This document shows, piece by piece, positions 1 to 64,000 of a DNA stretch of 64,000 bases. A program made the position numbers and the translations under genes. Every line of letters begins with the position of its first letter. Within the stretch, counting starts at the first letter, position 1. The notes below the pieces were generated by a model, which made no database searches, was not told the origin of the DNA, and saw only the letters and a program-made list of their open reading frames with translations. The stretch is from an uncultured Lachnospiraceae bacterium (GTDB taxonomy: Bacteria; Bacillota_A; Clostridia; Lachnospirales; Lachnospiraceae), in NCBI GenBank assembly GCA_951801245.1, contig CATOMC010000004.1, positions 54,817 to 118,816 on the forward strand, in the 5' to 3' direction.

Positions 1-375
1 GCATGTTTCCTGGCTTTTTCCACGGGGACTTCCTGGGGGACTTTTGGTATTCTAATCCCGATCGTGGTCAATGTATTCATGAACACCAATCCGCAGTTGA
101 TGATCATATCCATCTCTGCATGTATGGCGGGCGCGGTGTGCGGCGATCATTGTTCCCCCATATCAGATACTACGATCATGGCATCGGCAGGTGCGCAGTG
201 TGATCATGTCAATCATGTGTCCACACAGCTTCCCTATGTGATCGTGGTTGCGGCGATCTCCTTTGTGACCTATATCGTGGCAGGCTTTACGCGCAGCGCG
301 TGGATTTCCCTGCCGGCGGGGGTTGTGCTTTTGATGATTACCTTGGTGGTGATGAAGAAGATGCAGAAAGAGTAA
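1..375 (+). CDS. NhaC-family Na+/H+ antiporter, C-terminal part (5' end outside window)
   Basis: The frame is open from base 1 and ends at TAA 373-375, so only about the last 124 residues are present. The protein would exchange Na+ for H+ across the cytoplasmic membrane. The visible part has the NhaC-type stretch FSTGTSWGTFGILIPI followed by CGDHCSPISDTTIMASAGAQ, which I recognise as family signature, and then two hydrophobic segments before a basic KKMQKE tail. Immediately after the stop, bases 390-411 repeat the last 22 bases of the gene (354-375) with one mismatch, in frame 36 bases later, so a local duplication has occurred at the 3' end. No clear terminator is visible before the biotin operon promoter. 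Confidence 0.85.
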   Translation, partial: ACFLAFSTGTSWGTFGILIPIVVNVFMNTNPQLMIISISACMAGAVCGDHCSPISDTTIMASAGAQCDHVNHVSTQLPYVIVVAAISFVTYIVAGFTRSAWISLPAGVVLLMITLVVMKKMQKE

Positions 376-442
376 ATCTTGGCCGGCCAGAAGAAGATGC
401 AGAAAGAATAAGAGACAGGATTCAATATAAGAAGAGGGTCTA

Positions 443-495
443 TTGTAAACCTATATGTAAAAATGGTTGACAATAAACTCTCTTTTTGTTAACGT
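443..495 (+). promoter_or_regulatory. BirA-type biotin operator overlapping the bioY promoter
   Basis: TTGTAAACC (443-451) and GGTTGACAA (465-473) form an inverted repeat with 8 of 9 matching positions and a 13-nt spacer, the pattern of BirA boxes in Bacillota. The right half contains a TTGACA -35 hexamer (467-472), with a weak TAACGT at 490-495 after 17 nt as possible -10. An extra half-site TTGTTAAC lies at 486-493. Biotin-loaded BirA binding here would block RNA polymerase and shut off the operon. The match and spacing are seen directly; the regulator is inferred. Confidence 0.75.
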
Positions 496-557
496 AGATA
501 GCGGGAGGATTCGTCGGGAAAAATGGACCGTACAAGCAATTGAGAAATGGAGGTAAT

Positions 558-1112
558 ATGAAGCAGAAAAGCAGAATTCAGAAAATGGCTGTGTGCAGCC
601 TGTTTACGGCGTTGACGGCAGTGGGGGCATTTATAAAAATACCGGTTCCGGTAGTGCCCTTTACGTTACAGTTTCTATTTACGATGCTGGCAGGGCTTCT
701 TCTGGGAGGGAAGCTTGGGGCGATCAGTGTGGGAGCCTATGCGCTTCTGGGACTGGCGGGACTTCCTATCTTTGCGGAGGGCGGCGGCTTCTGGTATCTG
801 TTAAAGCCAAGCTTTGGTTATATTCTGGGCTTCATTCTTGCGGCTTATGTGACCGGCCGGATGACACAGAAGGCGGAGGGTCGGACTTTCGGTAAAATAC
901 TGACTGCTAATTTTGTGGGCCTTGCCATTGTCTATGGAGCCGGGATGGTGTACTATTATATTATTTGTAATTATGTGATCAATACACCCATTGGATTGTG
1001 GCCGTTGTTTCTGTATTGTTTCCTTCTGGCGGTGCCGGGGGATATCTGCCTGTGCTTTCTGGCGGCGGCCTTGACGAAGCGGATTAAGCCGGTTATTGAC
1101 AGAATGTGGTGA
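558..1112 (+). CDS. bioY: Biotin transporter substrate-specificity subunit BioY
   Basis: The 184-residue protein is the S component of an ECF-type biotin importer. It is almost entirely hydrophobic with about six membrane segments and the BioY-typical patterns IPVPVVPFTLQ near the N terminus and GYILGF in the middle. I chose ATG 558 because GGAGG lies at 549-553; an upstream TTG at 540 has no such site. It is the first gene of the biotin operon, 24 bases before bioB, and follows the BirA-type operator. No EcfA/EcfT genes are next to it, so it would share the energising module encoded elsewhere. Confidence 0.93.
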   Translation: MKQKSRIQKMAVCSLFTALTAVGAFIKIPVPVVPFTLQFLFTMLAGLLLGGKLGAISVGAYALLGLAGLPIFAEGGGFWYLLKPSFGYILGFILAAYVTGRMTQKAEGRTFGKILTANFVGLAIVYGAGMVYYYIICNYVINTPIGLWPLFLYCFLLAVPGDICLCFLAAALTKRIKPVIDRMW

Positions 1113-1136
1113 AGCGATAAAATATGGAGGATGCAT

Positions 1137-2111
1137 ATGAGTTTGGTATCGGAAATGAAGGAGAAGGTATTCGGAGGGGAATGGATTGACAGGCAGGAAG
1201 CGCTGCAGCTTGCCAAAGAGCCGTTAGACGAACTGAAAGAGGCGGCGGATGAGATCCGTAAGAAGGTGTGCGGAGACGGATTTGACATCTGTACGATTGT
1301 GAACGGTAAGTGCGGCAGATGTTCCGAGGACTGTAAGTATTGTGCACAGAGCGCTCATTATCATACGGCCTGTGAGGAAAGTTATCCGTTACTCTCCACC
1401 CGGGAACTGGTGGAAGGCGCCAAACACAATGCGAAACAGGGAGTGCTGCGGTATTCCATCGTCACGTCCGGCAAACGTCTTTCCGGCAAAGAGGTGGAAC
1501 AGGTGTGTGAGAGCATCCGCCGAATCAAAGAGGAAACATCCATAGAAGTGTGTGTGTCTTTCGGGCTGCTTGACGAGACACAGTTTCGTAGGATCAAAGC
1601 GGCGGGCGCATCGAGAGTGCACTGCAATCTGGAATCATCGGCAAGATATTTTCCGTCTGTCTGTACGACGCATACCTATGAGGAGAAGATAGAGACCTTG
1701 AAGGCGGCGAAGCGGGCGGGGCTTTCTATCTGTTCCGGGGGGATCCTGGGACTGGGGGAGACCATGGAGGACCGGATCGATATGGTGCTGACGGCCAGAG
1801 AATTGGGGGTCAAGTCAATTCCGGTGAATCTCTTAAATCCGATTCCGGGAACGCCTTATGAGAGCATGAAACCACTGACCAATGAGGAGGCATGTCTGTG
1901 TGTGGCGCTGTTCCGTTTCCTGATCCCGGATGCTTCCATCAGACTGGCCGGCGGCAGAGGGCTGGTGGGAGACAAGGGAGAAGCCTGTTTCTTAAGCGGC
2001 GCCAATGCGGCTATTTCCGGGGATATGCTGACCACGGCCGGCATTACGGTGGAAACGGATATGGAACTGATACATACATTAGGATTCGAGGTGAAACGCT
2101 GCAATGGCTAA
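1137..2111 (+). CDS. bioB: Biotin synthase BioB
   Basis: BioB is a radical SAM enzyme that inserts sulfur into dethiobiotin, the last step of biotin synthesis. The 324-residue product has the cluster motif CSEDCKYC with cysteines 62, 66 and 69 for the [4Fe-4S] cluster, and later SGGILGLGET and NPIPGTP as expected for the family. ATG 1137 is preferred over ATG 1131, which directly abuts the GGAGG at 1126-1130. The stop overlaps the start of bioD by 8 bases, suggesting translational coupling. Confidence 0.95.
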   Translation: MSLVSEMKEKVFGGEWIDRQEALQLAKEPLDELKEAADEIRKKVCGDGFDICTIVNGKCGRCSEDCKYCAQSAHYHTACEESYPLLSTRELVEGAKHNAKQGVLRYSIVTSGKRLSGKEVEQVCESIRRIKEETSIEVCVSFGLLDETQFRRIKAAGASRVHCNLESSARYFPSVCTTHTYEEKIETLKAAKRAGLSICSGGILGLGETMEDRIDMVLTARELGVKSIPVNLLNPIPGTPYESMKPLTNEEACLCVALFRFLIPDASIRLAGGRGLVGDKGEACFLSGANAAISGDMLTTAGITVETDMELIHTLGFEVKRCNG

Positions 2112-2790
2112 GAAAATTTTTATTACCGGGACGGGTACGGACGTGGGCAAAACTTATGTGACAGGCCTGCTTGTTAAGAAGTTAAAAGAAAATGGCCTGC
2201 GTGCAGCTTATTATAAAGCAGCCATGAGCGGCAATGAGCGGACCAAAGACGGGGAACTGATTCCCGGCGATGCACTATTTGTAAAGAAGATGTCGGGAAT
2301 CGGGCAGCCCCCTGCGCAGATGTGTCCTTATATTTATGAGACGGCAGTCTCACCACACCTGGCTTCCCGCATAGAGGGCAATCCGGTGGTTTTGGAAGAG
2401 GTGGTAAAAGGATTTGCGGAAGTCTGCAGGCAGTATGATTATGTGACCATGGAAGGCAGCGGCGGCATTTTGTGCCCCCTTTGTTTTGATGAGAGGAAAC
2501 TGTGGCTTGAGGATGTGATCAGACAGCTTGGTCTGTCCAGTCTGATCGTGGCGGATGCGGGGCTTGGCACCATCAACAGTGTGGTGCTGACCGTGGAATA
2601 TATGCGGGCCAGAAAACTTCCTGTCAAAGGAATTATTTTCAATCATTTTCATCCGGGAGACAGGATGGAGGAAGATAATCTGCGCATGTGCGAATACAGG
2701 ACGAAGCTTCCGGTAGTCGCCTGCGTGGGAGATGACAGCGGACAACTGGATATGCCGATAGAGAAGCTGACTGCGTTGTATGAGGATTAG
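2104..2790 (+). CDS. bioD: Dethiobiotin synthetase BioD
   Basis: BioD closes the ureido ring of 7,8-diaminopelargonic acid with CO2 and ATP to make dethiobiotin. The 228-residue protein begins with the Walker A loop GTGTDVGKT at residues 9-17 and has MEGSGGILCP, the family's substrate-side loop. It overlaps bioB by 8 bases. Its stop codon (2788-2790) is followed at once by the left end of a 195-bp palindromic element, which separates it from bioA. Confidence 0.94.
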   Translation: MAKKIFITGTGTDVGKTYVTGLLVKKLKENGLRAAYYKAAMSGNERTKDGELIPGDALFVKKMSGIGQPPAQMCPYIYETAVSPHLASRIEGNPVVLEEVVKGFAEVCRQYDYVTMEGSGGILCPLCFDERKLWLEDVIRQLGLSSLIVADAGLGTINSVVLTVEYMRARKLPVKGIIFNHFHPGDRMEEDNLRMCEYRTKLPVVACVGDDSGQLDMPIEKLTALYED

Positions 2791-2985
2791 GTAATTGTGA
2801 AACTCATCCATAGTTATTGGAATTGTACAAATAGTATAACCAACACAGGCGCGCTTTCGCTCCTTTCCAAACGCACCAGTACTAGGTTTGAAAATACCTC
2901 TCCAAGTGCTGGTGTTTTCTAGGGTCTGCTTATGGTTATGCTATTTGCACAATTATTACAGCGTTGAGACGAGTTTCGCAATTAC
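2791..2985. repeat. 195-bp imperfect palindromic element (MITE-like) between bioD and bioA
   Basis: The two ends are inverted copies: GTAATTGTGAAACTC (2791-2805) against GAGTTTCGCAATTAC (2971-2985), 14 of 15 matching. Further in, a 21-base arm at 2821-2841 (AATTGTACAAATAG then TATAACC) pairs with 2934-2954 with two mismatches, and ACCAGTACT near 2875 pairs with AGTGCTGGT near 2905. The whole stretch can fold into one long hairpin and has no coding potential. It sits exactly between a stop codon and the next gene, like a non-autonomous inserted repeat. No second copy was found in this window. Confidence 0.7.
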
Positions 2986-3020
2986 ATATGGTTGAGAATG
3001 TGTAAAAGGAGATAAAAAGT

Positions 3021-4217
3021 ATGATCTGGTATCCGTATCAGCAGATGAAAACCATGAAAGAGCCGTATAAGATCATAGATGCCGAGGGGGTCTATCTGAA
3101 AACGGCGGATCGGGAGATGATCGATTCCATCTCTTCCTGGTGGAGTGTGATCCACGGCTACAAACATCCGGTGCTCACTGAGACGATTAAGTATCAGGCG
3201 GACAATTTCTGCCATGTGATGTTGGGGGGACTGACCCATGAACCGGTGCAGCGGCTTGCGGACAAACTACAAAGCTTCCTGCCGGGGGACCTGGATTACA
3301 GCTTCTTTTCCGATTCCGGAAGTGTGGCTGTGGAAGTGGCTCTGAAAATGGCACTGCAATATTATGTAAACCGTGGAGAAATGGAGCGGACGAAAGTGCT
3401 CTCTCTGACGCATGCTTATCATGGCGATACGTTCAAGACCATGGAAGTGGGGGATGATGCGGATTATCATTTCATATTGGAGGCCTATGGGGAAAAGAAG
3501 GATGTGATTCATATTCCTACACAGATCCCGGCGCTGGAGCAGGCCTTTGAGAAGTATCATAAAGAATTAAACTGCTTTATCGTAGAACCTCTCTTGCAGG
3601 GGGCTGGCGGGATGCGGATGTATGACATCTCTTTTCTTGTGAAAGCCAGAGAACTTTGCGACCGGTATGGGGTTCTGCTTATTTTTGATGAGGTGGCGAC
3701 GGGATTTGGGCGCACGGGCAATCGTTTTGTGGCGGATCTTGTACAGCCGGATATCCTGGTGTTAGGTAAGGCTCTGACCGGCGGTTACATCGGACATGCG
3801 GTGACAGTGGCGAACCGTAAGGTATATCACGGCTTCTACAGTGATGATCCGGACAAGGCGCTGATGCATGGACCGACCTTTATGGGAAATGCACTGGCCT
3901 GCAGTGTTGCGCTGAAATCCATTGAACTGTTTGAACAGGAAGATTATATGTCCAAGATTCGAAGAATCGAAGCGATTACCAGACGCGAAATGGCGGGATT
4001 TGTGGATGACAGGATTAAAGAGGTGAGGGTGATGGGCGGTTGTGTCTGTGTGGAAGTGAAGGATGCGGCCATCCTTAAGGGCTATCAGCAGTTTGCCTTT
4101 GAGCGCGGGGTATTCAGTCGCCCTTTCCTGAATTGTATGTACGCTATGGTACCTTATATCATATCGGAGGAGGAGCTGGTCAGAGTCCTGGATACGATGA
4201 AGGAGTGGTTTACATAA
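3021..4217 (+). CDS. bioA: Adenosylmethionine-8-amino-7-oxononanoate aminotransferase BioA
   Basis: BioA transfers an amino group from S-adenosylmethionine to KAPA, giving 7,8-diaminopelargonic acid, the substrate of BioD. This 398-residue class III PLP aminotransferase has IFDEVATGFGRTG (D223 binding PLP) and LVLGKALTGG, where K250 is the Schiff-base lysine. AAAGGAG at 3005-3011 supports ATG 3021. It completes the KAPA-to-biotin steps with bioD and bioB, but no bioF, bioW or bioC is present in the window. The palindromic element lies just upstream. Confidence 0.93.
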   Translation: MIWYPYQQMKTMKEPYKIIDAEGVYLKTADREMIDSISSWWSVIHGYKHPVLTETIKYQADNFCHVMLGGLTHEPVQRLADKLQSFLPGDLDYSFFSDSGSVAVEVALKMALQYYVNRGEMERTKVLSLTHAYHGDTFKTMEVGDDADYHFILEAYGEKKDVIHIPTQIPALEQAFEKYHKELNCFIVEPLLQGAGGMRMYDISFLVKARELCDRYGVLLIFDEVATGFGRTGNRFVADLVQPDILVLGKALTGGYIGHAVTVANRKVYHGFYSDDPDKALMHGPTFMGNALACSVALKSIELFEQEDYMSKIRRIEAITRREMAGFVDDRIKEVRVMGGCVCVEVKDAAILKGYQQFAFERGVFSRPFLNCMYAMVPYIISEEELVRVLDTMKEWFT

Positions 4218-4326
4218 TGTAAGTATGTTTGGACTTTTTAACGGTATGTTTTGCCTGCAAACACCCTTTTACTTATTCTGAATATATGTTATAGTTATCA
4301 TATATACATAGAAAGGAATTATCTAT

Positions 4327-5820
4327 ATGTTGGTGCTTGTTAAGACATCTGTGGCATGTCTTTTATTTATGATATACATGATCGGCTTTTATTATAGAAA
4401 GCCCCATATTCCAATCAAATCTACGAAGATATTTCAGTGTCTTATTGCTGTGGCGTTAGTCAACGCATCGTTTGACCTGATTACAATCTGTACTGTAAAT
4501 CGCAGAGATGTAATTTCGAATACGACTAATCTTACGGTGCATGTAATTTATTTATTATCCATATTGGGATATATCTATTTTCTGTTTTTGTATATGAGAA
4601 GCTATCTGGAAGTAAATCTGAAATTTTCCAGGGTGGTAAGAATCTTCCACAGTCTGCCCGCTGCCGTGTCGACTGTGGGAATTATCGTATTACCAATCAC
4701 CTATGTTCATGGTACCACAACCGATTATTCTTTAGGCCCCAAGGCATATGCGCTCTATGGGAGTCTGGTGATCTATCTGATCCTGATACTATATTACTGT
4801 CTCCGTTACTGGAAGATTATGGATGGGGATAAGAGGATGGCGATCATACTTGCGGTACCTATTTATGTGGCCGCGGCGCTGATCCAGATGCTGATCCCGG
4901 AGTCACTGGTAGTGGTGGTCTGTTCAACGCTTATTCTTCTGGGGCTGATACTGAGCAATGAGAATACGGAAAAATATGTGGATGAACATACAACCCTGTT
5001 TAATCAGTATTCTTTTGAAAAAGTGCTGGAGGAGTTTGATTTTGACAAACAGAAACCGGTCATTGCCATTCTCTGCTTTTGTAAGACGGAGAACAATCTG
5101 GACTGGAAACAGGATGTTCAGATCTTAAATGATATACATAAGGAGATTAAACTGTATCGTCTGTACGGGTACCGGGCCGGTGAGAACGGTGTGGTGTTTT
5201 TAGGCAGCGGGGAAGAGAAGGCACAGATGGTACTGGACAGAGTAAAGGATGCTATAGAAGAGAAATATGATATAGACATCATAAATATTGAGACAAAAGT
5301 CCTGTCAGGGGACAGTACGGCAACCCGCTATAGCTGCATGAGAAATATCATCTCTTTCTGCACGGAAGTGGGAAGCCGGCTCGCTTATATTGATTATCTG
5401 ACCAATATTTATAACCGTAACGCGCTAGAGCGGGATTTGAATAAGTGGCAGGAACAGGAAAACAAAGGTGCCTATTTCTTTATTGTCGATCTGAATGATC
5501 TGAAATTAGTCAATGATTCGATCGGCCATTCTGCCGGAGATAAATTGCTGCAGGGATTTGCCCGCCTGCTGGCGGATACGGTCGGCGAGTGTGGCAGAGC
5601 ATACCGCCAGGGCGGTGATGAATTTGCGGTTATATATGGTAAGAACCCACAGGAATTTGTGCAGGATCTGGAAAAGCGGTGCAAAGTTTATAATCGCTCG
5701 AGTGCAGTTCCCATCAGTTATGCCATTGGCTATTGTCCCCTGGTGGAAGAAGGATTCCGGGATGCGGCGGATCAGATGATGTATGAGGATAAGAGAAAGA
5801 AAAAGAAGCAAAGACGTTAG
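4327..5820 (+). CDS. Membrane-bound GGDEF-domain protein, probable diguanylate cyclase
   Basis: The 497-residue protein has about seven membrane segments in residues 1-215 and then a cytoplasmic part. The C-terminal GGDEF domain is intact: RQGGDEF with GGDEF at residues 429-433, preceded by DYLTNIYNRNALE and DLNDLKLVND. The stretch before it (about 215-335) begins DEHTTLFNQYSFEKVL and has YRAGENGVVFL where a GGDEF would be, so I read it as a second, degenerate GGDEF domain. The RxxD inhibitory site is absent at its usual place, so product inhibition by c-di-GMP may be lost. A c-di-GMP synthase is the likely role; the sensed signal is unknown. Confidence 0.82.
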   Translation: MLVLVKTSVACLLFMIYMIGFYYRKPHIPIKSTKIFQCLIAVALVNASFDLITICTVNRRDVISNTTNLTVHVIYLLSILGYIYFLFLYMRSYLEVNLKFSRVVRIFHSLPAAVSTVGIIVLPITYVHGTTTDYSLGPKAYALYGSLVIYLILILYYCLRYWKIMDGDKRMAIILAVPIYVAAALIQMLIPESLVVVVCSTLILLGLILSNENTEKYVDEHTTLFNQYSFEKVLEEFDFDKQKPVIAILCFCKTENNLDWKQDVQILNDIHKEIKLYRLYGYRAGENGVVFLGSGEEKAQMVLDRVKDAIEEKYDIDIINIETKVLSGDSTATRYSCMRNIISFCTEVGSRLAYIDYLTNIYNRNALERDLNKWQEQENKGAYFFIVDLNDLKLVNDSIGHSAGDKLLQGFARLLADTVGECGRAYRQGGDEFAVIYGKNPQEFVQDLEKRCKVYNRSSAVPISYAIGYCPLVEEGFRDAADQMMYEDKRKKKKQRR

Positions 5821-5843
5821 GAAAGGATTGAAGGAGGAAAGGC

Positions 5844-6095
5844 ATGAAAAAACTTTTTAATTACGCAGACAAATATATAAGACGCAGCACCTGGAAGGAT
5901 TTTGCCCTGTTGAAATTCTGCCTCTTTGCGATCGGCGTTCTGGCCGGCATGCAGATACCGGAAAAGAATCAAAAGACGGCCAGAATAGCTTCTGCAGTTG
6001 TTTTCACGGTGACCTATATCCCATTGATGATGAAATTTCTTTCTGTTATTATGGAGCGGGATGAACCGGAGGGGGATGGATGTTCCGGGTCATGA
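5844..6095 (+). CDS. Small two-helix membrane protein of unknown function
   Basis: This 83-residue protein starts 23 bases after the GGDEF gene with AAGGAGG just upstream, so the two are probably cotranscribed. It has two hydrophobic stretches (about 23-36 and 46-64) linked by a basic loop, and a charged DEPEGDG tail. Similar short proteins are common beside regulators in Lachnospiraceae and are sometimes labelled phosphate-permease-like, but nothing here supports transport. Function not assigned. Confidence 0.7.
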   Translation: MKKLFNYADKYIRRSTWKDFALLKFCLFAIGVLAGMQIPEKNQKTARIASAVVFTVTYIPLMMKFLSVIMERDEPEGDGCSGS

Positions 6096-6230
6096 ACAGC
6101 CGATGGAACTGTTAACGGTTAAGGCTGTTTCAGGATCTGTAAAGACCCGTGTGAAATGCCAAAATTGTCCGAATAATTCACGGTTGCGGAAATAGTATAC
6201 AAAATATTATTAGGATATGAAAAAAAATTG

Positions 6231-6259
6231 TTGCAAATGTTCGAAAACTTTATTATAAT
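6231..6259 (+). promoter_or_regulatory. Promoter of the mgl operon
   Basis: TTGCAA (6231-6236), a 17-nt spacer and a perfect TATAAT (6254-6259) lie about 90 bases before mglB. The sequence AGTATACAAA occurs on both sides, near 6194 and again near 6277, each time followed closely by an AT-rich ATAT stretch. This flanking direct repeat with a GTATAC core could bind a regulator. Confidence 0.7.
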
Positions 6260-6349
6260 GGTTTACAGACGGTAGTAGTATACAAATGAAATATGTATAT
6301 TAGTACCGATTAAAAATGCTCGAATTGAGCGAAACAGGGAGGAAAAAGA

Positions 6350-7540
6350 ATGAAGAAGAAAATTGCAGTAATGTTGGCTGCAACAATGGCAACAGCTAGT
6401 CTGGCAGCCTGCGGCGGTTCAGGAGACGCTCCGGCAACAGCACCGGCAGCGGAAGAAGCACCTGCGGCAGAAGAGGAAGCTCCTGCAGCGGAAGAACCGG
6501 CAGCAGAGGAGGCTCCTGCAACAGAAGAGGAAGCTCCTGCAGCGGCAGTGGATGGTACCGTATCCGTATTCTATTACACATACGGTGATACTTATATCTC
6601 CAGCGTACGTTCCGCATTAGACGCAGCTTTTGACAAAGCAGGCGTTGCTTATCAGGATTACGACAGTAACAACAGCCAGACAACCCAGACAGAGCAGATT
6701 GACACAGCAATTGCTCAGGGTACATCTCTTCTGGTAGTGAACCAGGTAGATACAGGTTCTGATGATACTACCAAGAACATCATCGAGAAAGCAACCACAG
6801 CAGGTATCCCGGTTGTATTCTTTAACCGTTCCGTAAGTGAGGATGTGGTTACCGCTTATGACAAGGCTGTATTCGTAGGTACAGACTATGAGATGGCTGG
6901 CCATATGCAGGGTGAGATGATCGGTCAGTATCTGGTTGACAACTATGATGCAGTTGACCTGAATGGTGACGGCGTGATTTCCTACGTTATGTTCAAGGGT
7001 CAGGAAGGTAATGCAGAAGCTGATGCTCGTACACAGTTTGGTGTAGAAGATGCTGATAAGGTTCTGGCAGATGCAGGCAAAGAGGCTCTGTCCTTCTACG
7101 ACAGCAACAACAGCAACAAGTACCTTGTAGACCAGGGTGGTGCATGGTCTGCAGCTGCAGCTACAGATTATCTGCAGACAGCTTTGTCTCAGTACAGCGA
7201 AGCAAACAACAACATGATCGAGCTTGTTATCGCTAACAATGATGAGATGGCAATCGGTGCTATCACAGCATTGCAGAACGCTGGTTACAACAAAGAAGAC
7301 GGCAGCGCTACTGTGATTCCGGTATTTGGTGTAGATGCTACAGATGCAGCGAAAGATGCAATCGGCAAAGGAACCATGATCGGTACAATCAAACAGGATG
7401 CTGAAGGTATGGCAAATACCATCGCTCAGATTTCCCAGAACTTTATGGGTGGTGCAGACAAGTTCACAGAAGTTGATTCTGCGAACGTTGTAGGAACATG
7501 GCGTGTCAATATTCCTTACGCAACATACACAGGTGAATGA
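6350..7540 (+). CDS. mglB: Galactose/glucose-binding lipoprotein MglB
   Basis: This 396-residue lipoprotein captures galactose or glucose outside the cell and delivers it to MglAC. A signal peptide ends in the lipobox LAAC with C21. Residues 27-67 form an unusual Ala/Pro/Glu repeat linker (APAAEEAPAAEEE-like), a flexible tether. The periplasmic-binding-protein fold follows, including DLNGDGVISY, the calcium loop of MglB-type proteins. GGGAGG precedes the ATG. Its stop is followed by a hairpin that probably lets most transcripts end here, so binding protein exceeds the membrane subunits. Confidence 0.92.
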   Translation: MKKKIAVMLAATMATASLAACGGSGDAPATAPAAEEAPAAEEEAPAAEEPAAEEAPATEEEAPAAAVDGTVSVFYYTYGDTYISSVRSALDAAFDKAGVAYQDYDSNNSQTTQTEQIDTAIAQGTSLLVVNQVDTGSDDTTKNIIEKATTAGIPVVFFNRSVSEDVVTAYDKAVFVGTDYEMAGHMQGEMIGQYLVDNYDAVDLNGDGVISYVMFKGQEGNAEADARTQFGVEDADKVLADAGKEALSFYDSNNSNKYLVDQGGAWSAAAATDYLQTALSQYSEANNNMIELVIANNDEMAIGAITALQNAGYNKEDGSATVIPVFGVDATDAAKDAIGKGTMIGTIKQDAEGMANTIAQISQNFMGGADKFTEVDSANVVGTWRVNIPYATYTGE

Positions 7541-7602
7541 GGGATATAATCTTCCAAAAGTCAAAAATTTTGTGGATGTATGTAGTATATGTGTCCATTG
7601 AG

Positions 7603-7632
7603 AAAGAGTCCGGCTTGCCGGACTCTTTTATC
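7603..7632 (+). terminator. Intra-operon hairpin between mglB and mglA
   Basis: AAAGAGTCCGG (7603-7613) and CCGGACTCTTT (7618-7628) form an 11-bp perfect stem with a 4-nt loop followed by TTA. It resembles a partial terminator or 3' stabilising hairpin, as often found behind the binding-protein gene of ABC operons. Confidence 0.8.
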
Positions 7633-7665
7633 ACATAAAAAACTATAAAATGGGGGTGAGATGAT

Positions 7666-9192
7666 TTGGAGAAACAGATAACATCGTCCGACAGCAAGAA
7701 CGTGCTCCTGAAGATGGAGGGTATTTGTAAAGACTTTCCGGGTGTTAAAGCGCTTGACAATGTATCTCTGACGGTAAGAGCCGGTACCGTTCATGCGCTG
7801 ATGGGAGAAAACGGAGCTGGCAAATCAACGCTGATGAAATGTTTGTTCGGGGTATACAACAAAGACAGCGGGCACATTTATCTGGAAGGAAAGGAGATTA
7901 ATTTCAAAACATCCAAAGAAGCTTTGGAAAATGGGGTGGCCATGGTGCATCAGGAGTTGAACCAGGCGTTGAAGCGTAACGTGATGGACAATATGTGGCT
8001 GGGACGGTTTCCAAAGATTTCAAAGTGGTGTCCTCTGACCAGCGAGAAGAAGATGTATGACGCCACCAAGGAAGTGTTTGAAGAACTGGAAGTCAATGTG
8101 GATCCTAAGATGGTGATGAGCAGGATGCCTGTGTCACAGCGTCAGATGGTAGAGATTGCCAAGGCAGTGTCTTTCCATTCCAAGGTGATCGTGTTTGACG
8201 AACCGACCTCTTCTCTGACTGAAGAGGAAGTAGAACATCTGTTCCGTATTATTAATATGCTTCGGGATCGTGGATGCGGTATCATCTATATTTCGCACAA
8301 GATGGAAGAGATTCTGCGGATTTCTGATGATGTGACAATCATGCGGGACGGTCAGTGGGTGGCAACCCGTCCGGCAAAAGAACTGACCATGAATGAGATC
8401 ATACGTCTGATGGTTGGACGTGAACTCACGAACCGTTATCCGGAGAAGGATAATAAGGTGGGAGAGACCATCTTGGAGGTGAAGAACCTGACGGCACAAT
8501 ACTCTCTGCTGAAAAACGTTTCTTTTGAAGCGAAAGCGGGAGAGGTACTGGGTGTGGCAGGACTTGACGGCTCCGGGCGGACAGAACTTCTGGAAAACAT
8601 TTTTGGAATTGCTACCCGCAAAGAAGGAGAAATCTATCTCCACGGTAACCGGGTCATGAACCGGAATGCCAGAGAATCCCTGGCAAATAAGTTTGCCATG
8701 TTGACGGAGGAACGCCGTGCTACGGGTATTTTCGGAATTCTTGATATTCAGGCCAATACAACCATATCCAGTTTGCCAAAATACAAGAAGGGAATGCTTC
8801 TGAATGACAAACTTTTGAGTGAGTCAACGGAGTGGGGTATCAAGGCGATGAGAACCAAGACGCCCAATCAGAAGACGCAGATCCGGTCATTATCCGGCGG
8901 TAACCAGCAGAAGGTTATTCTGGCAAGATGGCTGTTGACGGATCCGGAAGTGCTGCTTCTGGATGAACCTACAAGAGGAATTGATGTGGGTGCCAAATAT
9001 GAGATATACCAATTGATTCTTGATCTGGCAAAGCAGGGGAAGACTGTCATCATGGTCTCTTCGGAAATGCCGGAACTGTTAGGTGTGTGCGACCGTATTC
9101 TGGTAATGTCCGGCGGGCAGTTATCAGGAGAAGTCAGCGCGAAGGAAACGTCACAGGAAGAAATCATGACACTGGCTGCGAAATACGCGTAA
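7666..9192 (+). CDS. mglA: Galactose ABC transporter ATP-binding protein MglA
   Basis: The 508-residue protein carries two fused ABC ATPase domains and powers galactose import. Walker A of domain 1 is GENGAGKST at residues 47-55; VFDEPTSSL is its Walker B. Domain 2 has the signature LSGGNQQKV and [11 protein letters not shown]. Its own Walker A position reads GLDGSGRTE and lacks the lysine, as is usual in MglA/RbsA proteins. I use the TTG start at 7666 because GGGGGTGAG at 7652-7660 precedes it; the ATG at 7661 is in another frame. mglC follows after 13 bases. Confidence 0.93.
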
Positions 9193-9205
9193 GGAGGGAG
9201 ATAGA

Positions 9206-10279
9206 GTGGCTGAGAATAAATTAAAAGCAAAGGAAATGGCTTTCAAGGAGCTTTCTTCAAAAGAGAAATCCAAAAAGATTATCGATTTACTGTTAAATAA
9301 CGCGATGTATATTATTATTGTATTGGCAGTTATTTACATATCCATCAAAGTACCGGCATTTATTAAGCTTCCTTCCATCATCAATGTTATTTCGCTGACG
9401 GCGGCTAAGCTGCCGATAGCACTTGGAATAGGCGGCTGTATCGTGCTTACCGGTACCGATATTTCCGCAGGGCGCGTAGTTGGTCTGACGGCATGTATTT
9501 CTGCTTCCCTGCTGACGACAACCTTTAAGGTATTCCCGAATATGACCAGTGCACCGCCGATCATTGTCGTGCTGCTTCTGGTTATTGTAGTGGGTGGTCT
9601 TGTAGGATTGGTGAATGGTTTCAGCGTAGCGAAGTTTAAACTGCATCCGTTTATCGTAACCCTGTCCACACAGCTTATCGTGTATGGTATCATTCTGATG
9701 TATCTGATGAATGGAACGAACAATGGACAGACATTGAGCGGTCTGACAGAAGGATATCGTTCCCTGATCACAGGAACTTTGTTCAGCATCCCTACTGCGA
9801 CAGGCAGCGTGGCAATACCCAAATATGTTCTTTACAGTATTATTCTGGTAGTCATCATGTGGATCATCTGGAATAAGACCACTTTTGGTAAAAATATGTT
9901 TGCGGTGGGTTCCAACGAGGAAGCGGCAAACGTATCAGGCGTCAACGTATCCAAAACGATCATGATGGTTTTCGTCCTGGCAGGTATGATGTATGCAGTT
10001 ACCGGATTCCTGGATGGCGCGCGTATCGCTTCAGCCAATGCGAACACCGGCTTAAACTATGAGTGTGACGCGATCGCAGCCTGCGTTATCGGCGGCGTAT
10101 CTTTCGTTGGTGGTATCGGACGTATCAGCGGTATTGTGGTAGGCGTTCTGCTTCTGCAGATCATCTTTGCAGGACTGAATTTCCTGGCGGTTGACGCTAA
10201 TATGCTCTATATCATCAAGGGTCTGATCATCCTGATTGCCTGTGCAATTGATATGAGAAAATATCTGGTGAAGAAATAA
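9206..10279 (+). CDS. mglC: Galactose ABC transporter permease MglC
   Basis: The 357-residue membrane protein forms the sugar channel with MglA. It has eight to ten hydrophobic segments and family patterns such as GGCIVLTGTDISAGRVVGL and GRISGIVVGVLLLQII. It starts with GTG at 9206 behind AAGGAGGGAG (9191-9200). A charged 30-residue N-terminal extension rich in Lys/Glu precedes the first membrane segment. The next gene follows after 18 bases. Confidence 0.93.
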   Translation: MAENKLKAKEMAFKELSSKEKSKKIIDLLLNNAMYIIIVLAVIYISIKVPAFIKLPSIINVISLTAAKLPIALGIGGCIVLTGTDISAGRVVGLTACISASLLTTTFKVFPNMTSAPPIIVVLLLVIVVGGLVGLVNGFSVAKFKLHPFIVTLSTQLIVYGIILMYLMNGTNNGQTLSGLTEGYRSLITGTLFSIPTATGSVAIPKYVLYSIILVVIMWIIWNKTTFGKNMFAVGSNEEAANVSGVNVSKTIMMVFVLAGMMYAVTGFLDGARIASANANTGLNYECDAIAACVIGGVSFVGGIGRISGIVVGVLLLQIIFAGLNFLAVDANMLYIIKGLIILIACAIDMRKYLVKK

Positions 10280-10297
10280 AGCGGAATAGAGGAAAAA

Positions 10298-10669
10298 ATG
10301 GAAGAATTAAAGCAGGAGACAGAGCAGAATAAAACGCCGCCTATGAGAGGGCTTTACAGCAAGGTGAATCTTTCGGTCAGGACGCTGAATATTATTATCA
10401 TCGTTTTAGTCGTTCTGCTGATCGTGTGTATGGCTTTTGGCATATCCAAAGGTGGATTTCGGGTCACATTCGATGCACAGGGCGGAACATCGGTCGAGAT
10501 GCAGAAGAGGATGTATGGAGAACTCATAGAGGCACCGGAGGCACCGACCCGGGAAGGGTATGTATTTGACGGCTGGTATTTGGATCCTGGAGCAACGATG
10601 TCTTGGGATTTAGAAGAAGATACAGTGACGGAATCCATGACATTGTATGCGGGTTGGAAAGAAAAGTGA
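10298..10669 (+). CDS. Membrane-anchored InlB B-repeat protein
   Basis: The 123-residue product has a hydrophilic N terminus, one membrane segment at about residues 30-50 and a single Listeria-Bacteroides (InlB B) repeat outside the cell: VTFDAQGGTSVE, then EAPTREGYVFDGWYLDP and LYAGWKEK. This repeat is a small beta-grasp-like fold known from surface proteins. It directly follows mglC and precedes the operon terminator, so it is likely cotranscribed with the galactose transporter. Its role there is unknown; a surface or docking function is speculation. Confidence 0.75.
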   Translation: MEELKQETEQNKTPPMRGLYSKVNLSVRTLNIIIIVLVVLLIVCMAFGISKGGFRVTFDAQGGTSVEMQKRMYGELIEAPEAPTREGYVFDGWYLDPGATMSWDLEEDTVTESMTLYAGWKEK

Positions 10670-10680
10670 TAGAATCATAA

Positions 10681-10723
10681 AAAGAAAGAGCCAGACAGCG
10701 CTGCTGTTCTGGTTCTTTCTTTT
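10681..10723 (+). terminator. Terminator of the mgl operon
   Basis: AAAGAAAGAGCCAGA (10681-10695) pairs with TCTGGTTCTTTCTTT (10708-10722) over 15 bases with a 12-nt loop, and the 3' arm is T-rich. It ends the mgl operon before the Lhr-type helicase gene. Confidence 0.85.
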
Positions 10724-10743
10724 GTACAAAATGAGGAGAAGGT

Positions 10744-13700
10744 TTGCGCAACCATTTGGGATACGATATAATGCTATGTATGGAAAATGTATGGAATCTT
10801 TTTGAGAAAGAAACGGCACACTGGTTCGCGGGTACGCTGGGGGAACCGACTCCGGTACAGAAGGAAAGCTGGCCTGTTATTGCTGCCGGGCATCACGTGC
10901 TGATCTCGGCGCCTACCGGAACTGGCAAGACGTTGTCGGCTTTTCTGGTATTTCTTGACCGGATGAAACGGCAAGCACAGGCGGGCAGTCTGAAACAGGA
11001 ATTACAGTTGGTCTATGTCTCGCCGCTTAAGTCTCTGGCGGCAGATATCCGGGAGAATTTAAACCGCCCCATGGAAGGGATTGGGGCGCAGGAAATCATA
11101 TCGGTGGGCGTCCGGACAGGAGATACGCCCCAGAGGGACAGGCAGCGCATGATCAAGAAGCCGCCCCATATCCTGATCATCACGCCGGAGTCGCTGTATT
11201 TGATGCTGACCAGCAAAACGGGACAAAATGTCCTGGCCACGGCCAGAGCCGTTATCATTGATGAACTTCACGCCCTGATCGATACCAAGAGAGGAGCCCA
11301 TCTGATGCTCTCCCTGGCGAGACTTGATCATCTGTGCGGGCAGCCTTTGCAGCGCATCGGCCTGTCAGCCACAATCGAGCCGCTGGAGACAGCGGCTCGG
11401 TATCTGGCGCCGGAGGAAGTGAAGATAGCCGCACCGGTTATGGAGAAAAAGGTGCGGCTGGAAATATTGAGTCCTTATCCGGACGCATCCAGAGGGCCGA
11501 GAAAGGATCCTGTGTGGGAGGAACTGGGGAAACTGGTGTACCAGTATTGTCAGGGAAGCCGCAGTGTGATCGCTTTTGTGGAAGGGAGACGATATGCCGA
11601 AAAGTTGGCGTATTATGTAAATCTTCTGGGCGGAGAGGGTTTTGCCAGAGTACACCACGGGAGCCTTTCGAAAGAGCAGCGGATGGAGACGGAACTGCAT
11701 CTGCGTGACGGCAGTCTCAGACTTCTATGTGCCACATCGTCTATGGAACTGGGGATTGATGTGGGAGAGATCGACCAGGTATTGCAGGTGGGATGTCCCC
11801 GCACGGTTTCGGGAACCATGCAGCGGTTAGGGCGTGCCGGGCATAATCCGGGGCGGGTCAGTGTGATGTATCTTTTCCCAAGAACGGCGGCGGAATGTGT
11901 GTCATGCGGCATGACGGCGCGGCTGGCCAGAGAAGGGGGCGTGGAATATGTTAAGCCTCCATCAGAATGTCTGGATGTGCTTTCGCAGCATCTGGTGTCC
12001 ATGGCAGCTTTCAGAAGCTATGAGGTTGATGAGGTGATGGAGATTCTGCCCAGAGCCTGGTCATTCCGGCATGTTAGGAAAGAGGACGTGAAGGCGGTTC
12101 TGGCGATGCTGGCGGGAGATTATGAACATGATAAGGACATCCCGGCGCGCCCCAGGATCCTGTATGACCGGATTCATGAGCGGGTAGAGGGAGACGGTTA
12201 CAGCAGGATGCTGGCGGTGTCGGCGGGAGGAACGATTCCGGATAAGGGATTGTACACGGTCAGGAACGAGGAGGGGGTCAAACTGGGAGAGGTAGACGAA
12301 GAGTTTGTCTATGAATCCCAGAAAGGAGACCGCTTTATCCTGGGATCCTTCGCCTGGAAAATTGTTAATATCAGCCGGGACAGCGTGACGGTGACACAGG
12401 CGAAGATGGAAGGGGCAAGACTGCCTTTCTGGAAAGGGGAAATCAAAGGAAGAGATAAGCGCACGGGGGAGGCTTTTGGGCGTATGTTTCGCTCTCTGCA
12501 GGCCGATTATGAGAAAGGCAGGCTGTCTGAGGCACTGCAAAAGATGGGCCTGGATGAAACGGCGGCCAGTTTGGCGTCGGGTTATCTGGAGCGGCAGATC
12601 AAGGCGGTCGGCAGCCTGCCGGATCATGAGACCCTTATCGTAGAACATTTCAAAGATACGATGGGCAACAGCCAGTTGATGGTACATTCTGTATTTGGCA
12701 GGCGGATCAATGCCCCTTTGTCCCTTCTGGCAGCGCAGACGGCGAGAGAAAGACTTCACATGGAGATTGGGAGTGTGGACGAAGAGGACGGTTTTCTACT
12801 GTACTCTTATGGAAATCAGAGTCTGCCGGAAGGCTTGTTACAGCAGATTGATGCGGATGCCTGTCTGAGGAAACTGGAAATTCTGCTGCCGGCAACGCCG
12901 CTTTTTAATATGGCCTTTCGCTACAACAGCGGGCGTGCCCTGATGATGGGTGTCAGAAAAAACGGAAGGCAGCCTCTGTGGATGCAGAGACTCAGAAGCG
13001 CAGAGATGTTAGAGCAGGTGGTCAGGCAGCAGGAGCATCCGCTGATCCGGGAGACCAGGCGGGAATGTATGGAGGAACTGTGGGACGCCAAGGGGGTGCA
13101 GGAGCTTCTGTATGATATCCGAAGCGGTGTGATTACCGTCAGGGAGGTTTATACGGAAATACCGTCGCCCATGTCGCTTCCTCTGCAGTGGAGCCAGGAA
13201 GCGGCAGTCATGTATGATTATGCGCCCACACCCAGAGGAATCCACGGGGCAGTGGAAGAAGCCCTGCAGAAAGAAAAGAATCTCTTACAGCCGGGAGACC
13301 GGGAACTGATGGCGGTGCAGGAGCGCAGAAAGCTGCCGGAGGACGAGAAGCAGTTACATTCCCTTTTGATGACAGAAGGGGATCTGGCGGCAGGGGAACT
13401 GGAAATACCGGCAGCGTGGCTGGAGAGTTTGGCGGCGGCAGGAAGGGTGCTGTATCTGGAGCAGGGACTGTGGATTGCCGCAGAGCAGGAAGCACAATAC
13501 AGTCTGGCGCTAGGTACACTGGCAAAGGAAACGGTACGTTCCAAAGACCCGGGACATACCGCGCAAGAACTGCAAAGCGAGAAGGAAGCGAAAGAACGAC
13601 TTCACATCGTAAGGCGGATGCTGCGCTATCGGGGCGGAGCAGATGCCTGGCAGACAGCCCAGCGTTATGGCTGGTCCCTGCAGATGGCAGAGGAAGTTCT

Positions 13701-14973
13701 GGAAGAACTGTGCTGTCAGAAAGAAGCGGTGAAGCAGGGAGACCAATATTACCACGAAACGTTGTATAGGCGTGCCCGCGTGCAGACGCTCAAAAACAGA
13801 AGGGAAGAGATACAGACCTGCCCCGGTGACAATTATGCGGCGCTGCTGCTTTCCCGGATGACGTCCGGTGCGCCCGCGGCGGAATGTGTACAAAATATCA
13901 TAAGACAGTATGCCGGTATCACATTTCCGGCGGCTTACTGGGAAAAGATTCTGCTGCCTGGTCGTGTCGGTCATTACAGAGATTCCCTGCTGGACGCCTT
14001 TTTGACAGAAGGGGAATTGTTCTGGCATATGGAGGCAAAGGGCGGGGTGCGGTTCGACTGGCAGGCATCCATTGACTGGGAGGCGGAACCGGACAGCCGG
14101 CAGGCGGAGCCGGTGATGGAGCAACTGACAGAGGAAGAGCGCATCCTATATGAAGCCATCCGAAAGCGCGGTGCCTGTTTTATGCAGGCATTGAACGGCC
14201 TGCTTGCCGGATCGCCCTATGATACGCTGCTTTCTTTGATGGAAAAAGGGCTTGTTTATGCGGACAGCTATCTGCCGGTGCGGCAGTGGATCGACCGGGA
14301 GAAGACGAGAAAGGCAGTGGTAAAGAAACAGGTCGGTGTGCGGGTCAAAGCACTGCAGACAGGCAGGTGGGATGTGGTCAGGCCCGTCCGTGAAAGGTCT
14401 ATCGAAGAAAGGCTGGAAGCCTGCTTTCGGATCAGTCCCATTATCAGCAAAGAGACCGTGGCGGCCTGCGGCCTTTCCTGGCAGGAGGCTTTGTCAGTGC
14501 TTCGTATCTGGGAATATACAGGACAGGCAAGAAGGGGATACTTCATTAGGGAACTTTCCGGGGCACAGTTTATTCTGGGAAAGGATTATGCGAGTGTGGT
14601 GCGCAGATTACAAAACCCGGAGAAGAAACTTGTCTGGATCAATGCGGTAGATCCGGCACAGTGCTGGGGTAAGATACTGCCCCACAAAGAGGGCAGAAAC
14701 TTTATGAATGTGCCAGGGACAGCAGTTGCCTGCTTTGGCGGGGAGCCTGTGGCAGTTATGGAGAGGCAGGGAAAGCTCTTTAAAATCTGGCGGGAAGAAC
14801 TGGTGGAAGAATGCCTGCGGCTTTTTGCAGAAAAGTTCAGGCAGGGCAGTATTTTTGCAGGGTTGAAGCGGATCGTGGTCAAAGAATACCCGGATATGGC
14901 AGGAGAAGCTTTCCGGCAGGCGGGATTTCGCAAAGAGATGCAGGATTATGTGCTGTATCAGATTTCAAGGTAG
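10744..14973 (+). CDS. Lhr-type large DEAD/DEAH-box helicase
   Basis: This 1409-residue protein belongs to the Lhr family of large ATP-dependent helicases, probably acting on nucleic acid damage or RNA/DNA hybrids. The N-terminal core has Walker A APTGTGKTLSAFL, Walker B VIIDELHAL, SATIEP, and LQRLGRAGHNPG as motif VI. Past residue 500 the long C-terminal half matches the Lhr-associated plan of winged-helix and further domains. I take TTG 10744, preceded by GAGGAGAAGG at 10733-10742; ATG 10771 and ATG 10780 are in-frame alternatives with poor ribosome sites. It is followed closely by the YbaK-like gene. Confidence 0.88.
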   Translation: MRNHLGYDIMLCMENVWNLFEKETAHWFAGTLGEPTPVQKESWPVIAAGHHVLISAPTGTGKTLSAFLVFLDRMKRQAQAGSLKQELQLVYVSPLKSLAADIRENLNRPMEGIGAQEIISVGVRTGDTPQRDRQRMIKKPPHILIITPESLYLMLTSKTGQNVLATARAVIIDELHALIDTKRGAHLMLSLARLDHLCGQPLQRIGLSATIEPLETAARYLAPEEVKIAAPVMEKKVRLEILSPYPDASRGPRKDPVWEELGKLVYQYCQGSRSVIAFVEGRRYAEKLAYYVNLLGGEGFARVHHGSLSKEQRMETELHLRDGSLRLLCATSSMELGIDVGEIDQVLQVGCPRTVSGTMQRLGRAGHNPGRVSVMYLFPRTAAECVSCGMTARLAREGGVEYVKPPSECLDVLSQHLVSMAAFRSYEVDEVMEILPRAWSFRHVRKEDVKAVLAMLAGDYEHDKDIPARPRILYDRIHERVEGDGYSRMLAVSAGGTIPDKGLYTVRNEEGVKLGEVDEEFVYESQKGDRFILGSFAWKIVNISRDSVTVTQAKMEGARLPFWKGEIKGRDKRTGEAFGRMFRSLQADYEKGRLSEALQKMGLDETAASLASGYLERQIKAVGSLPDHETLIVEHFKDTMGNSQLMVHSVFGRRINAPLSLLAAQTARERLHMEIGSVDEEDGFLLYSYGNQSLPEGLLQQIDADACLRKLEILLPATPLFNMAFRYNSGRALMMGVRKNGRQPLWMQRLRSAEMLEQVVRQQEHPLIRETRRECMEELWDAKGVQELLYDIRSGVITVREVYTEIPSPMSLPLQWSQEAAVMYDYAPTPRGIHGAVEEALQKEKNLLQPGDRELMAVQERRKLPEDEKQLHSLLMTEGDLAAGELEIPAAWLESLAAAGRVLYLEQGLWIAAEQEAQYSLALGTLAKETVRSKDPGHTAQELQSEKEAKERLHIVRRMLRYRGGADAWQTAQRYGWSLQMAEEVLEELCCQKEAVKQGDQYYHETLYRRARVQTLKNRREEIQTCPGDNYAALLLSRMTSGAPAAECVQNIIRQYAGITFPAAYWEKILLPGRVGHYRDSLLDAFLTEGELFWHMEAKGGVRFDWQASIDWEAEPDSRQAEPVMEQLTEEERILYEAIRKRGACFMQALNGLLAGSPYDTLLSLMEKGLVYADSYLPVRQWIDREKTRKAVVKKQVGVRVKALQTGRWDVVRPVRERSIEERLEACFRISPIISKETVAACGLSWQEALSVLRIWEYTGQARRGYFIRELSGAQFILGKDYASVVRRLQNPEKKLVWINAVDPAQCWGKILPHKEGRNFMNVPGTAVACFGGEPVAVMERQGKLFKIWREELVEECLRLFAEKFRQGSIFAGLKRIVVKEYPDMAGEAFRQAGFRKEMQDYVLYQISR

Positions 14974-14987
14974 GGAGGAGAAAGAAG

Positions 14988-15461
14988 ATGGCAATCGATA
15001 AGGTAAAAGCCTATTTCAGGCAATATGACATGGAGGGAAAGGTTCAGGAATTCGATGTGTCAAGTGCCACGGTGGAACTGGCGGCGGCAGCCCTGCAGTG
15101 TGAACCGAGCAGGATTGCGAAGACGTTATCCTTTCTGGTATCAGAACATGCGGTGCTGATCGTGGCGGCAGGAGATATGAAAGTGGACAATCATAAATTC
15201 AAGGAACAGTTTGCCACGAAGGCCAAGATGCTCTTGGCAGATCAGGTGGAGAAAATGGTCGGACATGCAGTGGGCGGTGTGTGTCCCTTTGCGGTCAATG
15301 ACGATGTAACGGTGTATCTTGATGTATCCCTGCAGCGTTTTGAGACCGTGTTTCCGGCCTGTGGAAGCGCCAACAGTGCGATAGAACTGACCATCCCGGA
15401 ACTGGAAAAGTATTCCGGATATGCGGGCTGGGTGGATGTATGTAAAGGATATGATTCGTGA
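14988..15461 (+). CDS. YbaK/EbsC-type aminoacyl-tRNA deacylase
   Basis: This 157-residue single-domain protein belongs to the YbaK/ProX editing family, which hydrolyses mischarged tRNA such as Cys-tRNA(Pro). The family lysine is visible in RIAKTLSFLV, and GGVCPFAV and the ending ELTIPELEKYSGY are typical. GGGAGGAG at 14973-14980 supports ATG 14988, 14 bases after the helicase stop, so the two are probably cotranscribed. Confidence 0.87.
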   Translation: MAIDKVKAYFRQYDMEGKVQEFDVSSATVELAAAALQCEPSRIAKTLSFLVSEHAVLIVAAGDMKVDNHKFKEQFATKAKMLLADQVEKMVGHAVGGVCPFAVNDDVTVYLDVSLQRFETVFPACGSANSAIELTIPELEKYSGYAGWVDVCKGYDS

Positions 15462-15503
15462 CAGAGGGGCAAAATAGAAACCCAAAAAAGAAAGGAGACG
15501 AAT

Positions 15504-16745
15504 ATGGAAAGAGTGATAGAGAATTTTCTGGAATATGTGAAAATAGATACCCAGTCCTCGGAGGAGAGCAGTACTACGCCTTCCACACACAAACAGCATG
15601 ATCTGGCAGAGGTATTGGAGAAGCAGTTACGGGAAATGGGAGCAGAGGATATTACGTATGATAAGGAACACTGTTATCTGTATGCCACGATTCCGTCCAC
15701 AGCAGGATACGAGCAGGTGCCTGTCATCGGATTTATCGCCCATATGGACACTTCTCCGGCTGTGACGGGAACCGGAGTAAAGCCCCGCATTGTAGAAGAT
15801 TATGACGGGAAAGATATCGTACTGCATCGGGAAAAGCAGATTGTCATGAAGGTGGTGGATTTTCCGGAACTGTCATCTTATCAGGGAAAACGGCTGATCG
15901 TAACAGACGGTACCACGCTTTTGGGAGCGGATGATAAGGCGGGCGTTGCGGAGATTATGGCGATGACAGAGTATCTGCTAAAACATGAGGAAATCGCGCA
16001 TGGCCGTATTCGGATTGGGTTTACGCCGGATGAAGAAGTGGGCGCCGGTGCGGATCACTTTGATGTGGCATTGTTTAACGCAGATTATGCGTACACGGTA
16101 GATGGCGGCAGGCTGGGAGAACTGGAATATGAGAATTTCAATGCGGCGGGTGCCAAAGTGACAGTGCACGGGCGCAGCGTCCATCCGGGAGAAGCTAAGG
16201 ATAAGATGCGCAATGCAATTCTGATGGTGCAGGAATTCCAAGCGATGCTGCCTGTCTCTGAGAATCCCATGTATACTTGCGGCTATGAGGGATTCTATCA
16301 TCTGGATCAACTGCATGGCACTGTGGAGCAAGCTGTGGCAGAGTACATTATCAGGGATCATGACAGAGTAAAGTTTGAGAAGAAGAAAGAGACATTTATC
16401 CGGATTGGGGAGTTTCTGAACAGTAAATATGGAGAGGGAACCTTTGTGATTGACTTAAAGGATTCCTATTACAATATGAAAGAGATGATAGAAAAGCACA
16501 TGCATCTGGTGAATCATGCCAAAGAGGCCATGGAAGAACTGGGAATCCAGCCTGTGGTGGTGCCGATCCGCGGCGGGACAGATGGGGCAAGATTATCCTT
16601 TATGGGGCTGCCCTGCCCGAATCTGTGTACGGGCGGGCAGAATTTTCATGGACGCTTCGAATATGCCTGCATCGATGAGATGGAAATGATTGTAAAGCTC
16701 CTGATCAGGATTGCGGAAAAGTACGCAGCCGCAAGTGCAAAATGA
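15504..16745 (+). CDS. pepT: Peptidase T (tripeptide aminopeptidase)
   Basis: PepT is a cytoplasmic di-zinc M20B peptidase that removes N-terminal residues from tripeptides. The 413-residue product has the metal and catalytic motifs in order: [30 protein letters not shown], and [20 protein letters not shown] near the C terminus. AAAGGAGACG precedes the ATG. Length and motifs match the family well. Confidence 0.94.
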
Positions 16746-16767
16746 TGCTGTTGATTCCAGGCCTTTG

Positions 16768-17223
16768 TCAGGAGTGAGAGGGTATGGGTATTAACTGGTT
16801 CATTTGCAGAATCTGGGTGACTGTGTCCATGCCATCCTGCAGCTTGGCGATATCTCTTTTCGTGTTCTGTGCAAAGAACCGGAAAGAGATATCGAGGCTT
16901 TCCAGTTTGTCAATGGTCTTGTTCAGTTTGACATCCAGATATTTGAAATTATCTTCTGCACGGTCGAGTCTTGCATCCATATGGTCAAGCCGTTCATAAA
17001 TGGGTGCAAGTTCTTCCTTGAATTTCTTGTCCAGTTTTTCTTCTAGCTTTTCTTCCAACTTTTCTTCTAGCTTTTCCTCTAACTTTTCTTCCAGTTTTTC
17101 TTCGAGTTTTTGATCCAGCAGGTTAGCGATTGCCTGAAGGTCATTTTGTGTCAGAGCCACGAGTATTGCCTCCTTTTCCCATGAGATTGTTGCGGGTGTC
17201 TGATTGTTGCGTTCCTTATTCAT
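16768..17223 (-). CDS. Coiled-coil protein with EEKL tandem repeats
   Basis: The 151-residue protein is unrecognised beyond a helical, highly charged make-up. After ALTQNDLQAIANLLDQ it has six KLEE units in a row, then a longer helical region (ERLDHMDARLDRAEDNF, KLNKTIDKLESL) likely forming a coiled coil. Two starts are possible: ATG 17223 behind AGGGAG, or GTG 17160 behind a perfect AAGGAGG, giving 130 residues. Related short proteins that I recall begin near LTxxDLQAI, which favours the GTG. It is convergent with pepT. No enzymatic motif is seen. Confidence 0.72.
   Translation of the reverse strand: MNKERNNQTPATISWEKEAILVALTQNDLQAIANLLDQKLEEKLEEKLEEKLEEKLEEKLEEKLDKKFKEELAPIYERLDHMDARLDRAEDNFKYLDVKLNKTIDKLESLDISFRFFAQNTKRDIAKLQDGMDTVTQILQMNQLIPIPSHS
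17031..17114. repeat. 12-bp tandem repeat inside the coiled-coil gene
   Basis: About six to seven copies of a 12-bp unit close to TTCTTCTAGCTT (plus strand) encode the KLEE units. Such an array can change copy number by slippage in steps of four residues without breaking the frame. Confidence 0.8.
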
Positions 17224-17437
17224 AGTTTCTCCCTTCGTGTGTCAGCAGGAAAAGCCGATCATATTGAAGGTCTGTTTTCCCTGCCTGTGTGAATAGTGTG
17301 ATTGTCAGCAAGGATTCTAAAACAGATAAAATATCATGAAATGATATTTTGTAGAAAAAAGAATAAACGAAATTCCGTTAGAATGTCATTGCTATAATCA
17401 AATCATATCAGTAAGTGGATCAATTGTCAAGTCAATT

Positions 17438-17940
17438 ATGCAAAAAGGTCTAATTATGACTGTATTTATCTTTTGCATTTTATCATATGATAAAATGCAA
17501 AATTTGGTGGTGGTGCCGATTCTTCTGCTCGGCATGCTTTTGCTGTTGATCAATTATCGGATGATGGTTAATTACCACACAGATCTGCGGGCATCGGATA
17601 ACCGCAGGTCAGAAGCATCCTTTTTGAGATTACCACGCAGCTTTATAATATTTCGGAAGACATCACGTTCGACAAAGATGTGCAGCAAGTGCTGACAGGA
17701 ACGTTTGATACAAGGGAAGCTTATCTGGAGGCGGCAGGACGGATATAAGTGATGGAATCCTATCTGGGGAAGTATGCGGAGATCAGCAGCATAGCAATCT
17801 ACACGGATCATTCTTCCGTTTCGTCTTATAAACAGATTCATTTTGTGGGCGGTATGACGGTGGGAGCAGTCAAAGACTGACAATCCGCAAAGGCAGCGGT
17901 ATTATCAGGATATTTCTATGACGTCACAGGAGACAGTCAT
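17438..17940 (+). pseudogene. Remnant of a YesM-like sensor histidine kinase
   Basis: Several frames carry pieces of one sensor: a membrane segment VVVPILLLGMLLLLINYRMM, then in a second frame EITTQLYNISEDITFDKDVQ and REAYLEAAGRI to a stop, then MESYLGKYAEISSIAIYTD. This order is that of the extracellular sensor domain of YesM-type kinases. The dimerisation, histidine and ATPase regions are missing, so the gene is broken by frameshifts, stops and a large deletion. The start region overlaps a 32-bp perfect palindrome. Confidence 0.65.
17471..17502. repeat. 32-bp perfect palindrome
   Basis: TTTTGCATTTTATCAT (17471-17486) is followed directly by its exact reverse complement (17487-17502). A second, weaker hairpin, AAAATATCA / TGATATTTT, lies at 17328-17350. 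The palindrome could be an operator or a recombination scar; it lies at the edge of the decayed block. Confidence 0.85.
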
Positions 17941-17983
17941 AAAATATAACAGAGTAATGGAAGAACAAGAAGGGAGAAAAGAT

Positions 17984-18380
17984 ATGAAAAGTAAGAAGAT
18001 TTGCGATATGTTGCTGGCAGCGGCTATGACAGCGATGCTGCATCAGGTGATGTCATAGAACTGACATTTTTCAGTGCGGATGCCAAGAGGATGATCCGTG
18101 GACAGATCCGGTAGCTTTGGCAATTACCGAAAAGACAGGCGTTAAGTTAAAGACCACGCGTCCGGTGGGCGGTAATGATGAGAGTGAAGCGGTGGCCTTG
18201 ATGATCGCAGAGCAGAAATATCCGGATATCATCTTTGCGAAAGGCTCCGCAGGTAACCTGATCGATGCCGGTGCCATGATGGATATGACAGACCTGAGCG
18301 CCCGACTACTCTCCGTTATGGGCCTATGCAATGCCGCTCGAATTTACAGAGATTGTGGGTAAAATGGATGAGGTATCATG
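17984..18380 (+). pseudogene. Remnant of a sugar-binding lipoprotein (N-terminal part)
   Basis: It starts with a good ribosome site and MKSKKICDMLLAAAMTAML, a signal peptide start, but the lipobox cysteine is deleted and the frame shifts. GDVIELTFFSADA follows in one frame, then DDPWTDPVALAITEKTGVKL and KYPDIIFAKGSAGNLIDAG in the next, typical of family 1 extracellular solute-binding proteins. The remainder is lost. At least two frame changes make it non-functional. Confidence 0.7.
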
Positions 18381-18417
18381 GTCTGCACTAATCAAATGTG
18401 TCACCGGCAGCCTCTCA

Positions 18418-19081
18418 TTACTCTTCCTGCCTGCGGAATTCCGCGGGACTCATACCCACATATTTCTTGAATTTCTTGTGAGAATAATCTTCATTCTTAT
18501 AGACGGTCTGTTCTGCGATCTCATAGACTTTCAGCTTGTTTTCAAGAAGTTTTCTACTAAGGTATTAAATTTGTGCAGGCTATAGGAGCCTTTGAGCAGA
18601 AAAATGCCAAGACCGTCTGCTCTTGGGTATTCAAAGATGCGGTTGTTCTGGTTGGCGACCTTGAGAAGTTCCATAAAAGTTCTGGCGCCTGGAGTGTGCC
18701 TTTTCCGAAGACAGGGTATCCCTGATCCAGGAGACGGTCAGATATAGTTCATCCTCATCCAGGGGCTTGGTACAGTAAGAACTGACGATGCATTGAATGG
18801 CCTGCTGGGCATAAGCAAAGTCCGCATAACCGCCATTTTCCGGTAAACCCGGATTCTTTGGTAAGACAAATGACTTCCGTACCGTGAAGACCGGGTATTT
18901 TAACATCCAACAGAACAAGGCTGGGCTGCAGCGCAAGAATCTGTGAAAGAGCATCCTTTCCGTCGGATGCTTCTTCGCACAGCCGAAAGGCCAGTTCTTC
19001 CCAGTCTATGATGCATTTGAGTCCCTCGCGGATGGAAGCCTCGTCATCTGCGATGAATAATGTTTCTTTCGCTGTGTTCAT
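18418..19081 (-). pseudogene. Frameshifted YesN/AraC-type response regulator
   Basis: ATG 19081 begins a receiver domain (MNTAKETLFIADDEASIREG, LVLLDVKIPGLHGTEV). The frame then breaks; its continuation GYADFAYAQQAIQ, TKPLDEDELYLTV sits in another frame. The C terminus, in a third frame, is an AraC-type helix-turn-helix (EIAEQTVYKNEDYSHKKFKK, VGMSPAEFRRQEE). The order REC then AraC HTH is that of YesN regulators that pair with YesM kinases. Most of the middle is deleted. It lies downstream of the intact serine hydrolase on the same strand. Confidence 0.75.
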
Positions 19082-19125
19082 ATCGGTATCCTTCCATGAA
19101 TCATGGATTCCGGCACTTGCAGGGT

Positions 19126-20307
19126 TTATTCCAGCGCGGAGAACACCACATTGCGGAGGCGCCTGGTATAAGCGGTAGTTCCGGTATCGGTTTTTTGCTG
19201 CATATATAAAAAGGTCAGATCGTCTGCGGGATCGATCGTCATATAGACTCCAAGCCAGCCGTCCCAGCCGTATTCGCCGGGGCTGCACAGCGTGATGGCC
19301 TGTCCGGGATCGATCATGTTACGCATGAGATTACCGTAACTGCAGCCGGCAAGGCTTTCCCACTGGCGGACATAAGGATCGAAAGACGGATCCAAATGGG
19401 CCTGCGACAAAAAAGTGACGGTACGGGGTGCAAGGATCCTCCTGTTTTCCCAGGTACCCTGATGCAAAAGCATCTGTGTGAAACGTGCATAGTCATCGAT
19501 GGTGGATACCAGTCCTGCACCGCCGGACTCAAAAGCAGGAGGAGTCTTCATGCTGTTGGAGATGCCAAGGTGTGGATAAGGCGCTTCCAGAAGGCCGTCA
19601 GTCCCCGCCTGATATACTTTGGCAAGACGGTATTGTTTGTCTGCGGGCACATAGAAACCGGTATCCTTCATACCAAGCGGCACAAAGATCCGCTCCTTTA
19701 GGAAATCCCCAAACCGCATACCGGAGACGACTTCGATCACGGCGCCAAGCACATCGGCGGACATGCCGTAGTGCCATTTTTCGCCAGGATGAAATGCTAA
19801 CGGTATCTGTCCCAGACGGTCTGTGATTTCCCGGGTGGTGAGGGCCTGGGGTGTGGATAATTTCTCAATCACTTCGTCCATGAGCAGGGCAGTGCGGACT
19901 TGCGCTGCACAGCTTTCTCCCGGATAGGTAAGTCCGGAGGTCATGTTCAGCAGATCTTGTATGGTGGTCTGTCGTCTGGCGGGCACCAGAACATCATTCA
20001 CCATGACCTGCTGACTGCAAAAAGACGGCAGATAGTCGCAGACGGGGTCCGCCAGATCGATCCGTCCTTCTTCCAACAGAATCATGGCAGCCACAGCCGT
20101 GACCGGTTTGGACATGGAATAAAGACGAAACAGCGTATCTCTTGTCATAGGAAGGCCGGACGCGATATCCCGCAGTCCGGCTTCGTAATAGCATTGTTCT
20201 TCGCTGCCCTGAATGACCAGGCAGGAAGCGCCGGACACATAACCGGATCGGGTCATTTCCAGTAAGAGTTCCTGCAGACGTGATAATTTATTCTTGTTGA
20301 TTTTCAT
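19126..20307 (-). CDS. Beta-lactamase-family serine hydrolase (EstB/class C-like)
   Basis: The 393-residue protein shows the serine beta-lactamase fold: RLYSMSKPVTA with nucleophile S64 and K67 (SxxK), and HYGMSADVLGAVIE at the position of the catalytic tyrosine. No signal peptide is seen, so it probably acts in the cytoplasm as an esterase or peptidase rather than as a beta-lactamase. AGGAGG just upstream supports ATG 20307. It is the only intact gene in a block of decayed sugar-uptake and two-component genes, and its substrate is unknown. Confidence 0.85.
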   Translation of the reverse strand: MKINKNKLSRLQELLLEMTRSGYVSGASCLVIQGSEEQCYYEAGLRDIASGLPMTRDTLFRLYSMSKPVTAVAAMILLEEGRIDLADPVCDYLPSFCSQQVMVNDVLVPARRQTTIQDLLNMTSGLTYPGESCAAQVRTALLMDEVIEKLSTPQALTTREITDRLGQIPLAFHPGEKWHYGMSADVLGAVIEVVSGMRFGDFLKERIFVPLGMKDTGFYVPADKQYRLAKVYQAGTDGLLEAPYPHLGISNSMKTPPAFESGGAGLVSTIDDYARFTQMLLHQGTWENRRILAPRTVTFLSQAHLDPSFDPYVRQWESLAGCSYGNLMRNMIDPGQAITLCSPGEYGWDGWLGVYMTIDPADDLTFLYMQQKTDTGTTAYTRRLRNVVFSALE

Positions 20308-20329
20308 GTAAATCCTCCTTTTTAGATGT

Positions 20330-21395
20330 TTATTTTGGGGCCTTGGCGGTGGCAGATTCTTTGCGTAAGGCTGTCTGCAGTCTTGCGTTTTCCATATCTT
20401 TTTGAAGAACCTGTTCATAGCCAAGGCTTCTGACTGCTGTCTGTAATTCCTGCTGCAGGCGATAGAAAGTTTCTTCATCCGGAGCGAAGACCATCTGCCA
20501 GGTCAGACCCTCGGGGCCTGCCGTCCCGGTTATCGGTTGAGGACTGTTCGCATAGATACCGTCCGGAGAATAGAGCCAGTCTATGAAGGCAGCAATGCGT
20601 CCGGGATCTTTGGCGTTTGCCCCTACGGCGATTATGGTATTGCCTTTGCCCAGGTTCCTGTTTTCCATGGTATTGTAAGCGGATTTGCCAAGCCAGGGCC
20701 AGGGAGAGAAGAGTATCTCACCCGCGGAGCATTTATGGTATACGCCTGCGTAGTTTTGGTTCGGGGAATCCGGACCGATCAGTCTCATCTGATTCGCATC
20801 AAAGTACAGTTTTAAGATACGCTGATAGATGGAATCCTGGGCAAGGATATCCTGATATTCACAACCGTCAACCCGATACAGTACAAAACCATATTCTTCA
20901 TAACCATAGAAGCAGGCAGGGTGTTTGGCGGCCATCATCATATTGCCGTCCTAGTCTTTAAACAGGCTGAAACCATAAGTCGGATGGCCGTTAGGCGCTT
21001 CCGGGCACAGGGACTGCATCTGCTGCAGAACAGGGAGCAGATCTTCCAGAGTGTTCATCTTCGGGGCGCCGACAGCGGTATATAGGTCATAACGCAGATA
21101 AGGATCGTAGGTGGGTTCTGTATTTTCATTGGGTGTAAGGACGCTTTGTACGGAAATATCGGAAGGGATTGCATAGATGGCCGTTGGAGAAACAGGATCG
21201 TTATAATTGCGGATTGCGTCTTCATAGCGCATGATATCTTTGCCCTTTAGATAGCCGCTGATATCCATCACAAGTCCTGCGGTGACAAGATCCTTTAAGT
21301 TGTTGTCGCTGCCGTTGCTGATGATCAGGTCCCCCAATAGCGAAAGCCGCTCCCCATAACTGAAACTCATTGATAGGGGGGCGGCTTAAGAATGT
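20330..21395 (-). pseudogene. Broken sugar-binding protein with in-frame TAG
   Basis: Two consecutive pieces in the same frame belong to one extracellular solute-binding protein: SFSYGERLSLL, DLIISNGSDNNLKDLVTAG through TYGFSLFKD, then a TAG stop near 20953, then DGNMMMAAKHPACFYGYEE to the C terminus at 20330. The first part lacks the signal peptide and about 60-80 N-terminal residues, and a few residues are missing after GERLSLL. It resembles the plus-strand remnant at 17984 (KYPDIIFAKGSAGNLIDAG), so the two were related binding proteins. Confidence 0.75.
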
Positions 21396-21402
21396 CCGTT
21401 CT

Positions 21403-22116
21403 TTAAATACTAAAGTCGAAATGCCCGCCAGGCATAGGAACGTTGGTCTGTTCTTTGATCTCATCCCAATTCACATCATTGATCTTCTTGAGGAGATCTT
21501 CGGCGCTGTCTGCATAGACAGTGGTGCGTTTGCTATGTTCGTAATTATATTTGTCCTGTCCCTTGTCAGCGGCTTCCTTAGCAGCTTCTTTCTTGTCTTC
21601 GCGGATTTTGTGTACAAACTCTTTCTGGCGCTCACCGGCTTTCTCGAGTTCTGCGAAGTAGGAGACCTTGCCGTCTTTACCGATGGAAACACCAAGGGTA
21701 ACCACGTCATCTTCCTTGTCAGTGCCTTTCAACTCTTCCTTGATCTCGCCGAGTTTGTCGACCGCTTCATCGAGCAGTGCAAGGTTCTGCTTCTTGACAT
21801 CCTCATCCTCTGCCATGCGCTCCAATTCTTCCGGATCGATTAGTACACTGTAGTCCTTGGAACCGCGGGAAAGATAGGAAGTAGCTTCTTCCTGGGTCTC
21901 ATATTCAGCCACGAAGAAATCCATGTTGCTATACTGCTTTTTCAAATCCTGCAAGAGTGCTTTGGCCTTGTCGCTGAGCTGCGGCGTGTTTTTGTCGGTC
22001 TTTGACGTATCAGATGTCTTCTGGGATGTGCCGGTCTTCCCGGTTCCTTTCTTACTCTGTACGTTGTTATTGTAATAGTTGTTTTGGAATGTGTTATATC
22101 CCGTTACTTTGTTCAT
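21403..22116 (-). CDS. DUF6033-like protein
   Basis: The 237-residue protein begins MNKVTGYNTFQNNYYNNN, has a Lys/Thr/Ser-rich linker, and then a region LLQDLKKQYSNMDFFVAEYE, DYSVLIDPEELERMAEDEDV and VTLGVSIGKDGKVSYFAELE that I recognise as the DUF6033 pattern of Lachnospiraceae. The function is unknown. AAGGAGGG before ATG 22116 fixes the start; longer versions lack a ribosome site. There is no signal peptide or membrane segment. A distantly similar protein may lie at 62722 in the accessory region. Confidence 0.8.
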   Translation of the reverse strand: MNKVTGYNTFQNNYYNNNVQSKKGTGKTGTSQKTSDTSKTDKNTPQLSDKAKALLQDLKKQYSNMDFFVAEYETQEEATSYLSRGSKDYSVLIDPEELERMAEDEDVKKQNLALLDEAVDKLGEIKEELKGTDKEDDVVTLGVSIGKDGKVSYFAELEKAGERQKEFVHKIREDKKEAAKEAADKGQDKYNYEHSKRTTVYADSAEDLLKKINDVNWDEIKEQTNVPMPGGHFDFSI

Positions 22117-22326
22117 GTCTGTGCCCTCCTTAGCATGATCAGTAAATCCGTTTACCATAAGAGTGGGCGCAATTACCCACCTGTTATATTATATATCGTA
22201 AGTACCGGATTTTTTCTTAAGAGCCGGGGTAACAAAAATGGGAAAAATTTCAGGTACCGGAGGTTTGCTTGGAATGCGGTCATGGAGCGGGGAATGGAGT
22301 GTGATGACAGCAACCGTATTTCGGAC

Positions 22327-22355
22327 TTGACAAGATATCGGGGGCATAGTATAAC
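22327..22355 (+). promoter_or_regulatory. Promoter of the Rrf2 regulator gene
   Basis: TTGACA (22327-22332), 17 nt and TATAAC (22350-22355) form a strong sigma-A-type promoter about 70 bases before the gene. Confidence 0.75.
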
Positions 22356-22427
22356 GAGTTTATTAACTATATTAACATGATAGGAATACAGAAGTTCGGG
22401 GTTGTGCCGGAAAGGACTGCAGGGAGA

Positions 22428-22856
22428 ATGAAAATTTCGACAAAGGGAAGATATGCGCTCAGGATGATGCTGGATCTGGCGGTCAACAATACGGGAGAAC
22501 CGGTCAGGATACGTGACATTGCGGCCAGACAGGGAATCTCGGAGAAATACCTGGAGCAGATCATTTCTACATTAAATAAAGCAGGATACGTGCGGAGTGT
22601 CAGAGGACCCCAGGGCGGGTATCATCTTGCAAAGGACCCTGCGCAGTATACGGTGGGCATGATCCTTCGGCTCACAGAAGGTTCTCTGGCGCCGGTAGCC
22701 TGTCTTGTGGATGAGGAAAACGTCTGTGAACGTCAGGCGGGCTGTGCCACATTGCAGCTATGGCAGATGTTGAACCAGGCGATCAGCGATGTGGTCGACA
22801 AAGTGACACTGGCGGATCTGGTGGAGTGGCAGAAGCAGAAGACGGACCATTTGTGA
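22428..22856 (+). CDS. Rrf2-family transcriptional regulator
   Basis: This 142-residue regulator has the Rrf2 winged helix (MKISTKGRYALRMMLDLA, ISEKYLEQIISTLNKAGYV, VRGPQGGYHLA). Cysteines 92, 100 and 106 sit where IscR-type members bind an iron-sulfur cluster, but the first spacing is seven residues rather than five, so cluster binding is uncertain. It could sense cysteine supply, iron-sulfur status or redox state. ATG 22428 follows AGGGAG very closely. It is monocistronic between its own promoter and a strong terminator. Confidence 0.88.
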   Translation: MKISTKGRYALRMMLDLAVNNTGEPVRIRDIAARQGISEKYLEQIISTLNKAGYVRSVRGPQGGYHLAKDPAQYTVGMILRLTEGSLAPVACLVDEENVCERQAGCATLQLWQMLNQAISDVVDKVTLADLVEWQKQKTDHL

Positions 22857-22875
22857 TATGGGCAAAGTAATCCAT

Positions 22876-22926
22876 AAAAGGCGGGACGATTCCATGGATG
22901 ATAACGGAATCGTCCCGCCTTTTATT
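22876..22926 (+). terminator. Strong terminator after the Rrf2 gene
   Basis: AAAAGGCGGGACGATTCC (22876-22893) pairs perfectly with 22906-22923 over 18 bases with a 12-nt loop and ends in TTTTATT. Confidence 0.92.
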
Positions 22927-22939
22927 CACTTGCGTTGGT

Positions 22940-23143
22940 TTAACAATATTCCCGCAAATTTACGAAATTGGAAAATGGAAGAGCATCTCTTGTGTATCCG
23001 TTGGTGCGGACCTCGATAGTTCGGCTCTGTTCCTTTTCACATGCCTCATCTAATATCTCGGAGAAAAACTTTCTCGAAAGGGAATTAGACGGGTTCTGCT
23101 TGGACTGGTGATTTTTGTTCTTTTTTAACGGGGTAATCGCCAT
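22940..23143 (-). CDS. Small protein of unknown function, start codon unclear
   Basis: The 67-residue product from ATG 23143 ends in NGYTRDALPFSNFVNLREYC and has a basic, Asn/Ser-rich first third; no family is recognised. ATG 23143 lacks a ribosome site. The same frame stays open upstream for 13 codons (VYANQRNYKIEAV) back to a GTA codon at 23182 that lies 10 nt behind a perfect AAGGAGGG (minus strand, 23192-23199). This suggests the original start was a GTG or ATG mutated to GTA, or that an unusual start is used. Confidence 0.5.
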   Translation of the reverse strand: MAITPLKKNKNHQSKQNPSNSLSRKFFSEILDEACEKEQSRTIEVRTNGYTRDALPFSNFVNLREYC

Positions 23144-23430
23144 AACCGCTTCAATTTTATAATTCCTCTGATTTGCATATACTGCGGTGATCCCTCCTTG
23201 GACTCAGATTTGCGCGTTCCCTTCATACGCTCAGTATTTAGAAAATGCACAGCGAACTCCTTGTTCTGATATTAATATCGGCAAGAATCACATTTTCTTA
23301 ACCTTATTTTAACAGACTTTGGTAACAAATAAAATAAGAAATCTAAAAAATACATAAAAAATGCAAAATTTTCTGACAAGTTATAGTTGTCGTATGGTTG
23401 GAAAGTACCGGGAATGGCGGAAACTTGTTA
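23144..23430. other. Intergenic region before the LacI-type gene
   Basis: AT-rich sequence between the small minus-strand gene and the LacI regulator promoter. Apart from the ribosome-site-like AAGGAGGG on the minus strand (23192-23199) I see no gene, hairpin or repeat here. Confidence 0.5.
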
Positions 23431-23460
23431 TTGCCAAAAGCATAAGGGTCTGTCTATAAT
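23431..23460 (+). promoter_or_regulatory. Promoter of the LacI-type regulator
   Basis: TTGCCA (23431-23436), 18 nt and a perfect TATAAT (23455-23460), about 65 bases before the ATG. Confidence 0.6.
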
Positions 23461-23526
23461 CAAAATAAAGAATGGGCATCCGGTCAGATCACGACAGGGG
23501 TTTAAGAAGGAAGGGAGTCCGCCAAT

Positions 23527-24555
23527 ATGAGAGCGACAATTAAAGATGTGGCAAGGGAGAGCGGCGTTTCTGTCTCGGCGGTTTCGATGGCGCTTTCCGA
23601 CAAACCAAGCCGCATATCCAAGGAGACGAGGCAGAAGGTCAAAGAAGCCGCCGAGCGCTTGCATTATCAGCCAAACAGGGCGGCACTGAGCCTGGTCAAC
23701 CGCGAAAGCAGAATGATCGGCATTGTCATGAACGATATCCGCAACACACACATAGCGGCGGAGTTTATGGCCATTAACAGGGAACTTTCCGGGAAAGGGT
23801 ATTCTCTGCTCAGTCATATCATGGAAGAACAGACCAGAGATTCCAGTCTGAAACTGATCCGGCAGATCGCGTCGGAGAGTGTGGCGGTTTTGATCTGGGC
23901 CAAACCGCTGGAAATCGATAATGAGGAAGACCTTATGAGCCTTCGCAAAAATGTGGAGGGGCTGGGGATACCGGTTATTACCATGGATGACTATGGGTTT
24001 CAATGTCCGGGAGTGGATGTCTGCTTTGACTACCGTCAGGGCGGATTCCTGGCAACGGAGCATCTTCTGGAGCTTGGGCACAGAAGGATTGGATGCCTGG
24101 CGGGAGACCGGACGTATCAGGTCACGCAGGAACGTATCGAGGGCTATCGGCAGGCGCTGGAGAAATTTGAGATTCCTTATGATGAAAAGCTGGTCTACTA
24201 CGGCGATTATACCATGAGCAGCGGCTACGAGGCCTTTTCCTATCTGATGGGACAGCGGGTGAGTGCTATTTTTGCATCAAATGACGAGATGGCCTTTGGG
24301 CTTTATCGGGCGGCGAGAAATTACGGGATCCATATTCCGGCAGATATTTCCCTGGTGGGGTTTGATAACGTCCCTTTTGCGGACGTTATGGAGGCACCGC
24401 TTACAACGGTGCGCGTGCCCAGTGTGGAGATGGGGAGTTTCATCGGCAGGACGGCCATAGAGCTGTTGAGCCAGGCGCGTGAGGAGGAAAGGAAAAGAGT
24501 ATTGTATAAACCGGATCTGCTGCGGCGGGGCAGTGCGATTGCCAGGGAAAGATAA
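23527..24555 (+). CDS. LacI-family transcriptional regulator
   Basis: The 342-residue protein has an N-terminal LacI helix-turn-helix (TIKDVARESGVSVSAVSMAL, hinge RLHYQPNRAALSL) and a sugar-binding-like effector domain (SAIFASNDEMAFGL, SLVGFDNVPFADVMEAPLTT). It precedes a sugar ABC operon whose promoter carries a perfect 14-bp palindrome of LacI type, so it most likely represses that operon until its sugar binds. AAGGGAGT precedes the ATG. Confidence 0.92.
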   Translation: MRATIKDVARESGVSVSAVSMALSDKPSRISKETRQKVKEAAERLHYQPNRAALSLVNRESRMIGIVMNDIRNTHIAAEFMAINRELSGKGYSLLSHIMEEQTRDSSLKLIRQIASESVAVLIWAKPLEIDNEEDLMSLRKNVEGLGIPVITMDDYGFQCPGVDVCFDYRQGGFLATEHLLELGHRRIGCLAGDRTYQVTQERIEGYRQALEKFEIPYDEKLVYYGDYTMSSGYEAFSYLMGQRVSAIFASNDEMAFGLYRAARNYGIHIPADISLVGFDNVPFADVMEAPLTTVRVPSVEMGSFIGRTAIELLSQAREEERKRVLYKPDLLRRGSAIARER

Positions 24556-24592
24556 AAGATGATAGAAAAAAGCAGACAGATAAGAAAGGAAA

Positions 24593-24624
24593 GGCGGGAG
24601 TATATATGGCTCTCGTCTTTTTTT
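24593..24624 (+). terminator. Terminator after the LacI-type gene
   Basis: GGCGGGAG (24593-24600) pairs with CTCTCGTC (24610-24617) including two G-U pairs, followed by seven T. Confidence 0.7.
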
Positions 24625-24792
24625 ACGTGATAGGAAATCGCAACAGTGGAAAACCTTTCAAGAGAAAGCGGCGATTTTTTTAGTTATGTTAAAAAATGAC
24701 TAAAATGGAAAAGAGATAAAACGATTCAACAAATTTTAAATGAAAGAAAAATGTGACAAATGCATAAAAATCTGGAAAAACAGAAAGAGGTA

Positions 24793-24871
24793 TTGCACAT
24801 TTAGCAACAATATACTATACTAATAACACAAGAGGGAATTTAAGAATAGAAATATAGTTAAAACGTTTTAA
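24793..24871 (+). promoter_or_regulatory. Promoter and LacI-type operator of the sugar operon
   Basis: TTGCAC (24793-24798), 17 nt and TATACT (24816-24821) form the promoter. The perfect palindrome TTAAAACGTTTTAA lies at 24858-24871, about 37 bases downstream of the -10, with the central CG typical of LacI-family operators. The rest of the 24625-24890 gap is AT-rich without genes. Confidence 0.75.
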
Positions 24872-24890
24872 TTAATAAGGGAGGGAGAAA

Positions 24891-26384
24891 GTGGATCAGA
24901 AAACGGTTGTTGAATTGAAAAATATCAGGAAAGAATTTCCGGGAGTCGTTGCTCTGGATCAGGTCAATCTGCAGCTGAAATCCGCAAGCGTCCATGCATT
25001 AGTAGGGGAAAACGGGGCAGGTAAATCTACTTTGATGAAAATCCTGTCGGGAACCTACACCAGTTATGAGGGAACTGTGCTGGTGAACGGACAGGAAGTC
25101 CATATGAAGAGTGAACGAGACGCTTTTGAACATGGGATTTCTATTGTATCTCAGGAATTGAATTTTGTGCCGGAAATGACGATTGCGGAGAATTTGTTTC
25201 TGGGGCGGGAACCTTTGAAGAATGGCTGCTTTTTGAATAAGAAGGAGCGAAGTGCCAAAGCAGATGAACTGATCCGGATGATCGGGTTATCTTTTGACCC
25301 GGAAATGAAAATGGGAGATCTGAGCGTGGCGTCCAGACAGATGGTGGAAATCCTAAAGGCCATCTCAAGAGGAAGCCATGTGATCATCATGGATGAGCCT
25401 ACATCTGCGCTGACCAATAAGGAGACGGAAATATTTTTTCAGAAGGTCAGGGAGCTGAAAGCGCAGGGGATTGCTTTTGTCTTTATCTCCCATAGACTGG
25501 AAGAGGTATTTGCCCTGTGTGACGAGTATACCGTACTGCGGGACGGGAAATGGATCGGGTCCGGGCGGCTTCAGGATGTGAATGCGGAAAAGCTGATCTC
25601 CCTCATGGTGGGAAGGGATATTCAGGAGATCTATCCGGCGGTAGAACCGTATCGTGACAGGGTGGTTCTTGAGGTGGAGGGACTGACAGGAGAGGCTTTT
25701 GAGGATGTCTCCTTTTCCATCAGAGAAGGGGAAATCCTTGGTTTTGCAGGGATGATGGGAGCAGGCAGAAGTGAGATCGCAAGAGCGGTCTTTGGCATGG
25801 ACAAACCGCTTGCGGGAACGATCAGGATAGACGGTAAAGTCTGCCATTTCCGCTCTGCGCAGGATGCCATATCCGCCGGGGTTGCCATGGCGACGGAAGA
25901 CAGGGCCTCTTATGGGTTTGTGGGCGTAAGGTCTATCCGGGAGAATATCATGCTTCCAAACGGTGATCTGTTTACCCGCTCAGGCTTCTGGCAAAAAGCA
26001 AAGATCAATGAGGCGGTCGCCAAAATATGCCGGAACCTGGCGGTCAAAGCGCCGGATGCGGAGACACTTGTGGGAAATCTAAGCGGCGGCAATCAACAGA
26101 AAGTGGTGCTTGCCAAGTGGCTTGTGCGCAATGTGAAGGTGTTGATTCTGGATGAGCCGACCAGAGGCATTGATGTGGGAGCCAAGCAGGAGATCTATAA
26201 GCTGATCACGGAACTGGCCAGACAGGGCATGGCGATTCTTCTGATCTCATCGGATATGCCGGAAGTGCTTTCCATGAGCCATTCGGTGGCGGTCATAGCA
26301 CAAGGGCGGAAGATCGGTGTACTAAGAAGCGGGGAAGCGACGCAGGATAAAATAATGAAAATGATAGTGGAGGCGGACAAATGA
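24891..26384 (+). CDS. Sugar ABC transporter ATP-binding protein (RbsA/MglA type)
   Basis: This 497-residue protein has two ABC domains and energises import of a monosaccharide or small glycoside. Domain 1 shows GENGAGKST and IIMDEPTSAL; domain 2 shows [14 protein letters not shown] and [15 protein letters not shown], with the degenerate Walker A (GMMGAGRSE) usual for the second domain. The start is GTG 24891 behind GGGAGGGAG. It overlaps the permease gene by four bases. Confidence 0.92.
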   Translation: MDQKTVVELKNIRKEFPGVVALDQVNLQLKSASVHALVGENGAGKSTLMKILSGTYTSYEGTVLVNGQEVHMKSERDAFEHGISIVSQELNFVPEMTIAENLFLGREPLKNGCFLNKKERSAKADELIRMIGLSFDPEMKMGDLSVASRQMVEILKAISRGSHVIIMDEPTSALTNKETEIFFQKVRELKAQGIAFVFISHRLEEVFALCDEYTVLRDGKWIGSGRLQDVNAEKLISLMVGRDIQEIYPAVEPYRDRVVLEVEGLTGEAFEDVSFSIREGEILGFAGMMGAGRSEIARAVFGMDKPLAGTIRIDGKVCHFRSAQDAISAGVAMATEDRASYGFVGVRSIRENIMLPNGDLFTRSGFWQKAKINEAVAKICRNLAVKAPDAETLVGNLSGGNQQKVVLAKWLVRNVKVLILDEPTRGIDVGAKQEIYKLITELARQGMAILLISSDMPEVLSMSHSVAVIAQGRKIGVLRSGEATQDKIMKMIVEADK

Positions 26385-27328
26385 AGAAACTGAGAGCGGA
26401 TGAGGTATATAGAAAATATGGAATTGTTTTGATTTTGATTATTTTGTTTGTCGCTTCAGCGATGATAAACGGTAATTTTCTAAAACCCCAGAATCTGATC
26501 AATATTTTGAAGCAGATTTCGGTAGTCACCATCATTGCCTGCGGCGAGACGATGCTGATCGTTTCGGGGATGATCGATCTGTCGGCCGGGCTTTTGTGCA
26601 CCACATCCATGTGCTTTACGGCAGGGGTGCTGGTATCCACCCAGAATGTGCCTCTGGCAGTTTTGACGGGCATTACGATCGGCGTGGTATGCGGCTGGGT
26701 GAACGGTTTCATGATCACACATTTTAAACTCCAGCCTTTTATCGCAACACTGGCAATGACGAATGTGTTACAGGGTATTGTACAGCTTTATACGAACGGG
26801 CAGAGCATCGGCGGGGTAGACAAGATGCGTTTCCTGGGACAGGGAAATATCCTGGGCATTCCCGTGCCGGTTATTATCATGATCGTTGTGGTGGTGATCA
26901 TCGCTGTGCTGATGAAAAATACGAAATTCGGTACCTGCATTTATGCTATTGGCGGCAGCGAGAAGACTGCTGTGGCATCCGGCATCAACGTCAATAGAAT
27001 GAAACGGCTTATTTTTACCTTAAGCGGAGCACTGACGGGACTTGCGGGCGTTGTCCTGATGTCGAGACTGATGGCGGGCATGCCGTCCGTGGGAGAGGGC
27101 TATGAGTTTGATGCCATCACCGCCGTAATCGTGGGCGGAACGAGCTTCTTGGGTGGAATCGGTACGGTGACAGGAGCACTGATCGGTTCGATCATCGTGG
27201 GACTCATCAATAACATTTTGAACCTGCTTCATGTCTCCACGCAATATCAGCTTATCGTGAAAGGTGTGCTGATTGCTGGAGCGGTTATTATAGATATTAA
27301 GACGAAGGAGAATAAAAAGAGCAGGTGA
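26381..27328 (+). CDS. Sugar ABC transporter permease (RbsC type)
   Basis: This 315-residue membrane protein has eight or more hydrophobic segments and the RbsC-family motifs GETMLIVSGMIDLSAG and AVIVGGTSFLGGIG. It overlaps the ATPase stop by four bases (ATGA) and is followed after 44 bases by the binding protein. It forms the membrane channel of the LacI-controlled importer. Confidence 0.92.
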   Translation: MKKLRADEVYRKYGIVLILIILFVASAMINGNFLKPQNLINILKQISVVTIIACGETMLIVSGMIDLSAGLLCTTSMCFTAGVLVSTQNVPLAVLTGITIGVVCGWVNGFMITHFKLQPFIATLAMTNVLQGIVQLYTNGQSIGGVDKMRFLGQGNILGIPVPVIIMIVVVVIIAVLMKNTKFGTCIYAIGGSEKTAVASGINVNRMKRLIFTLSGALTGLAGVVLMSRLMAGMPSVGEGYEFDAITAVIVGGTSFLGGIGTVTGALIGSIIVGLINNILNLLHVSTQYQLIVKGVLIAGAVIIDIKTKENKKSR

Positions 27329-27372
27329 GGGTTATATCATTTTAATGTGCATGGACACAGAAAGGAGAAATT

Positions 27373-28425
27373 ATGAAAAGGAAAGTAGTAGGAAATTTGT
27401 TGGCGGCAGTACTGGCGGCAGCCTGTCTGACAGGATGTGGAGGAAGTGACACGAGCGCGGAGACGAAAGAGACTCCGGCACCGGCGGCCGAAGAAACGGC
27501 GGCTAAGGAAGAAGCTGCAGCGGAACAGGAGAGTGACGCGGCGGCCGAAGAAGCGGCAGATACGCAGGCGTATCTGGTAGGATTTGCAAACAACAGCGAT
27601 ACTTATAATTATTGTGCAAAATTCCGTTCTTTTCTAAAGGAAGAGACGGAGGCAAAAGGCATCCAGATCATGGTGACGGATGCGGCCGGCGACACCAATG
27701 TGCAAAACGGTCAGATTGATGATTTCATTGTACAAAATGCCCAGGTGGTTTCTGCGATCAGTAACGATCTGGACGGTTCCGTACCGGCTCTTGAGGCTGC
27801 CAAAACGGCGGGGATTCCCTATATTTCTTTCCTCACATCGGTATCCGGCGGCAATGACTATGATGGGTACATTTATGTAGGGTCGCCCAATACGGACGCA
27901 GGAAAGGCACAGGGAGAATATCTGTGTGAAGTACTGCCCGAAAATGCCGGCATTTTGTATTTCACCGGTGAGCCCAATGACCAGCAGTACATTGACAGAA
28001 AACAGGGGTTGACAGACGCTTTGGCAGCACGAAGCGACATTACCATTATGGATGAATATAATGTGAAAAATTCCAAGGATCAGGGCATGAGCACAACAGA
28101 AGACTGTCTGATGTCTTATGACAAGATCGATGCGATCGTCTGTCAGAATGACGATGCGGCGCTTGGCGTTGTGGAGGCTTTAAAATCGGCAGGAAGGCTG
28201 GAGGGTATCCTGGTTCTTGGCGTGGACGGCAGCGATGAGGCCCTTGCCTCTATCAAAAACGGCGAGATGGCCATGACGGCACTGCAGGATGCGAGAGCAC
28301 AGGCCAAGGCCGGAGCGGATATTTTCGAACAGCTTAAAAACGGTACAAGTCCTGCGGACATAGAAGATGTGTATGTGCCTTTTAAGATCGTATCGGCCGA
28401 TAATGTGGATGAATATTTGAAGTAA
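27373..28425 (+). CDS. Sugar-binding lipoprotein of the LacI-controlled ABC transporter
   Basis: This 350-residue lipoprotein has a signal peptide with lipobox LTGC (C22), an Ala/Glu-rich linker to about residue 64 and a type I periplasmic-binding-protein fold (AYLVGFANNSDTYNYCAKF, LVLGVDGSDEALASIKNGEM). It delivers the sugar to the two preceding gene products. AAAGGAG lies upstream. The ligand is not evident; the GH3 glycosidase downstream suggests a beta-linked glucoside or xyloside. Confidence 0.9.
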   Translation: MKRKVVGNLLAAVLAAACLTGCGGSDTSAETKETPAPAAEETAAKEEAAAEQESDAAAEEAADTQAYLVGFANNSDTYNYCAKFRSFLKEETEAKGIQIMVTDAAGDTNVQNGQIDDFIVQNAQVVSAISNDLDGSVPALEAAKTAGIPYISFLTSVSGGNDYDGYIYVGSPNTDAGKAQGEYLCEVLPENAGILYFTGEPNDQQYIDRKQGLTDALAARSDITIMDEYNVKNSKDQGMSTTEDCLMSYDKIDAIVCQNDDAALGVVEALKSAGRLEGILVLGVDGSDEALASIKNGEMAMTALQDARAQAKAGADIFEQLKNGTSPADIEDVYVPFKIVSADNVDEYLK

Positions 28426-28440
28426 AGTAAACGGAATAAT

Positions 28441-28462
28441 GCCCTGCCGTTTGCGGCAGGGC
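28441..28462 (+). other. Hairpin between binding protein and GH3 gene
   Basis: GCCCTGCCG (28441-28449) and CGGCAGGGC (28454-28462) make a perfect GC-rich 9-bp stem with loop TTTG but no T tract. It looks like an mRNA-stabilising hairpin behind the highly expressed binding-protein gene rather than a terminator. Confidence 0.7.
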
Positions 28463-28477
28463 AAAGGAAGGTTGACT

Positions 28478-30883
28478 ATGGAAAAATATAAAAACCCCGG
28501 ACTGTCTGTAGAGGAAAGAACGAAAGACCTGATGAGCCGGATGACATTTGAACAAAAAATTGACCAGCTCACCTGTCTTGTGACGATTGAGTCTGAGGTT
28601 CCGGATTTTGGAAAATATGTGCCGTCGGGAATCGGGCATGTGGGCGCGTTTACGACAGCGGCGTGTGTGGAAGAGATAGCCGAGTATGTGTTCAGACTGC
28701 AGAAGTTCCTCACAGAAGAGACAGAACTTGGCATTCCTGCGCTGATTCACTGTGAGGCAAGTGCAGGAGCACAGTTTACGGAAGCGGATGTATTCCCCAG
28801 TGCCATCGCCCAGGCTTCTACGTTTGAACCGGAACTGATAGGGCGTATGGCGGAAATTATCCGCAGACAGATGCTGGCAGTCGGTTTCCGTCAGGCGCTT
28901 TCCCCGGTCGTTGATATTACAAGAGATCCCAGGTGGGGCAGGATTACAGAAACCTATGGAGAAGATGCGGCCTTGACGTCTGCCATGGCGAGTGCTTTTG
29001 TGAGAGGGATCCAGACCGATGATCTGCGGGAAGGAATCGCCGCTACGGCAAAGCATTATGCAGGTCACGGCATCACCGAGGGCGGGATTAATATGGGGAG
29101 AAATCTCGTGTCTTCCAGGGATCTAAAGGAAATCCACTGTAAGCCTTTTCAGTGCGCGATCACGGAAGCGGGGATGCGCAGCGTCATGTGTTCTTATTGT
29201 TCCATAGACGGGGAACCGGTGGTGGCATCCAAAAGGCTTCTGACAGATATTCTGCGGGATGAGATGGGCTTTGCGGGAATCGTGGTATCTGATTATGTGG
29301 CGGTCGACCGGCTGGTGGATCCTTTCTGTGTGGCGGACAGCTTTGAACAGGCCGGAAATCTGGCCATTGAGGCGGGACTTGACGTGGAATACCCGAGGCC
29401 CAAGGGATTTACCTATCAGATGAAAGAGGCGGTGGATACGGGAAAACTCTCTATGGAGGTGATCGACCGTTCCGTGGAGAGGGTACTGCGGCTTAAGTTC
29501 GAACTGGGTTTGTTTGAAAATCCTTATCCGGACAGCAAGGCATTGAAGGAAGCGCTTCACCGCACGGAAACGGATCGGTTGAATGAAGAACTGGCGCGCA
29601 AGAGTTTCATTCTTTTGAAAAACGATCGGAAACTGCTTCCTCTTTCCAAAGAAGTTAAGAAAATTGCGGTTTTGGGTCCTCATGCCGATAATGTGCGAAG
29701 TTATTTTGGGACCTTTTCCTATCCGGCGGCACTCGACATGTCACTTGCCAGAGAAGAAGACGGGCAGGAATTCGAGGAACCGGGGCTGATCGTATACGAC
29801 ATCAGGCAAAGTTACATAGGACAGATCAGGGAAGTCTCTCCCAGGATCAGGAAAAGGATAGCCAGAGAATTTCCCCGGATACGAAGTCTTTACCAGGCTC
29901 TGCATGAATATCTGCCGGACAGCCAGGTGGTCTTCGCGCAGGGTATCAACTGTGCCGGAAACGATGTGGCAGGAATGGAAGAGGCCCTTGCCGTGGCAGC
30001 AGATGCAGATGTGGTGATACTGACGCTTGGCGGAAAGAACGGATGGGGCATTACCTCTACGGTGGGAGAGGGAGTTGACGCTACGGATATTGACCTGCCG
30101 GGCAGACAGGAAGAATTTGCGCGCAGGGTATATGCACTGCATAAAAAGACAGTGGTACTCCATTTTGACGGCAGGCCGTTGTCAAATGCCTATGTGGCGA
30201 GTCATTTTGACGCCATTTTGGAGGTTTGGCAGCCGGGCGTAATGGGCGGCCAGGCGCTTTGTAAAACACTGTTTGGCGAATATAATCCCGGCGGAAAGCT
30301 GCCTGTCACTGCGGCCAGAAACGTGGGACAGCTTCCGGTTTACTATGGCCTGCCGCGGGGGAGCGGCTATGTATCTGCCGGACATACCGGCATGATACGG
30401 AATCAGAACGGTTATATCAATGATACGGCCTTTCCGTTATATTATTTTGGACACGGGCTGTCTTACACGGCGTTTGCGTATCACGATGCGGCAATCGCAC
30501 AGACACAGGTGACGGCGCAGGATACGCTTGACATAAGTGTGGTGGTAGAAAATACAGGCGATGTGGCCGGGGATGAGGTGGTTCAGTTATATTATACGGA
30601 CGAGACGGCATCGATGGTGCGTCCGGCCATGGAACTGGCAGGCTTTCGTCGCATCTATCTGGAGCCGGGACAAAAAAAGACTGTAGTGTTCCGGATGCGG
30701 GTAAGCCAGATGGCTTTCTTAAATATTCAGGATCAGTGGGTCGTGGAGAAAGGCTTGTTTACGCTGTCGATCGGTTCTTCCTGCGTGGACATCCGCCAGA
30801 AGCTGCAGGTGGAAGTGACAGGGACTGCGCAGGTGGATGCAAAGACGAGAGGATTTTATGCGCTGAGCGAGGAAAAAGAGTAG
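28478..30883 (+). CDS. Glycoside hydrolase family 3 beta-glycosidase
   Basis: This 801-residue enzyme cleaves beta-linked sugars with retention. The N-terminal barrel shows PRWGRITETYGED (151-163), KHYAGHG (from 192) and the nucleophile motif GIVVSDY with D272. A second GH3 domain and a C-terminal fibronectin-III-like domain (VVENTGDVAGDEVVQLYY) follow. No signal peptide is present, so it acts on imported glycosides inside the cell. ATG 28478 is chosen; a longer frame from 28439 would begin inside the hairpin. It is the last gene of the LacI-controlled operon. Confidence 0.92.
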   Translation: MEKYKNPGLSVEERTKDLMSRMTFEQKIDQLTCLVTIESEVPDFGKYVPSGIGHVGAFTTAACVEEIAEYVFRLQKFLTEETELGIPALIHCEASAGAQFTEADVFPSAIAQASTFEPELIGRMAEIIRRQMLAVGFRQALSPVVDITRDPRWGRITETYGEDAALTSAMASAFVRGIQTDDLREGIAATAKHYAGHGITEGGINMGRNLVSSRDLKEIHCKPFQCAITEAGMRSVMCSYCSIDGEPVVASKRLLTDILRDEMGFAGIVVSDYVAVDRLVDPFCVADSFEQAGNLAIEAGLDVEYPRPKGFTYQMKEAVDTGKLSMEVIDRSVERVLRLKFELGLFENPYPDSKALKEALHRTETDRLNEELARKSFILLKNDRKLLPLSKEVKKIAVLGPHADNVRSYFGTFSYPAALDMSLAREEDGQEFEEPGLIVYDIRQSYIGQIREVSPRIRKRIAREFPRIRSLYQALHEYLPDSQVVFAQGINCAGNDVAGMEEALAVAADADVVILTLGGKNGWGITSTVGEGVDATDIDLPGRQEEFARRVYALHKKTVVLHFDGRPLSNAYVASHFDAILEVWQPGVMGGQALCKTLFGEYNPGGKLPVTAARNVGQLPVYYGLPRGSGYVSAGHTGMIRNQNGYINDTAFPLYYFGHGLSYTAFAYHDAAIAQTQVTAQDTLDISVVVENTGDVAGDEVVQLYYTDETASMVRPAMELAGFRRIYLEPGQKKTVVFRMRVSQMAFLNIQDQWVVEKGLFTLSIGSSCVDIRQKLQVEVTGTAQVDAKTRGFYALSEEKE

Positions 30884-30935
30884 TGGTTTTTGGGTTTCCT
30901 GCGAATTATTGAATGCATGCATTAGCTGGAAATAA

Positions 30936-30993
30936 AAAGGTTGACAAATGACTACCAGAAGGATATAGTTGTGGTAGGCAATTGTCAACCTTT
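30936..30993 (+). promoter_or_regulatory. Promoter inside a 22-bp dyad, probable BlaI-type operator
   Basis: TTGACA (30941-30946), 17 nt and TATAGT (30964-30969) form a near-consensus promoter. It is enclosed by an inverted repeat with 22-base arms, 30936-30957 (AAAGGTTGACAA then ATGACTACCA) and 30972-30993, with two mismatches. The inner ACTACCA / TGGTAG resembles the ACTACA-type half-sites of BlaI/MecI, so the downstream regulator probably represses itself here. As RNA the same sequence could fold as a hairpin ending in TTTATT and also terminate the GH3 operon. Confidence 0.75.
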
Positions 30994-31047
30994 ATTATGT
31001 TATAAGATTTGGCAGGGTTTTCTGAGAACGGGAAGGGGGGACGGACG

Positions 31048-31440
31048 ATGGTAAAATTATCGGAAGCGGAATGGAAGGTCATGACTTTGTTGTGGGAAGA
31101 GGCACCGCAGACTATGATGCAGTTGACGAATCATTTTAAGGAAACGACGGGATGGACAAAACATACGGTGATGACCTTTTTGAAGCGGATGGAGGAAAAG
31201 GGCGCCGTCTACTATGAGGAGGGTGTCCGGGCAAAGCAGTATTATCCGAAGATCGACAGGAAAGAAGCCGTGTTGCAGGAGACGGAGGAGTTTCTGGAAA
31301 AGGTCTTTGACGGCAGGATGGGGCTGATGCTCAATACAATGGTGGAACAGCAGACTCTGTCACAGGAAGAAATTGCGGAGATGTATGAGATTTTAAGAAA
31401 AGCACAGATGCGTGAGCAGGAAGGGGGCACAACTTTATGA
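31048..31440 (+). CDS. BlaI/MecI-family repressor
   Basis: The 130-residue protein has the BlaI/MecI winged helix (LSEAEWKVMTLLWEEAPQTM, WTKHTVMTFLKRMEEKGAVY) and a C-terminal dimerisation region. Such repressors are inactivated when the partner M56 membrane protease triggers their cleavage. ATG 31048 follows GAAGGGGGG. The stop overlaps the start of the partner gene by four bases, and the promoter upstream lies in a large dyad. Confidence 0.9.
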   Translation: MVKLSEAEWKVMTLLWEEAPQTMMQLTNHFKETTGWTKHTVMTFLKRMEEKGAVYYEEGVRAKQYYPKIDRKEAVLQETEEFLEKVFDGRMGLMLNTMVEQQTLSQEEIAEMYEILRKAQMREQEGGTTL

Positions 31441-33644
31441 TAGCGGTATTGATTACTTCTTCGGCCCTGATTCTCACAATCTTTCTGCTCCGCATTGTCA
31501 CAAGAGGTAAGATCAGCATGAGGCTTCGTTATGCATTGTGGCTTGTGGCGGCTCTGCGGCTTCTGATGCCGGTATCGATCGGAAACAGCACTGTGAGCGT
31601 GATGAACTTGTTTCCGGATGGCATCCGGTATCGAATAGAGAAACTGGATTCGGAGAAGGATGCGGGACAGAGCGGCTCTTATGGCACCGGGATGCCGGAA
31701 GCGGGTACGGCGGCCGCAGGCACGGTATCGGTGGCCGCAGCCGGTCAGGGGCAGAGCGTTAAGCTTGGCCAGGCATCAGAGCAGATGAACGGGAGGCAGT
31801 CGGATCCAGAAAACGGGGCAGATTTGACGGGTCGGGGGAAGGCTTATAGAATCCTCGGGTGTTTGTGGATCGTGGGCGTGCTGTCTGTGGGCGGCTATAT
31901 GGTGATCAGTCAGATACGCTTTGTGCGGATCTTGCGAAAGCGGCGCAGGGTCGTGGATACCGATCAGATTCCTAAAATGTTTCGAAAGAATCTGGAAAGA
32001 TACAGGATTACAGTGTACACAGTGAAAGGGCTAGGGAGTCCCTGTCTGGTGGGGCGAGATATTTATATCCATCCTGGGCTGATGGTCAATGAGCAGAGGT
32101 TTGGTCATGTCCTGGCACATGAATATTGCCATGCCAGACAGCACGATGTACTCTGGGCGTTTATCAGAAGTGCGTTGGCGGCTGTATACTGGTTTCATCC
32201 GCTTGTATGGGCAGCGGCCTTTGCGGCCAGACAGGACAGTGAACTGGCCTGCGATGAGGCGGTGATCGGGCTGCTTGGAGAGGAAGAGCGGTTCGATTAT
32301 GGCAGGACGCTTCTGTACCTGCTGACCTGCGGCGGTGGGCAGATTGACTGTGTGGGGACGGCGCTGACCATGGAAGGGCGAAAGAAAGGCGTGAAGGAGA
32401 GAGTCCGTATGATCGCAGGAAATGCCCGCAGGAAACGGTGGCTTACGATAGTGGTTCTTATGATCATGCTCTTTGCCTGCGGTTGTGCCTTTACGGGAAG
32501 CAGTCAGGAAGCAGATTTTTTGCAGGCGCAGGAAAACGGACAGGCATTGCAGAAAGAAGAGGCGCAGGGTACCGGAACAGGGCAGGGGGATGCAGCGCAG
32601 GTAACAGGAAAGGGTTCCGGGCAGGAATCCGCGCGTATCCAGAAAGAATACGAAGACGAGGAGGCGTTGCTTACGACACAGGAGAAGACACTGGCAATGA
32701 ACAGTCAGGAGGCGGCTTTTCTCAGAGTCCTGCAATACCAGGATGCCATGGCAGGCAGAGATGACAGTGAACTGGCGCTTGATCGGAAGATAGACTATCA
32801 GGCGTATTATAAGTATCGGTACGACATACAAGGTGATGAGGGAGAACAGCCCGTAAATCCTCTGGAAAACGGCTGGTATCTGCTCTGCCGCAGTGAGCAG
32901 GCACAGATTTCTCTCTATGGCCTTTATACGGAGGAATTTGGGTGCCGGGGGATCAAGACCCTGATCGGGGAGGACGTAAATACTTATGATATAAGCTGGT
33001 GTCCCAGCGCAATGAATGAGATGGACGCCAATATCAGGACACTGGAAGAGGGAGAAGACGGACTTCCCAGAAGCTTTGTCTTTCAACTGCTTAGTGTAAA
33101 TACTGCTGAGCAGGAGATATGGAATCTGTACAGTGGTTTTCGATATGATACCGGGACGGTGCAGTTGGAAGAGCTGACGGCACAGACGTATCGTGACTGG
33201 GCGGACGAGAATCTTGCATTTACCCTGAGTGAGGATGGGGATAAAGTACTGATTACCTATGACACAGATATGGTACTCGAGCCGCTTGACATTTCGGCCT
33301 ATCAGGATCAGAAGGTGGAAGAGGCATTGATCAGCACAGATGTGGCGGGCTTTAGATTGTTTGGTGGCATGGAAGATGAGGAGAACGCTTCGGGGCAGGA
33401 AGAGGTCGAGATCTGTCTTGCACTGGGATTGAAACTGGAAGGGCAGGATGAAATCTGGTTTGCCGGTCTGCATCCTTTGATCGTGCAGGTATTGTGCCAG
33501 CCGGAGCAGGAAGAGAAGTTTGTGCTGCAAAATCCCAGGATCGATGAGGAAGCACAACTGCAAATGCCGGAGCAGGAGCGGAAACTTCAGGAAATCAGAG
33601 AAGGGAAAACAGGTGAGCCGTCCTCGGAGGAAGAGGGGCAGTAA
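31437..33644 (+). CDS. BlaR1-like M56 membrane metallopeptidase with non-penicillin-binding sensor part
   Basis: The 735-residue protein is the signal-transducing partner of the BlaI-type repressor. Membrane segments lie at about 5-20, 33-47, 139-157 and 340-356. The zinc protease motif HEYCH is at 228-232, with ELACDEAV from residue 269 as the further metal site. Instead of the penicillin-binding domain of BlaR1, the extracellular C terminus (about 360-735) is a Gln/Glu-rich linker and an unfamiliar domain without SxxK. It therefore probably senses something other than beta-lactams. A Gly/Ala/Gln-rich loop fills residues 75-135. Confidence 0.85.
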   Translation: MIAVLITSSALILTIFLLRIVTRGKISMRLRYALWLVAALRLLMPVSIGNSTVSVMNLFPDGIRYRIEKLDSEKDAGQSGSYGTGMPEAGTAAAGTVSVAAAGQGQSVKLGQASEQMNGRQSDPENGADLTGRGKAYRILGCLWIVGVLSVGGYMVISQIRFVRILRKRRRVVDTDQIPKMFRKNLERYRITVYTVKGLGSPCLVGRDIYIHPGLMVNEQRFGHVLAHEYCHARQHDVLWAFIRSALAAVYWFHPLVWAAAFAARQDSELACDEAVIGLLGEEERFDYGRTLLYLLTCGGGQIDCVGTALTMEGRKKGVKERVRMIAGNARRKRWLTIVVLMIMLFACGCAFTGSSQEADFLQAQENGQALQKEEAQGTGTGQGDAAQVTGKGSGQESARIQKEYEDEEALLTTQEKTLAMNSQEAAFLRVLQYQDAMAGRDDSELALDRKIDYQAYYKYRYDIQGDEGEQPVNPLENGWYLLCRSEQAQISLYGLYTEEFGCRGIKTLIGEDVNTYDISWCPSAMNEMDANIRTLEEGEDGLPRSFVFQLLSVNTAEQEIWNLYSGFRYDTGTVQLEELTAQTYRDWADENLAFTLSEDGDKVLITYDTDMVLEPLDISAYQDQKVEEALISTDVAGFRLFGGMEDEENASGQEEVEICLALGLKLEGQDEIWFAGLHPLIVQVLCQPEQEEKFVLQNPRIDEEAQLQMPEQERKLQEIREGKTGEPSSEEEGQ

Positions 33645-33658
33645 TTGTTTTTTTAAAG

Positions 33659-33693
33659 ATACGCGATAAGATGCTTTCTTATTGCGTATTTTT
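33659..33693 (+). terminator. Terminator after the M56 peptidase gene
   Basis: ATACGCGATAAGA (33659-33671) pairs with TCTTATTGCGTAT (33677-33689) with one mismatch and a 5-nt loop, followed by TTTTT. Confidence 0.85.
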
Positions 33694-33761
33694 GTGCTAT
33701 GATAGTGTAGACTCTAATGTTTAGCCATACAAGCGAAGAAGATAGGGGATAAGGATATACA

Positions 33762-34448
33762 ATGATATATAAGAAAATCAATGAAGCAACGGTACAGTGC
33801 ATCATTTCCGAGGACGACATGTCGGAATACGGACTTACATTGTCGGACATTTTTGAGCGCAATGAGAAGGGCGAGGAATTTTTGCGGGATATCATCGAGC
33901 GTGCGCACGAGGAGGTGGGCTATCAGATCAACAATGGCAATATTGCTATGCAGATCACGCCGCTCAAAGACAAGGGACTGGTGGTAACCTTTACAGATGA
34001 AGGGCCTGCGGCTTTTAAAGATATGCTGCAGCATTTAAAAGAGGTGCTGCAGGATGTGAGCGCGGAATTATCTCATCAGGATGAAATGGAGAGACAGGCA
34101 CGTGCGTCAGACAAGTCACAGGAGTATGATGAGACACACAGGATGTTTGTTTTTGCTTCCATGCGTCAGACAATGCAGTATGCCGCGACAATTTCCAATA
34201 AATACTCGGTAAAAAGCCATCTTTATAAAGAAGGGGAAGGTTACTATCTGGTATTGGAGAAGGGCCGTCTTTCTTACAAGACATTTAATAAGATCAGCGC
34301 TGCGGCGGTGGAGTTTGGCAATCTGATCGCAGCGTCCGAAGAGCGTATGTTCTATTTGGAGGAACACGGGGAGTGCCTGATCAGGGACCGCGCCGTGAGT
34401 AAGCTTCGCAAAATACAACTGGCCGGCGCCGAAAAGCAGCAGGCATAA
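33762..34448 (+). CDS. mecA: Adaptor protein MecA
   Basis: MecA is the adaptor that brings substrates to the ClpC AAA+ unfoldase and activates it. The 228-residue protein has the N-terminal substrate-binding domain (CIISEDDMSEYGLTLSDIFE) and a C-terminal ClpC-binding domain (FASMRQTMQYAATIS, KSHLYKEGEGYYLVLEKG). The two are joined by a charged linker around residues 115-130. Length and layout match the family. It is monocistronic behind a terminator. Confidence 0.9.
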   Translation: MIYKKINEATVQCIISEDDMSEYGLTLSDIFERNEKGEEFLRDIIERAHEEVGYQINNGNIAMQITPLKDKGLVVTFTDEGPAAFKDMLQHLKEVLQDVSAELSHQDEMERQARASDKSQEYDETHRMFVFASMRQTMQYAATISNKYSVKSHLYKEGEGYYLVLEKGRLSYKTFNKISAAAVEFGNLIAASEERMFYLEEHGECLIRDRAVSKLRKIQLAGAEKQQA

Positions 34449-34660
34449 CGATGTTGAAGTGTCTGCAGGCAGGCTGATGAAGTGCGGCCTTTGACGGAAA
34501 ATGTGATAACAATGCGATATGGAAATCATGAAAAGTTGGAGATAATGCTGCCATGCCTGTTTATCCCGGGTCTGGCAGCTCTTATCATGTAAATGCAAAA
34601 GTATGGTACTGATAAAGACCATGGTTTTGGGGAAACACTAAAATAGGAAATGGAGAGAGT

Positions 34661-36463
34661 ATGAGCAGCAACAAAAAGAAAAACAATGAACAATTCGACA
34701 GGTTTCTGGAGAAAGAAATCCTCACGCAGCATAAGGGTGATAATCTGTGTGCAGATGGCAGAGACGAAGAGAACAGGCAGGAGAAAATGCGTTATGAGGA
34801 TGCGGGTATTGACGAAAGAATCCTGCGTGCCGTCAGGGAACTTGGCTTCGAACACATGACACCTATTCAGGAGCAGGCCATACCACTGTTTATGACAGGG
34901 CGGGATATCATCGGACAGGCACAGACGGGCACCGGTAAGACAGCGGCTTTTGGGATTCCAATTCTGCAGAAGATTGACCCGGAGAGCCGCTACCTGCAGG
35001 CGGTGATTCTATGTCCGACAAGGGAACTTGCCATGCAGGCGGCGGAAGAACTTCGGAAATTTTCCAAATATATGAATGGCATCAAGGTTCTACCTGTCTA
35101 TGGCGGACAGGATATTGTCAGGCAGATCAAGAATTTAAAAGGCGGCGTGCAGATCGTGGTCGGTACGCCAGGCCGGGTGATGGATCATATGCGCAGGCAT
35201 ACGCTTAAAATGGAGCATGTGCACACGGTGGTTCTGGATGAAGCGGATGAGATGCTGAATATGGGCTTCCGGGAGGATATCGAGACGATTCTCAAAGAGA
35301 TGCCGTCAGAGCGGCAGACAGGACTGTTTTCCGCTACGATGCCGAAACCGATTCTGGATATTACCAAGACGTATCAAAAGGATGCAGCCTATATTAAGAT
35401 GACACCGGAAGAGGTCACGATCCCGCTGATCAAGCAGGCCTATTATCAGGTGCGCAAACAGGATAAAGAGGAAGTGCTCTGCCGCCTGATCGATTATTAT
35501 GATCCCAAGCGTGCACTGATTTTCTGCAATACCAAGCGGATGGTAGATGAACTGACAGAGCATCTGAAAGCAAGAGGCTATGAGGTGGAGGGTCTGCATG
35601 GCGATCTGACACAGGGACAGCGGGATACGGTGATGAACCTGTTTCGCGGCGGCAGGACCAATATCCTGATTGCAACCGATGTGGCGGCGCGGGGAATCGA
35701 TGTGAATGATGTGGAGGCAGTCTATAATTATGATGTGCCGGAGGACATAGAGTACTATGTACACCGGATCGGCAGAACCGGACGTGCCGGTAAGACGGGA
35801 AGATCCTTCACACTGGTGGTGGGAAGAGAGGCCTATAAGATCAGGGATATCGAGCGTGTCTGCCATACCAGGATCAAGGAACGTAAGGTGCCGGGGGCGG
35901 CAGATATCACGGCCAGAAAGGCAGACAAAATCTTAAAGGAAGCCATGACCGTGATTGAGAAGGAAGATATCAGCAGAGCCACGGAATATATTCTGGACGC
36001 TGTGGCACTGGGACAGTACAGCGCTACGCAGATCGCGGCAGCCTTTATGAAAATGCATCTGGGAGAAGAAATCGAAGACATTAAAGAAGAGAAATTTTTC
36101 TTCGAGAAAAGAGGCAGAGCGGCCGGCCGCGGCAAAGGCGGTCAGGGAAGCAGAGGCGGCCGTGGTGATAAAGGATATGCAGGCAGCAGGAGCGGTCGCG
36201 GAGATAAGGGAAACAAAGGCGGCTTTGGTAATAAGGAAAATCAGGGCAGTAAAGGCGGCCGCGGCGGTAAGGGCAGTTATGAAAGCAAAGGCGGCCGCAG
36301 CGGCAGAGAATATGACGGCGGCGGAGAAAAGAAGCAGAAGAAACCCTTTAAAGGGCCTTTGGGCGCCGTGAAATCCAAAGATATACGAAGAGACGGCAGT
36401 TACGAAAAATGGGATGCGGGCAGAAACAGCCGTTACGGATCGCTTCGGATCAAGACCAAGTGA
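34661..36463 (+). CDS. DEAD-box RNA helicase (DeaD/CshA type) with Gly/Arg/Lys-rich tail
   Basis: The 600-residue enzyme unwinds RNA, probably in ribosome assembly or cold adaptation. It has a charged 40-residue N-terminal extension, Walker A AQTGTGKT (87-94), PTRELAMQ, DEAD at 193-196, SATMP and HRIGRTGRAGKTG. The last 120 residues are a disordered tail full of GGRG, RSGRGDKG and NKGG repeats, typical of RNA-binding helicases. GGAGAG precedes the ATG. The gap from mecA (34449-34660) contains only a weak GCTGCCA/TGGCAGC inverted repeat near 34550. Confidence 0.92.
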   Translation: MSSNKKKNNEQFDRFLEKEILTQHKGDNLCADGRDEENRQEKMRYEDAGIDERILRAVRELGFEHMTPIQEQAIPLFMTGRDIIGQAQTGTGKTAAFGIPILQKIDPESRYLQAVILCPTRELAMQAAEELRKFSKYMNGIKVLPVYGGQDIVRQIKNLKGGVQIVVGTPGRVMDHMRRHTLKMEHVHTVVLDEADEMLNMGFREDIETILKEMPSERQTGLFSATMPKPILDITKTYQKDAAYIKMTPEEVTIPLIKQAYYQVRKQDKEEVLCRLIDYYDPKRALIFCNTKRMVDELTEHLKARGYEVEGLHGDLTQGQRDTVMNLFRGGRTNILIATDVAARGIDVNDVEAVYNYDVPEDIEYYVHRIGRTGRAGKTGRSFTLVVGREAYKIRDIERVCHTRIKERKVPGAADITARKADKILKEAMTVIEKEDISRATEYILDAVALGQYSATQIAAAFMKMHLGEEIEDIKEEKFFFEKRGRAAGRGKGGQGSRGGRGDKGYAGSRSGRGDKGNKGGFGNKENQGSKGGRGGKGSYESKGGRSGREYDGGGEKKQKKPFKGPLGAVKSKDIRRDGSYEKWDAGRNSRYGSLRIKTK

Positions 36464-36468
36464 AATAC

Positions 36469-37077
36469 TCACAGCACCAGTTCGTGCCCGTGGTCTTTGA
36501 GCCATTTGCGGTGGGTGCGGTAGTCGGGGCAGACATCTGCTACGGCCTGCCAGAAGGCGGCAGAGTGATCCATGTGCGTTAAGTGGCAAAGTTCGTGAAC
36601 CACCACGTAATCCAGGACAGCCGGCGGTGCCAGCATGAGACGCCAGTTAAAAGAAAGGGTGCCTCTGGCGCTGCAACTGCCCCACCGGGTCTTCTGGTCG
36701 CGGATGGTAATGCGCTGATATTCGCCGCCGGTAAAGGCCTGAAAATAGGCGGCTCTTTTGGGAAAATATTCTTTGGCGGCTTCGATATATTTCTTTTCCA
36801 GGGCGGCGCGCTGGACATCGCTTAAGTCAGATACAGGGCGGTTTTTGGCCTGTTCCATCATTTCCAGATAGTGTGTGATGATCCAGTGCTGCTTTTCTAA
36901 TAGAATATGCCGGATTTCCCGCTCGGAAGTGTGAAGCGGCACCCGCAGTGTGAGCATGCCGTCGGCAGAGATGCTGATACCGCAGGTTTTGCGGCTGCTG
37001 CGGATGACGGTGTAGGGCAGTTCATAGAGTCTGCTTTGATATTTGATTCGGTAGAGATTGTCCTTTGTGTGATCCAT
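36469..37077 (-). CDS. YgjP-like (DUF45) metallopeptidase
   Basis: This 202-residue protein has RWGSCSARGTLSFNWRL and the zinc motif VVHELCHLTHMDHSAAFW with HELCH at 161-165, the signature of the YgjP/DUF45 (M48-related) group. Its substrate is not known. It is convergent with the RNA helicase, with only five bases between the two stops. No signal peptide is visible. Confidence 0.88.
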   Translation of the reverse strand: MDHTKDNLYRIKYQSRLYELPYTVIRSSRKTCGISISADGMLTLRVPLHTSEREIRHILLEKQHWIITHYLEMMEQAKNRPVSDLSDVQRAALEKKYIEAAKEYFPKRAAYFQAFTGGEYQRITIRDQKTRWGSCSARGTLSFNWRLMLAPPAVLDYVVVHELCHLTHMDHSAAFWQAVADVCPDYRTHRKWLKDHGHELVL

Positions 37078-37130
37078 GAGAGAAATTCCTTTCCGTGCAG
37101 GGGCTTCTTGCGTTTTTATCTGCGCAGGCT

Positions 37131-37162
37131 GTTATACTGGCGTGGTGTTATACTGTTATACT
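37131..37162. repeat. Three GTTATACT direct repeats
   Basis: GTTATACT occurs at 37131-37138, 37147-37154 and 37155-37162, at offsets of 16 and 8 bases, in the divergent region between the YgjP-like gene and the TPR gene. The units could be overlapping -10 elements or regulator sites; nothing else is seen in 37078-37331. Confidence 0.5.
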
Positions 37163-37331
37163 AACGTGGATATGAAGAGTAACTGGTCTGCTTCTGATAT
37201 TATATCATATACAAGGAAGCGGTAGAAATAATTACAGTTGTGTGTTAAAATAAGTTACAGATTTTGGAAGCGGCTGTCAGTGCCGGCCGGCGTGCCGGAA
37301 ATAGTGACAGATTGTAACAGGAGCATATGGT

Positions 37332-38321
37332 ATGAGTGAAAGAACCAAAGATTCGAGCAGAACGGCCGGTGAAGGTGTGAGAAGAACAACTTCCGCAAAG
37401 AGTCAGACCGTCCCGAAAAAGAGACCGCCGCAGGCACAAAGACCTGCAGAGAAAAGGGATGCCGGAGAAAGAAAGCAGACAGCTTCTGCAGGACGCCGTC
37501 CGGCAGAAAGACAGCGTGCAGACGATAGTGTGGTTAGGAAGAAGTCGGCAGGTGCAGGCAACAGGCAAAGTTCTACTGCGAAAAAGTCCGGTGCATCTTC
37601 GGGGGCAAAGACAAGGACATCGTCCGGCAGACCCAGGGACATTTCCGAAAGAAGCAGGATGGATGATAGCAGCCGCATGACAAGCAGGGATATGGAGCGT
37701 GCCAGAAGAAGAGAGGAGCGCTTAAGGCGTGTCAGAAGGCAGAAGATCATCATGGCGGCATCCGGGGCGGTGATTGTTTTAAGTCTGCTTACGCTTCTTA
37801 TTTTCTTCCTGTCTCCCGCAAGGTGTATTGTGAATCTCTCCAAGGGAGATAAATTTGCGAAGAATGAGGAATATGATAAGGCACTGGAAGCTTATCGGGA
37901 AGCACTTGAGATCAATGAGAAATCTGTGAAGGCTTATCGGGGAATCGCAGGCTGCCTGCGTATGCAGGAACAGATCCCGAAGGCGGAACAGATCTTATAT
38001 GAAGGGTATGAGAAGACAAAGGACGAGGGAATACTGCGTTATTATAATACACTCCTGATCAATGATGCGGTGGCAGATATCAATGGGGGGAACTGTACTC
38101 AGTCGACCGTTGATAAACTAAACCGCGTGCTCTTATATGACCCTGAGAATCTGGATGCGCTGGCGCTGCTGGATACTTGTAAACAGAGAATGGCAGCAGG
38201 ACAGCCACGGGATACAGAGAGCGGACAGCCGCAGGATACGGAAGGTGAGCAGCCGCAGGATACAGAGGATGGACAGATGCAGGAGGAGCAGCCAGAACAA
38301 GCGCAGCCGGAAGCAGAATAG
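37332..38321 (+). CDS. Membrane-anchored TPR protein with disordered ends
   Basis: The 329-residue protein has a Ser/Arg/Lys-rich disordered N terminus (1-135), one membrane segment (IIMAASGAVIVLSLLTLLIF, about 137-157) and tetratricopeptide-like helices (FAKNEEYDKALEAYREALEI, KAYRGIAGCLRMQEQIPKAE). It ends in a Gln/Asp/Glu-rich tail with short GQPQDTE-like repeats. It is probably a scaffold outside the membrane; partners are unknown. It has no clear ribosome site beyond GGAG at 37319-37322. Confidence 0.75.
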   Translation: MSERTKDSSRTAGEGVRRTTSAKSQTVPKKRPPQAQRPAEKRDAGERKQTASAGRRPAERQRADDSVVRKKSAGAGNRQSSTAKKSGASSGAKTRTSSGRPRDISERSRMDDSSRMTSRDMERARRREERLRRVRRQKIIMAASGAVIVLSLLTLLIFFLSPARCIVNLSKGDKFAKNEEYDKALEAYREALEINEKSVKAYRGIAGCLRMQEQIPKAEQILYEGYEKTKDEGILRYYNTLLINDAVADINGGNCTQSTVDKLNRVLLYDPENLDALALLDTCKQRMAAGQPRDTESGQPQDTEGEQPQDTEDGQMQEEQPEQAQPEAE

Positions 38322-38542
38322 CGGTAAGCATTTTGTGGGCATCAGGCGTGACAGTGAAGCCGAAGACTGAACTGTTACGAATAGCGGTAAAAATCGCAAT
38401 CATGGGCTTTACAAATATAGGGAAGCGGAGTTACCATGGTAGAGGATTGAGAGAATTTCACCCGAAGCAGGATTTGGAATGCAGATCCTGGGCAGGGGAG
38501 ATTTCATGAAGAAATAATAATATGAAAAAAGGAGATAAAGTC

Positions 38543-40087
38543 ATGGGAAGAAAGAAACCTGCGGTATTAATGATCTTAGACGGCTATGGCCTCAATGAGA
38601 AAACGGAGGGAAATGCGGTTGCTTTGGCCAAAACACCGGTGATGGACAAGCTGATGGCAGAGTGTCCTTTCGTCAAAGGAAATGCAAGCGGTATGGCAGT
38701 AGGCCTGCCGGACGGACAGATGGGCAATTCTGAGGTAGGGCATCTGAATATGGGTGCCGGTCGTATCGTATATCAGGAACTGACCAGGATCACCAAGGAG
38801 ATTCAGGACGGTACCTTTTTTGAGAATCCGGCGCTCCTTGATGCCGTGAATAACTGTAAGAAAAACGATTCTTCTCTGCATATGTTCGGATTGTTGTCTG
38901 ACGGCGGTGTGCACAGCCACAACACGCATCTGTATGGACTGTTGGAACTGGCGAAGAGGAACGGCCTTTCCAAAGTGTATGTCCATGCTTTCCTGGACGG
39001 ACGTGATACACCTCCGGCAAGCGGCAAGGGTTTTGTGGAGGATCTGGAAGCCGAGATGGCTAAAATCGGCGTGGGCGAAGTGGCTACCGTAACGGGACGT
39101 TATTATGCGATGGACCGTGACAATAACTACGACAGAGTGGAGAAAGCATATCTGGCGCTCACGAAGGGCGAGGGACTGGAAGCCGAGAGTGCACCGGCAG
39201 GGATTCAGGCGTCTTATGACAGAGACGAGACAGATGAATTCGTGAAGCCTACTGTGGTGAAGAAGAATGGCGCTCCGGTAGCAACGATCAAGGACGGCGA
39301 CTCCGTGATTTTCTTTAACTTCCGCCCGGATCGTGCCAGAGAGATCACAAGAAGTTTCTGCGATGATGATTTCAAGGGATTTGCCAGAGAGAAGAAACTG
39401 GATCTGACTTATGTATGTTTTTCCGATTATGATCCTACGATTCCGAATAAAGAGGTGGCGTTCCACAAGATTTCTGTTAGCAATACGTTTGGCGAATGGC
39501 TGGCGGCCAACCATATGAAACAGGCGAGACTGGCGGAGACAGAAAAGTATGCACATGTGACATTCTTCTTCAATGGCGGTGTAGAGGAGCCCAATGAGGG
39601 GGAGGAGAGAATTCTGGTTAATTCTCCCAAGGATGTGGCGACCTATGATTTAAAACCGCAGATGAGCGCTTACGAAGTCTGCGACAAGCTGGTGGAAGCC
39701 ATCAAGTCCGATACCTATGACGTGATCATCATCAACTTTGCGAATCCGGATATGGTAGGACATACCGGAGTGCAGGAGGCGGCCATCAAAGCGGTGGAGG
39801 CTGTGGATGAGTGCGTAGGGCGTGCGGTAGAAGCCATCAAAGAAGTGGACGGTGTGCTGTTTATCTGTGCAGACCACGGTAATGCGGAGCAGTTGATTGA
39901 CGAGGAGACCGGAGCACCGTTTACGGCACATACCACCAATCCGGTACCTTTTATTCTGGTCAATGCGGATCCTGCTTATAAGCTTCGTGAAGGCGGCTGT
40001 CTGGCAGATATCGTGCCTACGCTCATTGAACTGATGGGGATGGAACAGCCTGCCGAGATGACAGGTAAGTCTTTGTTGGTAAAATAA
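38543..40087 (+). CDS. gpmI: 2,3-bisphosphoglycerate-independent phosphoglycerate mutase
   Basis: GpmI interconverts 3- and 2-phosphoglycerate in glycolysis with two manganese ions. The 514-residue protein has D13 (MILDGYG) and the phosphorylated S63 in MGNSEVGHLNMG, then HAFLDGRDTPP, FNFRPDRAREIT and CADHGNAEQ as metal and substrate motifs. ATG 38543 follows AAAGGAG; the in-frame ATG 38522 has no ribosome site. Nothing else of note lies in 38322-38542. Confidence 0.95.
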   Translation: MGRKKPAVLMILDGYGLNEKTEGNAVALAKTPVMDKLMAECPFVKGNASGMAVGLPDGQMGNSEVGHLNMGAGRIVYQELTRITKEIQDGTFFENPALLDAVNNCKKNDSSLHMFGLLSDGGVHSHNTHLYGLLELAKRNGLSKVYVHAFLDGRDTPPASGKGFVEDLEAEMAKIGVGEVATVTGRYYAMDRDNNYDRVEKAYLALTKGEGLEAESAPAGIQASYDRDETDEFVKPTVVKKNGAPVATIKDGDSVIFFNFRPDRAREITRSFCDDDFKGFAREKKLDLTYVCFSDYDPTIPNKEVAFHKISVSNTFGEWLAANHMKQARLAETEKYAHVTFFFNGGVEEPNEGEERILVNSPKDVATYDLKPQMSAYEVCDKLVEAIKSDTYDVIIINFANPDMVGHTGVQEAAIKAVEAVDECVGRAVEAIKEVDGVLFICADHGNAEQLIDEETGAPFTAHTTNPVPFILVNADPAYKLREGGCLADIVPTLIELMGMEQPAEMTGKSLLVK

Positions 40088-40178
40088 GCAGACAGGGACG
40101 GCGTCAGGGAAAGTGAAGGCGGCAGAAGAGGCTGGAAGGTACGGAGATTTTGAAATAGGAAAAATACGAGATTCATCA

Positions 40179-40216
40179 AAGGATACACATGGAAGCGTCT
40201 GTGTGTATCCTTTTTG
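40179..40216 (+). terminator. Terminator after gpmI
   Basis: GGATACACA (40181-40189) and TGTGTATCC (40202-40210) form a perfect 9-bp stem followed by TTTTT. Confidence 0.88.
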
Positions 40217-40251
40217 TGTGTCGGACAGAAAATAGCCGTAGTGGTATCTGC

Positions 40252-40314
40252 TTGACATATAATACAAGATATAGTATATTAAGCGTACCACCACAAATAG
40301 TACACTTAATATAC
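40252..40314 (+). promoter_or_regulatory. Promoter and operator of the GntR-ABC operon
   Basis: TTGACA (40252-40257), 17 nt and TATATT (40275-40280) form the promoter. GTATATTAAGCGTAC (40274-40288) and GTACACTTAATATAC (40300-40314) are an inverted repeat with 14 of 15 matches and an 11-nt spacer, covering the -10 and start point. This is where the YtrA-type repressor encoded next probably binds. Confidence 0.82.
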
Positions 40315-40349
40315 ATAGAGGAACGATGGAATCGGGGAAAGGAGTAAAC

Positions 40350-40709
40350 ATGATAATCATAGACTATAAGGACACAAGGCCTATATACGAACAGGTGGTT
40401 GACAAGTTCAAGACACTGATCCTGCATGGAGCGCTGCAGGCGGACGAGCAGATGCCTTCCGTGCGGAATCTGGCGATGGAACTTTCTATTAATCCGAATA
40501 CCATTCAGAAAGCCTATGCGGAACTTGAGCGGCAGGGATTCATCTATACGGTCAAAGGCAGGGGAAACTTTGTATCCGGTGACGGACGGCTTGTAGAGGA
40601 GCGTAAACGGGAGTGTATACAGAAGATTCTGGAACTGGCCAGGGAAGTGTTGGAGATTGGTATGACGAAGATAGAACTGATCCGGGAAATTGAGCAGCTA
40701 CAGGTATGA
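40350..40709 (+). CDS. YtrA-subfamily GntR transcriptional regulator
   Basis: The 119-residue regulator has the GntR winged helix (PIYEQVVDKFKTLILHGAL, MPSVRNLAMELSINPNTIQK, YAELERQGFIYTVKGRGNFV) and only a short C-terminal helical tail, the YtrA layout. It precedes an ABC ATPase and permease and probably autorepresses through the palindrome over its promoter. GGAG before ATG 40350 sets the start. Confidence 0.9.
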   Translation: MIIIDYKDTRPIYEQVVDKFKTLILHGALQADEQMPSVRNLAMELSINPNTIQKAYAELERQGFIYTVKGRGNFVSGDGRLVEERKRECIQKILELAREVLEIGMTKIELIREIEQLQV

Positions 40710-40731
40710 CAGGCAAAAGAAAGGAGATTCT

Positions 40732-41637
40732 ATGATAGAGATACATAATCTGACGAAGACTTTTGAGAAGATCAAAGCGGTCGATGAGGTCAGTGTCACC
40801 ATCAGGGAGAAGACGGTGTTTGGACTGATCGGCACAAACGGTGCGGGCAAAAGCACGGTGCTTCGTATGGTATCCGGGGTGTTAAAACCGGATGATGGCA
40901 CGGTGGCGGTGGATAATATGCCGGTGTATGACAATGTGGAAGCTAAGAAAAAGCTGTTTTTTATTGCGGATGAGCCGTATTTCTTTGCTAATGCGAATGC
41001 CCAGACAATGGAGCATTATTACAGCAGCATATACGAGAATTTTGATAAGGCAGAATTTTATAAGTATCTGGAGAAGTTTAATCTGGACAAAAGAAGACGG
41101 ATTGGTACTTTTTCCAAGGGCATGAAGAAGCAGTTAGCACTGCTTCTGGGCATCTGCGCGCACACGAAATATATTCTCTGCGATGAGACCTTTGACGGCC
41201 TCGATCCGGTGATGCGCCAGGGCATCAAATCGATCTTTGCCAAGGAGATGGAGGAGAGAGGGCTTACACCGGTGATCGCTTCCCACAACTTAAGGGAACT
41301 TGAGGATATCTGCGATCATGTGGGACTTTTACATAAAGGCGGCGTGCTCTTGTCTAAGGATCTGGAAGATATGAAATGTAATATCCAGAAAGTACAATGT
41401 GTGTTTTCTTCTAAGGAGGACGAACTGAAAGTATTAAACGGCCTCACGGTATTGAAGAAAGAGCAGAGGGGATCTTTGAGCACGGTGACGGTGAGATGTA
41501 CGAGAGAGGAAGTGGAGGCGAGATTCGCCACGGTGGATATGATTTTCTATGAGGTGCTTCCGCTGTCTCTGGAAGAGATATTTATCAGTGAAACGGAGGT
41601 GGTAGGCTATGACATCAAAAAGCTCATTCTGGGTTAA
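40732..41637 (+). CDS. ABC transporter ATP-binding protein (YtrB type)
   Basis: The 301-residue single ABC ATPase has Walker A GTNGAGKST, FSKGMKKQLALLLGI as the signature region and LCDETFDGLDPV as Walker B. The typical SxGE-like pattern is altered (FSKGM), as is common in this subgroup. AAAGGAG precedes ATG 40732. It overlaps the permease gene by 29 bases, pointing to tight coupling. With the GntR regulator and permease it forms a YtrABC-like unit, perhaps answering envelope stress; the substrate is unknown. Confidence 0.9.
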   Translation: MIEIHNLTKTFEKIKAVDEVSVTIREKTVFGLIGTNGAGKSTVLRMVSGVLKPDDGTVAVDNMPVYDNVEAKKKLFFIADEPYFFANANAQTMEHYYSSIYENFDKAEFYKYLEKFNLDKRRRIGTFSKGMKKQLALLLGICAHTKYILCDETFDGLDPVMRQGIKSIFAKEMEERGLTPVIASHNLRELEDICDHVGLLHKGGVLLSKDLEDMKCNIQKVQCVFSSKEDELKVLNGLTVLKKEQRGSLSTVTVRCTREEVEARFATVDMIFYEVLPLSLEEIFISETEVVGYDIKKLILG

Positions 41638-43768
41638 CAGCAAAGAAAACCATAAGCGCAGGATATGGGTCTGGATTATCGCGGTTTTGTCCCAGCTTTT
41701 GGTTTATAGTTCCATGACGATGATTTATTTAAGCCGGATCAAGGGCCAGTATGAAATGGGGGCCTTTCGGACCATAGAGGCTTTTCGCAGGGCGATGTAT
41801 CAGGCGGCCAGGGATGCACTGGGCTTTTCGGACAATATGTGGCCGGTTATCGTCTTTTTGGGAGCCGTGATCGCCATGCAGGGATTTTCGTATCTGTATG
41901 ACAGGCGGAAGGTGGATTTGTATCACAGCGTGCCGGTCTCGAAGGAAAAACGCTTTGCAGTCATTTATGTAAATGGTATCTTCATTTATCTGATCGGTAA
42001 CCTGGTGGGACTTGTGACAGCTACCGTCATTGCGGCTGCTCAGAAGTCGGTCAATATGGACGTACTGGCCAATGAGGGTCTTGCCTTTGTATGGAATTTC
42101 ATATTGTTTCTGGTGGTATATCATGCCATGATCCTGGCGGTGATGCTTACGGGCAACCGGTTTATTACACTGTTTTTGTTCGGCGTGTTCCTGTTGTATG
42201 AGATCGTGGTGTACTGGATCTTGGAAAGCATGAAATGGTCGTTCTTTCAGACGGCGACCGGCTTTTATCTGTCTTCCAATCCCAAAATCTCACCCTTGTT
42301 TGATTGCGCGGATATGATATGGAACCTTAAAAGTGCGGAAGATGCCGCGGCGGCAGCCAGATTGTGCCTGCCTGTCTGCGGTAAGTGGATCCTGATTGCG
42401 GCGGTCTTTTTGACAGCGGCCTATCTGTGTTATCTCAAGAGGCCGTCCGAGGCGGCTGGCAGGGCGATTTCGTATCGCGTTGTGGAGCCGGTCTTAAAGA
42501 TTGCTGTGGTCATACCGGCAGCACTCGTCGTCGGTATGATCATGTTAGATACTTCCGGCAGTGATGAGATGCTGATGGTAGTCGGTATGCTGGTGAGCGG
42601 TGTGATCTTCTGCGCAGCGATGGAGGTACTTTTTCATTTTGATATCAAAAGCCTTTTGAAACATCTTTGGTCGGGCGGCATCGCACTGGCGGGTATTTTG
42701 GCAGTATTTTGCATCTATAAGTGGGATTTATTCGGGTATGATAGTTATATACCGGAGGAAAATGAGGTAGAAAGTGTTGCAATTTTTGTATCCGGATATT
42801 ATGATGATTACTGGAATGAAAACTTTGAATATATCGGTATTGCAGATTATGAAATGGAGCACATGTTCTTAACCGATACGGAACCGGTCCTTGCGCTTGC
42901 AAGGCAGTTCCAGACGGCTGATGCAGAGCAGATGGGTGATGCCAGAAGTATACAGGTGCTTTACAGACTTAAGTCCGGCAGGAAAGTCAATCGCTCCTTT
43001 GTCATAGACTATGAGGATGCCAGGGCACAGGAGCAGCTTAACCGGATCATGGCATCGGAAGATTATAAAAAGGGATTCTTCCAGAATATGACATATGAGA
43101 TCCCGACGGATAAACTGATGCTTGTCACGTATTCCAACGGGGCTGCTAAGACAGCCATTCCCACGCAGGAGGCACAAAGGCTGAAAGAAGCGTGGGTCAA
43201 GGACATGGAGCAGTATGACTTTACACTGGTGCGGGAGAACCATCCTTGCGGACGGATTACGTTACAGTATGTAAATTATGTATCCAGCAATTTGATGGTT
43301 TATGAGGGATTTGAGAACACGATTGCCTGCCTTAAGGAACTGGAAGCTTATTATCCGGTGAAACTGAATGCGGCGGATATTGATTGCATCATCATCACCA
43401 ATTATCATAACGAGCTGATGGAGCATCAATATGAGAATGATCCCGGCTATGATTTATACAGGGAGGCGAACGGACTTGGCTTTGTAAAGGAGCAGGCGGT
43501 TGCCGTGGATACGTATGTGGATTATACTGTGCGGGAGACCTTTTCCGATGAGGCACAGATTGCCGAGATTCTGGATCATATTCATCCCACATGGATGATC
43601 TCTGAGTTTGCACCCAATGGGGCAGTTGAGAACAACTATGATCTTGAGGTGGTATTTAAGAAGGATACATCGTATCCTTATGAGAGAGATTCTTATTACT
43701 TCAGCTACAATTTCCTGGGCGGACAGGTGCCGGAGTTCGTGGTAGAAGCAACCGCGTATGAAGAATAA
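41609..43768 (+). CDS. ABC transporter permease with large extracytoplasmic domain
   Basis: This 719-residue protein has about eight membrane segments in the first 380 residues, then a 330-residue extracytoplasmic C terminus (from WDLFGYDSYIPEENEVES) rich in Asp/Glu/Tyr. The layout matches YtrC-like permeases with a C-terminal DUF6449-like region, an assignment I am not certain of. GGAGGTGGTAGGCT precedes the ATG. It is followed after eight bases by a second ABC operon. Confidence 0.8.
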   Translation: MTSKSSFWVNSKENHKRRIWVWIIAVLSQLLVYSSMTMIYLSRIKGQYEMGAFRTIEAFRRAMYQAARDALGFSDNMWPVIVFLGAVIAMQGFSYLYDRRKVDLYHSVPVSKEKRFAVIYVNGIFIYLIGNLVGLVTATVIAAAQKSVNMDVLANEGLAFVWNFILFLVVYHAMILAVMLTGNRFITLFLFGVFLLYEIVVYWILESMKWSFFQTATGFYLSSNPKISPLFDCADMIWNLKSAEDAAAAARLCLPVCGKWILIAAVFLTAAYLCYLKRPSEAAGRAISYRVVEPVLKIAVVIPAALVVGMIMLDTSGSDEMLMVVGMLVSGVIFCAAMEVLFHFDIKSLLKHLWSGGIALAGILAVFCIYKWDLFGYDSYIPEENEVESVAIFVSGYYDDYWNENFEYIGIADYEMEHMFLTDTEPVLALARQFQTADAEQMGDARSIQVLYRLKSGRKVNRSFVIDYEDARAQEQLNRIMASEDYKKGFFQNMTYEIPTDKLMLVTYSNGAAKTAIPTQEAQRLKEAWVKDMEQYDFTLVRENHPCGRITLQYVNYVSSNLMVYEGFENTIACLKELEAYYPVKLNAADIDCIIITNYHNELMEHQYENDPGYDLYREANGLGFVKEQAVAVDTYVDYTVRETFSDEAQIAEILDHIHPTWMISEFAPNGAVENNYDLEVVFKKDTSYPYERDSYYFSYNFLGGQVPEFVVEATAYEE

Positions 43769-43776
43769 GGAAAGAA

Positions 43777-44532
43777 ATGGAGGAGACGGTGGAGGCGTAT
43801 AACAAGACAGGGCCGGTAATAGAGGTGAAGGATCTGTACAAGATATACCGGGTCGGTGAAGAGAGAGTGCGGGCACTAAACGGTGTCAGTTTCACCATTA
43901 ACCGGGGAGATTTCTGTTCCATCGTCGGTACTTCCGGTTCCGGTAAGTCCACACTTTTGAATATGCTGGCAGGATTGGAAAAGCCTACCAAAGGCGAGAT
44001 CGTGATTGCCGGAGAACATATGGAGCACAAGAATGAGAACCAACTGGTCGCATTCCGCAGGGAGCATATCGGATTCATCTTTCAGTCTTTTAATCTGATG
44101 GGCACCATGAATGCGATCGAGAATGTGGCTCTGCCGCTGACGTTTCAGGGGATTGACAAGAAAAGCCGTAATAAGAAGGCGGAGGAGATGTTGGATCTGG
44201 TGGGGCTTGCGAAACACAAGAAGCATAAGCCGAATCAGATGTCCGGCGGACAGCAGCAGCGTGTGGGTGTAGCCCGTGCGCTGGTGGTGGAACCGGAGAT
44301 CATCTTCGCGGACGAGCCTACGGGTAATCTGGATTCCAATACTTCGGTGGAAGTCATGAATCTGATGAAGAGGGTGGTGCGGGAGAAGAACCAGACGTTA
44401 GTGATGGTTACCCATGATAATTATCTGGCCGGATTTGCCGATATCATTTTGCGGATTCGGGATGGCAAGATCATTGAGATAGAAGATCACAGGGGAGAAG
44501 AGATACCTGACGAGATTGCCAGGAAGGTATAA
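43777..44532 (+). CDS. MacB/LolD-type ABC transporter ATP-binding protein
   Basis: This 251-residue ATPase has Walker A GTSGSGKST, the signature MSGGQQQRVGVARAL and IIFADEPTGNLD, typical of MacB/LolD/FtsE-like exporters and mechanotransmission complexes. It starts eight bases after the previous permease. It probably works with the permease at 46441, with the adaptor-like membrane protein between them. Confidence 0.92.
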   Translation: MEETVEAYNKTGPVIEVKDLYKIYRVGEERVRALNGVSFTINRGDFCSIVGTSGSGKSTLLNMLAGLEKPTKGEIVIAGEHMEHKNENQLVAFRREHIGFIFQSFNLMGTMNAIENVALPLTFQGIDKKSRNKKAEEMLDLVGLAKHKKHKPNQMSGGQQQRVGVARALVVEPEIIFADEPTGNLDSNTSVEVMNLMKRVVREKNQTLVMVTHDNYLAGFADIILRIRDGKIIEIEDHRGEEIPDEIARKV

Positions 44533-44587
44533 CATAGGGTGTATGGGGAAAAGGCAGTAAGAAACAGGAATCTGGAAGGATGGAAAA

Positions 44588-46441
44588 ATGAGTAGAGAAA
44601 GAAAGCAGGCAGGAAGAGATACAAGGAGAAGAATAAATACCGGCAGGGTCAGCGCCGCCGTTTCGTTTGGACTGGCATTGCTGTTGCTGCTGATGTCTCC
44701 GACCCGGACGATGGGTCAGGTACATGCCACAGAGGAAGAAGAGGAGAACCGGATTAAATACAGATATGAGGATGTCTATGAGGATGGCGTCAGTGGGAAT
44801 CATACGAGAATAAAGTATCTGGAACGTTCTTCGGACAGAGTGATCACGGATGACGATCGTGCGGATGCCGATGCAGATATGCTCTATTATATGCAGAGTC
44901 TGGAAGTGCGCTATAAGCTGGACGAAAAAGTGATGGAGAATCTACATAAGGTTTTCGACAGTGCAGTGTATTATATTGCCAACACGGAGATGACACTGAC
45001 CGAAATGTGGGCTTATGTAGCTTCTGCCAAATCTTCCATGGAGTCGGCGGCGGTAGAGAAGATCACGATGACCACCAGTGAGTTCCTGCAGGTGGCGGAT
45101 AACTGGGAGACGCCTATCGTCAGCTATGGACAGTCCGTTTCCATCGTGCTTCCAATCGTCAATTTCGGTACGGAAGAATTAAATGACCTGATCATAGAGC
45201 CGATGACGTCCACACTGGTGACGGAATGGCCTTTTGAGCCGGATATGACCAATTACCTTCAGACCGAGCCTTTTATCCCGGGCTGCGAGACCAAGGAAGC
45301 GGCCATGGCAAACCGCAGAGAATTTACGTTTCATTTTACCACCAGAAGCGATGTGATGAGCGGGTATTATCCGTTGAAATTCAAGATTTCTTATACCAAG
45401 GCTGGCGTGCGCAGCGAGGAGCCCATAGAGTTGACTGTATATGTTAAGACGATCGGCAAACCGGGCAGCGGCATCATCGGCGGCAGCGGGCAGGAGACTT
45501 CCGGCGCCAAGCCGCGTATCGTGGTGACGGGATTTGAGACCAACCCGGCGGATGTATATGCAGGAGATACCTTTGTCCTGACGATTCATGTGAAAAACAC
45601 AGCCAAAGACGTGGCCGTGACCAACGTTCTTTTTGATATGCAGGCGGCCCAGGAGGGGGAAGATAAGACAAATACGTACTCAGCGTTTCTGCCAACGTCC
45701 GGCTCCAGTTCCGTCTATATGGATAAGATCGGGGCAGATACGGCGGCAGACATTGAGATTGAAATGACGGCGAAAGCGGATTTGGCCCAGAAGCCATATG
45801 TGCTGGATCTGAATATGAAATATGATGCCAGCACCATGTTTGACCTGACGGATAAGGCAAGCGTATCGATACCGATTCTGCAGGAGAGCCGTTTCGATAC
45901 CAGCATTCCCGAGGTGGTGCCGTCTGATATCCAGGTGGGGTCTCAGTCGAATGTGATGTTCAGCATCTATAATACGGGAAAAACGACACTATATAATGTG
46001 CAGGTGAAATTTATCGCGGATTCCATTGAAGAGGCATCGGCCTTTGTGGGGAATTTGCAGTCCGGCAATACAGGTAATGTGGATGTGATGCTGACCGGCG
46101 CAGCGGCGACCATGGATGACGGTACAGTCGTCATGGAGATTTCCTATGAGGATGAAGCGGGCAATGTGACAACGCAGGAGAAGACGATCACCTTATTTGT
46201 ATCAGAGGTTTTCATGGACGATATGATGATGGGTGACATGATGGGTGATGATATGATGATGGGCGAAGAGCAGCAGGAACCTAAGAAGGGACTGATCGCA
46301 GGTATTGTGGCAGGTGTAATAGTCATAGCTGTTGTGGGTATCGTGGTATTTGTGAAACTGCGTAAAAAGAAAAAGGCTGCGAAGGCTTTGGCAGAAGAGA
46401 TTGCAGATCTTGAAAAAGATCTGGATGAGGATAAGAAATAA
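44588..46441 (+). CDS. Extracellular CARDB-like protein anchored by a C-terminal membrane helix
   Basis: The 617-residue protein has an N-terminal signal or anchor (about 20-40) and a large extracytoplasmic region with beta-rich CARDB/COG1361-like modules (YAGDTFVLTIHVKNTAKDVA, QVGSQSNVMFSIYNTGKTTL). A C-terminal membrane helix (LIAGIVAGVIVIAVVGIVVF) ends in a basic cytoplasmic tail. Just before the helix lies a Met/Asp/Gly cluster, MDDMMMGDMMGDDMMMG (about 544-560), resembling metal-binding Met-rich segments. Its stop overlaps the permease start by one base. It probably acts as the adaptor of this export complex. Confidence 0.8.
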   Translation: MSRERKQAGRDTRRRINTGRVSAAVSFGLALLLLLMSPTRTMGQVHATEEEEENRIKYRYEDVYEDGVSGNHTRIKYLERSSDRVITDDDRADADADMLYYMQSLEVRYKLDEKVMENLHKVFDSAVYYIANTEMTLTEMWAYVASAKSSMESAAVEKITMTTSEFLQVADNWETPIVSYGQSVSIVLPIVNFGTEELNDLIIEPMTSTLVTEWPFEPDMTNYLQTEPFIPGCETKEAAMANRREFTFHFTTRSDVMSGYYPLKFKISYTKAGVRSEEPIELTVYVKTIGKPGSGIIGGSGQETSGAKPRIVVTGFETNPADVYAGDTFVLTIHVKNTAKDVAVTNVLFDMQAAQEGEDKTNTYSAFLPTSGSSSVYMDKIGADTAADIEIEMTAKADLAQKPYVLDLNMKYDASTMFDLTDKASVSIPILQESRFDTSIPEVVPSDIQVGSQSNVMFSIYNTGKTTLYNVQVKFIADSIEEASAFVGNLQSGNTGNVDVMLTGAAATMDDGTVVMEISYEDEAGNVTTQEKTITLFVSEVFMDDMMMGDMMGDDMMMGEEQQEPKKGLIAGIVAGVIVIAVVGIVVFVKLRKKKKAAKALAEEIADLEKDLDEDKK

Positions 46442-47793
46442 TGAAATTTCTGGATTTGCTGCGAATGAGCAGTGCGAACCTCTGGAAAAGAAAAGTAAGG
46501 ACGGTCCTGACAGTCCTGGGTGTTGTGATCGGCGTGGCTTCCATTGTGGTTATGGTCTCGCTGGGACTGGGCCTTAGCCGGTCACTGATGGCACAGTATG
46601 AATCTTACGGGAGCCTGACACAGATAGAGGTGAATGAACCGTGGAATGACTCTTCTTCGGAGGAAGTGAAGCGTCTGGATCAGGATCTGATCGATGAGAT
46701 TTCGATGATGGAACATGTAGAGTCGGTTTATCCCGTTTTGCAGACGCAGGCGATTGCCAAGTATGGAAGTTATGAGGGATATCTGCAGCTGCAGGGTCTG
46801 CCCAAAGAAGCCTTTGAGGATATGAATATCAAGGTGGGCGAGGGTAAGATTCCGGGAAGCGACAACCAGCTTACTTTTTTCTATGGATGTCAGGTATTGC
46901 AGGATTTTAGTAACAGTAAGGGAAGCGGCGGAAGTTACTGGCAGACGGGAGTCCTGCCGGACATCGATCTGATGAACGACCCTATCTTTGTGATCTTCGA
47001 TATGGACGCTTATTACTCCTCGGGTACGCCGGATGAGAATGGGCAGACACAGAAGCCGCCCAAGAAATATCTGATTGAGACCTGCGGTGTGGAAGCGACG
47101 CCGGGAGAAGGTGAGTGGTCACAGTACGGATGGTATACGTACTGTGATATCGATCAACTGATCGCGGAATTAAGGAAGATTTTTAAGAACAAGAAAATCC
47201 CCGGACAGCCGACTACGAAAACTGGCAAGCCTTATAAGGAGATATTCTATAACAGGCTTCTGGTAAATGTGGACAGCATGGATCATGTGATGGAGATACA
47301 GAACAGCCTGACAGATTTAGGATACAACGCTTACAGTCAGGCAGAATGGGTGGAGTCGGAGCAGAAAACGATGGGATATATCCAGGCAGTGCTTGGCGGA
47401 ATCGGTGCCGTATCTCTCTTCGTAGCGGCTATTGGTATCACCAATACGATGATGATGTCGATTTATGAGCGGACAAAGGAGATCGGTGTCATGAAGGTTC
47501 TTGGGTGTGACCTTCGCAATATCCGGAGTCTGTTTTTGATGGAAGCCGGGTTCATTGGATTTATCGGCGGCGTGATCGGGATGATCTTAAGCTTCACGCT
47601 CTCCATTGTTATCAATCACGTGGCGGCCGGTGCAGCCGGAAATATGTCGGATATGTCTGGAATTTCGTATATTCCTATTTGGCTGGTGCTGTTGTCACTG
47701 GTGTTTGCGGTGCTGGTGGGTATGGTGGCAGGATTCTTCCCGGCCAGAAGAGCTATGAGACTGAGCCCGCTTGCGGCGATACGAAACGAATAG
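46441..47793 (+). CDS. MacB-like ABC transporter permease (FtsX fold)
   Basis: This 450-residue protein has one membrane segment near the N terminus (TVLTVLGVVIGVASIVVMVS), a long extracytoplasmic domain (about 50-310) and three C-terminal segments (VLGGIGAVSLFVAAIGITN, FIGGVIGMILSFTLSIVI, VLLSLVFAVLVGMVAGFFPA) ending in the PARRAMRLSPLAAIRNE motif. This is the MacB/FtsX arrangement. It begins on the last base of the upstream gene. Confidence 0.9.
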   Translation: MKFLDLLRMSSANLWKRKVRTVLTVLGVVIGVASIVVMVSLGLGLSRSLMAQYESYGSLTQIEVNEPWNDSSSEEVKRLDQDLIDEISMMEHVESVYPVLQTQAIAKYGSYEGYLQLQGLPKEAFEDMNIKVGEGKIPGSDNQLTFFYGCQVLQDFSNSKGSGGSYWQTGVLPDIDLMNDPIFVIFDMDAYYSSGTPDENGQTQKPPKKYLIETCGVEATPGEGEWSQYGWYTYCDIDQLIAELRKIFKNKKIPGQPTTKTGKPYKEIFYNRLLVNVDSMDHVMEIQNSLTDLGYNAYSQAEWVESEQKTMGYIQAVLGGIGAVSLFVAAIGITNTMMMSIYERTKEIGVMKVLGCDLRNIRSLFLMEAGFIGFIGGVIGMILSFTLSIVINHVAAGAAGNMSDMSGISYIPIWLVLLSLVFAVLVGMVAGFFPARRAMRLSPLAAIRNE

Positions 47794-47800
47794 TTAATCA

Positions 47801-47824
47801 GGGAGTCCGCCCGTGACTCCCTTT
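47801..47824 (+). terminator. Possible terminator after the MacB-like operon
   Basis: GGGAGTC (47801-47807) and GACTCCC (47815-47821) form a 7-bp stem followed by only TTTG, so termination may be weak. Confidence 0.55.
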
Positions 47825-48015
47825 GCCTGGTTACAAGAAATCCTTTAGCACTCGTCCAAAGGTGAATTGTAATCATATTTTATGTGAAAGAGAATAAATT
47901 ATGTATAGACACGCTATATCAACATGGATTGACATAATATATATGAATGTAAACAAATTTTCGGTAGAGAATTGGAGTAATTAAGAAAAAATAAAGAAAT
48001 ATCAGGAAAATCTAC

Positions 48016-48045
48016 TTGCTTTTTCCTTTATAAGTGGTGTATGAT
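48016..48045 (+). promoter_or_regulatory. Promoter of the secreted repeat protein gene
   Basis: TTGCTT (48016-48021), 18 nt and TATGAT (48040-48045), about 60 bases before ATG 48104. The gap 47825-48015 is AT-rich, with no gene or convincing riboswitch seen. Confidence 0.5.
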
Positions 48046-48103
48046 AAATTTACATAATTATCTATTATGGTAATAAAGTAGGGGTTGTCATGGAGGAGTA
48101 AGG

Positions 48104-49156
48104 ATGAAAAAGCATAAGATGATACATTGGTTACTTGGTTTATGTCTGGTTTGGAGTCTGCTGATTATACCGGCAGGGCGGATGGATGTGCAGGCGGCAG
48201 AGATCATAGCGACGGTGCGTGGAACAGTCCTGAAAGGAACCACATCTCAGTTGATGTATCTGGATACTTCCAGCGGCAAAATGGAGGTAAAGATAGACGG
48301 TAATACGGATACGAGCAATTGTAAGGTGTTATTGCCGGGGACAGTGATCAGTGTCTCACTTTCACATGGTTCTGACGGATATCTTCATGCGGTAAAGATA
48401 ACTTCGGAGGCGCAGAATTCCGCAGTTACCCTAGATATGTCCAGTGTCTCTACGGTGACGGGAACCTTAAATGATAAGACGAAGAATGATGTGCTGTGTC
48501 TGGATACACAGTATGGACTTATGGAACTAAAATATGACAGTTCTCTGGATATGAGCGGATGTACCATTCTGGTTTTGGGACAGAATTATACGGTGAAATG
48601 TGCGAGAGGATCCGATGCCTATATGCATGCAATCAGTATCAGTGATTCGTCATCATCAGGCAGCGGCAGTACCACTAATTATATACCAAATAACAGTAAT
48701 TCTTCCAATTCCGTGACGGGTAAAGTAAGCAGTGATACAACGCCGGAGATTCTGTATCTGTCCACCAGAGACGGCGTGATGCAGTTTAAGATTGACAGCA
48801 ATGCGGATACCAGCAGAGGTATGGTACATACAAAGGACAATAAGCTGACGGTGTACTTCTATCACGGTTCTGACGGTTATCTGCATGCGACTGGCATTGT
48901 GGGTGAGAAGGACAGCGCCTCGGATGTGACGATAGATTCTTCTACGACCACTACGGTGTCAGGGCAGGTTATGAAGAAGTCAACGGAGAATATACTGCGT
49001 CTGGACACACGGTATGGTGAGATGGAACTTAAAATGGATAAGGTTGAGGCCGGAAATGACGGAAAGTCCCTTGTGACTGATATGTGGGTGACGGTAACAT
49101 GTGCGAGAGGATCGGATGCTTATATGCATGCACTTAAGATCAGTTCGCTCAGGTAG
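48104..49156 (+). CDS. Secreted protein of four 65-residue repeats (ABAB)
   Basis: The 350-residue protein has a signal peptide (MKKHKMIHWLLGLCLVWSLL, cleavage probably near VQAAE) and four tandem units of about 65 residues, each beginning xVTGxV and ending HGSDGYLHA or RGSDAYMHA. Units 1 and 3 share HGSDGYLHA, while units 2 and 4 share CARGSDAYMHA and LDTxYGxMELK, so the array arose by doubling of a pair. A Ser/Asn-rich linker separates units 2 and 3. I know no family for it. GGAGGAG precedes the ATG. Confidence 0.82.
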   Translation: MKKHKMIHWLLGLCLVWSLLIIPAGRMDVQAAEIIATVRGTVLKGTTSQLMYLDTSSGKMEVKIDGNTDTSNCKVLLPGTVISVSLSHGSDGYLHAVKITSEAQNSAVTLDMSSVSTVTGTLNDKTKNDVLCLDTQYGLMELKYDSSLDMSGCTILVLGQNYTVKCARGSDAYMHAISISDSSSSGSGSTTNYIPNNSNSSNSVTGKVSSDTTPEILYLSTRDGVMQFKIDSNADTSRGMVHTKDNKLTVYFYHGSDGYLHATGIVGEKDSASDVTIDSSTTTTVSGQVMKKSTENILRLDTRYGEMELKMDKVEAGNDGKSLVTDMWVTVTCARGSDAYMHALKISSLR

Positions 49157-49200
49157 TGAAACGGTGAAAGTCGATTTTGTTGACGGACTTAATGCTTTGA

Positions 49201-50670
<1,470 letters not shown>

Positions 50671-50795
50671 TCACGGTGACGGTGCGGGAAAATGTCAGTT
50701 ATCATGAAATACCGGAAATAAGCGCGATGCCGCGGGGCAGTGCAGTACTGTCCTGTGGCAGAAGCCTGGACGGAGAAAGGCAGGAGGAATCATAT

Positions 50796-51464
50796 ATGAA
50801 AAGGATCGGGGTATTGTCGGATACACATGGAAAACTGCGGGAGGAGGTTGCAGATATACTGCGGGAGTGTGATGTGATCATGCATGCGGGTGATATCAAT
50901 ACAAGCAGGACCTTGGAGCAGCTTCAAAAGATTGCACCAGTCTATGTGGTGCGGGGAAATGCGGATAAGGAATGGGCCAAGATGCTGCCGTTGAAGCTGG
51001 ATGAGAATATATGCGGACTACGGATTTATATGGTACATAATAAAAAGGACATACCGGAGGATCTGGCAGAATACGATCTGGTCGTTTACGGGCATTCCCA
51101 TAAGTATGAGATGCGAAAAGAGGGATGCTTATACTTAAATCCGGGCAGTTGTGGGCCGAGACGCTTTTCCCTGCCGGTGACCATGGCGGTGATAGAAGTG
51201 GAAGACGACGGGACATTTCGTGTTTTCAGAAAAGATATCGTAACATATCAAGAAGGGAAAGAGAAACAGAAAAAGGCGCTTACACACAAGACTCTGTCCA
51301 GCCTGCTGGGGGATGTGGATAAAGGAAAAAGTGTCACCGAGATTGCCGCAAAATACGGGCTTGACGAAGAGACAGCGGAACAAATCTGCAGAATGTATCT
51401 GACACATCCGGGTATCGGACCTGCGCAAGTGCTGGATAAGATGGCAATGCCCAGGGACAGGTGA
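50796..51464 (+). CDS. YfcE/MJ0936-type phosphodiesterase with C-terminal helical extension
   Basis: The 222-residue protein is a small calcineurin-like phosphodiesterase: GVLSDTHGK, MHAGDI, VRGNAD and YGHSHK are the metal-binding blocks, complete by about residue 160. The last 60 residues (LSSLLGDVDKGKSVTEIAAK, YGLDEETAEQICRMYL) look like a helix-turn-helix and are not part of the standard fold. GGAGG before ATG 50796 sets the start. Its natural substrate is unknown. Confidence 0.88.
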   Translation: MKRIGVLSDTHGKLREEVADILRECDVIMHAGDINTSRTLEQLQKIAPVYVVRGNADKEWAKMLPLKLDENICGLRIYMVHNKKDIPEDLAEYDLVVYGHSHKYEMRKEGCLYLNPGSCGPRRFSLPVTMAVIEVEDDGTFRVFRKDIVTYQEGKEKQKKALTHKTLSSLLGDVDKGKSVTEIAAKYGLDEETAEQICRMYLTHPGIGPAQVLDKMAMPRDR

Positions 51465-51471
51465 AGAATGA

Positions 51472-52062
51472 TTATATTTTAATCTGTGTCCACTTGCCTT
51501 TCTTAAATCTTGTAGAAGCAAAGAGAAACCGTGAAATCTGGTCGGCCAGAACACCCAGCCAGATACCTATGATACCAAGTTCCAATACGTATCCGCCCAG
51601 GAGAGAGCCGATGGTACGGATAAAGGTGACGCTGATGGTGGAGGCTACGGCAGTGTAGAAGGTATCTCCCGCCCCGCGCAGGCAGCCCATGTATACTACC
51701 TGACTGATTTGGAAAATCACCACAAAAAGGATGCTCAGCATGACGGAAGACACAACGATAAAGAGGATGGAGGTACCGAGAATTCGGTTCGCCTCCTCGG
51801 GTTTTTCTTCTCCGCGTCTTCTGGCAACCAACGCAGAAATGGACACGTTCAGGGCGAAGAACAGGGACAGGCCTATGAACTTGGGCTGGGTGGTAAGCCC
51901 TACGGCGGCTACGGCATAGGAGCCAAGAGAACTGACCATCAGCGAATCGATTAACCCGGCAAAAGCCACAAAAAAAGATTCCACGATTGACGGCCAGGCC
52001 ATTTGGAATGTGATACGGATATTTTCTTTGCTGTGTCTGGGCTTATGCATTTCCTGTCTCAT
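51472..52062 (-). pseudogene. MATE-family efflux protein with large internal deletion
   Basis: This 196-residue frame starts like a MATE transporter (FQMAWPSIVESFFVAFAGLI, SLGSYAVAAVGLTTQPKF, NVSISALVARRRGEE) and ends like one (GCLRGAGDTFYTAVASTISV, GIIGIWLGVLADQISRFL). It lacks the central 250 or so residues; family members have about 450. The join, near FVVIFQISQVVYM, keeps the frame, so a shortened protein may be made but should not transport. It is convergent with the phosphodiesterase gene, eight bases away. Confidence 0.75.
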
Positions 52063-52096
52063 AAGGGCACCGTTCTGTCAACCTGAATCTTTACCA

Positions 52097-52135
52097 AAAG
52101 CAGCGTTCCTTCTTGTCCGGATGAAACGCTGCTTT
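52097..52135. terminator. Hairpin between the MATE remnant and the phosphoribosyltransferase-like gene
   Basis: AAAGCAGCGTT (52097-52107) and AACGCTGCTTT (52125-52135) form a perfect 11-bp stem. It lies downstream of the minus-strand gene at 52254 and could end that transcript, although the minus-strand T tract is short. Confidence 0.6.
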
Positions 52136-52253
52136 CTTTGTTTTCGTTTATTCCCGCGGGCAACAAGCCAAGTACTGTGCCCAAAACCAACCAGGAGCTG
52201 ATCCAGGCATATTGGCGGCTGCAGATGATTTTTATCACAATTTATGACGCTGT

Positions 52254-52895
52254 CTACTGTATCGCAGAATAGCCAAACGCATTGGCAAAAGCATCAATGG
52301 GCTGTTTCTCTTTACATAATGCACATTCCTCCGAACTGTAGGTCTTATATTCGGGAATGTCCGAAGTGGTGAACAGTGCATTGACCGGGATGCCAGCCAC
52401 GGTGTTAGCGGCACTAAAGATTGCACTCACGCCGCTGATGGTGGCACCATAATAGGTCAGGGTCTGTACCGCTTTGGTGACAGTACGTCCTGTTGTTGCG
52501 CTTGCCAGAAGAAGCAGTATATTCTTGTCCTTGATCATGGGCCGGTAATTATCACGAAACAGCATCTGACCGGAGGTAGAATATTCGGGCGTGACAATAT
52601 AAATTGTCTGATGTGCATTGCGGGAGTAGACACCGGCTCTTGTCAGTTCTTCTGCCAGAAACGCACCGATGATCTCACAGCCGTCTATGCAGACGATCGT
52701 ATCTACCACGGTAGACAGCATAATCTGCCTGCTCAGTTCCTTGGCAGCGGTAGATGCTTCGCTCAACCTTGTTTTCATCGTGGTCATATCCAAAAAGTGA
52801 TTGATATGGGAGTTGGGGGTTACGAAATGTCCGTGGATTGCTTTTAACTCGATGTTTGGATGGCTTTTGGAGTGAATTTTAATAAGTTCCTTCAT
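52254..52895 (-). CDS. Phosphoribosyltransferase-like protein
   Basis: The 213-residue protein has the type I phosphoribosyltransferase layout: IVCIDGCEIIGAFLAEEL in the substrate hood and NILLLLASATTGRTVTKAVQ as the PRPP loop. The loop reads LLASATTGRT where orotate phosphoribosyltransferases have acidic residues (VxDVxTTG), so PRPP binding or activity may differ. A CALC motif lies near the C terminus. AAGGAGG precedes ATG 52895. It is divergent from hemZ; its substrate is unknown. Confidence 0.78.
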   Translation of the reverse strand: MKELIKIHSKSHPNIELKAIHGHFVTPNSHINHFLDMTTMKTRLSEASTAAKELSRQIMLSTVVDTIVCIDGCEIIGAFLAEELTRAGVYSRNAHQTIYIVTPEYSTSGQMLFRDNYRPMIKDKNILLLLASATTGRTVTKAVQTLTYYGATISGVSAIFSAANTVAGIPVNALFTTSDIPEYKTYSSEECALCKEKQPIDAFANAFGYSAIQ

Positions 52896-53162
52896 GTGGT
52901 TACCTCCTTATCACGATACAGTGTAGTTTTTGCGCAATTTTTCCATCAGGAATGAGTATGCCGCTGTAATTATTATACAGCCTATACAAGCGTAAATCAA
53001 CGTTGTCTTGGGAAAATATTCTGTACATTCCAGAAGAGAAGTGATAAGCTGTAAAGAAAACAGCAGGATTTCCCGGGAAATGACTGGGGGAACGGATCTG
53101 GGGATATAGACAACAACAGGGAAGAGAAACCTGTGAGAGCAGAGCAGGTAAAGGAGAGCGGC

Positions 53163-54629
53163 ATGCAGATCATCAGAAGTAATAAAGCACAGTTTGAATA
53201 TGACATCCATGCGCTGGTGAAGGCTTTTTATCCGGAATGGGAGTTAAAAGTGCTGACGCCGGATTCCGTGATAAAAGATAGGAAAATACGGGAGACGGAA
53301 CCGGTGATGGAACTTTGGTTTGATGAGACGGAAGTGCTGTTAAAGATATGGAATGGTTTACATAACGCGTATAAATCCTATCGCTGTAAGATCCCTGGTC
53401 AGCCGGAGCCGTCTGCATATAAGAACCAGTTTAAAAGGTTTCTCTATACGTCCCTGCAAGAGGAGACGGGAATATCCCTTCCCTGGGGAAACCTGACAGG
53501 CATCCGTCCGACAAAGATTGCGATGACCATGATGGAGCAGGGGAAGCGAGAAGAGGAGATAGCAGATTATCTACAAAAAGAGCATTTTGTGAGCCAGGAA
53601 AAGGCCGCGCTTGGGATAGAGATTGCCGGAAGAGAGCGCAAGATACTGAGCCGTCTTCATTATGAGGACGGGTACAGTCTATATATTGGGATTCCTTTTT
53701 GCCCGACAACATGTTTGTACTGTTCCTTTACCTCTTATCCGATTGGGGTGTGGCAGGAGCGGGTAGGGGAATACCTGACAGCGCTGGAAGCGGAGATGGA
53801 TGCAGTGGCTTCTTTGTATCGGGATAAGGTACTGGATACGGTATATATCGGCGGCGGCACGCCGAGTTCACTGTCGGCGGCGCAGCTTGAGAGGCTGCTA
53901 GGGAAGGTGAGAAGAACTTTTGATTTTCGTACCGTGCAGGAATTTACGGTGGAAGCGGGACGTGCGGACAGCATCACACAGGAAAAGCTAAAAGTGCTTT
54001 ACGAATACGGCGTCACCAGAATTTCCGTCAACCCACAGACGATGAAGCAGGAGACGCTGCAGTTGATCGGCAGGCAGCATACGGTAGAACAGGTGGCGGA
54101 AGCCTTCGGGCTGGCGCGGCGGACCGGGTTTGACAATATCAATATGGATATCATACTGGGCCTTCCCGGAGAGGATGCGGCGGACGTAGCTCATACCATA
54201 GAGGCGATAGCAGAATTGGCGCCGGATGCGCTGACCGTACATTCCCTTGCGGTGAAGCGGGCGTCGAAGCTGCATCAGTGGATTGAAGAGAATGGTGTGA
54301 CTGCCTATAATAATACGGAGGAGACAATGCAGATCGCGGCAAAGGGGGCGGCGGATCTGGGAATGGTGCCTTATTATCTTTACCGCCAGAAGAATATGTC
54401 CGGTAATTTTGAAAATGTGGGATATGGCAAAGAGGGAAAGTATGGGATCTATAATATTCTGATTATGGAGGAGAAACAGACCATAGTCGCCTGCGGAGCC
54501 GGGAGCATATCAAAAAGGGTATACCCTGACGGGCGGATCGAGAGATGCGAAAATGTCAAGGATGTAGCGTCTTTCATAGAAAGAATTGACGAAATGATTG
54601 AGAGAAAACGGAAACTTCTTGAAGATTAA
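53163..54629 (+). CDS. hemZ: HemZ-type oxygen-independent coproporphyrinogen dehydrogenase family protein
   Basis: HemZ is a radical SAM protein of the HemN/HemW superfamily. The 488-residue product has an N-terminal extension of about 170 residues and then the cluster motif FCPTTCLYCSF with C180, C184 and C187, VYIGGGTPSSL and DNINMDIILGLPGE. AAAGGAG sets ATG 53163; an in-frame GTG at 53133 lacks a ribosome site. It is the last chromosome-backbone gene before the accessory region. Confidence 0.9.
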   Translation: MQIIRSNKAQFEYDIHALVKAFYPEWELKVLTPDSVIKDRKIRETEPVMELWFDETEVLLKIWNGLHNAYKSYRCKIPGQPEPSAYKNQFKRFLYTSLQEETGISLPWGNLTGIRPTKIAMTMMEQGKREEEIADYLQKEHFVSQEKAALGIEIAGRERKILSRLHYEDGYSLYIGIPFCPTTCLYCSFTSYPIGVWQERVGEYLTALEAEMDAVASLYRDKVLDTVYIGGGTPSSLSAAQLERLLGKVRRTFDFRTVQEFTVEAGRADSITQEKLKVLYEYGVTRISVNPQTMKQETLQLIGRQHTVEQVAEAFGLARRTGFDNINMDIILGLPGEDAADVAHTIEAIAELAPDALTVHSLAVKRASKLHQWIEENGVTAYNNTEETMQIAAKGAADLGMVPYYLYRQKNMSGNFENVGYGKEGKYGIYNILIMEEKQTIVACGAGSISKRVYPDGRIERCENVKDVASFIERIDEMIERKRKLLED

Positions 54630-54933
54630 AAAGAGTTTTTGTTGTACATCAAAATGGGGTTAGTACATCAATTGAACTGCTTGGAAAGCTGCGGAGTACA
54701 AGCCCCTTGCTAAGAGCGAGGAAATGGAAGAACAGGTTTTCCTTACCCGGTTTCCATACGGGCAGGGGAAGCCTGTTTTTTATTCATGGCAATAGAAAAT
54801 CCGAGAAACGTATTTTTGTTGTATGCGTCAACCGGGGCAGCATATCCGGCATAAAGAATTTCTAAAATAACCCACAGCTATCTTTGAAGGTTTGACGGTT
54901 CACTGTATAATAGGTGCAGGAACGGAGGAATCT
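54630..54933. other. Gap at the border of the accessory region, with terminator
   Basis: A direct repeat GTACATCAA occurs at 54644-54652 and 54663-54671. A terminator follows at 54731-54783: AACAGGTTTTCC and CCCG pair with CGGG and GGAAGCCTGTT before a run of six T. No tRNA or clear attachment site is seen, so the exact left border of the accessory DNA is unknown. Confidence 0.5.
54731..54783 (+). terminator. Terminator downstream of hemZ
   Basis: An imperfect long stem (AACAGGTTTTCC with GGAAGCCTGTT, inner CCCG/CGGG) is followed by TTTTTTATT. Confidence 0.75.
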
Positions 54934-55400
54934 ATGATGTCAAAGAAGAAAAACCGCCCACAAGGGCATTACTGTAAAATATGCGGCGAATACAAGGCAA
55001 ATGAAAAATTTTCCGGGAAAGGCCACGCAGCCCATATCTGTAAAGCCTGTTCCCGTTTAAGCGTTGCGGAAAAAGCGGCGGCAATGGATATGAACCGGTT
55101 GATGAGTTTCCCAATGAGGCGGCTTTCAGAGGGTGAGAAGAAATGGCTGACTGCCGTTTTACCATTGACCGGAAAAGCCGTGTCCTTACAATGACGGATT
55201 TTCAAGCAGAGGGCGAGGGGCAGTCTGTCACGTTGGAGGGCAGTCTGTCATGGCGGGTGCAGGTGGAGTACACGAACCATACAGAGCAGGATGTTTGCAG
55301 CTATGAGGATTACCTGCCAGATCGTCCAGAAGAATTGTATCTTTCCCTGTTGGAATATTTTGAGTCGGAGGATGAAGTCTTTTCACCTTTGAAGATATAA
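54934..55400 (+). pseudogene. Zinc-ribbon protein broken by internal deletion and frameshift
   Basis: ATG 54934 behind ACGGAGGAA starts KKKNRPQGHYCKICGEYKAN and GHAAHICKACSRL, two CxxC pairs of a zinc ribbon, and continues MDMNRLMSFPMRRLSEGEKK. The frame then changes near 55140; FTIDRKSRVLTMTDFQAEGE and DRPEELYLSLLEYFES run on in another frame to 55400. I recall longer accessory-element proteins with both parts in one chain, so this looks like one gene with its middle lost. A reading as two short genes is possible but less likely. Confidence 0.6.
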
Positions 55401-55678
55401 ATATTTCTGATATTCCTGACGGAGTTTATGTTGGTGAATATAACGTGGATTTTATATATGCCAAAGTGGAAGTTACCATACAAAATGGAGAAATCGCAAA
55501 TATTAACATTTTGGAGCACAGGCATGAACGTGGAAAGACCGCAGAAGTTATCACTGACAGTATAGTTGATGAACAGAAAATAGATGTAGATGCAATATCA
55601 GGCGCAACAAATTCAAGCATTGTCATAAAAAAAGCGGTTGAGAACGCTTTGAAAAGCAGGAAATTGACCACTTTTTGA
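55399..55678 (+). pseudogene. Truncated FMN-binding-domain protein
   Basis: The frame DINISDIPDGVYVGEYNVDF, VEVTIQNGEIANINILEH, DAISGATNSSIVIKKAVENA is a complete FMN_bind domain; the SGAT motif carries the threonine that takes up FMN covalently in this family. It lacks the usual membrane anchor and starts directly at the end of the preceding broken gene. The only start codon inside the frame is GTG 55445, which would cut into the domain. It appears to be a fusion scar. Confidence 0.65.
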
Positions 55679-55716
55679 CTTTTTGATTGTATCATATTCT
55701 GGAAGAGGAGGTTATT

Positions 55717-55749
55717 ATGGCATACAAAATACTCATTGTTGATGTCTAA
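55717..55749 (+). pseudogene. First codons of a deleted response regulator
   Basis: GGAAGAGGAGG and ATG 55717 open the frame MAYKILIVDV followed by TAA. MAYKILIVDD is a typical response-regulator start, so only the ribosome site and the first nine or ten codons remain of a deleted gene. Confidence 0.55.
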
Positions 55750-55773
55750 TGTAGCAAACTTTCATACAACATA

Positions 55774-55801
55774 AGCCTTCCGGTTTTGGAGGGCTATTTT
55801 T
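55774..55801 (+). terminator. Terminator behind the truncated regulator
   Basis: AGCCTTCC (55774-55781) pairs with GGAGGGCT (55788-55795) with one G-U-type mismatch, followed by ATTTTT. Confidence 0.7.
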
Positions 55802-55962
55802 CTGTAATGCTTGAAAAAGGCTTATTTTGTGGGCTTTCCAGCATTGCTCATTATTTCTTTCCCCACATTTTCAAGAATAGATTCACACAGATTTTCAGCG
55901 GCTCCGGGCAATGTGGCGGCCTTGCTCAGAAAAATGCACACCCTTTGAAAAATCAGAGAACA
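55802..55962. other. Gene-free stretch with a possible minus-strand remnant
   Basis: No intact gene is seen. On the minus strand an open frame reads LSKAATLPGAAENLCESILE through NAGKPTK and stops at 55822-55824; it has no start or ribosome site and may be the end of a lost gene. Confidence 0.3.
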
Positions 55963-56035
55963 AGAAAATATCCGCTAAAAAGTATCTCACGTCGCATTCC
56001 ATAAAAAAGATACTTTTTCGCGGATATTATTTTCT
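55963..56035. terminator. Long AT-rich hairpin, bidirectional terminator
   Basis: The 25-base arm at 55963-55987 (AGAAAATATCCGC to AAAAAGTATCT) pairs with 56008-56035 (AGATACTTTTT to TATTATTTTCT) with few mismatches and a 20-nt loop. It lies 10 bases beyond the stop of the minus-strand gene at 56045 and is T-rich on both sides. Confidence 0.8.
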
Positions 56036-56044
56036 GTTTCTGGA

Positions 56045-56356
56045 TTATACTTCGTCCCTTGGTGACGCTGCCTGAATATTTGAGAATGGCAATCTCTCAA
56101 TAAACAGTTCCTTGCAGTCGGAAAAACCGAGCTGGTAGGCAAGCATCCCATAGCGTGAGCCAAGGGCGTTCTGTTCGCTTACATAGCGGTCAATAAGAAG
56201 CCGGGTTTCTTTTGGTAGTTGCAGGGCTTCCAGCTTATTGGAATATATGTCAGATTTGCGGATAATCTCCTGATACTCCATGTCGCTGTTTGTGATCTCA
56301 TTCATAACACTGTTCATCCTCAGCCCCATTAACTGATCTAATATTGTTTTTTTCAT
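56045..56356 (-). CDS. Small DUF6809-like protein
   Basis: The 103-residue protein begins MKKTILDQLMGLRMNSVM and contains KLEALQLPKETRLLIDRYVS and LGSRYGMLAYQLGFSDCKEL, a helical pattern similar to small DUF6809-type proteins common in Clostridia and their mobile elements. I am not sure of the family and no function is known. AAGGAGGG before ATG 56356 is clear. It is the last of four minus-strand genes and ends at a long hairpin. Unlike its three neighbours it lacks the shared leader. Confidence 0.7.
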   Translation of the reverse strand: MKKTILDQLMGLRMNSVMNEITNSDMEYQEIIRKSDIYSNKLEALQLPKETRLLIDRYVSEQNALGSRYGMLAYQLGFSDCKELFIERLPFSNIQAASPRDEV

Positions 56357-56477
56357 GGTAAATCCCTCCTTGTGGCGTTGGATGTTATACCTGTATTGCA
56401 GTGGTGACAAGGGGAAAAGGGTGGATCAGGGACAATTTTGCGCCAGCCGTTTCCTTCCTGAGGCTGGCGCTTTGGTC

Positions 56478-56978
56478 TTATTTCTTTGCCTCCCGGTTTG
56501 CCTGAAAGTAGTAGCCGTGGCCGGTTTTCTCGTCGTCAAAGGTAAATTCGCATATCTCGTTATACATGGAGCCGTCCCAATTAAGGATGTAGATTTGATA
56601 GTCGTATGCAAAGCTCCTGATCGTCTCCGCCTCGCAGGGCGTGTCGGTTCCGTCCATAGTCCAGTCATAGCGGTGCAGTTTGGTCTCCTCATATTCTTCC
56701 AGCTCGTCGGTGTAGTAATATCTGGTGAAGCCTTCCGAGGTCTCGTAGCTTTCCAGCTTCCGGCGAAGATGTTTGGTAGTGATGTATTCGGCGGAATGGC
56801 ATTTCTTTTCTCCGTTTACTACCGTGTAGCTGTAGCTTTCGGGGCGGTACGGGTTTTCAAATTCCTCGCGGTCAATATCCATTGAGATGCCTTTCCTTTC
56901 GCATTGTTTCCGTACATACCGGAGAAACTGTGCAAGGGTTACATTGTTACGCTGTATTTCGATAGAATAGTCTGCCAT
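56478..56978 (-). CDS. Accessory-element protein of unknown function
   Basis: The 166-residue product (MADYSIEIQRNNVTLAQFLR, KQCERKGISMDIDREEFENP, ending GHGYYFQANREAKK) is hydrophilic and rich in Glu and Tyr, without signal peptide or known motif. AAGGAGG precedes ATG 56978. It is the first of three genes that carry the shared TTGCTT-N16-TAAGCT leader, here at 57013-57050. The family is unknown to me; similar context suggests mobile-element cargo. Confidence 0.75.
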   Translation of the reverse strand: MADYSIEIQRNNVTLAQFLRYVRKQCERKGISMDIDREEFENPYRPESYSYTVVNGEKKCHSAEYITTKHLRRKLESYETSEGFTRYYYTDELEEYEETKLHRYDWTMDGTDTPCEAETIRSFAYDYQIYILNWDGSMYNEICEFTFDDEKTGHGYYFQANREAKK

Positions 56979-57012
56979 GGTGTGTGCCTCCTTAAAGATA
57001 TGTTTTGTTTGC

Positions 57013-57050
57013 TGTGAGTGACAGCTTACGCACCACCGGTCAAAAAGCAA
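57013..57050 (-). promoter_or_regulatory. Shared promoter/leader, copy 1
   Basis: On the minus strand TTGCTT (57050-57045), exactly 16 nt, TAAGCT (57028-57023) and the tail GTCACTCACA lie 45 bases before ATG 56978. Copies 2 and 3 upstream of the next two genes have the same hexamers and spacing. Confidence 0.7.
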
Positions 57051-57134
57051 GCTCAAAATGCTTAAAAGATATCTTTATTTTTGGAATATCCGGGCAGCAA
57101 AAAGCCCCGCCGGGGCGGGGCCGCTGTGGCTGTA

Positions 57135-57797
57135 TTATGCTGCGGTGAAGCCCTGTGCCGCGAGTGCTTCCACCAATGCTTTGTTCTCCCTGCCTGTGAG
57201 GGTTCCGTCTCTGCCAATGGTATAGTCCTCTACTACGAAGGCATAAGTCGGAGCTTTCATGTATTTAGGTTCTGCGCCTATGAAGCTGCCTACTGCCGCC
57301 GCCAGTTCTTTCCTGCGCGGGCCGGTTACATTATAGAGGATTTCCATTGTGCCGGATTCCTCGGCGGGTGCTGTTTCCCCGGCGGGCTCGTTAGCCTCTG
57401 CTGTGGATTCCTCTGCCGTTTCACTCTCGGTGGCGGTATCCTCTGCTTTTTCCGGTTCAGCCGCCGGGGCTTCTGGCATGGCCGCTGGGGCATTTTCCTC
57501 CGGCGTGGGTTCCTGCTCTGCGGCGGCTTTCGCTGCCTCTTTGGCTGCTGTTTTCTTGGCCCTCGTCATTTTTGCCCTTGCCTCAGGGAATACCTCCGGC
57601 AGTACGCCCGGTGCGTAGCTGATTTCAAAAGTGATTTTGCCGTCTGCAGGTACGTTGAAATGGAAGTCCAGCATTTCCGCCTCTTTGAGCGTATCCGGCA
57701 GGTCAATGTTCTTGTACCGTTTTAATTCCTTGCTCTCTACCATAAGGCATACCGGAACCGCGTCCCTCAATTTTGCTGTGATTTTTCCTGTCTTCAT
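57135..57797 (-). CDS. Conserved accessory-element protein with Ala/Glu/Pro linker
   Basis: The 220-residue protein has an N-terminal domain (KITAKLRDAVPVCLMVESKE, NIDLPDTLKEAEMLDFHFNV), an Ala/Glu/Pro-rich disordered linker (about 80-150) and a C-terminal domain (ILYNVTGPRRKELAAAVGSF, YAFVVEDYTIGRDGTLTG, ALAAQGFTAA). The C-terminal pattern resembles proteins annotated as virulence-related in Clostridial conjugative elements, a label without known function. AAAGGTGG precedes ATG 57797. Its GC-rich coding differs from the AT-rich flanks. Confidence 0.75.
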   Translation of the reverse strand: MKTGKITAKLRDAVPVCLMVESKELKRYKNIDLPDTLKEAEMLDFHFNVPADGKITFEISYAPGVLPEVFPEARAKMTRAKKTAAKEAAKAAAEQEPTPEENAPAAMPEAPAAEPEKAEDTATESETAEESTAEANEPAGETAPAEESGTMEILYNVTGPRRKELAAAVGSFIGAEPKYMKAPTYAFVVEDYTIGRDGTLTGRENKALVEALAAQGFTAA

Positions 57798-57846
57798 AAT
57801 GTTTTCCACCTTTCGTATTTTGATATTTTGTACTGGCTGCTTGCCT

Positions 57847-57884
57847 TGTGAGTGACAGCTTATACATTTTGGTGGTGAAAGCAA
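57847..57884 (-). promoter_or_regulatory. Shared promoter/leader, copy 2
   Basis: Minus strand TTGCTT (57884-57879), 16 nt, TAAGCT (57862-57857) and GTCACTCACA, the same tail as copy 1, lie about 60 bases before ATG 57797. Confidence 0.7.
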
Positions 57885-57995
57885 GCCTTTTTTCAAAGAA
57901 ATTTCTCTTTTTTATCCGCATAAAAGCAACGAAAAAGGCCAGCCGTTGGAGATTGGCTGGCTGATGGTAAATGCGCCCGACAGGCGCATGGTATG

Positions 57996-58607
57996 TTATG
58001 CCCTCTCGAAAGGCTCTCCGCAGTCCCCGCAGATCACATTTACCTCGCGGGTTGCCCGGATAATGGTGCCGCAGCAGGGGCAGACATATTTGATACTGCG
58101 GTTGATGGATTTTGTGCTTCCGCCCTTGGAGCCTCCCTCTATCTGCAGGCGGCTGGCATGGATACCGGCCTCGCCCAAGGTAGCCTTGATCCAAGCCTCT
58201 GCCTCCGGGGCCAGCGTCGTAACCGTCCAGCCGTATTTTGCATGTTTCTCTATATGTAGTCCATGGGCCTCGGCGGTTGCCTTGAATTTCATGTTGTGGT
58301 AATAGCCGTTGTTGCTTACGTCCTGAATGTCATGTTCCAGATCATAGAGGTGGGCCATTTCATGTAAGAGAGTAGCGGCCAGCTCCGTCATGGGGCGGTC
58401 AAGATACTCGGCGCAGAGATTGATCTCCCGGTATTTCTCCTCGTCGGCATTCCAGATTTCGTGGATACTGCACCAGCCGTATGCGCCGCGCCCGCCGTCC
58501 GGGGATACGGTGATGGCCGGGCGGGTAAGTTCCATATTATAAAAATGCTCGTTGAACAGGTCAAACATTTCCTCGGTTTTCTTTACGATTTCGGATATCT
58601 GTAACAT
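57996..58607 (-). CDS. SprT-like zinc metallopeptidase with zinc ribbon
   Basis: The 203-residue protein has a SprT-like domain with HEMAH at residues 82-86 (zinc and catalysis) and, from about 177, a zinc ribbon (VCPCCGTII and VICGDCGEPF). SprT-like proteins cleave DNA-protein crosslinks or are encoded on mobile elements with unknown targets. AAGGAGG precedes ATG 58607. It is transcribed away from the iteron-like array and the divergent LytTR genes. Confidence 0.85.
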   Translation of the reverse strand: MLQISEIVKKTEEMFDLFNEHFYNMELTRPAITVSPDGGRGAYGWCSIHEIWNADEEKYREINLCAEYLDRPMTELAATLLHEMAHLYDLEHDIQDVSNNGYYHNMKFKATAEAHGLHIEKHAKYGWTVTTLAPEAEAWIKATLGEAGIHASRLQIEGGSKGGSTKSINRSIKYVCPCCGTIIRATREVNVICGDCGEPFERA

Positions 58608-58640
58608 AGCTGTGTCCTCCTTAAAATTATCTTTTAATTC

Positions 58641-58678
58641 TGTGTGACACAGCTTACATATTTTTAGTGTGAAAGCAA
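58641..58678 (-). promoter_or_regulatory. Shared promoter/leader, copy 3
   Basis: Minus strand TTGCTT (58678-58673), 16 nt, TAAGCT (58656-58651) and the variant tail GTGTCACACA lie 44 bases before ATG 58607. Confidence 0.7.
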
Positions 58679-58890
58679 GCTCAAAAGGATTATTTTTGTA
58701 TGAAAACTGGGAGAGATAGGGCTTGCGTGTAGAGGTGTCTTAGTTTCCGGCAGATACGGACACGGAAAGCCTAGAAAGCCCGTAAATCCGCCACTTTCGG
58801 CACTACATAGGTTAGAAATTTACATTATTTCCGTGTGCTTTTGAGGGTATTTTTACATTGGTAAGAGTACGAACGGTTGTTCTGGGATTG

Positions 58891-59090
58891 TTTTGCCTGA
58901 TAGTTTGTACTCGTAGGCAAAACTCGGATATTATCACGGAAACTCGGATACTCGCACGGAAACTGCTGTACTATCAGGCAAAAGTCGATACTATCAGGCA
59001 AAACCCTTATACGAACACGGAAACTGCCTGTGAGTTTTCGTGATAATATAAGGGTTTCCGTGATTGTATAAGCAGTTTTCGTGATAGTAT
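58891..59090. repeat. Iteron-like array of ten 16-bp units at 20-21 bp spacing
   Basis: Six direct units start at 58907, 58928, 58948, 58968, 58988 and 59009 (examples ATATTATCACGGAAAC and ATACTATCAGGCAAAA). Inverted units lie at 58891-58906, 59034-59049, 59054-59069 and 59075-59090 (for example GTTTCCGTGATTGTAT). Two core types alternate: CACGGAAAC/CACGAAAAC and AGGCAAAA. A degenerate unit lies at 58753-58770. The 20-21 bp spacing puts all units on one face of the helix, as for Rep iterons or arrays of dimeric regulators. No coding frame explains it. Confidence 0.85.
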
Positions 59091-59464
59091 ATGAGTAAAG
59101 CAGTAAAAATTGAATGGAATATTGAAAAAGAGGGGAAAGGGCTGTTTCGGCAGTCCTTTTTCTCATGTCTTAAGATTTCATAATTCATTTCTTTACATTT
59201 CAAATATCACAGATATTTATAATTGGTTCAGAAAATAATAAGTTGGAAAGTGGAGGAAGCAGAGTTAATATGCTTATACGGTGGTTTTCGTATCGGCTAT
59301 GTGCCACTTTGTGAGACAGTCGCTCCTCTGTGGGAAGTATATTTCACACCTAAAATGCAACAATTGGCACCTTGCAATCAGTTGGTAATACGCCAGCGCC
59401 GATATAATAAATGATCATGGGTATGTATTTTTCATGTCTCAGCTTTAGAAAGGAAAAAAGATTT
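59091..59464. other. Gene-free leader before the LytTR regulator
   Basis: This AT-rich stretch between the iteron-like array and the regulator start holds no gene with a ribosome site. No confident promoter was identified. Confidence 0.4.
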
Positions 59465-60187
59465 ATGAGGATAGCAGTTTGTGATGATGACCGACCAATA
59501 CGGGAAGAACTGATCCGTCTGATACAAAAGCAGGTATCTGATGCGGATATCATGGAGTATCAGTCGGGGGAAAAACTGCTCCATGCCGGAGTGGACTTTG
59601 ACATTTATTTTCTTGATATTGAGATGGATACGGTGTCTGGCATGGAGCTGGCAAGGCATATCCGGGAACGGGAAGAAACCGGCAGGAAAAGGAGCATTAT
59701 TATCTTTGTGACAGGGTATCGGGAATACATGGGAGAAGCCTTTGATGTCAATGCTTTCCACTATCTACTGAAACCTTTAGACGAGAAGAAATTTGCAGAG
59801 GTTTTTGCACGTGCATGGAAAGAGGCATCTGTTTTTTGCGAACAGGAAAAGAGGTACATCATGGTGAAAAGCCTTGGCGCGCAGCAGCGATTACTGCTAA
59901 AGGAAATTTACTATATCGAGAGCCGCAATAAAAAAGTCATTATCCATACAACGGACAAAACGCTGGAAGTCTACGGGAAGATGGAAGAACTGGAAAACAG
60001 GCTGGGCAGTACCTTTTACCGCTGTCACAGATGTTATCTTGTAAACATGGAGAAGATATCTGCTTACAGTGCAGATAACATACAGGTCACGAACGGGGAT
60101 AACCTGCTACTAGCAAGGACGAAATATTCTGATTTTATCAAAGCCTATATGCGGTATATCAAAAATGGAGGGATTGTCAATGTTTGA
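59465..60187 (+). CDS. LytTR-family response regulator
   Basis: The 240-residue protein has a receiver domain (MRIAVCDDDRPIREEL, phosphoacceptor D51 in FLDIEMD, lysine in YLLKPLDEKKF) and a C-terminal LytTR DNA-binding domain (IYYIESRNKKVIIHT, FYRCHRCYLVNMEKI). This is the AgrA/VirR type, which binds direct repeats spaced by about two helical turns. AAAGGAAAAA precedes ATG 59465. It overlaps the kinase gene by eight bases. The array upstream, with 20-21 bp periodicity, is a candidate binding region. Confidence 0.92.
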   Translation: MRIAVCDDDRPIREELIRLIQKQVSDADIMEYQSGEKLLHAGVDFDIYFLDIEMDTVSGMELARHIREREETGRKRSIIIFVTGYREYMGEAFDVNAFHYLLKPLDEKKFAEVFARAWKEASVFCEQEKRYIMVKSLGAQQRLLLKEIYYIESRNKKVIIHTTDKTLEVYGKMEELENRLGSTFYRCHRCYLVNMEKISAYSADNIQVTNGDNLLLARTKYSDFIKAYMRYIKNGGIVNV

Positions 60188-61622
60188 TCTGTTGTCTCCG
60201 GTTGCTATGTATTTAGCCGATAGTGTATTGAGTGTCATCTATACATGGAGTTTTTTGAAAGAAAAGTATGAGAAAAGGGGAATGCCAGTGATCTGGGCTG
60301 GCGTTTATTTTCTGATCCAGATACTGGTATTTATCATAGGAGCCGACAGATTTCCGGTGGGTAAAGCTGCAGGGATCATCTTAAATATCTGTATTCTGCT
60401 GTTTATGCAGTCATTTTTCTTCCAAAAAGAGATGCAAAAACAATTATTTGTTACCTTTAGTTTCGTGGCGGGGACAGAGACGGTGAAATATATGTTCATT
60501 ACGTTTGATATTGTGGTAAGCGGATGGGGGAATCAGATCTTAGATCATCTGCTCGCAGAGAATATCTTAAATACGGTAGAAAGAACTGAGAATGTGATAA
60601 CGATCTACAATGCCGTAATGACGGTCTTATGCGTAGTGTTCTATATCTTGTTATTGTCCGGATATCTGTTTTTCATAAGAAGGAAGTATATAAAAAAGGA
60701 TTATCCGTTACAGACACATGAGAATGTTTTTCTGATCTTGCCCTGCATTGCTGCGTTGTGTATCTCGGTCATCATAAGACTGATTATCACTTCGCTGAAC
60801 AATGGGTTGGGGATCGTTATTTATAAGGCTGTTCCGCCAATCCGTTTTTGGCTGCCTGTTGTCGGTGCCTTAATGCTTTCTGACATCATTGCCAGTATCG
60901 TATTGTTTCAGAAACAGATACAGTACCATGAAGAGACAGGGAAACGTGCCCTGTTGGAAAACCAAGTCCGGCAGATGCAGAAGGAGATCGCAGAGATACA
61001 GGATATCTATACCGATATGCGGGGATTCCGGCATGATATGAGAAGCCATTTAGCCAATATTTCTCTGCTTGTCAAAGGAGCGGTAGGCTCCGTGAAGGAA
61101 GAACTGGAAAGCTATGTCGGGAAAATGGAGGAAACGGTCAGCAGAATAGACTTTATTTATCAGACGGGAAATCCGATCACGGACATTATCATCCACCAGA
61201 AAAGTCAGGAAGCAGAGAAGAAACAGATACGGTTTCAGGTTGATTTTGTCTATCCGCATAAGCTACCGATTGATGTTTATGATATCGCGGTCATTTTGAA
61301 TAATGCGTTGGAAAACGCCATAGAAGCGTGCGGCATGGTAGAGAGTGAAAAACAGATCAGCTTACGTTCCTATGTAAAAGGCAGCCTGTTCTTTATAGAG
61401 GTTGAGAATGATTTCGCAGGAGACATTGTTATGGAAAAAGAAAGCGGGCTGCCGGTCAGCAGCAAGGAAAACGGAAAGCTGCATGGGATTGGCATATCCA
61501 ACATACAAAGATGCGCGAAGAAATATATGGGTGATATTGACATAGCGGTTTCTAATACAGGCGGCAGGAAGAAATTCAGCCTTACCGTTATGATGAATGG
61601 AAAGGCAGGGGCGGACGGTTAA
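60180..61622 (+). CDS. GHKL-type sensor histidine kinase (AgrC-like)
   Basis: The 480-residue kinase has six or seven membrane segments in residues 1-250 and a cytoplasmic part with the histidine in GFRHDMRSHLANI, N box NNALENAIEAC and G box GIGISNIQRC. This is the layout of AgrC-like kinases that often sense peptides. GGAGGG before ATG 60180 sets the start, inside the 3' end of the regulator gene. The downstream short frame at 61629 could encode a peptide, but no AgrB-type processing protein is present in the window. Confidence 0.92.
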   Translation: MFDLLSPVAMYLADSVLSVIYTWSFLKEKYEKRGMPVIWAGVYFLIQILVFIIGADRFPVGKAAGIILNICILLFMQSFFFQKEMQKQLFVTFSFVAGTETVKYMFITFDIVVSGWGNQILDHLLAENILNTVERTENVITIYNAVMTVLCVVFYILLLSGYLFFIRRKYIKKDYPLQTHENVFLILPCIAALCISVIIRLIITSLNNGLGIVIYKAVPPIRFWLPVVGALMLSDIIASIVLFQKQIQYHEETGKRALLENQVRQMQKEIAEIQDIYTDMRGFRHDMRSHLANISLLVKGAVGSVKEELESYVGKMEETVSRIDFIYQTGNPITDIIIHQKSQEAEKKQIRFQVDFVYPHKLPIDVYDIAVILNNALENAIEACGMVESEKQISLRSYVKGSLFFIEVENDFAGDIVMEKESGLPVSSKENGKLHGIGISNIQRCAKKYMGDIDIAVSNTGGRKKFSLTVMMNGKAGADG

Positions 61623-61628
61623 TAGCAC

Positions 61629-61676
61629 ATGGGAAACTTCGCGCCCAAAACGGAGCAGTTCGCGCCGAATCTATGA
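61629..61676 (+). other. Possible 15-residue peptide frame with internal repeat
   Basis: ATG 61629 opens MGNFAPKTEQFAPNL before TGA, seven bases after the kinase stop. The peptide contains NFAPK and QFAPN, encoded by TTCGCGCC repeats at 61638 and 61659, 21 bases apart. The ribosome site is poor. It may be a tandem repeat in DNA rather than a gene. Confidence 0.25.
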
Positions 61677-61734
61677 AAAAATTCTGTCAAACGGCGATAA
61701 AGAAAGTAAGAATACTTTTCAGAAGGAGGATGGG

Positions 61735-62682
61735 ATGATAAACACAGCTTTTACAGGTGCAAACGGGGTGCGACAGCCATTGCTGCATTCTAAAAAAACA
61801 AATAAAATAGCAAGACAGCGGGCGGCGCTCCAACTTTTGTCGGGAACAGGAAGCGGCAGAAGCAGGGACAGCTTCACTATTTCCAGTGAAGCGAGGAAGT
61901 TTTCAAGAGAACGAATAGCGGCGTTGGTTGATAAAAGTGCAAATGTATCTAAGGGAGAGCTATCCTATTATTTCGCAAACTATAATGATCCAAGCGCTAT
62001 TCTGGATGCAATCAACTTTGGGACGCATGTGGAGTGTGGATATAATCCTGAGTTTAAGGATTATGGCGTTATGCGTTTTGATTATAACGGAAGCAGCCAG
62101 GTAGTGCCAAATTATGCAGTGCCGAAGATCAACGCGAACTCCTTGCCCGGTATTCACGCTGAAAACAATTGTCTGGTTCTGAAGAATAAAAGCTATTACG
62201 CATGGACTACGTCAAACGGTAGTCGATACGCATGGGCGGTTAATAACGGAATGATTGGGTATGCACGATCGGAATCAATGTTAGCAGAGAATAATGGTAC
62301 AAATTATAAGTCGGAAATGAGAAAAGCGAGTGGTATTTTAGCGGCATTGGCACAGGGAGAGAGTCTGTGGGACGTATTACATAGCAGGAAGGAAGTTTTA
62401 GCGACTTGTGAGAAAGTCGGAATCACGCCGGGTTTCTTTTCCATAGATGCGGGCGCAGGGAAGCATACCTATATCCTGCGGGAATCCGGTGCCGTGATAA
62501 ATGTGGATAATAACATTGCACGGTGGAATAGCATAAATTGGATAGGGAGCGGTTATAAAGAGGGGGACACATTTTCCATTTATGGCAATGAATATGCAAT
62601 AGACAGCAGCGGACACATCCATGTTTCAGTGGATGATACGTTTACGTCAACAGAGGTTAAATATCCAAAGCGTACCATGTAA
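61735..62682 (+). CDS. Unknown protein downstream of the LytTR/GHKL pair
   Basis: The 315-residue protein begins MINTAFTGANGVRQPLLHSK, has a Lys/Arg-rich helical first third including SRDSFTISSEARKFSRERIA, and then a domain with YAWTTSNGSRYAWAVNNGMI and GFFSIDAGAGKHTYILRESG. There is no signal peptide. The motif DSFTISSEA resembles phrases in some Lachnospiraceae surface- or flagellum-associated small proteins, but I assign no family. AGAAGGAGG precedes ATG 61735. It lies in the same direction as the kinase and is probably cotranscribed. Confidence 0.72.
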   Translation: MINTAFTGANGVRQPLLHSKKTNKIARQRAALQLLSGTGSGRSRDSFTISSEARKFSRERIAALVDKSANVSKGELSYYFANYNDPSAILDAINFGTHVECGYNPEFKDYGVMRFDYNGSSQVVPNYAVPKINANSLPGIHAENNCLVLKNKSYYAWTTSNGSRYAWAVNNGMIGYARSESMLAENNGTNYKSEMRKASGILAALAQGESLWDVLHSRKEVLATCEKVGITPGFFSIDAGAGKHTYILRESGAVINVDNNIARWNSINWIGSGYKEGDTFSIYGNEYAIDSSGHIHVSVDDTFTSTEVKYPKRTM

Positions 62683-62721
62683 CAAATCGAAACGATTGTT
62701 TTAGCTGGGAGAGGAGAAAGT

Positions 62722-63363
62722 ATGATGCAGGTAGGATTAAATAATTATCAGTTTGGAAACAGCAATGTGATGGAGAAAGCAGACACTAAAAAGGCGGAGA
62801 AAAAAGCAGAGGACAAATACGCCAGTGTATCAGCGTATGAAGCTTACTTAAAGGATAAGTACCCTTGCTTGACGGCTCCTAATTATAAGGTAACGATATC
62901 ACCGGCATATTTGGAGAAATGTATCAAAGATCCCAAAGAAGCTGAAGGGCTGGAAAAGAGTTTGGAGCATTTACCGATTAGTCATCAGAATATGACTGCA
63001 TCATGGAAAGCTTTAGGAGCGAGAGTTGTAAATGAGCAGTGGATTTATGATGAAAACGGGAATTGCGGTGGTAGCCCTAGTATGTATGTTACCAACAGCA
63101 ATTTATCATCCAGTGGCAGTGTTCAGGATAAAATATCGGAGAAAAAAGGTCAGAGAAAAACACCTTCACCGCAGGAGCATTACGAAAAGAGAAAACTTTT
63201 AAGAGAGCAGTTTGAGGAGAGGCTGGCGGAGAAGGAGTATCTGAAAGATCAGTTGGAAGAAAAAGAGATGAAGGATGAATTACTGGAAAAAAGCATTTTA
63301 TCAAAGGAGCGGAATGCAGGCAGATTCATTGAGCGGTATGAAGCCAATATTATGACATCTTAA
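62722..63363 (+). CDS. Coiled-coil protein, possibly distant DUF6033 relative
   Basis: The 213-residue protein has AYEAYLKDKYPCLTAPNYKV, TISPAYLEKCIKDPKEAEGL and WIYDENGNCGGSPSMYV, followed by a long charged helix (about 150-205). The stretch around YKVTISPAYLE matches YSVLIDPEELE of the DUF6033-like protein at 21403, suggesting distant relation; this is by eye only. GGAGAGGAG precedes ATG 62722. It follows the 61735 gene by 39 bases, and neither has membrane segments. Confidence 0.75.
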   Translation: MMQVGLNNYQFGNSNVMEKADTKKAEKKAEDKYASVSAYEAYLKDKYPCLTAPNYKVTISPAYLEKCIKDPKEAEGLEKSLEHLPISHQNMTASWKALGARVVNEQWIYDENGNCGGSPSMYVTNSNLSSSGSVQDKISEKKGQRKTPSPQEHYEKRKLLREQFEERLAEKEYLKDQLEEKEMKDELLEKSILSKERNAGRFIERYEANIMTS

Positions 63364-63506
63364 ATTGTTAAATATGCTGTTTATATAGAATGTTATAGGA
63401 CGCATGGCCTCAATAAGCCGTAGCGGACGGCAGGCTTGGTATTCCCGGCATTTTTGCAGATCAGGGAAATTGAGGAGCCGGGGGAAAAATAATACACAAC
63501 CGATAA

Positions 63507-63545
63507 AAGGGAACCAAGCAGGAACACTTCATGTTTGGTTCCCTT
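63507..63545 (+). terminator. Terminator between the unknown cluster and the Com-like gene
   Basis: AAGGGAACCAA (63507-63517) and TTGGTTCCCTT (63535-63545) make a perfect 11-bp stem, followed by GTTA. No gene is seen in 63364-63506. Confidence 0.75.
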
Positions 63546-63577
63546 GTTACATAATCAGTACGGGGAGGCGGTTGTCA

Positions 63578-63748
63578 GTGGAAAGGATCAGATGCCCGAA
63601 CCCTAAATGCGGGCGGCACATCCTTGACATTGAGGAAATGCCGCCGGGCGAGACGGTGCTTGAGATGAAGTGCAGGCGCTGTGGGGAGGTGGTCAGGGTG
63701 GGCTTTGGCCCGAAGAAGGTACATAAGAAGAACAGGCGGCAGGGGTAG
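63578..63748 (+). CDS. Com-like zinc-ribbon small protein
   Basis: The 56-residue product from GTG 63578 has CPNPKCGRHILDIEEMPPGE and MKCRRCGEVVRVGF, paired cysteines of a zinc ribbon similar to the Com translational regulator of Mu-like phages and to small proteins of conjugative elements. GGGGAGG lies nine bases before the start. A similar gene follows at 63913. Confidence 0.7.
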   Translation: MERIRCPNPKCGRHILDIEEMPPGETVLEMKCRRCGEVVRVGFGPKKVHKKNRRQG

Positions 63749-63799
63749 CCCTGCCATTTTTTGTATAGGCCGTGATTAGGAATGCGTTCTGTGGGCATA

Positions 63800-63841
63800 C
63801 TTACAGTATACATGGTAATTTATGGAAATTATCACTGTAAG
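63800..63841. repeat. Inverted repeat between the two Com-like genes
   Basis: CTTACAGT and ACTGTAAG form the outer arms and GGTAATTT / AAATTATC the inner arms of a 42-bp dyad. There is no T tract, so an operator or RNA hairpin is more likely than a terminator. Confidence 0.6.
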
Positions 63842-63912
63842 GACATCTTGCACGGAACCGTCCCGTTGATCGCGGTTAGAAATCCAGAAGTGGCTGTGGG
63901 AGGGATTGAGAG

Positions 63913-64000
63913 ATGTGCAAAATAAGGTGTCCGCTGTGCCGGAAGAGGATCTGCGATTTAATCGCCATCGCGGAGGGGAGGACAGTAGTCCGTATCAGAT
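63913..64000 (+). CDS. Second Com-like zinc-ribbon protein, cut by window end
   Basis: ATG 63913 behind GGGAGGG starts MCKIRCPLCRKRICDLIAIA and EGRTVVRIR, running off the window. The CPLC pair followed by the same spacing as in the gene at 63578 suggests a paralogue. Only 29 codons are visible. Confidence 0.65.
   Translation, partial: MCKIRCPLCRKRICDLIAIAEGRTVVRIR

What the first reader, a model, noticed from the sequence alone, without database searches (positions are those of the whole stretch)
58891..59090. Array of about ten iteron-like repeats between divergent SprT-like and LytTR genes
Six direct and four inverted 16-bp units repeat every 20-21 bp, all on one helical face, with two alternating cores (CACGGAAAC and AGGCAAAA). 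It resembles plasmid or conjugative-element iterons but has no Rep gene in view. It is also compatible with a multi-site platform for the LytTR regulator encoded downstream, whose family binds repeats about two turns apart. An origin or transfer region of an integrated element, or a new regulator platform, are the main options.
Basis: partly seen in the sequence, partly recalled or inferred. Interest (0 to 1): 0.75.

Follow-up and report, generated by a model that had tools for sequence, protein, structure and literature searches.

The report
Iteron array of a dispersed prophage-docking element
The ten short repeats look like one end of a non-coding DNA element that recurs at several places in Lachnospiraceae genomes, often beside prophage ends and accessory genes, rather than a plasmid origin or a control site of the neighbouring regulator gene.

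Summary
The array is real: ten 16-bp units at 58891-59090, six direct and four inverted, 20-21 bp apart within each run. It is tied to neither neighbour: 0 of 46 SprT loci carry it (8 hold too little upstream DNA to tell), and LytTR homologues in five genomes lack it. It is the right part of a larger element: a conserved block (58704-58890) plus an array of fixed signature (one inverted unit, a direct run, an inverted run). I read 34 block copies of at least 80 bp, the window's included; 28 have the array; up to five per genome, at unrelated loci. Fuller copies also have a left end that starts in the ppdK 3' end, then another array. The nearest ORF before the block points towards it in 22 of 24 cargo-bearing copies. 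Serine-integrase prophage ends abut the left end and, in one contig, the block. Best reading: a dispersed non-autonomous element used as docking platform by prophages and defence-type cargo, its iterons bound by an unidentified protein. Mobiliser, exact ends, empty site and binding protein were not found.

The parts
58704..58890 (+). Conserved block directly left of the array: a 27-bp edge (two alleles known; the window has the GGGAG.. one), then GGTGTC...
   Evidence: 33 further copies of at least 80 bp in 18 genomes (my genome count); 29 sequences (L125 left out as a repeat of L120) align over 160 columns with 88% mean column identity; edge alleles
58891..58906 (-). Array unit 1 (inverted)
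58907..58922 (+). Array unit 2
58928..58943 (+). Array unit 3
58948..58963 (+). Array unit 4
58968..58983 (+). Array unit 5
58988..59003 (+). Array unit 6
59009..59024 (+). Array unit 7
59034..59049 (-). Array unit 8 (inverted)
59054..59069 (-). Array unit 9 (inverted)
59075..59090 (-). Array unit 10 (inverted)
59091..59165 (+). Right tail of the element, with a terminator-like hairpin at about 59135-59163 (hairpin read by eye)
   Evidence: tail conserved in other copies, hairpin sequence differs between loci
55740..58701 (-). SprT module abutting the block: SprT-like 57996-58607 and ORFs 57135-57896, 56478-57056, 56045-56410. The last matches a gene at prophage ends that I call DUF6809 from recall (Pfam gave no match). 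The module occurs elsewhere without the array
59411..61622 (+). Right-hand neighbours, LytTR response regulator and GHKL kinase; not part of the element

Best explanation
The array is the right part of a dispersed, multi-copy, non-coding DNA element of Lachnospiraceae with the layout: left end (starting at the last codons of ppdK, with one unit and a terminator-like hairpin) - left array - cargo or nothing - block - right array. SHOWN: block and array conserved at unrelated loci, several per genome; the fixed orientation signature of the right array; nearest genes pointing towards the block; prophage ends with serine integrases against the left end and, in one viral contig, against the block. 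INFERRED: the element spreads as a non-autonomous unit; its edges act as attachment (attB-like) sites for serine-integrase prophages, whose end genes become cargo; the iterons bind a protein in trans that pairs or organises the ends for recombination. In the window only the right half is left, with a SprT module, found elsewhere without the array, abutting the block in the unusual orientation.
For: Strong block/array matches (at least 142 bits) in 8 of 397 genomes of one family (22 of 397 at E <= 0.001, the others short or weak) and block matches in 12 of 37 genomes of one genus; up to five copies of at least 80 bp in one genome (G273, G410). Array beside 28 of 34 block copies, with the full signature in 24 of the 28 and the same order with the first or last part missing in 4. 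Of 39 distinct left-end tips read, 23 have a shared prophage-type end sequence outside and 7 have ppdK (my count); a serine-integrase match lies beyond it in 10 loci. Viral contigs: L187 = holin, amidase, two serine integrases, then block and array; serine integrases run into the left end in L188, L190, L191 (holin and amidase checked by profile in L187 only, plus a holin before the block in L188). Other block neighbours: holin (L131), tape-measure fragment (L126). Nearest ORF towards the block in 22 of 24. Same right flank with different cargo (L065, L124) and like cargo with different right flank (L123, L124).
Against: No recombinase or transposase among the cargo proteins scanned; no empty site or target duplication found for the element; right edge blurred by varying terminators. 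The left end begins in ppdK sequence, so part of it may be a copied native 3' region; not every left-end tip has an array (L160, L161, L164 do not). Copies come from related genomes and some share flanks or cargo. The window lacks the left end and its neighbouring gene points away from the block. No binding protein is known. The window's two closest SprT relatives (L004, L005) end too soon upstream to test the junction.
Confidence: 0.5

Rival explanations
1. A chromosomal regulatory or structural platform: a nucleoid-type or silencing protein binds arrays around foreign genes; the spread is a by-product of prophage traffic and homologous recombination.
For: Block and array lie next to prophage ends and accessory genes; conserved DNA without clear coding period and with almost no covariation; a changed block in L076, L130, L131, L132, L134, L135 goes with a second unit type, clearest in L076 and by eye in L130, L131, L134, L135, as if one protein read both.
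Against: Copies without cargo lie beside ordinary genes (L133, L073); no one regulator is consistently adjacent.
Confidence: 0.2
2. Cis-acting prophage sequence (end region, origin or packaging site) left behind by decayed prophages.
For: Prophage ends abut left end and block; viral contigs carry them.
Against: The six further stretches of viral records read hold no array apart from a left-end one in L197, including the first 14 kb of the G447 record; ppdK-linked copies without phage genes between (L133, L073); no blastn match of the window stretch among 50,697 phage records.
Confidence: 0.18
3. Iterons of a plasmid or conjugative-element replication origin.
For: Unit length, spacing and tandem layout resemble iterons (recalled).
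Against: No Rep family among neighbours and cargo proteins scanned; no blastn match in 72,556 plasmid records; several copies per genome at unrelated loci.
Confidence: 0.06
4. Operator array of the neighbouring LytTR regulator.
For: Adjacent gene; LytTR proteins bind repeats about two turns apart (recalled).
Against: None of the ten units fits the recalled consensus; LytTR-like gene within 1.5 kb to the right of only 2 of 34 block copies; homologues in five genomes lack the array.
Confidence: 0.04

Closest known systems
Integron gene cassettes (features recalled)
   Same: Genes in one orientation followed by a conserved non-coding block; cargo differs between copies
   Different: No integrase among the cargo proteins scanned; almost no covariation in the block (one pair); many 16-bp units on both sides
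Tn7-like transposons and their defence cargo (PMC8649781: search listing and start of abstract seen)
   Same: Repeats near both ends, some defence-type cargo, ppdK 3' end as a site
   Different: No TGT...ACA ends seen; TniQ absent from the copy-rich G407 and G410, though present in the copy-rich G273 and G406; a Tn7-like element with other ends sits at ppdK in G273 and G441
MITE-like non-autonomous elements (recalled)
   Same: Short, non-coding, dispersed, several copies per genome
   Different: Long arrays of fixed signature; no terminal inverted repeat or target duplication recognised
Serine-integrase prophage attachment sites
   Same: Prophage ends with serine integrases abut fixed edges
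   Different: The site lies on a dispersed element with iteron arrays, not in one fixed host gene
Plasmid iterons (recalled)
   Same: 16-bp units at about 20-21 bp spacing
   Different: No Rep gene seen; dispersed copies

Membership tests
LytTR operator | Units match the LytTR binding consensus (recalled) | tested here: not met
   No match within 58891-59090; single matches at 58869 and 59378
LytTR operator | Array conserved upstream of LytTR relatives | tested here: not met
   0 of 5 genomes with a LytTR homologue at 66-71% DNA identity
Plasmid iteron origin | Rep gene next to the iterons | tested here: not met
   No Rep family among the window neighbours and cargo proteins scanned; not every ORF was scanned
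Integron cassette | Recombination site folding as a structured strand | tested here: not met
   9 and 17 predicted pairs on the two strands, one in all with a two-sided change
Integron cassette | Genes in one direction followed by the site | tested here: met
   22 of 24
Integron cassette | IntI-type integrase in the genome | not tested
   No genome-wide search was made
Tn7-like transposon | TniQ machinery in genomes that carry the block | tested here: inconclusive
   TniQ in 2 of the 12 block-positive and 2 of the 25 other genomes of the genus; absent from G407 and G410, present in G273 and G406
Serine-integrase prophage attachment site | Prophage end with serine integrase directly at the edge | tested here: met
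   Left end in L188, L190, L191; block in L187
Serine-integrase prophage attachment site | attL, attR and unoccupied site define the crossover | tested here: inconclusive
   attL could not be placed
Structured RNA | Rfam match or covariation | tested here: not met
   No match at gathering score for the array region;

The most novel reading that the evidence does not exclude
A new class of mobile platform in Lachnospiraceae: a cassette framed by two iteron arrays that a trans-acting protein pairs, used to exchange defence-type genes in one orientation and to receive serine-integrase prophages at two fixed edges, without any integrase of its own.
Probability: 0.25. Interest if true: 0.8.

Novelty: new variant of a known kind. 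Interest (0 to 1): 0.55.

Why it matters
It would explain how gut Lachnospiraceae collect prophages and accessory genes at recurring non-coding sites, and gives a sequence marker for finding such cargo. It also warns against reading iteron-like arrays as origins or operators from a single locus.

Tried and rejected
Considered and rejected or downgraded for the reasons given: LytTR operator, plasmid origin, structured RNA, coding block (mean variability 0.14, 0.09, 0.13 by codon position). Mobilisation by the TniQ-bearing Tn7-like element is unlikely in G407 and G410 but not excluded in G273 and G406. Linkage of array and SprT module was rejected: 0 of 46 loci (type-1 units at 13/16 or better), of which 8 (L004, L005, L022, L032, L038, L040, L046, L047) hold too little upstream DNA. 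Led nowhere: an attL alignment, an empty site through the MATE gene or the TetR locus. The L068/L120 comparison places a right edge at a terminator but gives no target duplication. Literature searches (one search listed 12 of 30) showed no title or abstract start about such an element; no paper was opened. Copies sharing flank or cargo (L120/L125, L121/L138, L069/L127, L065/L124) mean that counts overstate independent events. From the 41 left-end rows, L143 (repeat of L120) and L142 (same place as L068) were dropped to give 39.

Full report
Observation. The array is present as described: ten 16-bp units, six direct and four inverted, 20-21 bp apart inside each run, with spacings of 16 and 25 at the strand switches. 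In 30 Markov controls no 210-bp stretch had more than two matrix hits, against ten here (the matrix includes the window's units).

Neighbours. Pfam gives SprT-like on the left and a LytTR response regulator with a GHKL kinase on the right. One scan of species genomes found 46 loci with a relative of the SprT gene. Homology to them covers a module at about 55740-58701, and BLAST pieces show a leader shared by more than one of its genes. None of the 46 carries the array, but 8 of them, including the two closest (L004, L005), end too soon upstream to tell. LytTR homologues at 66-71% DNA identity in five of 397 genomes have no array.

The element. Blastn of 58700-59420 in 397 genomes of one family gave 22 with a match at E <= 0.001, of which 8 are strong (at least 142 bits), several with more than one copy. 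A 37-genome genus gave 12 block-positive genomes. Copies of at least 80 bp reach five per genome (G273, G410). Aligned copies show a conserved block with a sharp edge at GGTGTC and two alleles of the 27 bp before it. Of 34 block copies (33 from 18 genomes, plus the window), 28 have an array directly to the right; 24 of these show one inverted unit, a direct run and an inverted run, and 4 lack the first or last part of that order. A second unit type (ATACNATTTGGCAAAA, read from L076) goes with a changed block in six copies. The block shows no clear coding period and no supported RNA fold.

The left end. Fuller copies have a left sequence of about 177 bp that starts at the last codons of ppdK, holds one unit and a terminator-like hairpin, and is followed by an array. 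In the genus, 35 of 37 genomes matched a ppdK-plus-left-end query; 30 of 34 ppdK matches stop at query base 411-454 (the gene ends at 421) and 4 run on into the left end, while 31 of 48 other left-end matches begin at base 394-401, that is at the ppdK tail (my counts from its list). Copies occur with no cargo (L069, L070, L073, L127, L133), with 1.9-4.2 kb between left end and block (11 loci: L065, L067, L080, L120, L121, L123, L125, L128, L130, L134, L138), or as short left ends with two array clusters (L068, L072, L079, L084 and others).

Cargo. The nearest ORF of at least 120 aa within 1.5 kb before the block points towards it in 22 of 24 copies; the exceptions are the window (SprT) and L137; 5 empty copies and 5 without such an ORF were left out (ORFs are mechanical, two cargo pairs are duplicates). 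In the 11 loci with both ends all 11 point that way. PADLOC matched 4 of 10 cargo proteins at E up to 0.01, including NsnA and an effector nuclease model. Pfam matched 4 of the 10 proteins (GmrSD_N, HATPase, methyltransferase, metallophosphatase with HD). None of these is a transposase or recombinase.

Prophages. Of 39 distinct left-end tips, 23 have the same prophage-type sequence outside, 7 ppdK, 2 a second prophage-type end, 7 other sequence (my count). A serine-integrase match lies beyond it in ten loci. In viral contigs serine integrases run into the left end (L188, L190, L191) or into the block (L187, with amidase and holin). Six further stretches of viral records hold no array of their own except a left-end one. 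As far as this shows, the arrays lie on the host side of the prophage ends.

A different element. A Tn7-like transposon (Mu-transpos_C, TniB, TniQ) with other ends sits directly after ppdK in G273 and G441; in G406 TniQ lies about 3.9 kb from the ppdK end. TniQ is present in 4 of 37 genomes: G273 and G406, which are block-positive, and G419 and G441, which are not. It is absent from block-rich G407 and G410.

Mechanism. Shown: recurrence, layout, orientation bias, prophage adjacency. Inferred: mobility of the unit, use of its edges as attachment sites, binding of the units by a protein in trans. Not found: enzyme, exact ends, empty site. In the window only block and right array remain, with the SprT module abutting the block.

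Verdict. Real and conserved; not supported as origin or LytTR operator; best filed as a new variant of a non-autonomous element and prophage docking site, with moderate confidence.

Noticed in passing
L159:5677-10876, L164:6708-11910: Tn7-like transposon (TnsB, TnsC, TniQ homologues; end TGTCGTAGGGC) directly downstream of ppdK; L134 has a short derivative flanked by what reads by eye as a TTTGA duplication.
   Followed up: partly
window 55740-58701: SprT module with a leader of about 140 bp shared by more than one of its genes; relatives of the SprT gene in 46 loci of named Clostridia and other Bacillota records, in varying surroundings; looks mobile on its own.
   Followed up: partly
window 55400-55740: By eye, a broken FMN-binding-type ORF and the first codons of a response regulator stop where the SprT module begins, which suggests an insertion or deletion scar.
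   Followed up: no
right of the arrays in L069, L070, L081, L127, L129, L130: A second dispersed motif (CCCGAAAAATAGTCGTTTCGTGCCATCGGGTG and variants) recurs just beyond the right end in several copies.
   Followed up: no
window 59411-63363; L076, L130, L148: LytTR/GHKL pairs beside DUF6033-type genes (Pfam-checked only for window 62722-63363, others by eye) recur in these genomes, some within 20 kb of arrays.
   Followed up: no
L187:556-3274, L190:2573-5706: Prophages with two serine integrases in tandem at the end that meets the element.
   Followed up: partly
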